45,394 bases of DNA from a virus: IMG/VR virus record IMGVR_UViG_3300033153_004077, positions 1 through 45,394 of that record. One strand, 5' to 3'. Shown one piece after another: positions 1-45,394 of the stretch (positions within the stretch are counted from its first letter, which is position 1; each line of letters opens with the position of its first letter). The notes below the pieces were generated by a model. The model searched no databases. It saw only the letters and a list, made by a program, of their open reading frames with translations, and was not told the DNA's origin. Both the position numbers and the translations under genes were made by a program.

Positions 1-114
1 CAAGAATCAGGTCACGGACGGCGACCGCATGATTATGGCGCTTGGCGCGGCCACCGCAACCGTGAATCAGATTGCGGCTATCGGTATTGCCAGCTTCACG
101 GGTAACACCGCGAG
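1..114. repeat. Terminal direct repeat (circular assembly overlap)
   Basis: Bases 1-114 are identical to 45281-45394, and the reading frame of the split gene continues across the join without a break. This is what an assembler produces from a circular or circularly permuted molecule, so the unique genome length is 45,280 bp. A real short terminal repeat cannot be excluded, but its position inside a coding sequence makes an assembly overlap more likely. Confidence 0.95.
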
Positions 115-202
115 AATTCAGGGTTGGATCGACAGCAATTCGGCTTCAAACAAATCGGCGACGGGTGACAACATTCTCAACGTCTTCCTGTTCGGCGCGT
201 AA
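2..202 (+). CDS. Probable head decoration/stabilisation protein, C-terminal part
   Basis: This is the 3' end of the gene that starts at 44934. The full protein is 182 aa once the 114-base overlap is collapsed. The last residues are NVFLFGA, followed by TAA and then an AAGGAG site for the next gene. It follows the capsid gene directly, where phages often encode a head decoration or stabilising protein. The sequence is rich in Ala, Gly and Thr with no enzyme motif. The function is inferred from position only. Confidence 0.75.
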   Translation, partial: KNQVTDGDRMIMALGAATATVNQIAAIGIASFTGNTARIQGWIDSNSASNKSATGDNILNVFLFGA

Positions 203-211
203 GGAGATTTT

Positions 212-1228
212 ATGTCTGACCGAGATCAAACAAGGGACGACATCGCATTTCTGGAAGTAGACGTAGATGATGACGGCAATCCGATCATCCCGCCGCCTGA
301 AGAATTCGAGGCAGCCAAGAAAAAGGCACAGCTTCGGATGGCGGATATGTGGCGGGAAAACATTTGCAAGAATCAACACTACGTCGCGCCGCGAGGCATA
401 GGGTTTGTTTCAAGCCAGTATGCCGCCGCCCGCCCATACGACCAGATATTACAACGGCTGATACCTACATGGTATCACGTTATCAGAGACCTTCTAAAAG
501 AGCGCAATAGGCGCAAGCTACGGGCTTCCCGTCAGAAGGTAATGATATGCGGAGCCGGTGCATCGTTCTTTGGCGCACTGACCTATATGGACAAGGCGCG
601 TGAACTTGGATGGGATATAATTGCTATTGATCGGGCGAGGCCGCGCTTAATGGAGTGCGGCCTCACTCCCGATTACACCATCTCGCTTGATGCACAGTGG
701 CATGTAAGGCGATGGTTTGACGACCTTCAGGAATCGGAAAAGGTATTTCTCAGCTTGCAGTCGCACCCCGATCTTGTGAAGCTCGTTGACGAAAGTGCCG
801 CTGAACTGTTCATGTACTCGACGACGGGGGAAGAAGGGTATGGTAAGTTTATCACGGAGAAATTCGGGCCTGAGATAATAGTCCCATTCGCGTATCTTAT
901 TTGTACCACGACGGCATTATTTATCGCTATCGAAATGGGATACAGGGACATTGCAACCATCGGCACTGAATTGGGGTGGACACATGAGAACCACATCGAG
1001 GAAATGTACAAAAGCAGAGCGGTTCAAGACGAGAGTGGTTTCTGGACAATGAAGGTATTTCAGGACGCGGCGGCTGGTTTTCAGCAGATAGCAGGGATGC
1101 TTGAAGCGAGCAATGAGTTCTACAAGGACTGGAAGGTATATAAGCCGCGCCGTTTGGTTGATTGTAGCGGCGGCATAGACAAGGGTTATCCCTATATGCC
1201 GATACACGAACTTTTAGAAAGGGAGTGA
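212..1228 (+). CDS. DUF115 / MptE-like (motility-associated glycosyltransferase-like) protein
   Basis: This 338-aa protein has an acidic N-terminus (about 1-40) and a Rossmann-like core. Seen are VMICGAGASFF (about 110-120), then IIAIDRARPRLMECGLTPDY (about 136-155), SLDAQ (about 158-162), a SHPDLV segment (about 184-189) and a later GTELGWTHEN motif. This order matches the DUF115 family, which includes 6-hydroxymethylpterin diphosphokinase MptE-like proteins and Maf flagellin-glycosylation factors. ATG 212 follows AAGGAG at good spacing. It lies between the head genes and a set of secreted-type proteins. An enzymatic role in glycosylating a virion or surface protein is inference. The family call is fairly firm; the activity is not. 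Confidence 0.7.
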   Translation: MSDRDQTRDDIAFLEVDVDDDGNPIIPPPEEFEAAKKKAQLRMADMWRENICKNQHYVAPRGIGFVSSQYAAARPYDQILQRLIPTWYHVIRDLLKERNRRKLRASRQKVMICGAGASFFGALTYMDKARELGWDIIAIDRARPRLMECGLTPDYTISLDAQWHVRRWFDDLQESEKVFLSLQSHPDLVKLVDESAAELFMYSTTGEEGYGKFITEKFGPEIIVPFAYLICTTTALFIAIEMGYRDIATIGTELGWTHENHIEEMYKSRAVQDESGFWTMKVFQDAAAGFQQIAGMLEASNEFYKDWKVYKPRRLVDCSGGIDKGYPYMPIHELLERE

Positions 1229-1233
1229 AAGCA

Positions 1234-1494
1234 ATGGCATGGAGTGAAGATTTAATCCACGAAAAAATTGATTATCCCGGCCACAAGAGAATTTACAAGA
1301 TGGAGCCGGATAGTGCTGGGCACACGCTTGAGGACGATGTGTGGAGCGTTGTCTACGAGGCCAACGTGATTGACAACACAACGACATCGGGTGTCATCGA
1401 CGTTATATGGGATGGCTCCGACGTTAAGATAGCTGGGGCGACTGGCTCCGGGACGATTTATCTCGTTGTGCGCGGCGAGTATACGGTCAATTAA
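1234..1494 (+). CDS. Small virion-region protein
   Basis: An 86-aa protein. The C-terminal half is beta-rich (VIWDGSDVKIAGATGSGTIY region) and ends REYTVN-like with an aromatic turn. The chosen ATG has a GGGAG site 8 nt upstream. An in-frame GTG at 1225 overlaps the preceding stop and is an alternative start. Its place in the structural operon suggests a minor head or tail component. The family is not recognised. Confidence 0.7.
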   Translation: MAWSEDLIHEKIDYPGHKRIYKMEPDSAGHTLEDDVWSVVYEANVIDNTTTSGVIDVIWDGSDVKIAGATGSGTIYLVVRGEYTVN

Positions 1495-1518
1495 CTACTG
1501 AACTGGAAGGGGTACACC

Positions 1519-2016
1519 ATGAAAAAGCACACATTGTCCCTTGTTATTGTGCTGTTTCTGTTTGCCGCGATGTGCGTATTCAGCCGCGTGGCATTATCCA
1601 TATCGGATGATGAGGCATCAGAGACAGGTGATAACGGGCAAAAGACATTAACAATTATTGACAAGGGAACCGGGTATCGGTTCAACTGGCGCGGCGATGG
1701 CGATACTGGTGCCGGATATGTTGACGGCATAGGATCTTCATCGTGTGATACGATTGAGATATTGAAGGCCACTGTGGCAGGTACGGCTACCGAAGCCGTG
1801 GCGTTTACGGCGACCGCCTCGTGGTTTGTTGTCACCGCACAGAGTACCAATCCCGATGTTGTATGGCATTTACCGGGGACTACAGACCCCACGGCTCTGA
1901 CTGGCGTTGAATCGCTACAGGGCGGCAGTTCTGGTTATCCGGCGCGTGGTAACGCTGTGACGTTTTACAATCCCGATGCGGCACAGGCGACCATGACAGT
2001 AAGGGTGTGTTATTAA
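1519..2016 (+). CDS. Secreted-type protein with Sec signal peptide
   Basis: A 165-aa protein. It begins with KK, a long hydrophobic core (about residues 6-25) and a plausible signal peptidase I site, ALS before ISDDE. The mature part is Thr/Ala/Gly-rich and probably beta-structured, with cysteines near the middle (SSSCDT) and the end (VRVCY). SD GGAAGGGG lies upstream. It is the first of three adjacent genes with signal peptides. A role as a periplasmic or virion-associated protein is inferred. No family is recognised. Confidence 0.75.
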   Translation: MKKHTLSLVIVLFLFAAMCVFSRVALSISDDEASETGDNGQKTLTIIDKGTGYRFNWRGDGDTGAGYVDGIGSSSCDTIEILKATVAGTATEAVAFTATASWFVVTAQSTNPDVVWHLPGTTDPTALTGVESLQGGSSGYPARGNAVTFYNPDAAQATMTVRVCY

Positions 2017-2042
2017 AACAGGTAATTACAGGAGGCAGACTA

Positions 2043-4565
2043 ATGAAGTTCATTCAGAAGATAAAGATACTGCTCATTGCAGTATTATTCGGGTTATGCG
2101 CGGGTCGAGCGGCAGTAGCGCAACTTTGCGTGGGGGATGATAACCCTTGGTCTGTCGCCTTGTTCACGAATCAGGAGACATATACCGGCGACTGGAACGG
2201 CAGTCTCGGCTACTTTACGTTGTTCGGCGGACGCGATACCACGAATGATTTGAGGCTATGCGATAACGAGACAGACACGTGGGCGTGTATCCTGTTCAAT
2301 GGACTCGGCTCCATTGATGCCAGTGGAACCGTGACGTTCAATTATGGCGGGGCGCAGATAGCTGACATTGATTCAAGCGGAAATCTTAATGCGACTGCGA
2401 CCATAACATCTGTGACCGGCGATATTGTGTCCACCGCTGGCGATGTTACCGTTGCCATTGATAACTATGTTAAATTCGGCACGGCTTCACTGAGATTGCA
2501 TCTCGATACGAACCAGTTTCTTGAATATAGCGGTGATCGAATAAGGTTGCTCGGCGGCACACATGGATACGTTTCCGGCGGCGACACCAACACAGACAAC
2601 CTCACAGTTTCGGCAAATTCAGCTTACGCATATCCCAAAATATATTACAGTGGACACCACGGCATAAGTGCCTATGTTGATACCAATGAGGATTTCCAGA
2701 TACTTGAGACCGGAACATGGGTAATGAAGTTTAACAAAGACGGCTCAATATACAGGTCGGGTGCCACTGTGCTTGACGCTATGGAATTCAGGGCTGACAC
2801 GGTAGCCACCGGAAGCATACTGGTGGCCTCTGGAACCACGTCTTTGACGACAGGCTGTATATATGAGGGTGTGATAAATAACGACAGGAAATTCTGCGTA
2901 GACGAGGACGGGGACATTTACGCGAGTGGTTCGGTTGTCGTTGCTTCTCTGAATGCCGACAACGCCACGATAACGTACAGCATAAATGCCGGTGTCGATA
3001 TAATTGCCGGTAGAGATGCGCTGATAACCAGAAATGTTGTGGCCACCGGGTCGATCACAGCTACCGGATCGGTTACGGCGGGTGGCAATACTACGAACTG
3101 CGTATTGAGCGCAGCCGGGGCGATTGACTGCGATGCAGACATAACAACGGATACTGACTTTAACGGCGTGAACGCTGATCTGAGCGGTTACGCCAGTGCA
3201 ACCAATCTGTTTATCAGCAATGTGCCGATGATAGATAGTGCGTGGAACCTGTTTGCAACGAGCGGAACATTCACCGGAGATATTACAGGAGCTTCGTTGG
3301 ATGTTGTAAATGCGGCGACTGCATCCTATGTCGCGGCTGACGATGGTTCAGCCACCAGCACGTTCGCAGGTGACGTTGAAATTACAGGAACGCTTGTCGG
3401 CGGGAGTCCATTGAAGATAGACGGCGGAATAACCGGCGATGGTGGTAATTGGTCATTTGCGGAAAGCGGAAACGCCACGGCCACTGACCTTGAACTAACC
3501 GATGATTTGTATCTCACAGATGGTACGAGCGTTATCTATATGGATTCCGCTACAGACGAAGCCACATTCGCATACGCATCACCGACAGTGACGATCAGCA
3601 GCACGACAGGGAATGTCAATCTCACGATAGACGGCACATTCACTGGCGACGGCTCAGGGCTGACGGGGCTTTCGGCGGACACACTTCAGGAAGTCATCGA
3701 CGCGGGCAACACATTCGCCACCACCACGGGCATCGGCAACGGTATTGAAATAAGCGGCACTGTAACCGGGGCTGGCCATGGCAATATAATATTTGCGTCC
3801 GCCACCATGACGGGACACGCCGATAACCGATTAATGGAACTCAACGCAACCGGCACGGCGGGCTATGCACTTGGAATTAATGTGGGCGCAGACGCAACCG
3901 GCGTCGGGGCACTGAGAATTACGTCTGGCGGAACAGGCTACCCGGTTCACATACAGAGTACCGATGCGGCTCTTACCGTACCGACGGTACAGATTATCAG
4001 CAATGCTGGTACCCTCGCCGCTGGATATGGCGCACTGGATGTCACTTACACCGGGAATGATACCGGTCTCAGCGTACATACCTCTGGAGCTGGCACACAA
4101 AAAGCGTCGGTACATGTCACGGCTGTAAATGCCTTACAGAACAATTCAATAGTAAAGGTTGAAACGAATTCCACTCAAGCAAACACGGCGGCGTTTCAGG
4201 GTATCTCTACCGGCGCATCAGGCTATGTGTTCCGTGCAGAAAAGAGCGCGGCAGGCGTGTTATATTCCGGCAATCACACCGGAACGGGTAATCTCGTAAC
4301 CTTGACGGATGCTGGCGCGGCAGCTTACAGCGTGTCAAATACGGGCGTTATGACCGCGACCGGATCGGTAATATCACCCGGCGGGACAACAGTACTCACG
4401 GTTGACTCTGGCGGCTTGTCAGCAACGGGTACGCTCACGATGGCAGAAATGGCAACGCCGTCAACGCCAGTCCCGGATCAGGCGGTGATCTGGCTCGATA
4501 CGAACGGGAGCCTGATGATACGCTTCGACAGCGGCGCGACGAACACGATAGCGGTTTATCAGTAA
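2043..4565 (+). CDS. Tail fibre-like repetitive protein with signal peptide
   Basis: The start was set at ATG 2043 (840 aa) because GGAGG lies 8 nt upstream; an in-frame TTG lies 36 nt earlier. Residues 1-26 form a clear Sec signal (KIKILLIAVLFGLCAGRAAV) with a textbook AVA cleavage site before QLCVGDD. The rest is a long Gly/Ser/Thr/Ala-rich beta-repeat protein with recurring TATGSV, GDVEITGTL and GDGSGLTGL-type units, as in trimeric phage fibres and beta-helix adhesins. The C-terminus (QAVIWLDTNGSLMIRFDSG) resembles fibre tips. No S74 peptidase/chaperone signature was seen. A signal peptide on a fibre is unusual because virion proteins normally assemble in the cytoplasm. Confidence 0.8.
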   Translation: MKFIQKIKILLIAVLFGLCAGRAAVAQLCVGDDNPWSVALFTNQETYTGDWNGSLGYFTLFGGRDTTNDLRLCDNETDTWACILFNGLGSIDASGTVTFNYGGAQIADIDSSGNLNATATITSVTGDIVSTAGDVTVAIDNYVKFGTASLRLHLDTNQFLEYSGDRIRLLGGTHGYVSGGDTNTDNLTVSANSAYAYPKIYYSGHHGISAYVDTNEDFQILETGTWVMKFNKDGSIYRSGATVLDAMEFRADTVATGSILVASGTTSLTTGCIYEGVINNDRKFCVDEDGDIYASGSVVVASLNADNATITYSINAGVDIIAGRDALITRNVVATGSITATGSVTAGGNTTNCVLSAAGAIDCDADITTDTDFNGVNADLSGYASATNLFISNVPMIDSAWNLFATSGTFTGDITGASLDVVNAATASYVAADDGSATSTFAGDVEITGTLVGGSPLKIDGGITGDGGNWSFAESGNATATDLELTDDLYLTDGTSVIYMDSATDEATFAYASPTVTISSTTGNVNLTIDGTFTGDGSGLTGLSADTLQEVIDAGNTFATTTGIGNGIEISGTVTGAGHGNIIFASATMTGHADNRLMELNATGTAGYALGINVGADATGVGALRITSGGTGYPVHIQSTDAALTVPTVQIISNAGTLAAGYGALDVTYTGNDTGLSVHTSGAGTQKASVHVTAVNALQNNSIVKVETNSTQANTAAFQGISTGASGYVFRAEKSAAGVLYSGNHTGTGNLVTLTDAGAAAYSVSNTGVMTATGSVISPGGTTVLTVDSGGLSATGTLTMAEMATPSTPVPDQAVIWLDTNGSLMIRFDSGATNTIAVYQ

Positions 4566-4579
4566 GGGGGGACAGATTA

Positions 4580-5224
4580 ATGAAGAAAATTCTTTCATTG
4601 GTGATCGGTGCCATATTCGTTTGTGCCGTATCGTTTGCATCGGTAACAACGTATCTGGACAATGCTGAAATACAGGACACGCTTACATTCGACAGCGCGG
4701 CAGTAGTCCAGCGAACGAAAACCTTCACGTTTAATTTTGAAAAGATACAGGGGCAGGAGGGGATACCGACCCGCGTTGAGCAGGGCTTGTTTCAGGGCTA
4801 CAGCTTGCCGGTGTTCGCCGCTGACAACGAGGAGTTGCTGTCCTGTGACTGTATGCCCAGCGATTGGGACGGCGTTACCGACCCGGTATTCGCAATCGGC
4901 GGATGGCTGTCCGGCATAGAAGACACGAAGAAGTTCAACATGCAGATGGAGTTCGAGACATACGACATTGTAAATAATGCCGTAGTTCCGGCCACAACGA
5001 ACGCATATCCCGTTGAAACGGATACGGGTGATGCGGCACAGTTCAAGTCATTCTTCGTCTTGTTTACCGTTGACGCTTCAGACATCGGGCTTGCGGCGGG
5101 GCAACCGCTCGGCTTCCGCATCAGGCGTATAGCGGCTTCGGAAGATGAAATCGACGGCGAGTTCGTCGTCGAGGGTTGCCAGATGATTTATTACGCGAAT
5201 AAGATTGGAACAAAATTACCGTAA
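4580..5224 (+). CDS. Secreted-type structural protein with signal peptide
   Basis: A 214-aa protein, third in the run with a Sec signal: MKKILSLVIGAIFVCAVSFA, with likely cleavage near SFA/SVT. The mature domain looks like a compact beta-sandwich with a CDC pair and a late single Cys (VEGCQ). It starts 12 nt after the fibre stop behind GGGGGG, so it is probably translated together with the fibre. It could cap or anchor the fibre; this is inference from adjacency. The family is not recognised. Confidence 0.75.
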   Translation: MKKILSLVIGAIFVCAVSFASVTTYLDNAEIQDTLTFDSAAVVQRTKTFTFNFEKIQGQEGIPTRVEQGLFQGYSLPVFAADNEELLSCDCMPSDWDGVTDPVFAIGGWLSGIEDTKKFNMQMEFETYDIVNNAVVPATTNAYPVETDTGDAAQFKSFFVLFTVDASDIGLAAGQPLGFRIRRIAASEDEIDGEFVVEGCQMIYYANKIGTKLP

Positions 5225-5237
5225 AGGGGGTGACAAC

Positions 5238-5414
5238 ATGGGAGCGGTACACTTAGCAATGGAAAGTGGACACAAAAAGGTTAAGGTCGGCGACGCGGAA
5301 AAGATCGACAACGTGGTATCGGTTACGTCCGCTGGCGTAACGGCGAACGGCGACCAGCTTTTAAGGATAGTTTGCATCGGCACCATCGACGCGGATTTCA
5401 CACTGGTTCCGTAA
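5238..5414 (+). CDS. Small structural-region protein
   Basis: A 58-aa protein with ATG chosen behind AAGGGGG. The sequence is beta-rich (KVKVGDAEKIDNVVSVTSAG) with no Cys pairs, signal or membrane segment. It lies between the signal-peptide protein and the tail adaptor and may be a small head-tail or decoration protein. Function unknown. Confidence 0.65.
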   Translation: MGAVHLAMESGHKKVKVGDAEKIDNVVSVTSAGVTANGDQLLRIVCIGTIDADFTLVP

Positions 5415-5444
5415 GCAATCAATCCGGCGCAAGGGAGACATATC

Positions 5445-6410
5445 ATGCTGTGGAGTGACGTTGTTGACCTCGTAGAAGATTACCTTGCTGAAAGCGCGGC
5501 TGGTACGACTAACTTCTTCAAAGAGGATAAAATAAGATTATGGGCGGCGCTCGCACAGTTGAAGGTCACGCGGGAAGTCGAATGTCTTTCCTATGATGAG
5601 AAAGACGGCTACGAGATCGACCTTGTTGCCGACCAGATTTATTATGACCTACCCGAAGATGCGCTTACTGTCACGAGGGTACAGTATGACGATACGACCA
5701 CGCTGATACCGATGGTGGGGCGACCGCAAGCATTGCCCTTCGATACGGGTCAGCCTACGCACTGGTGGATACAGACGCGGCGCAAGATAGGGATATGGCC
5801 TACGGAGTCAGCGGCCAGCAAAAAGATATATATATTCGGGAAACGATTAGCCCCGACATGCGCGTTTAATATCTTTGAAGATAACGCGGATTCCACGGCT
5901 GCCACGTTTTTAACCTCACAGCGGACTGGCCGATTCACCATAACGATAACTGGCGGTGTTAACGCGGGAACGTACACCGTTGACATTACCGCTGCCGCGT
6001 ATGACACGATAGGCGAACTGGTGACGCGAATTAACGCGCTGTCCGTTGGCATTGTTGCACAAAGAAATGCGCTGTGTCCGTCGCTTAAGCCTTGTGACAC
6101 GATTGAAACGATAGTTGGCGTTAACATCAAGGACACAAACCGGCGTGTCTATTTTGATCCAGAGATAGATGATGACATGCTGACGGAGATAGTGGTGGAA
6201 TCGGTACTGGCGAAACAGCGTGAGAAGGACAGGGACAAACAGGGCGGCGAGATACACAGGCGGAACGCGGAGATAGGGCTTGAGCGGAGCCGCGTGGCAT
6301 GGCAGCGTCGGCGCATAGCAGCGGGTAACTTCAGGAAGGGCAACGTGCAGGGCGGCGGTGGCGCAGGAGCCGGATATATTACCGATGGAAGGGGTTATTA
6401 CGTTTACTGA
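5445..6410 (+). CDS. Head-tail connector / tail adaptor-like protein
   Basis: A 321-aa protein. The N-terminal helical part (WSDVVDLVEDYL, RLWAALAQLKV) and a beta segment (VADQIYYDLPEDALTVTRVQYD) fit the connector or adaptor proteins of short-tailed phages that sit below the portal. Residues about 161-200 hold a segment like the flagellin hook IN motif (GRFTITITGG, then TYTVDITAAAYDTIGELVTRIN). The C-terminus is a charged helix followed by a Gly-rich tail. It overlaps the next gene by one base and is probably coupled to the 522-aa hub protein. The role is assigned by position and fold-like features. Confidence 0.6.
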   Translation: MLWSDVVDLVEDYLAESAAGTTNFFKEDKIRLWAALAQLKVTREVECLSYDEKDGYEIDLVADQIYYDLPEDALTVTRVQYDDTTTLIPMVGRPQALPFDTGQPTHWWIQTRRKIGIWPTESAASKKIYIFGKRLAPTCAFNIFEDNADSTAATFLTSQRTGRFTITITGGVNAGTYTVDITAAAYDTIGELVTRINALSVGIVAQRNALCPSLKPCDTIETIVGVNIKDTNRRVYFDPEIDDDMLTEIVVESVLAKQREKDRDKQGGEIHRRNAEIGLERSRVAWQRRRIAAGNFRKGNVQGGGGAGAGYITDGRGYYVY

Positions 6411-7978
6411 TGTCAAACGGAACGGTATATAAATATAAGTATTTCAATTCCTTTGCGGGCGGCCTTGACGTTGCGAGTTCGCCATTGGAGCTTGCGGACA
6501 ACCAGATGCAGATTGCATTGAACGGGTATCTCACACGGAAGGGTGCGTTCAGGAAGCGTAGCGGATATAAGAAGGACATAGCCGCCGCGATTGGAACAGA
6601 TGTCGTGGGTGTTGTGAATGTATTCAGGTATTACACCGGCAGCAGTTCATACACGATGATCGCGGCACAGACAGCAAGCAAGATAAGAATATTTTATCAG
6701 GATGGCGCGGCCTACACGGAATTGACAGGCGGGGCGGATTTCGTATGGGGAACGGACATACAGTTTGTGGCGTATCAGGATTATCTATTTATCTGTGATG
6801 GTACTAACTTCCAGTATTGGGATGGATCGGCGGCAAATAAGGCCGACTGTGTCTTCAGCACAGACACAGGGTACATTGCCAGCCTCACGCCGCGTTTGTT
6901 GACTGTGGTGGACGACAGGCTGTTTGTGGTGGATTCCAGCAATGATGATGTGATTTACTTCAGCGACTTCGGCGCATGGAATACAGACCCCGGTACAGAT
7001 TTACTGTTTAAGGACGTTAATACCCTGCCGATACCGGAACGCAATTCAGACCTGAAGGGCATACGATCATGGACGATGTACGGGAATAATGATGAGTTGA
7101 TGATTAAGCGGGAGAACGGTCTGTGGACAATGCTTGGCAAGGATGAGGATGATTATGTGTTGGTGAAGATGAGCGATGAGGCAGGCGGGGTATCGGCCTA
7201 TGGATACCGTGCTTCCGATTACGGGACAATAGTTTTTGTCGGAAACGACATGATATACGAGATTTCAGACACCGCGTTTCCGCCTATAGGTACGCCAATA
7301 AAGCCGTTGATAGCCGGGAAAGACCTGACGCGTTCATGGTGTGTATATGACAAGGCGCACGAACTGATACTGATTTCATGCGGGGATGTGACGCTGTGCT
7401 GGAACTTGGTGACGCGATCATGGACTGAAATGGATATAAATTTCACCTGTGCGTGCCGATATACCGCGTCTGAAGATCATAACAAAGTTGTATTCGGATT
7501 TAATGATTCGCCGTACCTGTGGCATTACAGCGGGGTTGCGGACGCGGCTGACGCGGACGGCACAGGCGGAAATGATATTAAGAGACGGCTCAAAACAAAA
7601 CTGGTAGACTTGTATGAATTTGGTGTAACCAAGTTTCTGCGTGGCGTGAAAACCATGTCGGATTCAGAAACGGCAACCCCATTTGAAATGACGGTGTTTG
7701 TGAACGACCATATCAAGCCGCCGCGAACCGATACGCACACAGTCACAGTTACATATTATGGGAAACTGTGGGGCGTTGACGATGCTTCAGAAGATGACCA
7801 TGACATGATATGGGATGACGATGAATGGGCGGGCGACGAAGTATCATTAAGCTCCACGGTTCTCGGAGATAACCTTACGGCGAATCACTTTGATGTGCTG
7901 ATTGAATCGGAAGACAAGCTTGAGTCAACCATCTATGGAATAGGCGTAGAATACACCGAGTTGGCAACAAGGAGATAA
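6410..7978 (+). CDS. Tail hub / stabilisation protein (P22 gp10-like role)
   Basis: A 522-aa protein. The N-terminus (FAGGLDVASSPLELADNQMQ, then NGYLTRKGAFRKRSGY) is the hallmark of the beta-propeller-type tail hub or DNA-stabilisation proteins of short-tailed phages. Repeating blade-like segments follow (DYLFICDGTNFQYWD, DDRLFVVDSSNDDVIYFSDF). The length is normal for the family. It follows the adaptor and precedes tail and ejection genes, the usual order. No catalytic motif is expected or seen. Confidence 0.75.
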   Translation: MSNGTVYKYKYFNSFAGGLDVASSPLELADNQMQIALNGYLTRKGAFRKRSGYKKDIAAAIGTDVVGVVNVFRYYTGSSSYTMIAAQTASKIRIFYQDGAAYTELTGGADFVWGTDIQFVAYQDYLFICDGTNFQYWDGSAANKADCVFSTDTGYIASLTPRLLTVVDDRLFVVDSSNDDVIYFSDFGAWNTDPGTDLLFKDVNTLPIPERNSDLKGIRSWTMYGNNDELMIKRENGLWTMLGKDEDDYVLVKMSDEAGGVSAYGYRASDYGTIVFVGNDMIYEISDTAFPPIGTPIKPLIAGKDLTRSWCVYDKAHELILISCGDVTLCWNLVTRSWTEMDINFTCACRYTASEDHNKVVFGFNDSPYLWHYSGVADAADADGTGGNDIKRRLKTKLVDLYEFGVTKFLRGVKTMSDSETATPFEMTVFVNDHIKPPRTDTHTVTVTYYGKLWGVDDASEDDHDMIWDDDEWAGDEVSLSSTVLGDNLTANHFDVLIESEDKLESTIYGIGVEYTELATRR

Positions 7979-7980
7979 TC

Positions 7981-8829
7981 ATGGCATTTACAGTCCCGAA
8001 TACATTTGTTGCTCGAACAAAAGCAAAGGCAGCAAAGGTTAATGAAAACTTTACTGCATTTAAGGCAAAATTCGGCAGCAACACGGCTCTGGTGGGGTCA
8101 GAGGACTTGCGCGATGTCGCGCTTATTAACAACACGAAGCACGGCAATCTCGGTACTGCTGCCGCTGATACATACAAGCATGATGCAGATGAGATAGGCG
8201 TTGTCGATGCAGACGCCCACTTTTTAGCACAACCTACCAATACGGAATTGGCCTTAAAGCAATTGGCGGTTGCAGTAGGCATGGCAAGCGGTGTCGCGAC
8301 TGGCGGCGCAGTTAATGCAAAGTACGGCGTTATAGCGGTGCGTGGTGTGGCCACCACGGGGGTTCTTACCGATTTCAGCGGTGGCGGAACACAGGCATTC
8401 AATATCGCAACCGCCAGTGGCGAGATATATGGATACATGGATACAAATTCAGATGAAGCCGCTGCTTTGACGTCATTCCTGTATGGATTACAGGTGAATA
8501 TTTCCAGCGATCTTGTAGTCGAATGGAAAGTAAACGCATTAAGCACGGTGAGCGCAGCGGCATTGTGGATATATGTGAACGGAACAAAGGAATTTACCGT
8601 TACGACCGATGGCGACGGAGAAGTCACAAGCATAGCGAATGATGGGAGCGGTTCATCGAGCGTTGCCAGCGGCGTAGGCACCATGACGCTTACCATTACA
8701 GCGGCAGATGACATTGAGATTGAATACATATCAAAGGGTCGAGCAAATGGTATTTATATCATGTCGCTTACATCCCTGTTTCTTGACGATGCAAAGGTTT
8801 CAAAAATACGACCTTATCGGCAATATTAA
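7981..8829 (+). CDS. Tail protein, fibre-attachment type
   Basis: A 282-aa protein. The start (MAFTVPNTFVARTKAKAAKVNENFTAFKA in segments) has the pattern seen at the N-termini of many short-tail proteins: a hydrophobic-Pro-Asn stretch, then VNENF. The middle and C-terminal parts are beta-rich and Ala/Thr-rich. It lies 2 nt after the hub gene. A structural role is likely; the exact part is unknown. Confidence 0.6.
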   Translation: MAFTVPNTFVARTKAKAAKVNENFTAFKAKFGSNTALVGSEDLRDVALINNTKHGNLGTAAADTYKHDADEIGVVDADAHFLAQPTNTELALKQLAVAVGMASGVATGGAVNAKYGVIAVRGVATTGVLTDFSGGGTQAFNIATASGEIYGYMDTNSDEAAALTSFLYGLQVNISSDLVVEWKVNALSTVSAAALWIYVNGTKEFTVTTDGDGEVTSIANDGSGSSSVASGVGTMTLTITAADDIEIEYISKGRANGIYIMSLTSLFLDDAKVSKIRPYRQY

Positions 8830-8840
8830 GGAGGCATATC

Positions 8841-9386
8841 ATGGCAGATGGATTTGTTTACAGGGACGAATACTTGCAGTCACCGCAGGGACAAGCCGGA
8901 CAGCAGAGCGGCCACTATCTCATGCCGATGCGTGTTGACCCGACACACCTTTCACCCGGATTGGCGCGGCTATATGGGCAAGCTGAATACAGTACGGGCC
9001 GCACGTTGGATTATGGCATGGGGAATATTGAGAAGCAGATGGCGCGGCGCGGGCTACGAACGAGTGGAATACATCAGCAGTCATTGAGCCGGTTGCTTGA
9101 AGAAACTGCGATGGCGACGGCGATGGGGCGATACGGAATGGCCGGGGAAGTGTACGGGTTAGGGTTGAGGGAGCAGGAGATGGCTGACCGCATACGGATG
9201 TTTGATGTGAATATGCAGTACGGGCAGTCTCAGGCACACCAACAGCAACGTGGGGCCATGTGGGGAGCGGTAGGCGGACTGGCAGGGGCTTATGCTGGCG
9301 GTCAAATGGGCGGCGGCATGGGCGGTCTGAGCAGCCCCGGCACTGGCGGCGGAATGAGTACCGGATTGAGCAACGTATTCGGATAA
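8841..9386 (+). CDS. Internal virion / ejection-type protein (small)
   Basis: A 181-aa protein. The helical N-terminal two thirds (YGQAEYSTGRTLDYGMGNIE, then a Met/Arg/Gln-rich helix) is followed by a Gly/Ala/Met-rich hydrophobic tail (VGGLAGAYAGG, GGGMGGLSSPG). This layout resembles the small ejection proteins encoded upstream of larger ones in podoviruses. SD AAGGAGG lies upstream. The assignment rests on composition and gene order. Confidence 0.55.
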   Translation: MADGFVYRDEYLQSPQGQAGQQSGHYLMPMRVDPTHLSPGLARLYGQAEYSTGRTLDYGMGNIEKQMARRGLRTSGIHQQSLSRLLEETAMATAMGRYGMAGEVYGLGLREQEMADRIRMFDVNMQYGQSQAHQQQRGAMWGAVGGLAGAYAGGQMGGGMGGLSSPGTGGGMSTGLSNVFG

Positions 9387-9397
9387 GGGAGTAAAAC

Positions 9398-11107
9398 ATG
9401 GGCCAGTCAGGATACGATTTCTTCAAAGGTTTCGCGGATAATTTTAGGCAAAGCCTTGTATATAAGTATGAGCAGGAGCAAAAGGCGCGTACACTGGCAG
9501 GAGCCATGCAACGTGAGAATGCGATACGGAAAGAACAGCAAGATCAGCAAATGCGGATGAAGCAAATTGGTTTAACGAGTAAGTCGGTCGTAGATAATGC
9601 AGAATATTATCTCAAAGACCCCGAAGCACTTGCATCAGCATCAAACACACTCAACATGCCTGAACCGGACTTGCGGGTAGTGATAGAAGCATCGGCGGCT
9701 CAACAGAAACGTGAACGCGAATTAGAGGATGATCGGTTAGAGCAAGCAAGAAAGGAAAGGCTCTTAGACTATACAACGAAGGTGGGCGGCAAATTAGTAG
9801 AGGAAAAGCCCGCAGTCGAGCATGGGGTTGAACGTCGCCCTGCTGAAACGCCGCGAGTTCCGGGCGCAATGCCGCCGGGGTTCCCGCAGATGGAGCCGGG
9901 ATACAGTATTGAAATGCCGAAACAAAATCTTGGGTGGAAAGAGGTAGTTGATGCAAGCGGTAGGCCAACCGGCGGGATGGCTCTTTATGACTTAGACACA
10001 GGGCAGCCAGCAGGTAAATCAATTCAGTATCCGCCGTTGGTGGGGACAGGCGCGGCACAGAAACCGACGGCAGAGTTGCCGCCTGACCATGAGTGGGTTC
10101 CCAGCGTAGATAAAAGGGGGAACGTCAAGTGGGATGCAAAGTTGAAACCCGGAGTAACGACAAAGCCAACGGCATCACAAATAGAATATAATAGAAAGGT
10201 TCGGCGCATACACGATGTTAACCAGCGGGCGGGTGCAAATATAAGTGGCTATGACCCGACAAAAAAGATGGTGGTTTATGAGTCTGACCCGATATATCCC
10301 GACATGGTTTCGATGCGGGCTGAATCATTCATGTCGCCAGCAGAAAAGAAACAGCACCGCGATGCCGGGATAAGAATACCATCAGATGTAAGGACTGAAT
10401 ATAATTCCAAGAAGCTCATGCTTGAAGGGTACATGAATAGGCTGAAAAAACAGATAGATAAGATTAAAGAAACCGCCGCCGGACTGAAGGGGAAAAAAAG
10501 AAGTAATAAATTAAGTCTCATATCCACGGTGACATTAGATATAAATGATGCAGAAGCAAAGACGCTTAATGCAATGGGCCGCGAAATGGGATGGGGTGTT
10601 GAAGACGAATTAACCGAGAAACAATTAGCGCAGATGATGCGTGATTTGACGCTATCTTATTATCCCGAAGCTGGAACGGGCCAGCAGGGCGGCGAACCGG
10701 GATTTGGCGCACCAGTCGCAGCTCCGCCCTTGCCAACCGCGCCGGGGCAACCGCCCCCGATGACCGAGGCACAATTTCAGGAAGCGGGGCCGGGGCCAGA
10801 AGCACCACTGCCCGTTACGTTGCCGCCAGAGATACAAATACCGGGAGAGCCGGGGGCGCGACCGCCTACCACGCAGATATCCGCCGATGTTGATGACGAC
10901 ATAGATAATGCTCAAAAGTTCAAGCAGCAAGGATATACATTACAAGAATTTATAAAAGCTGTTAAGGACAGCGGGGACGTAGACGAGTCAACTGGCAAGC
11001 CATATACTCCGGGCAAGCTCAAAAAGATTTGGAATATGGCTACTGGCAAGAAAGAAGAACCCGAAAAGAAAAAGAAGAAACCGCGTGGCGCAAGCGGAGG
11101 ATTTTAA
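9398..11107 (+). CDS. Internal virion / ejection-type protein (medium)
   Basis: A 569-aa protein. The N-terminus is helical (FFKGFADNFRQSLVYKYEQEQ) with a long Glu/Gln/Arg coiled-coil-like stretch. A central region is moderately conserved in character. A Pro/Gly-rich linker (about 420-490) follows, and the C-terminus is very Lys-rich. It abuts the 1463-aa protein with no gap. By order and composition it fits the second of three ejection proteins delivered with the DNA. No enzyme motif is recognised. Confidence 0.55.
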   Translation: MGQSGYDFFKGFADNFRQSLVYKYEQEQKARTLAGAMQRENAIRKEQQDQQMRMKQIGLTSKSVVDNAEYYLKDPEALASASNTLNMPEPDLRVVIEASAAQQKRERELEDDRLEQARKERLLDYTTKVGGKLVEEKPAVEHGVERRPAETPRVPGAMPPGFPQMEPGYSIEMPKQNLGWKEVVDASGRPTGGMALYDLDTGQPAGKSIQYPPLVGTGAAQKPTAELPPDHEWVPSVDKRGNVKWDAKLKPGVTTKPTASQIEYNRKVRRIHDVNQRAGANISGYDPTKKMVVYESDPIYPDMVSMRAESFMSPAEKKQHRDAGIRIPSDVRTEYNSKKLMLEGYMNRLKKQIDKIKETAAGLKGKKRSNKLSLISTVTLDINDAEAKTLNAMGREMGWGVEDELTEKQLAQMMRDLTLSYYPEAGTGQQGGEPGFGAPVAAPPLPTAPGQPPPMTEAQFQEAGPGPEAPLPVTLPPEIQIPGEPGARPPTTQISADVDDDIDNAQKFKQQGYTLQEFIKAVKDSGDVDESTGKPYTPGKLKKIWNMATGKKEEPEKKKKKPRGASGGF

Positions 11108-14100
11108 ATGCCGATAACGCCGCCAGAGACAAAAAAGACTGGCATATCTCCACCGCCAGAAGAACAGGCTGTTGAAGAATTCCCGCAAATAAAGATGAAT
11201 TTACCATTTGATCGTCCGCTTGATACGTCATTCTTTACATTGGCCGGACAGGAAAAACGTGCGAAGCAAACCCTTGCACCATTTAGAGACGCGCGTGAGA
11301 TTCTACCCGCCGTAGGCCGCACCGCACTTGGAACGGCAGGCGCACTCATAGATGTTCCTGAATTCGCGGAGACGGCCACCGGCTATCCCGCCGGGAAATT
11401 AGGCATAAAAGCACCGCGACCTATCAAGTGGACATCCGAACAGATTGAACGCGGCATAGAAGAACTTGGCGGCAGGGATATGTATTCATGGTATGGTGAA
11501 ATTATTCCAGACATGGTGTTGATAGCGTTAACGGCAGGTGGTGTGGAAGCGGCGGCATCAACTATAAGGGTTGGCAAGTGGGGACTCAAGGCAGTAAGCG
11601 CAAAGAAGGTGGCGGCGACACTTAAGGGCATGAATTTGAAGCAGGCCGCCGCGTATATTGCGAAGACATACGCTACAGAGGTTCCCAAGGCGGCGGTAAA
11701 GCTGGGTATTACCGGCACAATATATGAGACAGTCACAGGTGAAGCAGAAGAATTACCAGAAAGGGTAATCGAGGGCGTGAAGCACGGTGCGCCGTGGGCG
11801 GCACTGGCGTTGGTTGAGCCGGTTTTCCCAATTATTGGCGGCATTAAGGGGGCGAGAATATCGCCAAAAGCAAGAATAAAAGCAGCCAAAAATCTTGCGC
11901 GGGGTGTGCCCCAAACAAGGATGCAGTATTTAGAAACAAGGGCAAAAGAAATGGGCGTAGATATTGCCTATTTAGAGGATGTTGGTGCGGCTGAGTTGGA
12001 AGGCAATTTATATTTTGATCCAACCTACAATAGAATATTAATGCGTAAAAATGCCGATGCACGGCTTTATACGCCGGGGGAATTTACACACGAATTAAGA
12101 CACAAAATAGACGATACGCTTGGGTTAGAAAAAACAATAAGAGAAGCCATGACACCTGAGCGGTTTGAGGAAATGGCGATATATCTAAGGCGCAGACGCG
12201 ACCTGATAGGCCAGTCAATAGAATATGCGCCTATAGAAACAGCCAACACGGTTATAGATGCCGTTCTTAGAAATGACAGAGATTTTGCAAACAGGTATCC
12301 AGAAGTATTCGCCGCCATTAACACGCCAGAATTAAGAATGTTTGAAAGAATGAATATTCCTTACGAGGAATATATGGCAACGCGAGCCATAGCCGAGCGC
12401 GAGGTAGCCGCCGCAGGGCTTGGAACTCGACCGCCGACACCGAGCAAAATAAAAGTAGGCGAATATGTATTTGCCGCTGATAGGCAGAACTATGGAAAGG
12501 TGTTAAGTATCGGCGAGGATACCGCAAGCGTTCATTTCATCAGCAGGGAAGGTGTGGAAGCAACGGTTGATTTACCGCTTGACGTATTATCGGGTGCCGG
12601 GAAGAGGCTACCGGGGAAAACGGCGATGGGCGTCACGGTTGATCCGAGCATGGGGCCGATACGAAAGGTCAGGGATGCAGTAGATCGCGTATGGCATGAA
12701 ACGCTATCTGATTGGGGCATATTCGATTATCCAGAGTTCGGCGGCAAAGCCACCGGCCTATATCCGCGCAGAACAAACTTAACAGGTGCTGGCAATCGTG
12801 CGCTTGATGAGGTGAAGAAAGCGTTTGTGCCGATGCTTGAACGTCGCGCTGGAATACAGATAACGTATCAGGATGGCACTAAAGAAACAGGCATCAATCT
12901 CGCTGAAAATCTTGCGCGGTCACGGCGTTCAAAGCAGATATTGGCTGACCCGAAACGCGGCGAGAAATGGCTACCAGAGGGTGAGGCTGAATTTGTCATC
13001 AGCGCGGAACAGCGGTTGGAAACAGTGCGGAGACAAGGCCCAGATGGGATAAAAGCTGCCGAGGAAATAGAAGCACTAGTAGATGAGGTCGGCGCGTTGG
13101 GCGATGCGTTGGGTGACAGGTGGATGAAGAACGATCTTATCGGCTGGAAAGACCGCGCCGACATGAAGCTGGCAAATGATTATTACGTTCCGTTTCAGCG
13201 CATAGTCAAGGCCGACAGACTGCGGCAAAACGTAGGACTACCACAGGCAACCAAAACAATCAGGCGCATGTTCGGGAGCCGCCGCGAGATTGATAACGTA
13301 TTTATAAACCTTACTGAAAATTATCTTGGGATGTTGCCAGAAATGGAGCGTCAGGTTTTCAGGCGCGATGCTGTTGATGCACTGCTTGAAAGCGGATATA
13401 CGGGGATAAGGCCAGCAACAACACAGCCCGTAATAAACTTGCAGAAGGACATCAATGAAATATTCCGCGCTGGCGGCATAGAAGAAGTACCGACCAAATC
13501 AATGCAACGTGCATTTGGCCTTTTCAGAAAAACCGAAGGGCTGAAGCGCAATCAGGTAGAAGTTATCAGGGTCAAGGATGGCCGACAACACAGACAGGTT
13601 TACGATATTGACAACGTGCTGATAGCTGACCAGATCAACATGAATCCGGTTCATGCGAATCCGACAGTTCGAGCGGCGACTTACGTTGCCGACAGACTAC
13701 CATTCTGGTCGGAAAAGTTCGGATTAAAAACATTCAAGGAGATCAAACGCGCTGGCGTGACACTGAATCCAGACTTCTTCTTGGCAAACTTCGGGAGAGA
13801 TACCATACAATCACTCATTGGCGATTCAACATTAGTCCGCGACCCACGCGGCAAGGGTGTGGTTGGAACGGCGCAATTATTTCAAGATGCACTCACATTT
13901 CTTCCAGTGTCTGTACCACGCCGTATTATTGTAGATATTCCGTATATGACTGCAAGGCTTGTGGGAGTACCAATCGAGGACATGTTCGGGCTGACAAAAA
14001 GGGGCGGAAGGCCGGGTCAGTTCACGCAGTACCCGCGTTTCTTTGAGGAAGTAGGGGCAACACATGGCGAGTTCTTCCGGCGCGGCGGTGACGCCAAACA

Positions 14101-15499
14101 AAAGGCACGTAGAATTGTAGAGCTTTCATCCACACGCAAGGAAAAGGGTTTAGCCCGTGTCGGTGTTACCATTAAGAACATGGACAAAAACCCACTCATA
14201 GCCGCTGAAAGCCTATTTCTTTACGGTGAACAGGTTAATCGCGCAATCAACACAGAGCGGGCAATTAAGGCAATGCTGAAAGAGCGTGGTATTAACCCGC
14301 GCACTCCGTTATCCACAATAAGAGAACAGCATCCAGAAGCATATAATGAAATATCCAAATTGGCTCAAGCTACATATCCCGAAGCAACGGTAAACTTTTC
14401 CGAAATGGGAAAGAGTGCGCGAGTGGCAGGAAGATATGTGCCATTCTTAACCGCACAATTAGGTGGTGTAAGGTGGCTTTACAATGCTTTCAAAAAAAAC
14501 CCATACGGCACCTCAATAAAGGCAGTAGAGCTTATAACCGTTCCGTCTTTATACTTGTGGTATAGGCACAAAAAGGAAGAAGAAACATTGCCTGAAGAAG
14601 AACGATGGTATAGCTCACTCGATGCCTTTGACCTTAATAGCAGATGGTGGCTAACCGAACACATCAGCTATCCGAAGCCGTTTGAGTTGGGGTTTGTATT
14701 CGGCTCATTGCCGGAACGAATGATGGAGCATTACTTTGAAAATGACCCAAGGGCGGCAGAAAATGCCATGCAGGGCTTGGTGCAATCAATGCCCAGCGGC
14801 TTTCCAGTGCCGGGGCCTGTTACTACCGGATATGGCCTTCTAACAGGTACGCATCCTCACTTTGAGTCACCGTTAGAGAGATTCCATGATCCAGACGAAC
14901 ATCCATATACGATTTATGCGGAATATACATCAGAGATAAGTAAATTCGTATCAAAATTTGGCAGGAATATTCCACTCATAAAAGAATTGTCACCAATGGA
15001 ATATGACTTTATCATTTATGAGTTTACGGGGCGCGGCGGTAAATATGTAACAGAGTGGACAGACATATTATTCCGACAGGGTGAAGGAACATACCCGCCG
15101 GGCAAGCCAGCAGCCGAGCAGATAGCAAGACGCTACTATCGTGAGCGCGGAGTCATGGAGGGAAGCCGTACCAAATGGCGTACACGCTTCTATGATTATG
15201 CGGGCAAGGTGAAAGCTGCGGCAAAAGAAGCGGATGAGCCGAGCGGCTTGTTAATAAGCAAGGAATTTGAGGCGAAGGATAAGCTGATAAAAGAAATGGC
15301 AGACTGGCAGGCAGAAATAGGAGTAGCCCGCAAGGAATTAATGGACAAAATAGACCCCAGAACCACGACATTAACGCCATTCCAAATAGAGGAAGAAATC
15401 AGGAAGTCCAATATCAAGCGGAATAAAATTGCAATGAAGGGTACGCTTCAATACGAACTCCGCGAACGCGAATATTATGAGAGGCAGAAATATAGATGA
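11108..15499 (+). CDS. Giant internal virion polyvalent protein with HExxH motif (LPD38-like)
   Basis: A 1463-aa protein, the largest here. After a Pro-rich start come hydrophobic helices (about 130-250). A metallopeptidase-like segment has HELRH at about 328-332, inside YTPGEFTHELRHKIDD. A long helical domain with an NPDFFLANFGRDTIQSLIGD segment and basic helices resembles large polyvalent protein domain 38. The C-terminus is Glu/Lys-rich coiled coil. Such proteins are ejected into the host. The HExxH could cleave peptidoglycan cross-bridges or protein during entry; that activity is inferred. The domain-family call is moderate. Confidence 0.65.
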   Translation: MPITPPETKKTGISPPPEEQAVEEFPQIKMNLPFDRPLDTSFFTLAGQEKRAKQTLAPFRDAREILPAVGRTALGTAGALIDVPEFAETATGYPAGKLGIKAPRPIKWTSEQIERGIEELGGRDMYSWYGEIIPDMVLIALTAGGVEAAASTIRVGKWGLKAVSAKKVAATLKGMNLKQAAAYIAKTYATEVPKAAVKLGITGTIYETVTGEAEELPERVIEGVKHGAPWAALALVEPVFPIIGGIKGARISPKARIKAAKNLARGVPQTRMQYLETRAKEMGVDIAYLEDVGAAELEGNLYFDPTYNRILMRKNADARLYTPGEFTHELRHKIDDTLGLEKTIREAMTPERFEEMAIYLRRRRDLIGQSIEYAPIETANTVIDAVLRNDRDFANRYPEVFAAINTPELRMFERMNIPYEEYMATRAIAEREVAAAGLGTRPPTPSKIKVGEYVFAADRQNYGKVLSIGEDTASVHFISREGVEATVDLPLDVLSGAGKRLPGKTAMGVTVDPSMGPIRKVRDAVDRVWHETLSDWGIFDYPEFGGKATGLYPRRTNLTGAGNRALDEVKKAFVPMLERRAGIQITYQDGTKETGINLAENLARSRRSKQILADPKRGEKWLPEGEAEFVISAEQRLETVRRQGPDGIKAAEEIEALVDEVGALGDALGDRWMKNDLIGWKDRADMKLANDYYVPFQRIVKADRLRQNVGLPQATKTIRRMFGSRREIDNVFINLTENYLGMLPEMERQVFRRDAVDALLESGYTGIRPATTQPVINLQKDINEIFRAGGIEEVPTKSMQRAFGLFRKTEGLKRNQVEVIRVKDGRQHRQVYDIDNVLIADQINMNPVHANPTVRAATYVADRLPFWSEKFGLKTFKEIKRAGVTLNPDFFLANFGRDTIQSLIGDSTLVRDPRGKGVVGTAQLFQDALTFLPVSVPRRIIVDIPYMTARLVGVPIEDMFGLTKRGGRPGQFTQYPRFFEEVGATHGEFFRRGGDAKQKARRIVELSSTRKEKGLARVGVTIKNMDKNPLIAAESLFLYGEQVNRAINTERAIKAMLKERGINPRTPLSTIREQHPEAYNEISKLAQATYPEATVNFSEMGKSARVAGRYVPFLTAQLGGVRWLYNAFKKNPYGTSIKAVELITVPSLYLWYRHKKEEETLPEEERWYSSLDAFDLNSRWWLTEHISYPKPFELGFVFGSLPERMMEHYFENDPRAAENAMQGLVQSMPSGFPVPGPVTTGYGLLTGTHPHFESPLERFHDPDEHPYTIYAEYTSEISKFVSKFGRNIPLIKELSPMEYDFIIYEFTGRGGKYVTEWTDILFRQGEGTYPPGKPAAEQIARRYYRERGVMEGSRTKWRTRFYDYAGKVKAAAKEADEPSGLLISKEFEAKDKLIKEMADWQAEIGVARKELMDKIDPRTTTLTPFQIEEEIRKSNIKRNKIAMKGTLQYELREREYYERQKYR

Positions 15500-15873
15500 G
15501 TGAGGACTTTAACAATAACGTAGTGCCCCCGGAACCGCCGACGCCACGCGGGATTCAGCGCGTCACGGTGATGCTGAAGAAGGTCATCGAGCCGGTGATA
15601 GTGAAGTTGTATCGCTCGGAGACATTCGCGCCGACCGTGGTAGAGATCAAGGCGGCGGCGCCCACGCTGATCGCGGCGGCGAATAAGAGGCGCGTAAAGA
15701 TTAGGGTGTTCAATGTGGGCGCGGTGCAGATATTCCTTGGCGATTCAAACGTAGTGGTTGATGCCGGGGAATGTGTTTTTGGGCGGGCTACATGGGAAGA
15801 AGACAGAACGACAGCCGCGATATATGCGATAACATCAGCGGGAACATTCAACGTGGTGGTGACAGAGCTATGA
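15496..15873 (+). CDS. Small virion-associated protein
   Basis: A 125-aa protein overlapping the 1463-aa gene by 4 nt (ATGA). The N-terminus is Pro-rich (VVPPEPPTPRG). A compact beta domain follows (KIRVFNVGAVQIFLGDSNVVVDAGECVF) and resembles the small beta-barrel proteins found near phage lysis genes. The function is unknown. Confidence 0.65.
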   Translation: MSEDFNNNVVPPEPPTPRGIQRVTVMLKKVIEPVIVKLYRSETFAPTVVEIKAAAPTLIAAANKRRVKIRVFNVGAVQIFLGDSNVVVDAGECVFGRATWEEDRTTAAIYAITSAGTFNVVVTEL

Positions 15874-16082
15874 GTGAGACACCGAACGGCAAGGTACACA
15901 ACGCAGTACAGGATGCAGTAATATCCATGCACAAGGAACGACTTGATGGATTCGAGAAGAAGATTGATAAGCTCGTAGAGGACGTTGCGGGGCTAAAGGT
16001 GAAGTCCGGCGTATGGGGAGCGGTCGGCGGTGCATTAGTCGTGGCAGTGCCATTAATAGTCTGGATAGTGAAAACAATATGA
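15870..16082 (+). CDS. XhlA-like hemolysin/holin-associated membrane protein
   Basis: A 70-aa protein. ATG 15870 overlaps the previous stop (ATGA). An amphipathic coiled-coil segment (about 18-44, ending VEDVAGLKVKSG) is followed by one hydrophobic membrane helix (about 47-68, WGAVGGALVVAVPLIVWIV). This coil-then-membrane layout with LKVKSG is typical of XhlA-type proteins in phage lysis cassettes. It probably works with the adjacent endolysin and second membrane protein to open the host envelope. Confidence 0.75.
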   Translation: MSETPNGKVHNAVQDAVISMHKERLDGFEKKIDKLVEDVAGLKVKSGVWGAVGGALVVAVPLIVWIVKTI

Positions 16083-16447
16083 ACCGAGAACTCAGCCCTC
16101 ATTTCACACAACAGGAACTTGCTTGCCCCTGCTGTGGGCTGTACGTCGAGAACTGGACACTGATTTACCTGCTTGAAGCGATACGCGAACACTTTGGGCA
16201 ACCGGCAATGACCCACAGCGGAACACGATGCAAGAAACATAATGCTGACCCGGCAGTAGGTGGCGCACCACGTTCATTTCACTTGAAGGGCATGGCGTGG
16301 GATGGAGAGGTTAAAAATGTCCCGGTATGGAAAGTTGCTCAATATTGTGATAAGCTAATAGGAGTAAAGGGCGGACTGATAACTTATAAGTCATTCGTCC
16401 ATGTCGATGTAAGGGGCTACAAATACAGGGCAGCACACACTGAATAA
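16079..16447 (+). CDS. Endolysin, peptidase M15 family (D-Ala-D-Ala carboxypeptidase type)
   Basis: A 122-aa protein. The start was set at ATG 16079, which overlaps the XhlA-like stop (ATGA). Zinc-site motifs of M15 peptidases are present: SGTR (47-50), HN (54-55), SFH with His68, GMAWD with Asp75, and VHVD with His108. The length is normal for a single-domain M15_3 lysin. There is no signal peptide, so it needs a holin for release. A CPCC cluster at 16-19 is an unusual extra. Confidence 0.85.
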   Translation: MNRELSPHFTQQELACPCCGLYVENWTLIYLLEAIREHFGQPAMTHSGTRCKKHNADPAVGGAPRSFHLKGMAWDGEVKNVPVWKVAQYCDKLIGVKGGLITYKSFVHVDVRGYKYRAAHTE

Positions 16448-16460
16448 GGAGGCACTAACA

Positions 16461-16649
16461 ATGGATCGGAAAACGGGTATGCTTGAATCATTACTCGTGT
16501 TTGTGGCAATGGCGGTAATATTTTGCCTGCAAATACAGTTCCCGAAGTTCGCGTTCATACCGCCGCAATTACTGGTCACGATTGGAACCGTAGCCCTCAC
16601 AGCATTCGGGGCTATCGTGCGGAAACAGATCAAGAGCGGGGGTATGTAG
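16461..16649 (+). CDS. Holin candidate, two membrane helices
   Basis: A 62-aa protein with two hydrophobic segments (about 8-25 and 36-53), a short central turn with FIPPQ, and a basic C-terminus (RKQIKSGGM). The size, topology and place directly after the endolysin fit a small class II-like holin. SD AAGGAGG lies upstream. No spanin pair was recognised nearby. Confidence 0.65.
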   Translation: MDRKTGMLESLLVFVAMAVIFCLQIQFPKFAFIPPQLLVTIGTVALTAFGAIVRKQIKSGGM

Positions 16650-16650
16650 C

Positions 16651-16974
16651 ATGGGAGAAATCATCGGCGACTATGACTGGAACGACATCAAGAGAAAGAT
16701 CAAAAAGAGCGGCCTGTTCAGCCGTAAAAAGTTGAAGAAGAAAGCAATAGAGGCCGTCCTGAAACACCTGAAATTCATCGAGGATGCCATCGACGACCTG
16801 CTACTCGAAATTCTGAATTGGGCCACGCTCGAATTCTTTGACCTTGCCGGAGATAGCCTGAACGCCGAGCAGAGGAAAAAAATCAGGGAAGCAATTCTAT
16901 CCGAGGGCGTGATCCTCAAGTATCGGAAGAAGGTAATGAAATTTATCCAGAAGGTGTTCGAGAAAGCATTTTAA
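16651..16974 (+). CDS. Conserved-looking helical basic protein, unknown
   Basis: A 107-aa Lys-rich and strongly helical protein (KKLKKKAIEAVLKHLKFIED and so on). It is the last gene before the terminator at 17007. No membrane span or zinc motif is seen. It may be a lysis or late accessory protein, but nothing in the sequence decides this. Confidence 0.65.
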   Translation: MGEIIGDYDWNDIKRKIKKSGLFSRKKLKKKAIEAVLKHLKFIEDAIDDLLLEILNWATLEFFDLAGDSLNAEQRKKIREAILSEGVILKYRKKVMKFIQKVFEKAF

Positions 16975-17006
16975 GCATTCTCTATTCCTCCAATCGCAAG
17001 TCATTA

Positions 17007-17037
17007 GCCGTCCTTCACGGGGCGGCACTTTTTATTT
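17007..17037 (+). terminator. Rho-independent terminator of the late operon
   Basis: A 7-bp GC-rich stem pairs 17007-17013 with 17020-17026 (one G-U pair), with a 6-nt loop, followed by ACTTTTTATTT. It lies 32 nt after the last late gene and just before the next promoter. Confidence 0.85.
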
Positions 17038-17046
17038 GGATAGGTA

Positions 17047-17074
17047 TTGACATGGCAGTAAATGTATGTATAAT
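17047..17074 (+). promoter_or_regulatory. Sigma70 promoter, exact consensus boxes
   Basis: TTGACA at 17047-17052 and TATAAT at 17069-17074 are separated by 16 bp. The ATG at 17081 is 7 nt after the -10 box, at the expected start of transcription. It should drive the operon 17194-25239. Confidence 0.9.
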
Positions 17075-17080
17075 GGTAGC

Positions 17081-17203
17081 ATGAACCGGGAAGATCAATC
17101 ACACGAATATATTTTTGAGCAGCGGGGCGGTTCCCCTTTCTTCCCGGTCAGTGTTGCCGTCCCGTTGTTCTTTTTTATTAAAAGGAGGATGACATGTGCT
17201 TAG
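17081..17203 (+). CDS. Putative leaderless leader ORF (40 aa)
   Basis: The ATG coincides with the predicted transcription start, so there is no room for an SD. The 40-aa frame contains HEYIFEQRGGSPFFPVSVAV, then a Phe-rich hydrophobic stretch and KRR. It ends inside the next gene. The DNA also forms a 9-bp closing stem, so the region may act as RNA, as peptide, or as both. Translation is unproven. Confidence 0.45.
   Translation: MNREDQSHEYIFEQRGGSPFFPVSVAVPLFFFIKRRMTCA
17085..17148 (+). promoter_or_regulatory. Structured 5' leader (9-bp closing stem)
   Basis: ACCGGGAAG (17085-17093) pairs perfectly with CTTCCCGGT (17140-17148). Inside, GGGG/CCCC forms a small hairpin (about 17124-17136). 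Two other operon leaders have the same layout with different stem sequences, which supports an RNA structure. Confidence 0.6.
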
Positions 17204-17568
17204 AAACGATAGACAAAAGCGTGAGACCGCGCAAGGGCAAGGATGGTTTATATTATGGGTGGAAGGTGTATGAAGAGGAGCGAGGAAAACTATACGGTGA
17301 CTGTCAGTGCGTGGGTGTTATCAGGCCAGTCTGCAAGTGGATACGCGCAAGGCTAAAAAGGATTTATCCACGGTGGGACGGCGGCACATACATGAGCGGT
17401 TTCCACATCTTTGTCACAAGGGCCGATGCGAGAGAATGGGCCGAGGATGGAGACAAGATCAGGAGGGTTGCGTTCCGCGAATATCACGTTGCGGGGATTC
17501 AGGAGGATAAGCGCGTGGTGGTCGCAAAGGAAATAATGATACTGCCGGAAAAAGGAGATAAGGCATGA
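17194..17568 (+). CDS. Phage hypothetical protein
   Basis: A 124-aa protein. It begins MCLETIDKSVRPRKGKDG and contains GWKVYEE and a basic central helix. This N-terminus is of a type common in phage accessory genes, but no function is known to me. SD AAAGGAGG lies upstream. It is the first gene of the operon and overlaps the next by 4 nt. Confidence 0.75.
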   Translation: MCLETIDKSVRPRKGKDGLYYGWKVYEEERGKLYGDCQCVGVIRPVCKWIRARLKRIYPRWDGGTYMSGFHIFVTRADAREWAEDGDKIRRVAFREYHVAGIQEDKRVVVAKEIMILPEKGDKA

Positions 17569-17870
17569 GCGACATACTGTGTGAAGATGAATTTAAGACG
17601 TGGCTCGACGGCGGGGAAAAAGACATCATAACCGCCCACGACAAGGCACTGCGGAAAGAGAATGAAATGCTCAGGGATGCACTGAGACTATCCATTAAGG
17701 CTCATGATGATGTGTGTGAGTGTAGCGACGGGTGTCCGCATGAGGCATGTGCCATATACGCGGATGAAATTTGTACCAACCCCGAAAGCTGTGTTGGCGG
17801 GGCGGACATCGTGTTGGAATGTTGGGTAAAACACTACATATTAACAGCAGAAAGAGGAGGCGCGACATGA
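17565..17870 (+). CDS. Small Cys-rich hypothetical protein
   Basis: A 101-aa protein coupled to its neighbours by ATGA overlaps on both sides. An N-terminal acidic helix is followed by a Cys/His-rich half (CECSDGCPHEACAIYADEIC) that could bind a metal. No family is recognised. Confidence 0.7.
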   Translation: MSDILCEDEFKTWLDGGEKDIITAHDKALRKENEMLRDALRLSIKAHDDVCECSDGCPHEACAIYADEICTNPESCVGGADIVLECWVKHYILTAERGGAT

Positions 17871-18094
17871 AACACAAAATGGTTAAGGCGATATGGGCTA
17901 ATCCGCTTCATTCGCCACGGCACACGACGCCTGATGTTTTTGAGTGTGAGACCATTGGCTATCTGGTTGAGAGTAATGCTGAAGCGATCACTCTCGCACG
18001 GTCAGTTGTCAGCAATGGGAAAAAATATTCGGAAATAATGGCAATTCCTGCGCGCTGCATCATCAGCGTCGAGCCGCTACGGAAGGGGAAATGA
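17867..18094 (+). CDS. Hypothetical protein
   Basis: A 75-aa protein with ATG chosen at the ATGA overlap behind GAGG. It looks like a small mixed alpha/beta protein (ETIGYLVESNAEAITLARSV) with a C-terminal CIISVEPL strand. Function unknown. Confidence 0.7.
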   Translation: MKHKMVKAIWANPLHSPRHTTPDVFECETIGYLVESNAEAITLARSVVSNGKKYSEIMAIPARCIISVEPLRKGK

Positions 18095-18095
18095 T

Positions 18096-18320
18096 ATGAA
18101 TAAATTCACGATAGGGCAGTGGGTGATAGATTCGCATGGCGAGGTCTACGAGGTCGAGGCCATCAATGAACATATCGTCAAACTGGTGGGCGGCGGCCAG
18201 ATTAATGAGAACTTCCTGTTCGCCAATGCGTTTGCATGGTTTGCATATCATGTGGACATATTCCTGAAACGTGCATTGGGAATACAGGTAAAATTAAGGG
18301 AGGCACAGGATGAAAAGTGA
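18096..18320 (+). CDS. Hypothetical protein
   Basis: A 74-aa protein starting 1 nt after the previous stop. A small beta fold is suggested (FTIGQWVIDSHGEVYEVEAI), followed by an aromatic patch. It overlaps the next gene by 11 nt. Function unknown. Confidence 0.65.
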   Translation: MNKFTIGQWVIDSHGEVYEVEAINEHIVKLVGGGQINENFLFANAFAWFAYHVDIFLKRALGIQVKLREAQDEK

Positions 18321-19560
18321 TGATGTGAAGGCATTAGAGGTCATAGAGGCAGGGGCATTGACACCCGCCGCCATGTCGCCAGACCAGTTGCGCGAAGCAC
18401 TTGCTGTCGAGCAAGAGAAGCGCGATATATGGGATGAGTGGATTAGGAAGAACCTGCGCGAAGGTATCGACTATGATTACCCGTATCCCGGCGCGAAAAA
18501 GAAAAACCTGTTGAAGCCCGGTGCGGAGAGAGTTTGTAAATTGCTTCACTTGCGAGATACCTATGAAAAAGATACTGACACATGGGATATGCTTTCACAG
18601 GTAATGAAAGACAAAGGCACATTCGCATATAAGTGTATTTTACTATATGAAAACGGCGGTATTGCTGGCGAGGGGCGAGGCTGTGCATCAGAGGGTGAAA
18701 AAGCTGGCAAACGTATGCCCAAGGGATGGGAAGCGAACATGGCAATAAAGATGGGGAAAAAGAGGGCACTGGTGGACGCGGGGCTGTCAGTTGGCGGCCT
18801 GAGCAATTGCTTTACGCAGGATGCAGAGGATGTGAGGGATGCCGATCCGAAGCATCAGGAGAAACCAGCGGCACGGGCACCACAACAGGCACCCGCACAG
18901 GCAACGGGACTATCACCGAATCAGTGTACGGGATGCGGGAATGAGGTCAAGAGTCAAAAGGTGATAGCACACAGCAAAAGACAGCACGATCGCGTACTGT
19001 GTTGGGATTGTCAGGAACACATCAAGAGTGGTGGCGCGGCACCAGTGTACGAGGCACCGCCTGATGATGACATGGGACTCGGCTCGGAACCGTTCGATGA
19101 TATGCCGTTCGATGGCGATGATGGGATACCAGACCCTGAGCCGCCTGAAGAATTGGTAAAAAAAAAGGTCAAGCTGATGACTGACAAGCAACGTGGCGCG
19201 ATTAATGCACAATTCGGGCATGATGCAGTCCATGATTATGCCGTATCATTGGGGCATGAGTCATCGAAGCAGTTGACGTGTGACGAAGCGGCGGCAATGA
19301 TGGACAGGCATAATTACGATTACGACCTTGACGGCGATGATGGGGAGAACGTGGCGCAGACGGCCAAACAGAGTGCTTCTGTGGACAAGGAGAAGGCGAT
19401 AGTGATAGCCAGAATAGTAGAGCGCGGGTCAAGCATGGCGGATGTGGATAAAATATGTGCCACCTTAAAGATCAATCGCGTCGAGGGGTTATCATCGAAT
19501 GATCTTGATGTACTGATCGAGCTTGATGAGGCACTTAAAATCGTGGAACGTGAGGGATGA
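18310..19560 (+). CDS. Phage recombination-associated protein (KMxKKRALVDA family) with zinc ribbon
   Basis: A 416-aa protein. The N-terminal domain includes REGIDYDYPYPG, then LLKPGAERVCKLL, a G-rich GEGRGCASEGEK segment and the signature KMGKKRALVDAGL followed by FTQDAEDV (about 150-180). This signature marks a widespread phage family found near recombination genes. A possible ssDNA-annealing role is inference. A CTGCG...CWDC zinc ribbon (about 213-240) and an acidic linker follow, then a C-terminal LMTDKQRGAINAQFG module of the type seen at the ends of such proteins. The operon also holds a RusA-like resolvase, consistent with recombination. Confidence 0.6.
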   Translation: MKSDDVKALEVIEAGALTPAAMSPDQLREALAVEQEKRDIWDEWIRKNLREGIDYDYPYPGAKKKNLLKPGAERVCKLLHLRDTYEKDTDTWDMLSQVMKDKGTFAYKCILLYENGGIAGEGRGCASEGEKAGKRMPKGWEANMAIKMGKKRALVDAGLSVGGLSNCFTQDAEDVRDADPKHQEKPAARAPQQAPAQATGLSPNQCTGCGNEVKSQKVIAHSKRQHDRVLCWDCQEHIKSGGAAPVYEAPPDDDMGLGSEPFDDMPFDGDDGIPDPEPPEELVKKKVKLMTDKQRGAINAQFGHDAVHDYAVSLGHESSKQLTCDEAAAMMDRHNYDYDLDGDDGENVAQTAKQSASVDKEKAIVIARIVERGSSMADVDKICATLKINRVEGLSSNDLDVLIELDEALKIVEREG

Positions 19561-19561
19561 T

Positions 19562-19885
19562 ATGAAAGAAAAAATCGACGAACAATGTTGTGCAACGGCT
19601 CACTCTGGCCAGAGATGGGATCATGGCCATCAATGCGTGCGGCGTGCGGTCGTCGAGCGTGACGGGAAGTTCTACTGTAAACAACACGATCCGGTCGAGG
19701 TTGAAAAGAGGGATAAAAAGAGAGAAGAAAACTGGAAAAAAGACGCGCGGAACAGCGTGAGGAGAATGGTGAAAAGATCGTTCACCGCTGTCCGCGACTA
19801 CATGGCAGAGAACAACCTGACCACGCTGACCGTGCCTGAAATAAACGGCATAATTGATAAAATAGAATCAGAGATGGAGGGGTGA
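19562..19885 (+). CDS. Small basic Cys/His protein
   Basis: A 107-aa protein. The start at 19562 follows the previous stop closely. Its N-terminal half has spaced Cys/His residues (CCATAHSG, HQCVRR, FYCKQH) like a zinc-binding module. The middle is highly charged and helical. Function unknown; it may bind nucleic acid. Confidence 0.65.
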   Translation: MKEKIDEQCCATAHSGQRWDHGHQCVRRAVVERDGKFYCKQHDPVEVEKRDKKREENWKKDARNSVRRMVKRSFTAVRDYMAENNLTTLTVPEINGIIDKIESEMEG

Positions 19886-19886
19886 C

Positions 19887-20057
19887 ATGGATGATAAACC
19901 GTGTAGGCATTTAACGTACCTGACGGCAAATAGCGGGGAAAGATTAGCGTGCCGCATATCTGAAAAGCTGATACCATTAATCTGTCCTTACTTGGAATAC
20001 AATAAGCACCAATGGATGTGCGCTCGATACGAGCCTTGCGAGGATGACGATGCCTGA
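19887..20057 (+). CDS. Small Cys-containing protein
   Basis: A 56-aa protein with six cysteines and a late CARYEPCEDDDA segment. GAGGGG lies upstream and the next gene overlaps. The spacing of CRH, CR, CP, C and C suggests metal binding. No family is recognised. Confidence 0.65.
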   Translation: MDDKPCRHLTYLTANSGERLACRISEKLIPLICPYLEYNKHQWMCARYEPCEDDDA

Positions 20058-20220
20058 TAAACCCTATCTGCTGATGATTAATTATGGCACGGAAGGGTGG
20101 TCTATTGATAGCAGATATGATACGGCAGAAGAAGCCTTGAAACATGGCATGGAGTATGATACAAACCACTTCATGGTGTTGCGCGAAATAAAGTTCGTCA
20201 ATAGTGGGGATGATAAATGA
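20050..20220 (+). CDS. Small hypothetical protein
   Basis: A 56-aa protein overlapping both neighbours. The sequence (LLMINYGTEGWSIDSRYDTA) looks like a small alpha/beta domain with no Cys. Support comes from operon spacing and an upstream GAGGA. Function unknown. Confidence 0.6.
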   Translation: MPDKPYLLMINYGTEGWSIDSRYDTAEEALKHGMEYDTNHFMVLREIKFVNSGDDK

Positions 20221-20555
20221 GAACTCAGTGTCCAGCATGTAATGGCGGCAGGCTCGGCGACGGCGAATGGTGCGGTGAGTGCGGCGGATCAGGATATGTG
20301 ACACTCCGACCCCCCAAAACATACGGTAAATGCACTGACTGTAATGGTACTGGTAAGGTTGTTTGGCATGAGGGTGAGAGCGCACAACGGTGTTCGTCCT
20401 GTGAGGGTGTGGGGTACACATATATTTATGATGACGGTACGTTGGAAGCACCCTTTTATAAGCCCCAGCAGTGGGAGATAAAGAGGGCGAAGGCGCGGGA
20501 ACGCAGAAAAGCGGAGGAGGCGCAACGTGGCAAAGATAACGCCGGAGATGATTGA
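20217..20555 (+). CDS. DnaJ-type cysteine-rich domain protein
   Basis: A 112-aa protein with four CxxCxGxG-type units at about residues 5, 19, 39 and 59 (CPACNGG, CGECGGSG, CTDCNGTG, CSSCEGVG). These match the two-zinc Cys-rich domain of DnaJ/Hsp40. No J domain is present, so it is not a full co-chaperone. The C-terminus is basic and Glu/Arg-rich. Such stand-alone domains may bind unfolded proteins or nucleic acid. Confidence 0.75.
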   Translation: MRTQCPACNGGRLGDGEWCGECGGSGYVTLRPPKTYGKCTDCNGTGKVVWHEGESAQRCSSCEGVGYTYIYDDGTLEAPFYKPQQWEIKRAKARERRKAEEAQRGKDNAGDD

Positions 20556-20688
20556 GGCCAAGGAGCGCTGTAATGATTGTATCTGGTGCGGGAGTACCTA
20601 CTGTATACATGAGTGTTCCGGGCCGGGGTGTGACGACATGGAAAGCCTTGTGCCGAATGATGATAAAATGCCGGAGGTAGAGCGATGA
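20527..20688 (+). CDS. Small Cys-rich protein, GTG start
   Basis: A 53-aa protein. GTG at 20527 has GGAGGAGG upstream at good spacing. Six cysteines are clustered in CNDCIWCGSTYCIHECSGPG, a likely metal site. It overlaps the preceding gene out of frame and the next by ATGA. Confidence 0.6.
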   Translation: MAKITPEMIEAKERCNDCIWCGSTYCIHECSGPGCDDMESLVPNDDKMPEVER

Positions 20689-20900
20689 TTGATGGGCGCA
20701 CCAGAAAGGCTGTCCGCTCGGCGGCGGCATACTATCAAAACTCATCGCTGCGGGCTGTTTGCTCGATGTGCGGTAAGGAATTTAGAAAAGAGAGGGTAAT
20801 TTGCGGCACAATGGTATTCTTAATGGCGGGATGGGACTTAAATTTCGCCAGCGGGATAATACGGTGTCCCAACTGTATACCCCGTAGGGGAAAATTGTAA
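20685..20900 (+). CDS. Zinc-ribbon small protein
   Basis: A 71-aa protein. CSMCGKEF and a later CPNC form a C2-C2 zinc ribbon. A hydrophobic segment (TMVFLMAGWDLNF) lies between. It is coupled to its neighbours by overlapping start and stop codons. Function unknown. Confidence 0.65.
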   Translation: MIDGRTRKAVRSAAAYYQNSSLRAVCSMCGKEFRKERVICGTMVFLMAGWDLNFASGIIRCPNCIPRRGKL

Positions 20901-21082
20901 TGACCGATGAACACTGGCTACTCGATGACGGGACAATGAGCGGGGAGTGTGAGTATTGGTATCCCGCCCACGGTGGCGGCGTGTGTGACTGTTATTATGG
21001 CGGTGGAATCCCACAGCCATGCACCGCCGCCAACTGTCCGCGAAGGGGGAATGATGCTGAAGAGATTAAGTCTACAGGATGA
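20900..21082 (+). CDS. Small Cys/Gly-rich protein
   Basis: A 60-aa protein with five cysteines and Gly-rich turns (GGGVCDCYYGGG). Its start overlaps the previous stop by one base (TAATG). The Cys pattern suggests disulfide or metal binding. No family is recognised. Confidence 0.55.
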   Translation: MTDEHWLLDDGTMSGECEYWYPAHGGGVCDCYYGGGIPQPCTAANCPRRGNDAEEIKSTG

Positions 21083-21311
21083 TGAGTATTACCGCTACCG
21101 TGCGCGGTGTTGTAACTGTAATTTTGTGTGCGAATGGGTTGTTGCCAAAAAGAACATGGAGTGGGATAGATTTGATAAGGTCACAAGAGATTATTATTAC
21201 CCGACATTCATTTGCTGGTGCGGAAAGTGCGAAGAAATGGCTGTTTACCACCTAATGGCGTTCTCCGCAGAGAGTTACGGGGGGGGGAATGATGAAACTG
21301 AAACCGGGTGA
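21054..21311 (+). CDS. Zinc-ribbon small protein
   Basis: An 85-aa protein. The second of two adjacent ATGs was chosen for its spacing to AAGGGGG; 21051 is the alternative. A CCNC N-terminal half and CWCGKC C-terminal half make a probable treble-clef or zinc ribbon. It overlaps both neighbours. Function unknown. Confidence 0.65.
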   Translation: MLKRLSLQDDEYYRYRARCCNCNFVCEWVVAKKNMEWDRFDKVTRDYYYPTFICWCGKCEEMAVYHLMAFSAESYGGGNDETETG

Positions 21312-21537
21312 TCTTGTTCTTGAAAACGCACTAACAGACCGCTTCTGTGAGGTTGAAACAGATCCATTCTGCATATCTGAATTTTTCCCAAACGTAGAGA
21401 GCGTAGAAGATTATGTCTATGTTAGAACAAAATATAGAATGAAGTGGACAGAAACATTCGGGCGAGATGGTGGCATGATCCAAGACAGCTTCTTTATGCT
21501 GCCTGTTGGCGAACTCGAAAAGATCGGGAGGCTGTGA
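21292..21537 (+). CDS. Hypothetical protein
   Basis: An 81-aa protein. ATG 21292 is preferred over 21289 because of spacing to the G-rich SD. A KLKPGDLVLENAL start suggests an SH3-like small beta barrel. No motif is recognised. Confidence 0.65.
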   Translation: MKLKPGDLVLENALTDRFCEVETDPFCISEFFPNVESVEDYVYVRTKYRMKWTETFGRDGGMIQDSFFMLPVGELEKIGRL

Positions 21538-21538
21538 C

Positions 21539-21892
21539 ATGCAGGACATGATTGATGAGATTGAACTGCTTATCGCCGAGCTACAGGCCGAGGTTGACCA
21601 TTACCATTCGCGCGGCCCTACATGGGGCAGACTAAAGGGTTATAGGGCTGCCCTCGCCATCATCCGGCGCAGGCTCGGCGACGGTGCGTGGGTTGACGTG
21701 AGGACTAATAGGGATAAGCCGCCGACGTGTCAAAACTGTAGGTTGTCTCGCTTTGCTCGCGATAGCTATACTTGCCGCGCCGACGGAAGGATGTTAAACG
21801 TTACGGGCCACGTAGAAAACAATACTCTATGCAGCGACTGCCCCGCGCAAATGATAGGAGGACATGATGGCAAAGATACTGACAAGAGATGA
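21539..21892 (+). CDS. Coiled-coil plus zinc-binding protein
   Basis: A 117-aa protein. An N-terminal coiled coil (MIDEIELLIAELQAEVDHY) is followed by a Cys-rich half (CQNCRLSRF, CRADG, CSDCP). The layout suits a small DNA- or protein-binding factor. GAGG precedes the start. Function unknown. Confidence 0.65.
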   Translation: MQDMIDEIELLIAELQAEVDHYHSRGPTWGRLKGYRAALAIIRRRLGDGAWVDVRTNRDKPPTCQNCRLSRFARDSYTCRADGRMLNVTGHVENNTLCSDCPAQMIGGHDGKDTDKR

Positions 21893-22172
21893 GTTTGAGA
21901 ATTGTCTTGAATATGTCGATAGCAATAAAGAGGCATACCCGCCATATATGAATTCGCGGCAGGTTAGGGAATACGACGAGGCGGTGGAACTCATAGGCGA
22001 CCACGACGCCGCCATGCGTGAACGTGACGCGCAGAAGGACAGGGAAATCAAGGTGCTGAAACGTGCGCTGGAACTGGCGTGTATGTGCGAACTCGATGAG
22101 CGCGATATTGACATGGAAAAATTCTATATCCAACAGCCCGAGCAGGAATTGAAAGGAGACGACGATGCTTGA
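21867..22172 (+). CDS. Helical hypothetical protein
   Basis: A 101-aa acidic, mainly helical protein (EYDEAVELIGDHDAAMRERD). ATG 21867 has GGAGG at good spacing and overlaps the previous gene by 26 nt. Its last codons (GDDDA) arise from the next gene's SD/start cassette. Confidence 0.65.
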   Translation: MAKILTRDEFENCLEYVDSNKEAYPPYMNSRQVREYDEAVELIGDHDAAMRERDAQKDREIKVLKRALELACMCELDERDIDMEKFYIQQPEQELKGDDDA

Positions 22173-22362
22173 AATTTCGTGGGAGATGATGGTGTTTGAA
22201 TGTCCGGCGGAGGGGGAGACCGTTACGATGGAGAACTGTCGCGGGTGCGAACACCACGTGTCGTCTGATTACGATTCTCAGATAGCTTCGGTGAGCGGTA
22301 CGGTAGAATGTAGTTACGGCAAGGAGGGAGACGACGATGAAACACATACACATCAAGATTGA
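22165..22362 (+). CDS. Small Cys-containing protein
   Basis: A 65-aa protein with three Cys near CRGC and HH, and one late Cys (VECSYG), a possible zinc site. GGAGACGACG precedes the ATG, the first of three copies of this start cassette. Function unknown. Confidence 0.6.
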   Translation: MLEISWEMMVFECPAEGETVTMENCRGCEHHVSSDYDSQIASVSGTVECSYGKEGDDDETHTHQD

Positions 22363-22519
22363 GCAAACGTTACTTGATCGCGGTTTCAATGACGACAGGC
22401 TCGCACAACACATACGCTATTGCCTGCCGGGGTATATGAAGGACGCGGTGATAACGATTGTCAGGCCGGTGACAACTGTTGGGGGATTCCAGAAAGAGGG
22501 AGACGACGATGGAACATGA
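22337..22519 (+). CDS. Small hypothetical protein
   Basis: A 60-aa protein. Begins MKHIHIKIEQ and has a small alpha/beta look. It is preceded by the second copy of the GGGAGACGACG start cassette and ends EGDDDGT because the third copy follows. Function unknown. Confidence 0.6.
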   Translation: MKHIHIKIEQTLLDRGFNDDRLAQHIRYCLPGYMKDAVITIVRPVTTVGGFQKEGDDDGT

Positions 22520-22826
22520 ACTGAAATCAGACCCGAAGGCGTTCGCCGATGTTCAATCCGGCGACAAGAAAGCCGAGATTCGCGTTGATGACAGGACTCC
22601 GCGTTATGCCGTGGGCGATACGCTATGGCTGCGGGAATGGGAACCGCCTCGACACATACAGGCAGGCCCGATAATGAACGCCTCGACCTGTCTCGGGAAC
22701 GTGGGTGGCTATACCGGAGAGGAACTCCGGCGACGCGTGACTCACATTCAGCGGGGATACGGGTTGCCTGATACGTACGTGGCAATGAGTATCGAACTAA
22801 TCGAAACGGAGGATGATACGAAATGA
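22509..22826 (+). CDS. DUF3850 / ASCH-like (PUA-fold) protein
   Basis: A 105-aa protein. Start at ATG 22509 behind GGGAGACGACG. It begins HELKSDPKAFADVQSGDKKA and continues with EIRVDDR, YAVGDTLWLREW, TGEELRRRVTHI and a C-terminal YVAMSIEL strand. This is the DUF3850 pattern of the ASCH/PUA-like fold, expected to bind RNA or modified nucleotides. Such small proteins are common in phages; a biological role is not established. Confidence 0.75.
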   Translation: MEHELKSDPKAFADVQSGDKKAEIRVDDRTPRYAVGDTLWLREWEPPRHIQAGPIMNASTCLGNVGGYTGEELRRRVTHIQRGYGLPDTYVAMSIELIETEDDTK

Positions 22827-23044
22827 CAGTACGCGAAATGGTTGAAAAATATCTGAAGGACAACGGGTATGACGGGCTGTACGCTGCGGGTGAGTGCGCC
22901 TGTACGCTGGGTGAGTTGATGCCGTGTGGGAGCGGGAGCTATACCGTGTGGACGTGCGAACCGGGATATTTCTGTGATAGCGATGTAAACGATGGTTTCG
23001 ATTTTCATATCGGGCCGGACAAGCCGATAGAAAATGGGGGTTGA
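22823..23044 (+). CDS. Conserved phage hypothetical protein
   Basis: A 73-aa protein. TVREMVEKYLKDNGYDGLY and then CACTLGELMPCG with a later CEPGYFCD form a pattern common in prophage accessory genes, with four Cys that may bind zinc. Coupled by ATGA to the DUF3850 gene. Function unknown. Confidence 0.7.
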   Translation: MTVREMVEKYLKDNGYDGLYAAGECACTLGELMPCGSGSYTVWTCEPGYFCDSDVNDGFDFHIGPDKPIENGG

Positions 23045-23292
23045 TGAATATGGAACACCATGAATTTTCAACAACAAAACACAAGGCACGGAAACAACAC
23101 CGATGTATATGGTGCGGAGAGGCCATTGTGATTGGCGAGAAATATGTACTCCACAAAATCAAATTCGACGGTGTGTTTCAGAGCAATAAATATCACGCAG
23201 AGTGCTGGGGTTCAATGTTGTGCAGTGATTTTGATCCAGACGTAGGATACGCCGCGTTTTCCATGAAACGCGGGAAGCCGGAAGAAAAATAG
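23044..23292 (+). CDS. Zinc-finger small protein
   Basis: An 82-aa protein. HRCIWCGEAIVIGEKY followed by YHAECW makes a treble-clef or LIM-like zinc site with a basic N-terminus. ATG 23044 was chosen; ATG 23050 is possible. It may bind nucleic acid; this is not shown. Confidence 0.7.
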   Translation: MNMEHHEFSTTKHKARKQHRCIWCGEAIVIGEKYVLHKIKFDGVFQSNKYHAECWGSMLCSDFDPDVGYAAFSMKRGKPEEK

Positions 23293-23297
23293 ACCAC

Positions 23298-23310
23298 CGG
23301 GCGCGGCCCG
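23298..23310 (+). other. Hairpin immediately before a ribosome-binding site
   Basis: CGGGC (23298-23302) pairs with GCCCG (23306-23310) around a 3-nt loop, directly followed by AAAGGAG for the gene at 23324. A similar hairpin-SD unit precedes 23622. Confidence 0.6.
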
Positions 23311-23323
23311 AAAGGAGATAGGC

Positions 23324-23590
23324 ATGTTCAAATGGAAAGAGGTAGACTACATTGACGGCACCCTGAGTCACTACGAGGCAATAGTATTTGACGGGCTGCT
23401 CGATCTCACCGTTGAACCGCTTCACGGCTACTGGCTCGTAACGCTGTCAACGAACACCAAGGAGGCCGCGCACGTAATAGCGCATCATCGGCTGTTGAGC
23501 GGTGATGCCAATACGGCCAAGGCATGTGCTGAATATTATTACAGGCACTGGCTTGTGCGCGAGTTGAAGAAGGCGGGATGGTCTGAATAA
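23324..23590 (+). CDS. Hypothetical protein
   Basis: An 88-aa protein. A beta-rich start (YEAIVFDGLLDLTVEPLHGY) is followed by a helical C-terminus (ACAEYYYRHWLVRELKKAG). It is preceded by a hairpin-SD unit. No family is recognised. Confidence 0.65.
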   Translation: MFKWKEVDYIDGTLSHYEAIVFDGLLDLTVEPLHGYWLVTLSTNTKEAAHVIAHHRLLSGDANTAKACAEYYYRHWLVRELKKAGWSE

Positions 23591-23595
23591 TAACA

Positions 23596-23606
23596 GGGCG
23601 ATGCCC
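23596..23606 (+). other. Hairpin immediately before a ribosome-binding site
   Basis: GGGC (23596-23599) pairs with GCCC (23603-23606) around GAT, directly followed by GAAGGAG. It is nearly the same unit as at 23298-23310. Confidence 0.55.
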
Positions 23607-23621
23607 GAAGGAGCGATGATT

Positions 23622-23807
23622 ATGGCATATATTAACTTAGAAGAAGGCGATGGATGGGCCGTTGATGAACACCGCGTTATTTTCTACACTTGCGAAGAGT
23701 GCGGCTACGAAATGGGCTTCATGGGTAACGACGTGTGTTGCGAGAGTTGCGGGGGGCACATGGCGAACGTACCCGACCACATGGTCGAAAAATTCCAAGG
23801 GGAATGA
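23622..23807 (+). CDS. Rubredoxin-like zinc-ribbon protein
   Basis: A 61-aa protein. CEECGYE and CCESCGG form two knuckles of a zinc ribbon, as in rubredoxin-type folds. ATG 23622 gives an 8-nt spacing from AAGGAG; ATG 23616 is possible. Function unknown. Confidence 0.7.
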   Translation: MAYINLEEGDGWAVDEHRVIFYTCEECGYEMGFMGNDVCCESCGGHMANVPDHMVEKFQGE

Positions 23808-23971
23808 AACCCATGACGACCGACGAACTGAAAGAGAAGATCGGGCGGCGGATAAAACAATGGGGGAAATTGCGACCCTTGAGCCCGGTCGGAATGATGT
23901 TGTGCCGGAATGCCATTAAGAGATACCAGTCAGCCCTGTCCGTAATCGAGGACGTGGAGAATGATAGATGA
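23804..23971 (+). CDS. Small basic helical protein
   Basis: A 55-aa protein starting at an ATGA overlap; ATG 23813 is an alternative. A basic helix (LKEKIGRRIKQWGKLRPL) is followed by a second helix. It may bind nucleic acid or a partner. Function unknown. Confidence 0.6.
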   Translation: MKPMTTDELKEKIGRRIKQWGKLRPLSPVGMMLCRNAIKRYQSALSVIEDVENDR

Positions 23972-24192
23972 AATTGCAGCCATATGAAATTGCGGCCGCG
24001 CTTGAGGGAACTTGTGATGGTGTTGAGTTGATAATTGACCGCGAAGAACTCGACATGGACGCGGATGACGTGATGGAGATTCTCGCAGAACACAACATCG
24101 AGGAGTGTCCCGAATGCGGTTGGTGGGTAGACGCTGGCGAGTTAGCCGACTGTGAGGGCGAATTACAAGCGTGTGATGGTTGCAGACAATGA
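23968..24192 (+). CDS. Small acidic zinc-ribbon protein
   Basis: A 74-aa protein. An acidic helical half (IIDREELDMDADDVMEIL) is followed by CPECGWW and CDGC, a C-terminal zinc ribbon. It overlaps its upstream neighbour by ATGA. Confidence 0.65.
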   Translation: MKLQPYEIAAALEGTCDGVELIIDREELDMDADDVMEILAEHNIEECPECGWWVDAGELADCEGELQACDGCRQ

Positions 24193-24207
24193 TAGATAGG
24201 AGGACAA

Positions 24208-24387
24208 ATGAGACGAATACGACCAGAAGAATTTGATCCGGTTTACAGCTTTAAGAAGGGTTGGCGCGTTCGGTGGGGTCAAGACAATTTTGGCACTATG
24301 ATATTCGGCAACCTGCCGCTGCAAGAGTGCCGCGATCTGGAGAAAGATTATCAGGCGATGAAAAAGGAGGAAGACAATGCGGAATAA
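24208..24387 (+). CDS. Small hypothetical protein
   Basis: A 59-aa protein with SD AGGAGG. A basic beta-hairpin-like segment (FKKGWRVRWGQDNFGTMIF) is followed by a charged C-terminal helix. It overlaps the next gene by 11 nt. Function unknown. Confidence 0.65.
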   Translation: MRRIRPEEFDPVYSFKKGWRVRWGQDNFGTMIFGNLPLQECRDLEKDYQAMKKEEDNAE

Positions 24388-24742
24388 CATCATCATTGCA
24401 TTGATTTTATGTTGTGGCATGATGTTGGTCGGCGACTGGGTGGGGGCGAAGTCGGAGAGCATGACACTGGAGGGGAGAGGAAGCTATTACGGCAATGATC
24501 TTGATTACATGGTTTATCCTCCGAACCTTGGCGAACCAGTCACGCTTGAGGACATCATCGACGAGCGCATTGATAAGCGGCTGAATGAGATAGCTGATAT
24601 ACTGGTTCGCGATTCAAAAGAGCTTGATGAAGTGTCGGCTCTGTTCGGCGGCATTATAGCTGGTGCCGCTCAAATGGACGCGACAACGCTTAGGGTGGTA
24701 GCAAATGCGATAAGGGCCAGCGAGGAGCCGAGCGATGAGTGA
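24377..24742 (+). CDS. Exported or membrane-anchored protein
   Basis: A 121-aa protein. The first 24 residues form a signal peptide or anchor (NNIIIALILCCGMMLVGDWV) with a possible VGA cleavage site. The rest is acidic and helical. It lies just upstream of the RusA-like gene. A periplasmic role is possible; no family is recognised. Confidence 0.65.
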   Translation: MRNNIIIALILCCGMMLVGDWVGAKSESMTLEGRGSYYGNDLDYMVYPPNLGEPVTLEDIIDERIDKRLNEIADILVRDSKELDEVSALFGGIIAGAAQMDATTLRVVANAIRASEEPSDE

Positions 24743-25145
24743 ATTAACATTCACATTATCAGAGCATATCAAGCCTGTATCGGCTAATGTGGTGTCAGGC
24801 ATGCACCACATGGAACTGCATCGCATGGCGAAGGCATGGAAACGTGAGGCATATTGGGAACTGGTCAGCCAAAGAAATGCGCTTGGCAAAAAGGGGAAAA
24901 AGATTCCGCTCGATACACCAGTGAAATTATATATCACCTATCTATTCAGCGATACCAGGGGCCGCGATGATGATAACTATTCAGGTGGCTGTTCCACTAA
25001 ATGGCTGATCGACACCCTGAAAGGCATGGCGTGGGATGGAGATGATACGTCGAAGGAAGTCATGCTGAATGCATCAGTATGCGAAGGCATGGAAGTGAAT
25101 GAAACATTAATCAGAATAGTCGAAATGGAGGGACATGATGAATGA
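24735..25145 (+). CDS. rusA: RusA-like Holliday junction resolvase
   Basis: A 136-aa protein, the usual size. The core has RGRDDDNYSGG (about 75-85) followed by TKWLIDTL and a DGDDTSKE segment (about 101-108), matching the D-x-D-N, K...L-D-x-L and DD pattern of RusA endonucleases. It would resolve branched DNA before packaging. It overlaps the previous gene by 8 nt. Confidence 0.8.
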   Translation: MSELTFTLSEHIKPVSANVVSGMHHMELHRMAKAWKREAYWELVSQRNALGKKGKKIPLDTPVKLYITYLFSDTRGRDDDNYSGGCSTKWLIDTLKGMAWDGDDTSKEVMLNASVCEGMEVNETLIRIVEMEGHDE

Positions 25146-25239
25146 AGATTTGACACCAACACTATTCACTATCTGTATGATTGCGGCAATAGGAATACTT
25201 GTATTCATTCTCATTATTATTAATACCGCCCCTCTCTAA
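25138..25239 (+). CDS. Tiny membrane protein
   Basis: A 33-aa protein. ATG overlaps the RusA stop region, with GGAGG upstream. It is almost entirely one membrane helix (IAAIGILVFILIIINTAPL). It is the last gene of the operon. Function unknown. Confidence 0.6.
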   Translation: MNEDLTPTLFTICMIAAIGILVFILIIINTAPL

Positions 25240-25394
25240 ACGATCACATACTGATTGACCCACTCATATTATCATTATAATCACATTTATCATCGCGCAG
25301 GTTGAATCTTTAGTGTTGCTTGCATGCCATAGCACCTATAATTTCTGTTCGTCGCTCTCCGGCGACCGATTCCAGACGATAAACGCACTCCCAT

Positions 25395-25420
25395 AAAAAA
25401 AGCCGCCCTTCACGGACGGC
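25395..25420 (-). terminator. Rho-independent terminator of the leftward operon
   Basis: Read on the - strand, GCCGTCC (25420-25414) pairs with GGGCGGC (25408-25402) around GTGAA and is followed by seven T. Its stem resembles the late terminator. A second small GC hairpin (about 25424-25436) lies just upstream of it. I see no gene between 25240 and 25394. Confidence 0.85.
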
Positions 25421-25452
25421 TGGCCCCGGATCGGGGCATGGGGAATAGGGGA

Positions 25453-25638
25453 TTAAGTGGCTGTGTAAAATTGGCACTTTCCGTTTTTCATTAATGCCAA
25501 TCCTGCCGTAGATTTGCAATGAGGCATATTTGCCTTAAATCTTAGTGATCTCCATATTTGCTTTTCATCGCAGTGTTTACAAGTGCGACACCGCTCGATA
25601 AATTTTGCAAATAATAATTCCCAATCCGTGTATCCCAC
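25453..25638 (-). CDS. Small Cys-rich protein, GTG start
   Basis: A 61-aa protein. CRTCKHC with later Cys residues (PHCKS, KCQF) suggests zinc binding. The start is GTG with AAAGGTGG upstream. It is the last gene of the leftward operon, followed by a terminator. Confidence 0.65.
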   Translation of the reverse strand: MGYTDWELLFAKFIERCRTCKHCDEKQIWRSLRFKANMPHCKSTAGLALMKNGKCQFYTAT

Positions 25639-25660
25639 CTATATCACCACCTTTCATATT

Positions 25661-25744
25661 TTATTTAAGTTCCTTCCATATCAGCACTCCGGTGAGTGCC
25701 AAGATTGCAACGATGAATCCGAAATTAAACATTACTGATGTCAT
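25661..25744 (-). CDS. Tiny membrane protein
   Basis: A 27-aa protein with GGAGG at good spacing and an ATGA overlap with the upstream gene. One membrane helix (FNFGFIVAILALTGVLIW) is followed by KELK. Function unknown. Confidence 0.6.
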   Translation of the reverse strand: MTSVMFNFGFIVAILALTGVLIWKELK

Positions 25745-25911
25745 TTGCGTTCCTCCAGTTTCTTGATACGCGCTTCGAGCTTGTCGATACGCCTAAAAGC
25801 CGACATGAGAAAGCCCTGCAATGCCGATGTTTCCGGGTTGTACATTTCCCACTTTCCAAGTTTCAAAAGGGCTTTCTCTGCTGATAGCCTGTTGATTTCA
25901 TAGAGTTTCAT
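25741..25911 (-). CDS. Small helical protein
   Basis: A 56-aa protein with SD AAAGGAG. A helical N-terminal half and a C-terminal coiled coil (RRIDKLEARIKKLEERK) suggest oligomerisation. Coupled by ATGA to the tiny membrane protein. Confidence 0.65.
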   Translation of the reverse strand: MKLYEINRLSAEKALLKLGKWEMYNPETSALQGFLMSAFRRIDKLEARIKKLEERK

Positions 25912-25928
25912 TATCATTCTCCTTTCAT

Positions 25929-26126
25929 TTATTTGATCGCCCGGCTATTCTCGCTTGCAAGAAGCAACGCCCGTCCTATTATCCCTGCCTCTCCTGCCGT
26001 GAGTGCCACCGCCGATGCACTTCGCCCAAATCTTTTAGCACTTAGAGCTATGGCCTCGCCAGCGGTTGTAATCTTTACGCTTCCAGACATTTCGGGCTTA
26101 AGGTGTGTCCATGTTGTTAATTCCAT
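25929..26126 (-). CDS. Small hypothetical protein
   Basis: A 65-aa, Ala/Gly-rich protein with helical character (AGEAIALSAKRFGRSASAVA). A very G-rich SD (GAAGGGGGGG) precedes it, behind an intergenic hairpin. Function unknown. Confidence 0.65.
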   Translation of the reverse strand: MELTTWTHLKPEMSGSVKITTAGEAIALSAKRFGRSASAVALTAGEAGIIGRALLLASENSRAIK

Positions 26127-26153
26127 TTGTATACCCCCCCTTCATTTAGTATC

Positions 26154-26210
26154 GCCCGGCGTGGTGTGACCCACGTTCCGCGCCTATCCGTTACTGGAAG
26201 CGCACCGGGC
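26154..26210 (-). other. Intergenic RNA structure with tRNA-top-half layout
   Basis: On the - strand, GCCCGG (26210-26205) can pair with CCGGGC (26159-26154). Directly 5' of the latter is a CGTGG/CCACG hairpin (26175-26160). A stem with a contiguous arm on the 3' side mimics a tRNA acceptor plus T arm, but the loop is not a T loop. An SD follows. Confidence 0.45.
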
Positions 26211-26230
26211 TGACTTTATCAGATGGTCAT

Positions 26231-26311
26231 TTACATATCCCACGGTCGCCGCCAGTCGAACAGCGCGAGCGCGGTAATTAGCGATACGATGAACATTGCA
26301 GTGCCGAGCAT
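26231..26311 (-). CDS. Tiny membrane protein
   Basis: A 26-aa protein whose start overlaps the previous stop (TAATG), suggesting coupled translation. One short hydrophobic helix (AMFIVSLITALALF) is followed by DWRRPWDM. Function unknown. Confidence 0.5.
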   Translation of the reverse strand: MLGTAMFIVSLITALALFDWRRPWDM

Positions 26312-26517
26312 TATTTGGACCCGCTTATGAAGTTGTGAAAATCAGTGACAAGCCCAATTTTCCACGCGTCAAAGTCATCATTCGTAATTTCGCGGTAGCT
26401 GATTGTAGGATATTCAAATTCTGTATCAAGTACCACATAAGAAAATTCCCTGCCATTAAAAAGCAGCGTTCCTCGATTTTCTTCTTTTACTACCCGTCTG
26501 AGTTGTCTCACATCCAC
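26311..26517 (-). CDS. Small hypothetical protein, probable GTG start
   Basis: A 68-aa protein. The ATG 18 nt earlier (26535) lies inside the likely SD (AAAGGGG), so GTG 26517 is preferred. It is a mixed alpha/beta sequence (GTLLFNGREFSYVVLDTEFE). Function unknown. Confidence 0.6.
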   Translation of the reverse strand: MDVRQLRRVVKEENRGTLLFNGREFSYVVLDTEFEYPTISYREITNDDFDAWKIGLVTDFHNFISGSK

Positions 26518-26521
26518 ATCC

Positions 26522-26749
26522 CTATCCCCTTTCATTTATGATTTGCCGACAGCCGGACGCGCCGGACTGACGGTTAGTACATGATTTCCAGACATCAGGG
26601 TATACCAGCTTGCACACCCGGCAGTCCCGTATCACTTCCGGGTCTAACCCAACGAGAACGACATCCACGTCGTCGAATGATGCAAATAGCGCTCCCTGTT
26701 TGCGTTCACGCTCGGGCAACGTCGGGTTTTCGAGTGCGAAGTCAGTCAT
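26522..26749 (-). CDS. Small hypothetical protein
   Basis: A 75-aa protein with three cysteines in the C-terminal half (CRVC, SCTNR) plus GCRQ. The middle has an acidic beta segment (FDDVDVVLVGLDPEV). It follows the upstream gene directly. Function unknown. Confidence 0.6.
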   Translation of the reverse strand: MTDFALENPTLPERERKQGALFASFDDVDVVLVGLDPEVIRDCRVCKLVYPDVWKSCTNRQSGASGCRQIINERG

Positions 26750-26938
26750 TTATTCCACTTCCAGAATATCATAAGCATCGAGCGGGTTGTATGCGGTATC
26801 GTCCAAAATCCATAACAGCATATTCCCGAGAAGGTAAACTTGGCCTTTGTCGATACTGCGTTCGGGTTCACCCGAAATCTCATTGAATATTCTATTACAG
26901 CGGATTGCCTGTTCTTCAATCTGTTCTCTGGTTTTCAT
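26750..26938 (-). CDS. Small hypothetical protein
   Basis: A 62-aa acidic protein with a helical start (EQIEEQAIRCNRIFNEIS) and a hydrophobic core (VYLLGNMLLWIL). It abuts both neighbours. Function unknown. Confidence 0.6.
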   Translation of the reverse strand: MKTREQIEEQAIRCNRIFNEISGEPERSIDKGQVYLLGNMLLWILDDTAYNPLDAYDILEVE

Positions 26939-27097
26939 TTACTCCACCGCCTCTTTTTTCGTTTGCGCCCTGTAAATCACTGGTGGCAAGGTTTCAATAA
27001 GGTCATCCAGACAATAACCGCACACATAAATATGATGGTTGATGTATAGCAGATCGCTCAAGTCATCGTATTCGCAGATAGCGCATCTTTCATACAT
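26939..27097 (-). CDS. Small zinc-ribbon protein
   Basis: A 52-aa protein. Start set at ATG 27097 behind GAGAGGG; the frame is open further upstream but overlaps the preceding gene. CAICEYD and CGYC make a two-knuckle zinc site. Function unknown. Confidence 0.65.
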   Translation of the reverse strand: MYERCAICEYDDLSDLLYINHHIYVCGYCLDDLIETLPPVIYRAQTKKEAVE

Positions 27098-27117
27098 TCT
27101 ATTCCCTCTCTTTCTTC

Positions 27118-27300
27118 TTACGGTCTCAAGCCAACGTAAGAGCCTACCTTCCGGGCAATCGTGCAACACACACATTCCCCGCACCCGCACGCTTTACTGT
27201 CATTTACAGCTTGACGAACTTGACGATTCCCCCACGTCCACGCCCGGCCCTTATCTAATACAACAATGTTACCGTCTACGAGTTTAACAGAGTCATTCAT
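27118..27300 (-). CDS. Small Cys-cluster protein
   Basis: A 60-aa protein. Start set at ATG 27300, 6 nt after GGAGG. CGCGECVCC is a dense Cys cluster suited to metal binding. Function unknown. Confidence 0.65.
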   Translation of the reverse strand: MNDSVKLVDGNIVVLDKGRAWTWGNRQVRQAVNDSKACGCGECVCCTIARKVGSYVGLRP

Positions 27301-27312
27301 AACAACCTCCAT

Positions 27313-27996
27313 TTATTTCCGCCATCGGCGGAGTTTTCGCTTTAACACTTCGCGTGCTTTTTTCTGCGATTCCATATCATTTTGTATCTTCTGATACCGT
27401 TTCAGCTTTGCCATGAACGCCGTGTCCGCGTCCAGGACACCTTTATCAGCCCGGAGACTGGTCAACCTACCATTCACTGATTCTATTTCATCCTGGAGCT
27501 TATCACAATCCCCTGTTTCGCGGATACGCCCACGCCTTTTCACGACCGGCGGCACAAAGTCATCGAACCACTGTTCGGGTACGGCAAATTCAGGATGATA
27601 ATTCGGCAACGGGTCGATGATTTTATAAAGGAAATTTGTTGGTTTACGTTTCGTGGACTGCTGGAAGTGGTGTAGTCCGGCGGCACGAAAGATAATAAAG
27701 GCTTTTTCATGCGGCCCTAACTGATTTGTATAGCCGCTGGCGCGCCGATCCTTTTCCAGGTTCTTCTTTACCCGTATCAGTCCCGGATATTCCAGTAGTC
27801 CAGCCCCGAAGTCAAAGCCGTCGAAGCGGTCAATCCCGTTCTCTTTGCTTCCCGCGAATGATACGGCGAAATACTCAATGCAATGATTTACTATCGCGTC
27901 AATGTGTTCACGCGCGAAGCGTCGATCACCGATAGCGTCAAGCTCATCCTGCCCGTGCTTCTGGTCAAGCCATTGATCGTAATTTGTGACGCTCAT
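27313..27996 (-). CDS. Larger early protein, unknown
   Basis: A 227-aa protein, the largest of this leftward operon. A globular N-terminal part (NYDQWLDQKHGQDELDAIGD; HCIEYFAVSFAGSKENG) is followed by a long Lys/Arg-rich coiled-coil C-terminus. It overlaps the upstream gene by ATGA. I recognise no family. Confidence 0.7.
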   Translation of the reverse strand: MSVTNYDQWLDQKHGQDELDAIGDRRFAREHIDAIVNHCIEYFAVSFAGSKENGIDRFDGFDFGAGLLEYPGLIRVKKNLEKDRRASGYTNQLGPHEKAFIIFRAAGLHHFQQSTKRKPTNFLYKIIDPLPNYHPEFAVPEQWFDDFVPPVVKRRGRIRETGDCDKLQDEIESVNGRLTSLRADKGVLDADTAFMAKLKRYQKIQNDMESQKKAREVLKRKLRRWRK

Positions 27997-28226
27997 GTAA
28001 TAAACACCCCTTGCCAGTATTTCAGATTGCCTACAAAATTAGGATTGAAATTCAGATAATGGTTTTCTCCATCACAAAAGACACTGAAATTTGCCGAGCC
28101 CATAGGATAGAACGGAGACTGGTTAACGAATTGCATCTCTTGGTCTAAAGATTCATACTTTGAATTTCCTCTTTTGACCAGTCTGTAATAAAAATAGAAT
28201 TTTTTCCATGCCTGTTTTGTGTTCAT
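27993..28226 (-). CDS. Small aromatic-rich hypothetical protein
   Basis: A 77-aa protein. ATG 28226 chosen behind GAAGGGAG. It is rich in Phe, Tyr and Asn (KKFYFYYRLVKRGNSKY; FSVFCDGENHYLNFNPNF). Function unknown. Confidence 0.65.
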   Translation of the reverse strand: MNTKQAWKKFYFYYRLVKRGNSKYESLDQEMQFVNQSPFYPMGSANFSVFCDGENHYLNFNPNFVGNLKYWQGVFIT

Positions 28227-28249
28227 TATATTATCTCCCTTCAACGTAC

Positions 28250-28293
28250 ACCGCGCCGGGGAATTGAACCCCGGACGGACACCTTCACGCGGT
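28250..28293 (-). other. T-arm/acceptor minihelix-like element between genes
   Basis: On the - strand, ACCGCG (28293-28288) pairs with CGCGGT (28255-28250). Directly stacked on it is CCGGGG/CCCCGG (28274-28269 and 28261-28256) with the 7-nt loop TTCAATT, a standard T loop. A 13-nt linker replaces the D and anticodon arms. The element begins at the last base of a stop codon and is followed by an SD. Confidence 0.65.
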
Positions 28294-28685
28294 TAAACTT
28301 CAATTCCGTGTAGTCCCGCAACATTCCGCGCGGTTGCCTCGAACCCGAACCATGCTAAAAGATTCTGGTTCATTTCGGTATTTGCAAGCGGGTCGTCTTC
28401 ATCCCACTTATCCCCGAAAAGCCTTTGGGGGGAGTAAAACCCGGTTGCCTCGAACATTTCCTTTAACAGCGCGTCGATTTCATCGAGATGTTTTTTGTAA
28501 AACCTCACGGTGTCCGTGTAATAAACCAGGTGGCCGACGTACCCGGATTGACAGCCGCCGTGAAACAGGTCTTCGAGTACGCCTTTGACGCCCGTATCGG
28601 GGTAATCCGCGGCCATTCGATTAATCCAGCATCTTACATGTTTCTGTAACGGTGTTTCGCCCTCTGTTTTTGATAGATGTTTCAT
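28293..28685 (-). CDS. DUF7222-like phage protein
   Basis: A 130-aa protein. Start set at ATG 28685 behind GAAGGGAAG. HLVYYTDTVRFYKKHLDEID, then LFGDKWDEDDPLA and NQNLLAWFGFEATAR match a phage/plasmid family known to me as DUF7222. No biochemical role is known. Confidence 0.7.
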   Translation of the reverse strand: MKHLSKTEGETPLQKHVRCWINRMAADYPDTGVKGVLEDLFHGGCQSGYVGHLVYYTDTVRFYKKHLDEIDALLKEMFEATGFYSPQRLFGDKWDEDDPLANTEMNQNLLAWFGFEATARNVAGLHGIEV

Positions 28686-28713
28686 TATAACACTTCCCTT
28701 CATGTATTTGATT

Positions 28714-28742
28714 CCCGCGCGGGCTCTGACACCCGACGCGGG
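28714..28742 (-). other. Intergenic GC-rich hairpin
   Basis: CCCGCG (28742-28737, - strand) pairs with CGCGGG (28719-28714), with an inner GGG/CCC pair. It lies between two genes, with the SD of the next about 15 nt downstream. No T-run follows, so it is not a typical terminator. Confidence 0.55.
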
Positions 28743-28750
28743 TAGACTGA

Positions 28751-28996
28751 TTAAATCCTGACCGCGACGCTTTCAACAATGGTTTCAAAGTTCTCAAAGT
28801 TGCCGGTCATCGAGCAGACCATCATTGCCTCTGCCTCTGCTGGCGTGACGCCCAGCCCTTCATTCATTCTGTTTAGCGTTTTCCTGTCCCACTTTTCAGT
28901 CCAGTCCGTGGCGTTGTAGCCACTTTTCCCGAATGTGATTACAACGGGAAGCTCGGTCGTCGGGTGAATCTGGTAGCACTGTGTTGGTGTTTTCAT
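28751..28996 (-). CDS. Small conserved-looking early protein
   Basis: An 81-aa protein. QCYQIHPTTELPVVITFGKS and a C-terminal helical half (LGVTPAEAEAMMVCSMTGN). It is the first full gene of the leftward operon, behind GGGAG. A prophage-type accessory protein; role unknown. Confidence 0.7.
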   Translation of the reverse strand: MKTPTQCYQIHPTTELPVVITFGKSGYNATDWTEKWDRKTLNRMNEGLGVTPAEAEAMMVCSMTGNFENFETIVESVAVRI

Positions 28997-28999
28997 GCT

Positions 29000-29098
29000 T
29001 CACACTCCCATTAAAAAAGAGAACCCCCGAACAGCACGGCGCGAACCTGTAGCTATCCGGGAATTCTCATTGTATTTGTTGGTTATGGTTCGCGCCAT
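29000..29098 (-). CDS. Putative leader ORF (32 aa)
   Basis: The frame starts about 11 nt after the predicted transcription start, with a weak AGGA site, and ends 3 nt before the next ATG. It begins MARTITNKYNENSRIATGS. It coincides with a structured leader, so coding is uncertain. Confidence 0.4.
   Translation of the reverse strand: MARTITNKYNENSRIATGSRRAVRGFSFLMGV
29038..29096 (-). promoter_or_regulatory. Structured 5' leader (10-bp closing stem)
   Basis: GGCGCGAACC (29096-29087, - strand) pairs perfectly with GGTTCGCGCC (29047-29038), enclosing 39 nt. A T-rich tract and the SD of the first gene follow. The layout matches the leaders at 17085 and 34624. Confidence 0.6.
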
Positions 29099-29115
29099 GT
29101 CTTTATCCTGCTCGT

Positions 29116-29144
29116 ATCATATCACGCTACCATTTATTTGTCAA
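29116..29144 (-). promoter_or_regulatory. Sigma70 promoter of the leftward operon
   Basis: On the - strand, TTGACA (29144-29139) and TATGAT (29121-29116) are separated by 17 bp. It drives 28996-25453. Confidence 0.85.
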
Positions 29145-29930
29145 TACCTTTTTAATAATAGTTGAAATGTCCTTTATCCATGCTGTTATTATTTTTCATC
29201 TCATGGCCGCATTATCATTTCACTGTGATTTATTCATGCGGCTATCACTGGTTGCGCCCTGCTCGCACGTTCACGCTCAACCCCTGCCCTATCCATGCCG
29301 GTCAGCTATCGTTATGGTATCGCGTGTATCACTTACATCTCCCTATCGCTTCATACATGCTTCTTCCTTATTATATCTTTAATGCATTTAATGCATTTAA
29401 TGCAGTAGTACTTTCAATGCAGTAATGCATTTAATAATAACTGATGTTTAATAATAATAACATGTTTTATCATTTTGTCTTTAATCATTGTGCCCTTGCC
29501 TGCATATTATTTATATGCACCCTGCATATCTTTCTTATGCACTGTGTAACGCATTACCCATATCCTTGATAGCCATGCACTCAATGGTGGTGTCTGACTG
29601 CACCTATCATGCACAATGTATTAAATACTTTTGAATTGTCCTTTAGTCACTGGTGTTTTCATCAAGACATCATATTAATCATTATGCGACGTTATTTAAT
29701 ACATGATTATGATGATTAATGTGTCAATAATGACACAATGAAGGGGGGCAGGGGTGTACCCTCGACCAAGGCGGCACCCGTTCGTGTAGTATAATGGTGG
29801 GGGAGATATTAGAGATAGAGATCGCGTGCATGACTATAAAATATATTATAATTTCAAGATGATGATAAATTCAAATAGTGACACTGATGATGATAAAAAA
29901 TATAAAATATTTATGATTTGATTGTGATGG
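29145..29930 (+). other. Noncoding control region, candidate replication origin
   Basis: About 790 bp without a convincing gene, lying between divergent promoters. It is AT-rich in the second half. It holds an inverted repeat GCCGCAT/ATGCGGC (29206-29212, 29236-29242), tandem TTTAATGCA repeats (29378-29404), a TGCATAT/ATATGCA palindrome (29501-29519), and GTGCATGA words at 29826 and, inverted, near 29606. A TATAAT at 29790-29795 has no good -35. Short ORFs here lack SD sites and protein-like composition. Confidence 0.55.
29378..29429 (+). repeat. Tandem 9-bp iteron-like repeats
   Basis: TTTAATGCA occurs three times without a gap (29378-29386, 29387-29395, 29396-29404). Looser copies follow (TTTCAATGCA 29412-29421, GTAATGCA 29422-29429). 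An AT-rich TTTAATAATAA stretch comes next, a layout typical of initiator-binding sites beside an unwinding element. Confidence 0.6.
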
Positions 29931-29933
29931 GTA

Positions 29934-29962
29934 TTGACATTTATGATGAAGTATGATAGGAT
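29934..29962 (+). promoter_or_regulatory. Sigma70 promoter
   Basis: TTGACA (29934-29939), 17 bp, TAGGAT (29957-29962). A short leader with GGAGGG precedes the gene at 29987. Confidence 0.75.
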
Positions 29963-29986
29963 GGTGATACAGGAGGGAGAAAACAG

Positions 29987-30169
29987 ATGATAGACATTCG
30001 AGAAATGATAGCAAGCGCGGCGGGTTTTACCGGATGGGGGGAATTGCAATATAGCCCCACAGCATCAATCGTGGGCGGATATCCAATATCGGGGCGGACA
30101 ATCGCAGCCCTGTCAGAGAAGAGCGACAGGCGGATAAGAAAAATCATCAAGGAATTATCAGGCGAATAG
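29987..30169 (+). CDS. Small protein, possible DNA-binding
   Basis: A 60-aa protein. A C-terminal basic helical segment (TIAALSEKSDRRIRKIIKEL) looks like half of a helix-turn-helix. SD GGAGGG is strong. It is the first rightward gene after the noncoding region. A regulatory role is only a guess. Confidence 0.65.
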   Translation: MIDIREMIASAAGFTGWGELQYSPTASIVGGYPISGRTIAALSEKSDRRIRKIIKELSGE

Positions 30170-30204
30170 CGACAATACAAGCAACAATATCGTTTTATCC
30201 AGTA

Positions 30205-30233
30205 TTGACAAATGTGATATGGTCGAGGATAAA
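30205..30233 (+). promoter_or_regulatory. Possible sigma70 promoter
   Basis: TTGACA (30205-30210) is followed 17 bp later by GATAAA, a weak -10. It lies 20 nt before the G-rich SD of the gene at 30253. Confidence 0.5.
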
Positions 30234-30252
30234 AAGAAACGCGGGGGGAAAA

Positions 30253-30597
30253 ATGAAAGACAAGAAAAAATATGGGATAAAATACATAGAGCAATCATAT
30301 TGGGCATTTGAGAATAATGACACAGATTTGTTGAATAGTCGTGATTTAAGATATCCGGATGATTTTGGGGGTGCGTTTATAGACTATACGGGAGAATTGC
30401 TGGAATACGTGGAGAAGGGCGAGAGGGAGATAATGAGGTTACGCGCCATTGAGAAAGCGGCGAGGCAAGCATACGACAAACACTGTCCTGAGTGTCCCGA
30501 TCATGGTAAGCCGGAGTGTTCGGAGGGGGAGTGCTACTACAGGGACATCAAAGCCGCGCTTGATGATGATGATAAAAAAATTACGGGGAGGGGATGA
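30253..30597 (+). CDS. Acidic helical protein with Cys cluster
   Basis: A 114-aa protein. ATG 30253 chosen behind GCGGGGGG. Helical (LLEYVEKGEREIMRLRAIEK), with a CPECPDHGKPECSEGEC cluster near the C-terminus that may bind zinc. Function unknown. Confidence 0.7.
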   Translation: MKDKKKYGIKYIEQSYWAFENNDTDLLNSRDLRYPDDFGGAFIDYTGELLEYVEKGEREIMRLRAIEKAARQAYDKHCPECPDHGKPECSEGECYYRDIKAALDDDDKKITGRG

Positions 30598-30599
30598 TG

Positions 30600-30815
30600 A
30601 TGAAACGATTATATCCGGGAGACGTGTGTGTGGTGGTGAAAAACATTAAACGACGGGCGGCGATGAGGCGAGTGCATGTAACCGGGGAAATTGCAGTGGT
30701 GCTGATGGAAACTCAATGTTATGGGGAAAGCAGGAAGTTACATTGTGAAACAGGGGGAGATAATACTTATCAATTCACCTACAGAGAGCTTGAATACATG
30801 TCAGCGATAAGATAG
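30600..30815 (+). CDS. Small basic beta-rich protein
   Basis: A 71-aa protein. The third of three consecutive ATGs was chosen for spacing to GGGGAGGGG. KRLYPGDVCVVVKNIKRRAA suggests an SH3- or KOW-like start. It converges with the - strand gene at 30836. Confidence 0.65.
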   Translation: MKRLYPGDVCVVVKNIKRRAAMRRVHVTGEIAVVLMETQCYGESRKLHCETGGDNTYQFTYRELEYMSAIR

Positions 30816-30835
30816 GGCGATGATTTCGTTATCAG

Positions 30836-31003
30836 TCATTTAACCTCCTGTAATGAAAGAAGGGTGCGACCGCTGGACGCTATGGATATGGGCGGCCTGT
30901 CAAGCTCGACCCTTCTGCGGTTGGCGTAACTCGCTGAAACTGACATATTAGGATCAGGAGTTCCATCATAAACATTTACATGATCGTCGCCGATGAAGGT
31001 CAT
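30836..31003 (-). CDS. Small hypothetical protein
   Basis: A 55-aa protein. ATG overlaps the previous stop (ATGA) with GGAGG upstream. Mixed sequence (FIGDDHVNVYDGTPDPNMSV), basic near the middle. It is the last gene of the leftward operon. I see no clear terminator before 30815. Confidence 0.6.
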   Translation of the reverse strand: MTFIGDDHVNVYDGTPDPNMSVSASYANRRRVELDRPPISIASSGRTLLSLQEVK

Positions 31004-31149
31004 TCATCCTCCTTATCGCATTTATCAGCTTTATCCATGAAGTGTTTGATAATTTTCATTATTTCAAATGTTTTGGTCTCGGAGTCGGTGGCGCTCTCGA
31101 TGATATGCTTGACAGCGCCAAAGGTGATACCGAATCGAATATCGCTCAT
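31000..31149 (-). CDS. Small helical protein
   Basis: A 49-aa protein with GGAGG upstream and ATGA-type overlaps on both sides. Helical (GAVKHIIESATDSETKTFEI) with an acidic C-terminus. Function unknown. Confidence 0.65.
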   Translation of the reverse strand: MSDIRFGITFGAVKHIIESATDSETKTFEIMKIIKHFMDKADKCDKEDE

Positions 31150-31379
31150 TCATCCTCCTTATCGTCGAACTGATTTATGAGTTGCTGCATGTAGGCATCG
31201 GTATCAGCACCGCATCGCGCCTGTATGTCGACGAATAGCTGCATAAGCACACGGAGGGTCTTAGAAACGCTGTGCGGGCCGTAAACGGCAGTACAGGCAT
31301 CCCTGAAGGACTGCCAGAGTGGCGGATTGCAGTGAAAAGCGCGTTTAGTGGTGGTGGGAAGTGGTTTATCGTTATTCAT
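31146..31379 (-). CDS. Small hypothetical protein
   Basis: A 77-aa protein. Begins MNNDKPLPTTTKRAFHCNPP and continues with helices (SVSKTLRVLMQLFVDIQARC). SD GAAAGGA. Its start resembles that of the upstream ORF (MENDKPIPAPTTP). Function unknown. Confidence 0.65.
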   Translation of the reverse strand: MNNDKPLPTTTKRAFHCNPPLWQSFRDACTAVYGPHSVSKTLRVLMQLFVDIQARCGADTDAYMQQLINQFDDKEDE

Positions 31380-31614
31380 GTGGTGATCCTTTCCGATAAT
31401 TGTATGTTACTTTGGGATAATGTTTTCTTAATGACAGGAAAACACCGATATAAAGAAAATAAAGGCGATAATCGACATAAGAATAGAGTAAATTGTCATT
31501 ATCGTCTAAAACCCCACCACGACAAACGGCGGTACGGGGGCGTACCAAGCGGCGAAAGAAATGAATTTCCAGTGATGGGGTAGTTGGAGCTGGTATCGGT
31601 TTATCATTTTCCAT
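31372..31614 (-). CDS. Uncertain ORF, alternative frames possible
   Basis: An 80-aa frame beginning MENDKPIPAPTTP. In another frame of the same stretch, two short hydrophobic ORFs fit the operon's ATGA overlap style: a 33-aa ORF starting MINRYQLQLP at the ATGA of the previous stop, then a 23-aa ORF with MSIIAFIFFISVFSC. Which frame is used cannot be settled by eye. Confidence 0.4.
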   Translation of the reverse strand: MENDKPIPAPTTPSLEIHFFRRLVRPRTAVCRGGVLDDNDNLLYSYVDYRLYFLYIGVFLSLRKHYPKVTYNYRKGSPHE

Positions 31615-31750
31615 GATGTTTGTCCTCCGCTTGAGAGGCGATGATATTTCGTGATATTATTGAACTCCAGTAACGGATAGCACGCGTGATACCATAAATT
31701 GCGGCGATGACAGCTAAAAATCCAATGAAGCCGTAAATTAAATCAGTCAT
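31604..31750 (-). CDS. Small membrane protein
   Basis: A 48-aa protein. Start at ATG 31750 (ATGA overlap, AAAGGAAA upstream). One membrane helix (IYGFIGFLAVIAAIYGITRA) with a basic, cytoplasmic-like tail. Function unknown. Confidence 0.65.
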   Translation of the reverse strand: MTDLIYGFIGFLAVIAAIYGITRAIRYWSSIISRNIIASQAEDKHHGK

Positions 31751-31920
31751 TGGGTTTTCCTTTCGAGTGGAATGTCGGTCGCTGGCATTATCCCGCGCTT
31801 TTTCAGCCACCAGAACTTGATACGTTCCCATAAATTTTGCGGTTTAGCCTCGTAAAGGAATGATCCAGCATAAATTGTGTGGTCTGTTACGTTGCGCCCC
31901 TTGGGGTATCTTTTCGCCAT
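31747..31920 (-). CDS. Small basic protein
   Basis: A 57-aa protein. MAKRYPKGRNVTDHTIYAGS start and a Trp/Lys-rich helix (WERIKFWWLKKRG). Weak SD (AGGA). Coupled by ATGA to the membrane protein that follows. Confidence 0.6.
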   Translation of the reverse strand: MAKRYPKGRNVTDHTIYAGSFLYEAKPQNLWERIKFWWLKKRGIMPATDIPLERKTQ

Positions 31921-31928
31921 GTCCTATT

Positions 31929-32153
31929 TCACTCCGAAGAATTGACTTTCCTTTCGATGAGCATTATGAGATCATCCCACGCAACAACCCATTGCCCCTC
32001 GATCCCCTCAATGCGGACAGTGGGCAAATAGGGATCATTTTCCACAAAAACACAAATAGCCCCCGCCTTAATGACAAAACCCCTATTAAATTCCACATCA
32101 TTAATGATTTTGCAAGGATCGCCCTTTCTTGGACACTCGTAAGCCTTTGTCAT
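31929..32153 (-). CDS. Small beta-barrel-like protein
   Basis: A 74-aa protein with strands (FVIKAGAICVFVENDPYLPT; EGQWVVAWDDLIMLIE) suggesting an SH3-like barrel. ATGA overlap with the upstream gene. Function unknown. Confidence 0.65.
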   Translation of the reverse strand: MTKAYECPRKGDPCKIINDVEFNRGFVIKAGAICVFVENDPYLPTVRIEGIEGQWVVAWDDLIMLIERKVNSSE

Positions 32154-32374
32154 GTTTCGTCGCTCCTTTCTCCATTTAAGAACCTATCAATCAATTCATG
32201 CTTGATGATGGTGATGTCCGCAATCAGTTTGTGGTGATTCTGCGTGGAATTCATGTAGAACAGCGTGTCGTCTTCCCTGTAGATGACCAACACGCTATCG
32301 AGTTCGCGGCCAAGGAGTTCGGATAACAGGCAGTGGGGATCGGTATTAATTGCCTCGATTTTCAGCTTTGCCAT
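32150..32374 (-). CDS. Leaderless-start protein, first gene of a leftward operon
   Basis: A 74-aa protein. Its ATG lies 7 nt after the TAGGAT -10 box, at the predicted transcription start, and no SD is possible. LLGRELDSVLVIYREDDTLF and later helices show no known motif. Being first in the operon and next to the divergent promoter pair, it could be a regulator; this is inference. Confidence 0.65.
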   Translation of the reverse strand: MAKLKIEAINTDPHCLLSELLGRELDSVLVIYREDDTLFYMNSTQNHHKLIADITIIKHELIDRFLNGERSDET

Positions 32375-32380
32375 GCACTA

Positions 32381-32409
32381 ATCCTACCATCGTATTGACA
32401 TAAAGTCAA
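32381..32409 (-). promoter_or_regulatory. Leftward sigma70 promoter, overlapping a rightward one
   Basis: On the - strand, TTGACT (32409-32404), 17 bp, TAGGAT (32386-32381). Its -35 box lies inside the spacer of the rightward promoter, 3 bp from that promoter's -35. Confidence 0.8.
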
Positions 32410-32423
32410 GTGCATGATACAAT
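32395..32423 (+). promoter_or_regulatory. Rightward sigma70 promoter, overlapping a leftward one
   Basis: TTGACA (32395-32400), 17 bp, TACAAT (32418-32423). The repeat AAGTGCATGAT occurs at 32408-32418 and 32424-32434, straddling the -10 box, and may be an operator. Confidence 0.75.
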
Positions 32424-32429
32424 AAGTGC

Positions 32430-32492
32430 ATGATTAAGCGAATAATGCAGTGGATAAGGCGTATCTGGTGGCGAATAATTTATCCCCAATAA
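32430..32492 (+). CDS. Putative leaderless cationic peptide (20 aa)
   Basis: ATG at 32430 lies exactly 7 nt after the -10 box. The product MIKRIMQWIRRIWWRIIYPQ is rich in Arg, Lys, Trp and Ile, strongly amphipathic and net positive, like membrane-active or leader peptides. No SD is present. Translation is unproven. Confidence 0.45.
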   Translation: MIKRIMQWIRRIWWRIIYPQ

Positions 32493-32509
32493 ATAAATCC
32501 CAAAAGGTA

Positions 32510-32538
32510 TTGACACACCCCCCAATCCATGCTATGCT
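32510..32538 (+). promoter_or_regulatory. Sigma70 promoter with inverted repeat
   Basis: TTGACA (32510-32515), 17 bp, TATGCT (32533-32538). CCATGC (32527-32532) and GCATGG (32546-32551) form an inverted repeat around the -10 box, a possible operator. An ATG at 32548 opens a 14-aa frame that ends in the next gene. Confidence 0.75.
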
Positions 32539-32584
32539 ATCATCGGCATGGGGAATCACACAGACAATTTAACGGGAGGGCGAC

Positions 32585-32788
32585 ATGGATAAAGTCCCCA
32601 AGGCAATATCTGAGGGCGTCGTTACTATAATGGGACACCAAATGAAGGTCTATCAACTCGATGATGGTAGACGGGTGATCGAGCAAAATGACCTTGAGGA
32701 GTTTTTTAGAAAAATGGCAAGCGGAGAACTCACGGAAGAATTAGACCAGAATGAATTAAAAAAACTGTATCCGGGCCATGAATTATGA
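32585..32788 (+). CDS. Small hypothetical protein
   Basis: A 67-aa protein with SD GGGAGG. A beta hairpin (VVTIMGHQMKVYQLDDGRRV) is followed by an acidic helix with ELTEELDQNELKKL. Possibly a small regulator; no family is recognised. Confidence 0.7.
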   Translation: MDKVPKAISEGVVTIMGHQMKVYQLDDGRRVIEQNDLEEFFRKMASGELTEELDQNELKKLYPGHEL

Positions 32789-32802
32789 CACGGAATCCTT
32801 TG

Positions 32803-32858
32803 AAAGCAGATCAGCCTTGCGCTCTCATCCCCATGCTGACGTGGGGTTGGTCTGCTTT
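32803..32858 (+). other. Nested hairpin directly before a ribosome-binding site
   Basis: AAAGCAGA (32803-32810) pairs with TCTGCTTT (32851-32858). Inside, CCCCA and TGGGG pair around TGCTGACG. GAGGGGG follows at once. The region is open in frame with the next gene, but the structure favours an untranslated leader. Confidence 0.6.
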
Positions 32859-32873
32859 GAGGGGGTGCTGACG

Positions 32874-33185
32874 ATGATTGAACCACCAGCAACAACGCCG
32901 GACAATGATGGGGCTGATGACAAACCCGACATGAAAGAAGCCATTAAAGACGTTGCCATTGCCATTATTGTCATTGTCACCGTGATTTATTTTGTAATCA
33001 CGGCGGTAACGTTTTTCAGCCCGGAATTTAGCGCGCTGTGTGATAGCAAGCACGATATAGAAATGTGCGGCTACAGAGATTATCCCGCGTGTGACGAGAT
33101 TCGCCGCTGTGAGGACGTTACGCTATCAGACGTATTAAAACATCAAAAGGAATGGCTTGATACCACCGTTGCGAGGCTAAAATGA
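32874..33185 (+). CDS. Single-pass membrane protein
   Basis: A 103-aa protein. ATG 32874 chosen behind GAGGGGG. A Pro/Asp-rich N-terminus, one membrane helix (VAIAIIVIVTVIYFVITAVT) and a C-terminal domain with four Cys (CDSKHDIEMCGY, ACDEIRRC), possibly disulfide-bonded in the periplasm. Function unknown. Confidence 0.7.
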   Translation: MIEPPATTPDNDGADDKPDMKEAIKDVAIAIIVIVTVIYFVITAVTFFSPEFSALCDSKHDIEMCGYRDYPACDEIRRCEDVTLSDVLKHQKEWLDTTVARLK

Positions 33186-33292
33186 ATGACCATAAAAGCA
33201 CTGATGCGGTTGTAATGTTCGTAATCGCCGTGATCGCCGCTATCATCCTGATAGTAGGCGCAGCACTGGCGTATCATAAATATTTAATGTGA
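33182..33292 (+). CDS. Tiny membrane protein
   Basis: A 36-aa protein, ATGA overlap with the membrane protein before it. One helix (VVMFVIAVIAAIILIVGAAL). The two membrane genes are probably made together and may interact. Confidence 0.65.
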   Translation: MNDHKSTDAVVMFVIAVIAAIILIVGAALAYHKYLM

Positions 33293-33301
33293 GGGGGAAT
33301 T

Positions 33302-33934
33302 ATGGCAGAACACCGCTTTGGAAGTTGGGAAGAATATGAGTTTTGGCAAAAGCGCAGTGGGCATGAATGGAATCCTGGCGACACGATAAAGGTGGGCGGA
33401 AATGTTTTTATTCAAACAAGACAAGGGAGGTGTGACATGGAACCACGCAAGATGAATGTGCGGGAGATTTTGAAGCGGTGGGTTGATGATCCAGAATGCT
33501 GGTGGATTGATTCCCGCGAATCGGGCCATTTGTTTCAGATCATGGGCATACGCGTAAACAAGGACACCGACGGCATAGAGATTGCGACAAGGTTTTCGGA
33601 CGGAAGCGGCTCTTTCAGCCGGAGCGAGTTCATATTCTATTCCGGCCTCTACGCCGTCGATCCGCCCGCGCCGCCGAAGCCCAAGCTGTGCGATGCCACG
33701 CTTTCAAAGAAGGCCGCGCTGGAAGCGGCGTGCAGCCCGTACTGGCGCGAGAAGGTGGAAGAACTGTTCGGTGACAGGGATGAGATTCAGGTGTGGGCGG
33801 TGATAGGGCTGATGAACAGTATTGCACACGAACGCTCCAATGAGCTAAGATGCTGGATGGCCGACAACGCTCTGGTCCACTGTGTAGAATACGCGGACTT
33901 CATGCCAGAGGAACCCACCGGGAAGTCGATGTGA
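33302..33934 (+). CDS. Hypothetical protein with possible internal start
   Basis: A 210-aa protein with SD GAGGGGG. An in-frame ATG at 33437 has its own GGGAGG site, so a shorter 165-aa form is likely too. The region after it contains an ISSD-like fold (WWIDSRESGHLFQIMGIRV) and a C-terminal helical part. The family is not recognised. Confidence 0.7.
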   Translation: MAEHRFGSWEEYEFWQKRSGHEWNPGDTIKVGGNVFIQTRQGRCDMEPRKMNVREILKRWVDDPECWWIDSRESGHLFQIMGIRVNKDTDGIEIATRFSDGSGSFSRSEFIFYSGLYAVDPPAPPKPKLCDATLSKKAALEAACSPYWREKVEELFGDRDEIQVWAVIGLMNSIAHERSNELRCWMADNALVHCVEYADFMPEEPTGKSM

Positions 33935-33938
33935 TGAC

Positions 33939-34238
33939 ATGAAAAACCTATACCGACTGACTGACCAGAAATTGCTTGACCTGTATGATGCCGTGCTATT
34001 CAGGATGGAGGTTGGCTATTCCCTCGGCGAGTGTCCTGTGTGTTATAAATATTATTCAAGCCTATCCCGTGTTGAATGCCGAAAATGCCCCGCCGCGATC
34101 GTGAAGCGCGTTGGCGGTGAGACTATCTGCGGGCGCTGGTGTCGCTTTACGCACGAAGACAGGCCCGACCCCGACAATTTCCTAATCGAAATCGCATGGC
34201 CCATCGAGGCCGAACTCGCAATGAGGGGGTTGCTGTGA
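33939..34238 (+). CDS. Zinc-ribbon protein
   Basis: A 99-aa protein. A helical start is followed by CPVCYKYYSSLSRVECRKCP and two more Cys (CGRWC), consistent with one or two zinc sites. Overlaps the next gene by one base. Function unknown. Confidence 0.7.
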   Translation: MKNLYRLTDQKLLDLYDAVLFRMEVGYSLGECPVCYKYYSSLSRVECRKCPAAIVKRVGGETICGRWCRFTHEDRPDPDNFLIEIAWPIEAELAMRGLL

Positions 34239-34585
34239 TGATTAAATGTAGAAATTGTGACAAAGAATTTGAACCATGTTATCACCACAGGGTTTATTGT
34301 TCTAAGTCGTGTTATAAAAAGGGCAACAATGAACTTGCAAGGAAACATTGTCGGGAAGGCCGATATAAAGAGTACCAAAAATGGTATTACATAAATATCG
34401 CCAGACCAAAAATGGGATATAAATTTCCATATGGAGAGCGCGATAGCGTTTGGAGAGACCGCCGCGAGGCACTTATCCGATACCTTGAACGAGGATGGAC
34501 ATACGCTGAAATTGGAGTTGTTTATGATGTGTCCCGACAACGGATACATCAAATAGTTAAAAGATACAGTCTTTCAAATAAATAG
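34238..34585 (+). CDS. Zinc-ribbon plus sigma-4-like HTH protein
   Basis: A 115-aa protein. The N-terminal zinc ribbon has CRNC (4-7) and CSKSC (21-25). A basic middle follows, and the last about 34 residues (YLERGWTYAEIGVVYDVSRQ, then RIHQIVKRY) match the helix-turn-helix of sigma factor region 4 and related regulators. Start at the TGATG overlap with the previous gene. It is a good candidate for a phage transcription regulator and lies just before the promoter at 34588. Confidence 0.7.
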   Translation: MIKCRNCDKEFEPCYHHRVYCSKSCYKKGNNELARKHCREGRYKEYQKWYYINIARPKMGYKFPYGERDSVWRDRREALIRYLERGWTYAEIGVVYDVSRQRIHQIVKRYSLSNK

Positions 34586-34587
34586 AC

Positions 34588-34616
34588 TTGACATCCCGGA
34601 AGGATCGTGATATGAT
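34588..34616 (+). promoter_or_regulatory. Sigma70 promoter
   Basis: TTGACA (34588-34593), 17 bp, TATGAT (34611-34616). The ATG at 34623 is 7 nt after the -10 box. Drives the operon 34732-38324. Confidence 0.85.
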
Positions 34617-34622
34617 GATGGT

Positions 34623-34730
34623 ATGGGACGTACCAGAATCACAATACATTGTTTCAATGGCATGGCGGCGGCGTGTGGTACGTCCCAGTTCCCCTGTCCC
34701 GTCCTGTCATTGAAAGAAAGGATTGTGTGA
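34623..34730 (+). CDS. Putative leaderless leader ORF (35 aa)
   Basis: ATG at the predicted transcription start. The frame contains MGRTRITIHCFNGMAAACGT and stops 1 nt before the next gene's ATG, an arrangement suited to translational coupling. It coincides with a 12-bp stem. Translation is unproven. Confidence 0.45.
   Translation: MGRTRITIHCFNGMAAACGTSQFPCPVLSLKERIV
34624..34687 (+). promoter_or_regulatory. Structured 5' leader (12-bp closing stem)
   Basis: TGGGACGTACCA (34624-34635) pairs perfectly with TGGTACGTCCCA (34676-34687), enclosing 40 nt. This is the strongest of three operon leaders with this architecture. Confidence 0.65.
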
Positions 34731-34731
34731 T

Positions 34732-34911
34732 ATGCTTCTCGTATCAGAAACATTCAAAATTGGAAACACTTGTTACGAACGGTTTCACGATGGGGAATGG
34801 TATGAATGTGCGGGAGAGCCTTACGACGCGGACATTAAGGTTGAAGACGAGGACGCAATAGACGACCTCGAAGATATTTATCAGCAGCAGTGGTCGCGTG
34901 ATGAAAAATGA
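34732..34911 (+). CDS. Small acidic protein
   Basis: A 59-aa protein. ATG 34732 preferred; an in-frame TTG lies 9 nt upstream. A beta-rich start (LVSETFKIGNTCYERFHDGE) is followed by a very acidic C-terminus. Overlaps the replication gene by ATGA. Confidence 0.65.
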   Translation: MLLVSETFKIGNTCYERFHDGEWYECAGEPYDADIKVEDEDAIDDLEDIYQQQWSRDEK

Positions 34912-35750
34912 CCGGATACGTCAAGATACATCGAAAGATTCTTGAGTCCGCTGAGTGGAAATCGTTAAGTCCTGAAGGGTTTATGGTGATGATGACGATT
35001 TTACTGAACTGCAATTATGGGGAATCCGAAGCCTTGATTGAGGGACAGGTAAGGAAAATCCTGCCCGGACAGTGGCTGACGAGCCGGAAACGCATTTTAG
35101 AGACAATCGGAAAAAACCGCATCACAGATAAGAAAATCCGCACTTCTCTGAAAGTTTTAGAAACTACCGGATTTCTGGCCAACGAAGTGACCAAGGGTAA
35201 TCACCGAATTATTACAGTAAACAAATGGTTTTATTATCAGGGAAACAATCATGCGGCCAAGGAAAGGGCCAACGAAGGGCCAACGAAGGGCCAACGAAGG
35301 GCCAAATCAGAAGAAGGGAAAGAAGGGAAAGAAGGGAAAGAAAAAGATATATACAAAGAAATTTACGATTACTGGCAGGAAATGCCTGAACTTCACAAAC
35401 ATCGAGCCTTCAAGGGAACCATGATGGAAAGAATCATCAGGGTAATAAACGGCAGGATTGACGAAGGCCATAATGCCGAAGATATTCAGGGGGCTATCAA
35501 GAATTATAATGATGCTCTTGCTGATCCCGGAAATTTTTACACGTACAAGTGGACACTTGAGATATTTTTAGCCAGAAGTAACGGTTTCCCGGTCTTTGTG
35601 GACGGCATACCCGGCAAAAAAGAAGAACAGATAGACCCCGAACGTCCACCCGATACCCATCCTTGGAATTACAAGAGCCTAAACCCCGACAAACTTGACA
35701 AAACACAATGGATAGATGCACATCCTGAATGGTTGGAGGCGCATAAATGA
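34908..35750 (+). CDS. Replication initiator / helicase-loader-like protein
   Basis: A 280-aa protein. The N-terminal winged-helix domain (YVKIHRKILESAEWKSLSPE; QWLTSRKRILETIG; IRTSLKVLETTGFL) is typical of phage replisome organiser proteins. A Lys/Glu-rich linker (about 117-150) follows, and a C-terminal domain (RVINGRIDEGHNAEDIQGAI; FYTYKWTLEIFLARSNGF) resembles the conserved phage C-terminal/DnaD-like domain. It would bind the origin and recruit the host helicase. No phage polymerase or helicase was found, which fits reliance on the host. Confidence 0.8.
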   Translation: MTGYVKIHRKILESAEWKSLSPEGFMVMMTILLNCNYGESEALIEGQVRKILPGQWLTSRKRILETIGKNRITDKKIRTSLKVLETTGFLANEVTKGNHRIITVNKWFYYQGNNHAAKERANEGPTKGQRRAKSEEGKEGKEGKEKDIYKEIYDYWQEMPELHKHRAFKGTMMERIIRVINGRIDEGHNAEDIQGAIKNYNDALADPGNFYTYKWTLEIFLARSNGFPVFVDGIPGKKEEQIDPERPPDTHPWNYKSLNPDKLDKTQWIDAHPEWLEAHK

Positions 35751-36370
35751 AAGTCCTTGTTGCGTGCGAATTCAGCGGGATTGTTCGTGATGCTTTCGCG
35801 GCGCGTGGACACGACGCCTGGAGTTGTGACCTGTTGCCGACCGAAAGACCAGGCAATCATATTCAGGGCGACGTTCTTGAAATACTTGACGATGGTTGGG
35901 ATTTGATGATAGCACATCCGCCATGTACTCATCTTTCATTGTCTGGAGCGCGTTGGTTCAAAGAAAAACGCGCTGATGGTAGGCAAAAAAACGCGATTGG
36001 CTTTTTTATGAAATTTATAAACGCGCCAATAGAAAAAATATGCGTTGAGAATCCCATGAATATCATGGGAAAAATTCATAGAAAACCAAGCCAAATTATA
36101 CAGCCTTATTATTTCGGAGAAGAAGCGCAAAAAACGACATGGCTTTGGTTAAAAAATCTTCCGCAATTAATACACGTAGAAAAAGACGATCTTTTTGACA
36201 AAAAAACTCACTCCGCTAAGGGTGAATTTTATATACCCCCGAACGGCAAAAAGATGCCAGCTTGGTATGCCGCAGCGGGAAGATTAAGCAAAGAAGCTCG
36301 GAGCGCGGTACGGAGCCGTACTTTTCAGGGCATTGCCGATGCGATGGCCGACCAGTGGGGGAATCAATGA
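35747..36370 (+). CDS. C5-cytosine DNA methyltransferase-like protein, short form
   Basis: A 207-aa protein. SAM-site motif I lies at about 7-29 (CEFSGIVRDAFAARGHDAW). The catalytic AHPPCTHL with Cys60 and an ENPMN motif (about 101-105) are present. The C-terminal RSRTFQGIADAMADQW matches the last conserved helix. It is much shorter than typical C5 enzymes and lacks a clear target-recognition domain; such short forms are common in phages. It probably methylates phage DNA against restriction. No partner endonuclease is present. Confidence 0.75.
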   Translation: MKVLVACEFSGIVRDAFAARGHDAWSCDLLPTERPGNHIQGDVLEILDDGWDLMIAHPPCTHLSLSGARWFKEKRADGRQKNAIGFFMKFINAPIEKICVENPMNIMGKIHRKPSQIIQPYYFGEEAQKTTWLWLKNLPQLIHVEKDDLFDKKTHSAKGEFYIPPNGKKMPAWYAAAGRLSKEARSAVRSRTFQGIADAMADQWGNQ

Positions 36371-36945
36371 CAAACATTGCAACGCTCGAACGAGAGGTAC
36401 GGAGGATAAAGCGTAACTTCGTGGACAACATGGAACGGGCACAGGAGCGCGGCATGGTGCCGGATTTCAAGTGTGATTACTGCTCGGATAGTGGGCATAT
36501 TCACGCCGCATGGGTTGATGGTCGCCGCAAGTCTGTATTCCCGCGTGTGATCCATGTCCGCGTTTCGATGTGCAATTACTGTGACGCATGGAAAGCCGCA
36601 TGGCAAAGCTGGTTTATATGCCGTGACATGAAATGTGTTGACCGCAATGGATTCCGCTCTGAATTAAACATTGGTACGATGATGTGCAAAAACACGAAAT
36701 GCAAGGTGGCCGGGGCGCAGGGCCGCCACACGCGGTTTTTTAATGAGGTTCACCCGACATTCGAGGAGCGGGAGATGTCCCTGTTGCTTGTTCCGTATCA
36801 TGGCGGGGTTCTGAAAGAGGATGGAAATATCGTGATAAAGAATTTCGAGAGCGGGGACGAAACACATGTGATACACGTTTCAGAGATAGATGAAAATAAT
36901 CCAATGATTCCACGAACGCTCCGGGCACTAAAGGGGACGATATGA
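36367..36945 (+). CDS. Cys-rich hypothetical protein
   Basis: A 192-aa protein starting at the ATGA overlap. A coiled N-terminus is followed by CDYC, CNYC and later CRDMKC and CKNTKC pairs, enough for two zinc sites. The C-terminal third is beta-rich. Family unknown. Confidence 0.65.
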   Translation: MTNIATLEREVRRIKRNFVDNMERAQERGMVPDFKCDYCSDSGHIHAAWVDGRRKSVFPRVIHVRVSMCNYCDAWKAAWQSWFICRDMKCVDRNGFRSELNIGTMMCKNTKCKVAGAQGRHTRFFNEVHPTFEEREMSLLLVPYHGGVLKEDGNIVIKNFESGDETHVIHVSEIDENNPMIPRTLRALKGTI

Positions 36946-37301
36946 ATAGAGACAGAATAGCAGAACTTGAAAAATTTAAGAAAAAGTTTAACCAAGTTAT
37001 TATAGCCGCTGAACAAGACCAGTGTGACGTGATGGCCGAGGGTGAGATAATTGCGGACTACCGCCGCTTGCTTGATCGCGTCGCGGTACTGGAAGCGGCA
37101 CTAAAGCTGGCGTGTGAGTGGCAGCACGGCGACTGTCCGCTGGATGGTAGAGGTTTGCCATTACCGGATTCGTGCGAACCGCGCGGTGCCGAGGCTGACC
37201 CCGGCGAGTTTACCTGTAAGGCTACGCGGGATCGTGACTGGTCGTGTATAGCTGAAGATTATATCAAACAAGCAGAACGGGAGGAACCCGATGCCGGTTA
37301 A
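36942..37301 (+). CDS. Coiled-coil hypothetical protein
   Basis: A 119-aa protein. Helical N-terminal two thirds (RIAELEKFKKKFNQVIIAAE; YRRLLDRVAVLEAALKLACE), then a Cys-containing tail. ATGA overlap upstream. Function unknown. Confidence 0.65.
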   Translation: MNRDRIAELEKFKKKFNQVIIAAEQDQCDVMAEGEIIADYRRLLDRVAVLEAALKLACEWQHGDCPLDGRGLPLPDSCEPRGAEADPGEFTCKATRDRDWSCIAEDYIKQAEREEPDAG

Positions 37302-37479
37302 GCACCGATGTTCATACTGCGGCACGATGTATGAAGCGATACCATGCGCGAACTCGCGCACGTGGGATGGGCGCTTGCACCAATTCCGATACTGGTGTGG
37401 TCGATGTGAGCGCGATGAAGGCGACCGATATGGTCTTGATAGTGTTTTTAATCGCGAGAAGGGCGGTGATGCCCACTAA
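37291..37479 (+). CDS. Small zinc-ribbon protein
   Basis: A 62-aa protein. CSYCGTMYEAIPCANSR and CGRC form a zinc ribbon. Overlaps the previous gene by 11 nt. Function unknown. Confidence 0.65.
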   Translation: MPVKHRCSYCGTMYEAIPCANSRTWDGRLHQFRYWCGRCERDEGDRYGLDSVFNREKGGDAH

Positions 37480-37600
37480 AACAGCAACAACCCAAGTTTG
37501 GTGGTTAGTATGGAGCGGTCATGTCGAGGCCGCTCCGAACGGTGGGGCGGAATGGTTTCTATCCAATGTTGATCTGCCACGGAAAGTGTCAACTGCGTAG
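37469..37600 (+). CDS. Doubtful small ORF over a structured region
   Basis: A 43-aa frame starting PTKTATTQVWWLVWSGHVEA. It overlaps the previous stop and has a weak GGGCGG site. It runs through a perfect hairpin (37512-37536) and a region better explained as RNA, so coding is doubtful. Confidence 0.3.
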   Translation: MPTKTATTQVWWLVWSGHVEAAPNGGAEWFLSNVDLPRKVSTA

Positions 37601-37722
37601 GTTCCGAACCGAAGGTGAAATGGCACAGCCGGAACTGAGTACTGTTGGCCCTGAGAGCTTAGCGGCTTTCGGGGTGTCGGCGGGAAGAAAAAGGCAGCGG
37701 GGTTCGATTCCCCAACCCACCA
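37500..37722 (+). ncRNA. Candidate structured RNA with tRNA-like T arm and acceptor
   Basis: At the 3' end, GGGG/CCCC with the 7-nt loop TTCGATT (37699-37713) forms a T arm, followed by ACCCACC, like the top half of a tRNA. GGTGGTT (37500-37506) can pair 6 of 7 with it; GGTGGGG at 37541 is an alternative partner. Between lie a 7-bp hairpin (37512-37518 with 37530-37536) and a 10-bp hairpin (37649-37658 with 37665-37674). No tmRNA tag frame or anticodon arm was found. An AAGGAGG site follows directly. Confidence 0.45.
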
Positions 37723-37736
37723 TAAGGAGGAACGAT

Positions 37737-38324
37737 ATGAACGACAAGCAGATTGATGATTTGTTGCGGGAGATAGACGATGAAATATCATACTACAGGG
37801 CGTATAAACACTTCGGCGCGTTTCATCGCTCAATAAGAAGGCTGGCCGAGGTAGCGAGTGCCCGTTTCCCCGTCCTCGCGCTCATCATCCTTGAGCAGCG
37901 GGCGGAGATCAAGCGGCTGACAGCCGACGCGATCAAAAATTCGGAATGGGTGTCCGCGCACGCAGACACGATGGTCGCTATCGAAAAGAGAGCGGTTGGC
38001 TATGTGGCGAGCGTCGAGCAGATACTGGCTGACAACGCCGACCTCCGCGCCGAGGTAGCCAGCGAGACACAGTGGGCGTCTCACTATCACGGACAGGCCG
38101 AGGGGTTACAGGCCGACGTTGAGCGGTTGGAGAAAGAGAACGCGTCACAACAACAGCGTCTCGAATGCTACGAGCAAGAGAAGCAGATATATGAGCGAAC
38201 CATGCTGGCAAAGGCCCGCATCATCGAGCGGATAGAGGAAACGCACCACATACTCGGCACCTGTTCTGGCGAACGGTATTTTTTAGGGCACGACATCATC
38301 GACATTATCAACGATGAACTGTAA
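37737..38324 (+). CDS. Long coiled-coil protein
   Basis: A 195-aa protein. ATG 37737 chosen for its strong AAGGAGG site, although the frame is open upstream. Mostly coiled coil (LRAEVASETQWASHYHGQAE; LQADVERLEKENASQQQRLE). Such proteins are frequent in phage early operons; role unknown. Last gene before the late promoter. Confidence 0.7.
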   Translation: MNDKQIDDLLREIDDEISYYRAYKHFGAFHRSIRRLAEVASARFPVLALIILEQRAEIKRLTADAIKNSEWVSAHADTMVAIEKRAVGYVASVEQILADNADLRAEVASETQWASHYHGQAEGLQADVERLEKENASQQQRLECYEQEKQIYERTMLAKARIIERIEETHHILGTCSGERYFLGHDIIDIINDEL

Positions 38325-38395
38325 CATATCCACGACAGTGTAACGCCACATTAACACCCACGTTCAACCAATTTAACTTTTCTTCAATTACCCCC

Positions 38396-38424
38396 TTGAC
38401 AGCATTGCACTTAATGTGCATGAT
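38396..38424 (+). promoter_or_regulatory. Late-operon sigma70-like promoter
   Basis: TTGACA (38396-38401), 17 bp, CATGAT (38419-38424). The -10 region contains TGTGCATGAT, a word shared with the divergent promoter pair at 32395-32423. The ATG at 38431 is 7 nt after the -10 box. It is the only clear promoter I see before the packaging and structural genes. Confidence 0.75.
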
Positions 38425-38430
38425 GGTGGC

Positions 38431-38538
38431 ATGAGCAATGCGTGTAACCGCTTACACACAAAATGTTTGTGCGACTGTTTTACCACACCCCCCGATAAAA
38501 CATATCAGAGAAAAGGAAGTGTCACATGGCCAGAATGA
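38431..38538 (+). CDS. Putative leaderless leader ORF (35 aa)
   Basis: ATG at the predicted transcription start. The Cys-rich frame (MSNACNRLHTKCLCDCFTTP) ends within the next gene. The same DNA forms two small hairpins, GTGTAA/TTACAC (38442-38457) and CACAAA/TTTGTG (38457-38471). Translation is unproven. Confidence 0.4.
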   Translation: MSNACNRLHTKCLCDCFTTPPDKTYQRKGSVTWPE

Positions 38539-38858
38539 AATATTGTCCACTGATAGCACCGTATAAAGATTGCGGCAAGGATAGATGTGAATTTTATTCC
38601 GATGAGCGGGAGCAATGCACGATCAAGGAAGGGCTTGATGCACTGCGCCTGATGGCGAAGCCGCTTATGCCAATCAAGGAACCTATACCCGAAACGGCAG
38701 GTGAGACATGTCAGGTAGAAAAACCGGAGCCGCCGAAACCCCCGTCCCCCCCGATCCCGACAAGTATTTCGGGGGAAAGAAAACCGGAGCCGCCGCCCGC
38801 GCCGCCGCAAAAGCCGAAGCGGGTAAAGAAAAGCGTAGGGAAGAAAACTTTTTCGTAG
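38526..38858 (+). CDS. Pro-rich Cys-containing late protein
   Basis: A 110-aa protein with AAAGGAAG upstream. N-terminal Cys-containing part (MKYCPLIAPYKDCGKDRCEF; QCTIKEG), then a Pro/Lys-rich tail (PKPPSPPIP, PEPPPAPPQKP). Its last 150 nt overlap the next gene in another frame. Confidence 0.6.
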   Translation: MARMKYCPLIAPYKDCGKDRCEFYSDEREQCTIKEGLDALRLMAKPLMPIKEPIPETAGETCQVEKPEPPKPPSPPIPTSISGERKPEPPPAPPQKPKRVKKSVGKKTFS

Positions 38859-39223
38859 CACCCGATTTCGCCGACGTTGATTTGAATTCCGTCAGCGGGG
38901 TAAAGCAATACATTCAGGACTTAATGGAGTCGGCACGGGTAGCGATTGAGAATAATGACACGAAGGCGACGGAGAAGGCGAAGGGATATGCCAGCATAGT
39001 TTCGATGGCGAAGGTGACGATTGACCTGATAGCCGTTGACCGCGAGGAAGAAATCGAGGAAATAAAACGCGATCTTCAGAAGATAGGGCAAAAGTCAGCC
39101 GCCATAACGGAGGAAAATGCGAAGTACAAACTGGAAATATCGGGGTTGAAGAAAGCACTGGAAGCGGCCAGTTCAAAGGTTAAAGATTATGAAGACAGGT
39201 ATGTGAGGACACAAATAAAGTGA
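38708..39223 (+). CDS. Small terminase subunit candidate
   Basis: A 171-aa protein. A disordered Ala/Gly/Lys-rich start is followed by helices and a C-terminal coiled coil (RDLQKIGQKSAAITEENAKY; LEISGLKKALEAASSKVKDY). The place directly before TerL and the helical makeup fit a TerS, but no DNA-binding motif is clear. Its start overlaps the previous gene by 151 nt. Confidence 0.5.
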   Translation: MSGRKTGAAETPVPPDPDKYFGGKKTGAAARAAAKAEAGKEKRREENFFVAPDFADVDLNSVSGVKQYIQDLMESARVAIENNDTKATEKAKGYASIVSMAKVTIDLIAVDREEEIEEIKRDLQKIGQKSAAITEENAKYKLEISGLKKALEAASSKVKDYEDRYVRTQIK

Positions 39224-41091
39224 TAGGAATTAAACGGCGCACAGAGACATTCGATGACAGCATAGTTGCGCTACGCAAGGAAATTGTCACCATCGGTAAT
39301 ACCCTTGATGCCGACCGCGAGATTCCCCGGATGCACTTTGCGCGTTCGGATATAGAGCAGCTAACGATAATAAACTTTTTCCCCCCCTTCAACAAAATTA
39401 AATTTCCGATGAACGCCGGACAGGTATTGCTTCTTGATGACATTAACGACATGCTGGCCAATGATCTTCCGGTAAGAGACCTTCTGTTAAAAGACAGGAA
39501 GTTCGGCGGATCGACCCTTCTGTGTGCCTTGGCGTGGTTGATGATGCGTGACTATCACCTGAAGGGCGTTATCATGGGGCAGAACCTGAAGGCTGCTAAT
39601 CACCTTTTCAGAACGGTCAAGCTCATGTGCATGACTGACCCGAAGCGCAGGTCAAAACCGCAGACACACAACAAGCGCGAACTCATATTTCCAGAGGGCG
39701 GCGAGGTATGGGTTGGTAGTGCTGATTCGCCGGACGCCACGCGCTCAGACACCAATCAGTTTGTAATTGGAACAGAGTATGCCTTCTGGCCGCGCCCTGA
39801 AACCCAAATGCGCGATCTATACAACACTGTTTTGGAAGAAGCGGGGACATTCTTTGTGCTTGAGTCCACCGCTAATGGCATGAACGATTTTCAAAACAGG
39901 TGGGTTGAAGCGAAGACGCCGCCGATCGACGAAGATTATGGGATGGTACGCTGGAAAAACACATTCGTCGGATGGCCGCAAGTGCCGGAATTGTATTCAA
40001 AACAATTCAAGAATCTGGCAAAAAGAGAAAAGTTTCTGAAAAAATTAAGCCCTGCGGAACAAAGACTTTTAGGCGAAGGCTATTCGGCAGAACAGCTTTT
40101 GTGGCGGCGCGGGAGAATTAAAACAGCCCCAGGGTGGACAGTGAAGGCAAAGTTGGAATCGTTTTATCAGGAATACCCGGAAAATGATACCGAAGCGTTC
40201 AGACATTCGGGCCGACCCTTCTTTGAAACGCGAATACTCAATGAAATGTTCGATGAGGCGAAAGCCGACTTCACGCCAATATTTACAGGCGAAGTAGATT
40301 ATGATGCGGAGATTGAATGGGGTGAGATTGCCGCCGATCCGAAGTTGTTAGAGAAAGCCGTAAGCGAGGTCAGCGACGGGCGGTTAAGCGTGTGGGCATG
40401 GCCGGAACCGTATGTTGATTATGAGATAGGTGCGGATGTTTCGGAGGGGCTTGAAGAAGAAAGCGGCAAAACGGATGACAGCGCGTTCTGCGTAATGCGG
40501 CGCGATACCGGGGAATATGTTGCGACGTGGCGTGGAAAAATTCATCCCGAAGATTTGGCCTATCTGATGACCGCCGTGGGCCTCATGTATAACGAGGCGT
40601 ATAACTGCACCGAAGAAAACCAGCACGGATTTGCCACGTTGTCGGTTCTCGAAAAGGATTACCCGGCGCACAGAATATATCGGAGTAAACGCGGTGAAAA
40701 CATAAACGATCAACAGCAGACGGAACGACTCGGATTTAAGAGTAACCGACTTACCAAGATGCCGATGCTCGACCGCTTCGCAAGGGCAATCAGGGAACGA
40801 GCGGTGAAACTTTATGATCTTCAGTTGCTTTCCGAATTGCTTGGGGCAGTAGCAGATAAGAATGGGCGCGTGGAAACCGGGGGGAAAGACTTGCTCATTG
40901 CTGCGGCGCTAACGTGGGAAGCCCACAATCAGGCGGATGATTACCAGAAGGCGCCACGCGCTAAAACGATAAATGACGAATACCGAGAATGGCGGCGCGA
41001 TAACGCACTGAAGTCAGCGCGGACAAGATCAATGTACGAAACAAAACCAGTAAATCACACATGGGCTATACCAAGGGTGACTTATGGCTAA
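39220..41091 (+). CDS. terL: Terminase large subunit
   Basis: A 623-aa protein with a GTG start overlapping the previous stop. ATPase part: a Walker A-like RKFGGST (93-99, lysine displaced, as in some TerL), Walker B FVIGTEYAFW with Glu186, and coupling motif STANG (216-220). Nuclease part: GADVSEG with Asp406, TEENQHG (about 464-470) and Asp557 in GGKDLLIAA. It cuts concatemers and pumps DNA into the procapsid. Confidence 0.9.
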   Translation: MIGIKRRTETFDDSIVALRKEIVTIGNTLDADREIPRMHFARSDIEQLTIINFFPPFNKIKFPMNAGQVLLLDDINDMLANDLPVRDLLLKDRKFGGSTLLCALAWLMMRDYHLKGVIMGQNLKAANHLFRTVKLMCMTDPKRRSKPQTHNKRELIFPEGGEVWVGSADSPDATRSDTNQFVIGTEYAFWPRPETQMRDLYNTVLEEAGTFFVLESTANGMNDFQNRWVEAKTPPIDEDYGMVRWKNTFVGWPQVPELYSKQFKNLAKREKFLKKLSPAEQRLLGEGYSAEQLLWRRGRIKTAPGWTVKAKLESFYQEYPENDTEAFRHSGRPFFETRILNEMFDEAKADFTPIFTGEVDYDAEIEWGEIAADPKLLEKAVSEVSDGRLSVWAWPEPYVDYEIGADVSEGLEEESGKTDDSAFCVMRRDTGEYVATWRGKIHPEDLAYLMTAVGLMYNEAYNCTEENQHGFATLSVLEKDYPAHRIYRSKRGENINDQQQTERLGFKSNRLTKMPMLDRFARAIRERAVKLYDLQLLSELLGAVADKNGRVETGGKDLLIAAALTWEAHNQADDYQKAPRAKTINDEYREWRRDNALKSARTRSMYETKPVNHTWAIPRVTYG

Positions 41092-43003
41092 GAAGACAAT
41101 AGCGAGAGTGGGTCGGTACACAGTCGAGAAGAACACCCCGATTGATGCCACCGAGCCGGACATCGAAGATTACAGTTCCGGCAATAGCGAAGAAGTCCTG
41201 AAGTTTGTACTGTCCACCTATGATGACTGTGAGCGGCGGCATGAATCGCGCCTTGATATATGGCGGAAAAACCGTGATGCCTACGAGGGGGAAGATGTAG
41301 ACCTGTGGGGCGGGGCGGCAACGGTACGAACCGATAAAGACGAAGAAGCATTTGGAAGTACGTTGCTTCCAGATGAAATTCACGCCATTGTCGCCACTCA
41401 GATGCGTGGCAACCCAAGGGTTTACCCGCAACCAGTAATCAACACGGAAGGCTTTGAAAAACATGCCGATCCGGTAATAGTCCAGCCGCTACTTGAAAGC
41501 GGAATGTCGTCGGAAGAAATTGTTCGACGTTATTGGGAAGCCATTGTAGACGACTACATTGAGCGCGACCACATAAACGAGAAGCGATTCATCATGGGCG
41601 TGGATGGACGGCTTGAAGGATTAAAAGCATCCATGCAGCACATCGAGTTTAACGATGATATTCAGGCCAATGATGTGAAACGCACGCTTTTTGATAATCG
41701 TTACCTGAAATTTGATCCCGCCGCTAAAAGCGAATTGGATATGAGATATTATTCAATTGACACGTTCCCCACGCTGTTTGAGGCAAAGCGTGAATGGTCA
41801 AAACATAAAAGAGACATAATTAAAACCGAAGAAAAGAATGTTGATAAATCCAAGTCCGAAGAAGAAGACGAACACAAAGACAGGGTGAAGGTTGTCATAA
41901 TGTATTTCCGTGACAACACGACACACAAGGTTCCACAGCCGCCCATCCAGACAACTGATCCGGTGACGGGTGAGCCGTACATGGAGCCGCAGCCGGACGC
42001 GATTGAGCGCAAATATCCGAGTGGCAGGGTAATTAAGTTTATTCCAGATTTGAATATTTTACTGGAAGATGAGCCGAATGAATATCCGTGGTTCAATATC
42101 GCGCTATTCGTACCTACGCCGACATCCAGAAGCATATACGGAAAAGCCCTCGCAACGCCGCTACGACCACTACAGGCACTTCATTCCGTGTTCTGGCAAC
42201 AGATGACCGCCAACGTGGTTGCAAATGCGAATACGCAAACCCTTTATAAAGAGGGTGCGCTAATAGATCCCGAAAATGATACCAACGCGATAGGGTTGAA
42301 AATACCCGTCCGTCGGCTAAGTGATGTTGACCGCCAACCGGCGCGGGCTATCATCGGCGACATTGGAAATGCGATAGCGATGGTTGAGGACAGAGCTAAA
42401 AAAATATCAGGCATATATGAATCGTCACAGGGCAAACTCCCGGCAAGTGGTACGAGTGGACGCACAGTTCTCGCGCTTCAGGCAGGCGCGGAGCAGATGA
42501 CAGGGCCGACCCGCAATCAGGATCACCAGTATATGTACCGAGCATGGAAGCAGACGCTTGATCTCATGCTGATAACGTACAAAAAGGGCCGCATGATAAG
42601 GATGAAGGAAGAAGACAATCTTCCGCCCATGCTCCCGTTTAATCTCGTAGATGTTACGGCATCCATAGATTGCACCATCGGCGACGAAGCCCACTTCCCG
42701 GCTGACCCGATTTCACGGCTTGAATTTGCCGTACAGATGATGCAGATGAAAGACGGATTCGGCGTACCGCTCGGAACGGCTGAATTTGTATATGAATTCT
42801 TAAACATTCCCGGCAAAAAGAAATTACTCGCAAGCCGACAGGCAGAGATAGATCACTTGAAAGAACAGCGTGAACAGGCAGTACAGGGGATTAACGCACC
42901 GCAAACAAATACGGCACAAAGAGGGCCGGGTTCGACTACATCTGCAAATTTAACACAGGGAGAAATAGCATCTGCGGCGGCTAATCCCGCCGTTGAAGCA
43001 TAA
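41084..43003 (+). CDS. Portal protein
   Basis: A 639-aa protein following and overlapping TerL. Its length, gene order and segments such as FDPAAKSELDMRYYSIDTF, IYGKALATPLRPLQALHSVF and the Gln-rich C-terminal helix fit the large portals of podoviruses (P22 gp1-like size). It forms the dodecameric DNA channel at one vertex. Confidence 0.85.
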   Translation: MAKKTIARVGRYTVEKNTPIDATEPDIEDYSSGNSEEVLKFVLSTYDDCERRHESRLDIWRKNRDAYEGEDVDLWGGAATVRTDKDEEAFGSTLLPDEIHAIVATQMRGNPRVYPQPVINTEGFEKHADPVIVQPLLESGMSSEEIVRRYWEAIVDDYIERDHINEKRFIMGVDGRLEGLKASMQHIEFNDDIQANDVKRTLFDNRYLKFDPAAKSELDMRYYSIDTFPTLFEAKREWSKHKRDIIKTEEKNVDKSKSEEEDEHKDRVKVVIMYFRDNTTHKVPQPPIQTTDPVTGEPYMEPQPDAIERKYPSGRVIKFIPDLNILLEDEPNEYPWFNIALFVPTPTSRSIYGKALATPLRPLQALHSVFWQQMTANVVANANTQTLYKEGALIDPENDTNAIGLKIPVRRLSDVDRQPARAIIGDIGNAIAMVEDRAKKISGIYESSQGKLPASGTSGRTVLALQAGAEQMTGPTRNQDHQYMYRAWKQTLDLMLITYKKGRMIRMKEEDNLPPMLPFNLVDVTASIDCTIGDEAHFPADPISRLEFAVQMMQMKDGFGVPLGTAEFVYEFLNIPGKKKLLASRQAEIDHLKEQREQAVQGINAPQTNTAQRGPGSTTSANLTQGEIASAAANPAVEA

Positions 43004-43030
43004 AAACAAAAAACAGGAGGTAGTAAAGTT

Positions 43031-43843
43031 ATGTCAGAAGGATTAGACGTGCAACCTGCACCGGAGGACGCTCTCACAGCGCAACCAGAAGGCCAGGACA
43101 CCACTCAGACACCCGGAGTAGAGAGCGCACCAGAAGGGGACGCCGAACCGCAACACAAATTTGCTGGAGGCTACCCAACGGTTGAAGCACTCGAAACAGG
43201 CCACAGAAACATGCAGGCCGATTATACAAGGAAGTGTCAGGAAAACGCCGATAGGGGGCGCAGGATCGAGGAGCTTGAGGATCAAATAAGCAGAACAAGC
43301 CAACCCGAACCCGTCGCGCCCGAAGTGTCGGAAGACGAGGAAACCCACAGGAGGGCCGTCACAGAATATGGCGAGGACTCCGTGGAGGCTCGTAATGCCA
43401 AGCGCAACCTTGAAATTGGCAGGGATGTCGCCGCGCAAAAGAACGCCGTTGCGCGGACAGCGGATGAAGACTACAGGGCATATGTGGGCAAAGTGTTCGC
43501 CGATACCCCGGAGCTTGAATCCGATGAAGGCGTTAAAAATAAATTTTATGCCGATCTCAAAGTAAGATTCGCGCCCTATGGCGGGATCGAGGGATTACAA
43601 GCCGCGATAAAGAACGGTACTGCTGGCCCCGAATCAGTCGCTTTCGCAAAAGATTCTATTGCGGCGGCGGCGGCGGCGGCAAAGCCCGTTGTGACGGCGG
43701 CTGCGCCCACTGCGGCGGACATAGCCGCTTCACGAATGGCGGGTGGATTACCACCTTCGAGTGGCGAGGCACCCGCTCCCGCACCGACAAAGCGCGATTA
43801 TTTTACAGCACGCGAAGAAGCAAAACTGAAGCGAAGAACTTAA
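43031..43843 (+). CDS. Scaffold protein
   Basis: A 270-aa protein lying between portal and capsid. Acidic, Glu/Ala-rich and highly helical (NRMQADYTRK-type start, RRIEELEDQISRTSQPEP), with an Ala tract and a Lys/Arg-rich C-terminal helix (FTAREEAKLKRRT) of the kind that binds coat protein. SD GGAGG. Confidence 0.75.
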   Translation: MSEGLDVQPAPEDALTAQPEGQDTTQTPGVESAPEGDAEPQHKFAGGYPTVEALETGHRNMQADYTRKCQENADRGRRIEELEDQISRTSQPEPVAPEVSEDEETHRRAVTEYGEDSVEARNAKRNLEIGRDVAAQKNAVARTADEDYRAYVGKVFADTPELESDEGVKNKFYADLKVRFAPYGGIEGLQAAIKNGTAGPESVAFAKDSIAAAAAAAKPVVTAAAPTAADIAASRMAGGLPPSSGEAPAPAPTKRDYFTAREEAKLKRRT

Positions 43844-43847
43844 CCAT

Positions 43848-43864
43848 AGCCCCTGAGAGGGGCT
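43848..43864 (+). other. Hairpin immediately before the capsid gene SD
   Basis: AGCCCC (43848-43853) pairs with GGGGCT (43859-43864), loop TGAGA, then GAAAGGAG and the capsid ATG. It may stabilise or enhance translation of the most abundant protein. Confidence 0.65.
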
Positions 43865-43879
43865 TGAAAGGAGCAAACA

Positions 43880-44905
43880 ATGCCAGACGCTGATGTCCAA
43901 TCAGTTATAGCATTACTATCCGACCTTCAGCTTGACGGGCCGATAAGGGATATGATTACAGGACTGCGAGATGCGGTTTCCGAAGCCCATCCGACCTTCA
44001 AGTTTATGGAAGACAACGCGAAGTCGCCGTTTACCGGCGCAGATATTACCGAGTGGCACGTCATGCACGATCTTCCCAAACCGGAGTATTACAATGCGGC
44101 GAAAGAGCTTGCGACCGTAAAACATGAGGGTGAAATTGGTATGTCCCTGAAAAGGGCAAACCAGTCACTCGCTATCGTGTATTACAGAACAGACAGAATC
44201 CGCAACATGGGGAAAGACAAGCAGAGAGATTTTGTTGCCACGCGTATCGACATGGCCAGAAAAGGATTCGGTGCGACACAGGCCGTACACCTTTACGGCG
44301 ATGGAACAAATGACCCGGACGGCAACGCGCTTGACCCCGACGGCTTTCAGCCCCTCATCGGCTTCGGCGCGAGTATGCCGACCGATCCGACCACGGGCAC
44401 TTACGGCGGACAGAGCCGTGTGACCTATTCGGCTATCCGCAGCAATCAGGTAAGCATTGCCGATCTCGACGGTCTGACCATCGGCGTGATGGACGAGGCA
44501 GTTTCCAAGGCCACGCATGTCGGCGAAGGCCCGAACCTGATAACGATGAGCGCACAGGCCTTCAGAAAGTTCAAGGCGCGGGCGCGGGCGGAAGGTTACA
44601 AGGATACCAACAAGAAGGCAATCGATCTCGGCTTCCCGAACAACATCGACTTCGGTGGAATTCCCGTCATACCCGATCCGGCAATGTCGGCGACCACGGA
44701 CAGCGGCCTTCTGACGAGCAACATGAAAGCCGTGTTCATTCACAACACGAATCAGTACGAATGGCATGTTGATCCGAATGACGACCTGCTGCTGGAAGAG
44801 CCGATGCAGCGCACGGATCAGCACACCTATGTCCAGTATATTTACTGGTCGGGCCAGTTCGTAAACACAAATCCGCGTTACGGAACGCGAATCTGGTGGA
44901 CATAA
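43880..44905 (+). CDS. Major capsid protein
   Basis: A 341-aa protein with AAAGGAG upstream. Segments such as NAKSPFTGADITEWHVMHDL, SLAIVYYRTDRIRNMGKDKQ, LITMSAQAFRKFKARARAEG and the C-terminal FVNTNPRYGTRIWWT fit an HK97-fold coat protein of this phage group. It follows the scaffold and precedes a decoration-type gene, the standard order. No separate delta domain or protease is present. Confidence 0.85.
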   Translation: MPDADVQSVIALLSDLQLDGPIRDMITGLRDAVSEAHPTFKFMEDNAKSPFTGADITEWHVMHDLPKPEYYNAAKELATVKHEGEIGMSLKRANQSLAIVYYRTDRIRNMGKDKQRDFVATRIDMARKGFGATQAVHLYGDGTNDPDGNALDPDGFQPLIGFGASMPTDPTTGTYGGQSRVTYSAIRSNQVSIADLDGLTIGVMDEAVSKATHVGEGPNLITMSAQAFRKFKARARAEGYKDTNKKAIDLGFPNNIDFGGIPVIPDPAMSATTDSGLLTSNMKAVFIHNTNQYEWHVDPNDDLLLEEPMQRTDQHTYVQYIYWSGQFVNTNPRYGTRIWWT

Positions 44906-44919
44906 TCGCCGATAGGCGG
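44906..44919 (+). other. Hairpin immediately before a ribosome-binding site
   Basis: CGCC (44907-44910) pairs with GGCG (44915-44918), loop GATA, extended by a T-G pair, then GAAAGGAG. The same style as upstream of the capsid gene. Confidence 0.55.
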
Positions 44920-44933
44920 AAAGGAGTAAAATC

Positions 44934-45394
44934 ATGGCATTTGTTCAATTAAGAGCACCCATTACCGACGTTGACAACACCCCGCAGTACAAAGTCGGCG
45001 ATCACTGCTTTGCCGTTGACGGAACGCACGGCAAGGGCGATAACGAATATGTCTACCTTGAAGTCCAGTCCTCGGCCATTGCGACACAGGCTGCAAAGGC
45101 CGCGAGTAGCGCGGGCCGACCGGCGGCTTACATCAGGGAATTACAAGTCGCACAGTGCTACAAGGGTACGGCGGCGGACGCGAACCTGTATAACCGGAAA
45201 ATGGTTATCGGTGTAAGCACAGCCGCCATCGGCAAGTATGCGTGGTTCCTGTTTGAAGGGTACTACATTGCGAAGCATGACAAGAATCAGGTCACGGACG
45301 GCGACCGCATGATTATGGCGCTTGGCGCGGCCACCGCAACCGTGAATCAGATTGCGGCTATCGGTATTGCCAGCTTCACGGGTAACACCGCGAG
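44934..45394 (+). CDS. Probable head decoration/stabilisation protein, N-terminal part
   Basis: Begins MAFVQLRAPITDVDNTPQYK, behind GAAAGGAG. The frame continues at base 2 of the window, giving 182 aa in total. Beta-rich N-terminal half and an Ala-rich middle (SSAIATQAAKAASSAGRPAA). Adjacent to the capsid gene. The function is inferred from position. Confidence 0.8.
   Translation, partial: MAFVQLRAPITDVDNTPQYKVGDHCFAVDGTHGKGDNEYVYLEVQSSAIATQAAKAASSAGRPAAYIRELQVAQCYKGTAADANLYNRKMVIGVSTAAIGKYAWFLFEGYYIAKHDKNQVTDGDRMIMALGAATATVNQIAAIGIASFTGNTA

Follow-up and report, generated by a model that had tools for sequence, protein, structure and literature searches.

Crossing stems and short open reading frames in the operon leaders of a phage: a possible translation-gated RNA switch

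A phage genome that carries structured leaders directly behind several of its best predicted promoters raises the question of how such leaders act on the operons that follow. Here, the window denotes the whole stretch of DNA analysed, a 45,394-bp IMG/VR virus record with a GC content of 49%. No near-identical DNA was found in the phage collection searched, near relatives were absent from the collections tested, and IMG/VR contained no close relatives of the helicase loader, the terminase or gene 18310 of the window. Two early genes resemble Bacillota phage genes, from which a Bacillota host can only be guessed. The genes referred to below are:

34732-34911, plus strand: first gene of operon A, 59 aa, no assigned function
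34908-35750, plus strand: DnaD-like helicase loader (PHROG 2514, E=2e-19), second gene of operon A
35747-36370: DNA methyltransferase
39220-41091: terminase
41084-43003: portal
43880-44905: major head protein

Of the four sigma-70-like promoters that score highest in the scanned region, three (11-12 of 12 consensus matches) are followed by leaders A, B and C, and in each leader a closing stem (S1) begins 7-16 nt past the -10 hexamer of the predicted promoter.

34588-34616, plus strand: predicted promoter of leader A, TTGACA-17-TATGAT, consensus scan 11/12
34624-34635, plus strand: S1 5' arm of leader A, TGGGACGTACCA, spanning the leader start codon
34676-34687, plus strand: S1 3' arm of leader A
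17047-17074, plus strand: predicted promoter of leader B, TTGACA-16-TATAAT, consensus scan 12/12
17085-17094, plus strand: S1 5' arm of leader B
17139-17148, plus strand: S1 3' arm of leader B
29116-29144, minus strand: predicted promoter of leader C, TTGACA-17-TATGAT, consensus scan 11/12
29087-29099, minus strand: S1 5' arm of leader C, 13 nt including one G-U
29035-29047, minus strand: S1 3' arm of leader C

The earlier note had described closing stems after these three promoters, and a script re-derived all of them: 12 bp with a loop of 40 nt in leader A, 10 bp with a loop of 44 nt in leader B (17085-17148), where the note had counted 9 bp, and 10 bp with a loop of 39 nt in leader C (29096-29087/29047-29038, minus strand). 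With one G-U pair included, the last reaches 13 bp (29099-29087/29047-29035). Taken alone, S1 departs modestly from chance: the window holds four stems that reach 10 bp or more and enclose loops of 30-55 nt, against 0-3 in shuffled sequences, and a 12-bp stem of this type occurred in none of three shuffles. It is the position just after the top promoters, together with a second, crossing stem, that marks S1 as non-random. Because the S1 arms are unrelated from leader to leader, pairing is conserved without alignable sequence. The note had called this covariation; the pairing is indeed kept, but the term is loose for arms that are unrelated between leaders. MAFFT did not align the leaders correctly, and no single leader has a close homologue.

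The second stem (S2), previously unreported, is formed by the 3' part of the S1 loop and the sequence just downstream of S1, and has 13-17 bp in leaders A, B and C. Its arm pairs are TTTCAATGGCATGGCGG / CCGTCCTGTCATTGAAA, GAGCAGCGGGGCGG / CCGTCCCGTTGTTC and GAGAATTCCCGGA / TTCGGGGGTTCTC, one for each leader of the window.

34652-34668, plus strand: S2 5' arm of leader A
34699-34715, plus strand: S2 3' arm of leader A, followed immediately by Shine-Dalgarno-like GAAAGGA (34716-34722)
17117-17130, plus strand: S2 5' arm of leader B
17157-17170, plus strand: S2 3' arm of leader B, followed directly by a terminator-like T6 (17171-17176)
29056-29068, minus strand: S2 5' arm of leader C, 13-nt core
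29019-29031, minus strand: S2 3' arm of leader C, followed directly by T6 (29018-29013)

Since strand 1 pairs with strand 3 in S1 and strand 2 with strand 4 in S2, the two stems cross in the topology of an H-type pseudoknot. When both strands of the whole window were scanned for crossing stems, leaders A-C ranked 1-3 with scores of 63, 61 and 58.5; the next site not overlapping a leader scored 40, and the best score in 30 dinucleotide shuffles of the window was 45.5. The crossing-stem score of a leader was matched in 0/3000 shuffles of that leader alone. With S1 fixed and the rest shuffled, S2 recurred in 1/5000 (A), 0/5000 (B) and 0/5000 (C). T6 lies immediately 3' of S2 in two of the three window leaders (B, C), although in the 45 kb such runs are found at only 9 positions on the plus strand and 41 on the minus strand.

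The same scan was run on 80 viral loci collected via the methyltransferase. It was revealed that the crossing-stem leader has an independent second occurrence in an unrelated phage, L032 (IMGVR_UViG_3300002219_000048), with a score of 64.5. One phage carries long crossing stems ahead of three operons, and the fourth case lies in a phage whose protein neighbourhoods are not closely related to those of the window apart from the methyltransferase. The L032 leader starts 7 nt past a predicted promoter, TTGAAA-17-TATAAT; its S1 arms are TGGCAAAGAT / ATCTTTGCCA, and its S2, of 20 positions, recurred in 0/5000 shuffles with S1 held fixed. It, too, stands shortly before a replication-type gene (11182-11886), which is replisome-organiser-like by inspection only, and a search with the helicase-loader-like gene of L032 returned only itself. 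In all four leaders, as judged from pairing potential, the loop of one stem pairs outside it.

In 6.54 Mb of fetched DNA (both strands), a score of at least 46 combined with a promoter of at least 9/12 was found only in the four leaders and in L185 (46); no frequency is claimed, since the fetched loci are a non-random sample. Locus L185 was set aside: it has both stems (S2 given S1, 0/3000) and a T-run, but it is without a leader ORF and faces a converging gene. This AT-rich site (4685-4810, plus strand), with its perfect promoter, crossing stems of 9 and 14-15 bp and T-run, may be a standalone phage RNA. Locus L304 was also rejected: it has a promoter, an ATG at +1 and an S1 of 11 bp, whereas its S2 lacks significance (971/5000). 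On its minus strand, in the stretch from about 5829 of the reverse complement onwards, the ATG at +1 lies inside the perfect 11-bp stem AGCATGGAGAT, after which a Shine-Dalgarno sequence and a new operon follow. Scanning about 1.1 Mb of further viral DNA, six isolate phages and 80 prokaryote contigs yielded no new members. Pattern scans were made for a promoter with AAYCAC, a promoter with ATG at +1, and both; among the matches listed, none passes both stem tests and has a leader ORF. The covariance model R1 recovered its four source sites, but its genome search missed the known positive G001, and its empty results are thus uninformative.

The similarity that the earlier note had seen in the 5' parts of the loops is real and can be written as AAYCA(C/A). 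In each of the four leaders, the motif starts 1-2 nt past the 5' arm of S1 (p = 10/2000 in shuffles of L1, fourth member included).

34637-34642, plus strand: L1 motif AATCAC of leader A
17097-17102, plus strand: L1 motif AATCAC of leader B
29079-29084, minus strand: L1 motif AACCAA of leader C

A conserved peptide was ruled out as its cause, the motif occurring in all three frames. Since the reading frame differs between leaders, AAYCAC/A is a feature at the RNA level.

All four leaders are also short ORFs of 32-40 codons, open through both stems.

34623-34730, plus strand: leader ORF A, 35 codons, ATG at the predicted +1, stop directly before the next ATG (34732)
17081-17203, plus strand: leader ORF B, 40 codons, ATG at the predicted +1, overlapping the next gene (17194)
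29000-29098, minus strand: leader ORF C, 32 codons, ATG at about +12 and preceded by AGGA, stop 3 nt short of the next gene (28996)

The L032 leader ORF has 38 codons and likewise an ATG at the predicted +1. In 4/4 leaders the ATG falls within the 5' arm of S1 or immediately ahead of it, and in 3/4 it is exactly 6 nt past the -10 hexamer, at the predicted +1, leader C being the exception. The stop falls 1-3 nt before the next ATG in A and C, and the ORF overlaps the next gene by at most 10 nt in B and L032. By shuffling, a frame that stays open and ends in this way has a probability of 0.10 for A, 0.11 for B, 0.12 for C and 0.07 for L032, and jointly about 1e-4 for the four. All four thus have a short leader ORF that ends where gene 1 starts, as expected of attenuation or translational coupling. 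Inspection of the four peptides (MGRTRITIHCFNGMAAACGTSQFPCPVLSLKERIV, MNREDQSHEYIFEQRGGSPFFPVSVAVPLFFFIKRRMTCA, MARTITNKYNENSRIATGSRRAVRGFSFLMGV and MAKINHVFIIGIASAHQAWLSLPKVAITDGLILFKRTE) revealed no common motif, no arrest motif and no control codons. The earlier note's proposal of a shared leader-RNA architecture is supported, with L032 as a further case, but not its description as a single stem around a large loop, because S2 crosses S1 and an ORF overlaps both.

Further short ORFs follow promoters elsewhere in the window. Behind the promoter at 38396 (38396-38538, plus strand) there is an ATG at the predicted +1 and a 35-codon ORF (38431-38538) that overlaps the next gene (38526), and no crossing stems are present; leader ORF and crossing stems can thus part. 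At 32395-32492 (plus strand), a promoter with an ATG at +1 precedes a 20-codon ORF, MIKRIMQWIRRIWWRIIYPQ, coding for a strongly cationic amphipathic peptide. At 32510-32592 (plus strand), an ATG 9 nt past the -10 box opens a 14-codon ORF overlapping the next gene, with AATCACAC in the leader and no stem.

Since all four leaders are short ORFs with an ATG at S1 and an end by the start of the next gene, we propose that ribosome loading and folding probably compete on a translated, coupled leader, in an attenuator-like manner. The anatomy suggests how it might switch. A ribosome loaded on the leader AUG would hold S1 and S2 open, transcription would go on, and gene 1 would be translated by coupling to the leader ORF. 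When no ribosome is loaded, S1 would close first and hide the AUG or the first codons, and S2 would then form, either as part of a pseudoknot or in place of S1. The predicted outcome of S2 formation is that the operon is turned off, by termination at the T6 run bordering S2 in B and C, or by crowding of the Shine-Dalgarno sequence beside S2 in leader A and L032. AAYCAC/A after S1 may be read as RNA and serve as a site for landing or recognition. That the leader is such a translation-gated RNA switch is a serious possibility, which we rate somewhat short of an even chance. The leader ORF without crossing stems at promoter 38396 speaks against it, as do the lack of a visible arrest motif or common peptide, the absence of the T-run in 2/4 members, and S2 loops which, at 24-32 nt, are longer than usual in intrinsic terminators. 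The wider claim that these leaders form a new class of phage leader RNA, in which a leaderless leader ORF within two long crossing stems, marked by AAYCAC/A, gates whole operons in unrelated phages by ribosome loading against co-transcriptional folding, is tentative and rather doubtful. If the switch works as proposed, the phage would read the translation capacity of its host directly at operon starts via leaderless leader genes, and the leaders would offer a simple, testable reporter system. A search for their defining geometry in other genomes requires no sequence identity.

The earlier note had also named a riboswitch, an attenuator and a protein-binding element as candidates. A classic metabolite riboswitch is unlikely, because apart from AAYCAC/A no core is conserved, and nothing in Rfam matches: Rfam 15 gave no family at the gathering threshold in the whole window, and the four leaders, searched with E up to 5, gave only weak unrelated matches, mostly to microRNA families. 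An attenuator-like and a protein-binding element are both possible. In the latter case, a phage or ribosomal protein would bind via AAYCAC/A and the knot and repress or activate translation of the operon, the ORF being secondary. Such an operator would explain why stem sequence varies freely and the motif shifts frame, yet the shape and the single-stranded motif persist, and why the same element stands on several operons of one genome, as in a regulon; gp32 on the T4 gene 32 leader is a precedent (PMC3014915). Since no candidate regulator is identified, the Shine-Dalgarno lies within 0-12 nt of the knot where T4 has a gap and an A+U-rich stretch, and the coupled leader ORFs are left unexplained, we consider a protein operator somewhat unlikely. 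S1 might instead shield the 5' end, a stem at +1/+2 locked by a second stem guarding the mRNA from decay by RppH, RNase E and RNase J. The onset of S1 at the predicted +2 (A, L032) or +5 (B) and the presence of little else in the leader would suit this, but about 11 unpaired 5' nucleotides in leader C do not, and a shield requires neither S2 nor T6 runs nor an ORF, which makes it an improbable explanation.

A structural variant of the switch would have S1 and S2 as kinetically separate, alternating hairpins that form no true pseudoknot. Nested minimum-energy folds contain S2 and lack S1 (-27 to -38 kcal/mol, against -10 to -22 kcal/mol for folds with S1 only), and in leader C just 3 nt (L3) are available to cross the 13-bp S1, which raises steric doubt about coexisting stems. 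True alternatives usually share nucleotides, however, and S1 and S2 share none; moreover, the gap from the S2 5' arm to the S1 3' arm is 7-8 nt in 4/4, a spacing that was limited by the scan window. Alternating hairpins are judged very unlikely. The put sites of HK022 are structured antitermination RNAs directly after phage promoters, with nested hairpins, and are not translated. A put- or EAR-like RNA for processive antitermination, which would modify RNA polymerase as it enters a long operon, shares with our leaders the position straight after the promoters of three window operons; since the four leaders have no Rfam match by gathering threshold or E-value and, in contrast to put with its two hairpins, have crossing stems and a predicted translated ORF, it is highly improbable here. 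Finally, the arms could be inverted repeats acting as operators at the DNA level, or could be due to chance. The S1 arms of leader A are near-palindromic (TGGGACGTACCA), but the remaining S1 arms are not palindromes. In the four members, the non-Watson-Crick positions of S2, read on the transcribed strand, comprise 10 G-U pairs and 2 mismatches, and departures that are mostly G-U favour an RNA of the transcribed sense over DNA repeats. As the shuffles exclude chance, this last explanation is hardly credible.

Among known systems, the translation-gated switch can be compared with the trp, ermC and cat attenuators, in which a short translated leader and competing stems lead to a terminator-like or Shine-Dalgarno-masking outcome. 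Our leaders resemble them in the short leader ORF and the two stems, with the T6 run (B, C) or the Shine-Dalgarno (A, L032) beside S2 as candidate counterparts of that outcome, but differ in that pairing is 1:3 and 2:4 with no common strand and that arrest or control codons are not recognised. The repY-repZ leader of ColIb-P9 contains a translated ORF to which the downstream gene is coupled, with a loop-type pseudoknot of short pairing and an antisense RNA. Translation of repZ in this plasmid (IncI-alpha, with IncB and IncL/M relatives) needs the pseudoknot upstream of its ribosome-binding site (PMC8383071). The phage leaders share, by pairing potential, the pseudoknot topology upstream of a gene and, by prediction, the coupled leader ORF, whereas they are not plasmid-borne and have two long stems and a predicted leaderless AUG. 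With regard to an antisense RNA of the ColIb-P9 type, the promoter listing has no site of at least 10/12 on the opposite strand beside the leaders. The gene 32 mRNA leaders of phages T4, T2 and RB69 contain a translation-controlling H-type pseudoknot (PMC3014915); the T4 knot is separated from the start codon by 67 nt, has an A+U-rich coating site and serves one gene. A 2010 review of T4 stated that it may be the sole viral pseudoknot known to autoregulate translation (PMC3014915). Our leaders have in common with it the phage leader and, by pairing potential, the H-type topology, but their stems are far longer, lie near +1 of several operons and are overlapped by ORFs. ColIb-P9 repZ (PMC8383071) and the T4 gene 32 leader (PMC3014915) are thus the nearest working analogues, and membership in neither is claimed.

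Some minor observations were made on the same DNA. The operon-end terminators at 17007-17026 (plus strand) and 25421-25401 (minus strand) of the window have almost identical stem sequences (GCCGTCC...GGGCGGC). The stretch 29400-29760 is AT-rich, without clear genes, and flanked by divergently transcribed regions; inside it lies a 12-bp inverted repeat (29616-29627/29693-29704). Among the other viral loci, L490, L491 and L497 have a common leader after a good promoter, with an ATG at +1, before a gene starting MPAKFK, and their leader peptides are MKRKRKPHFP or MKRKGNHIF, AAACCACATTTTCC.
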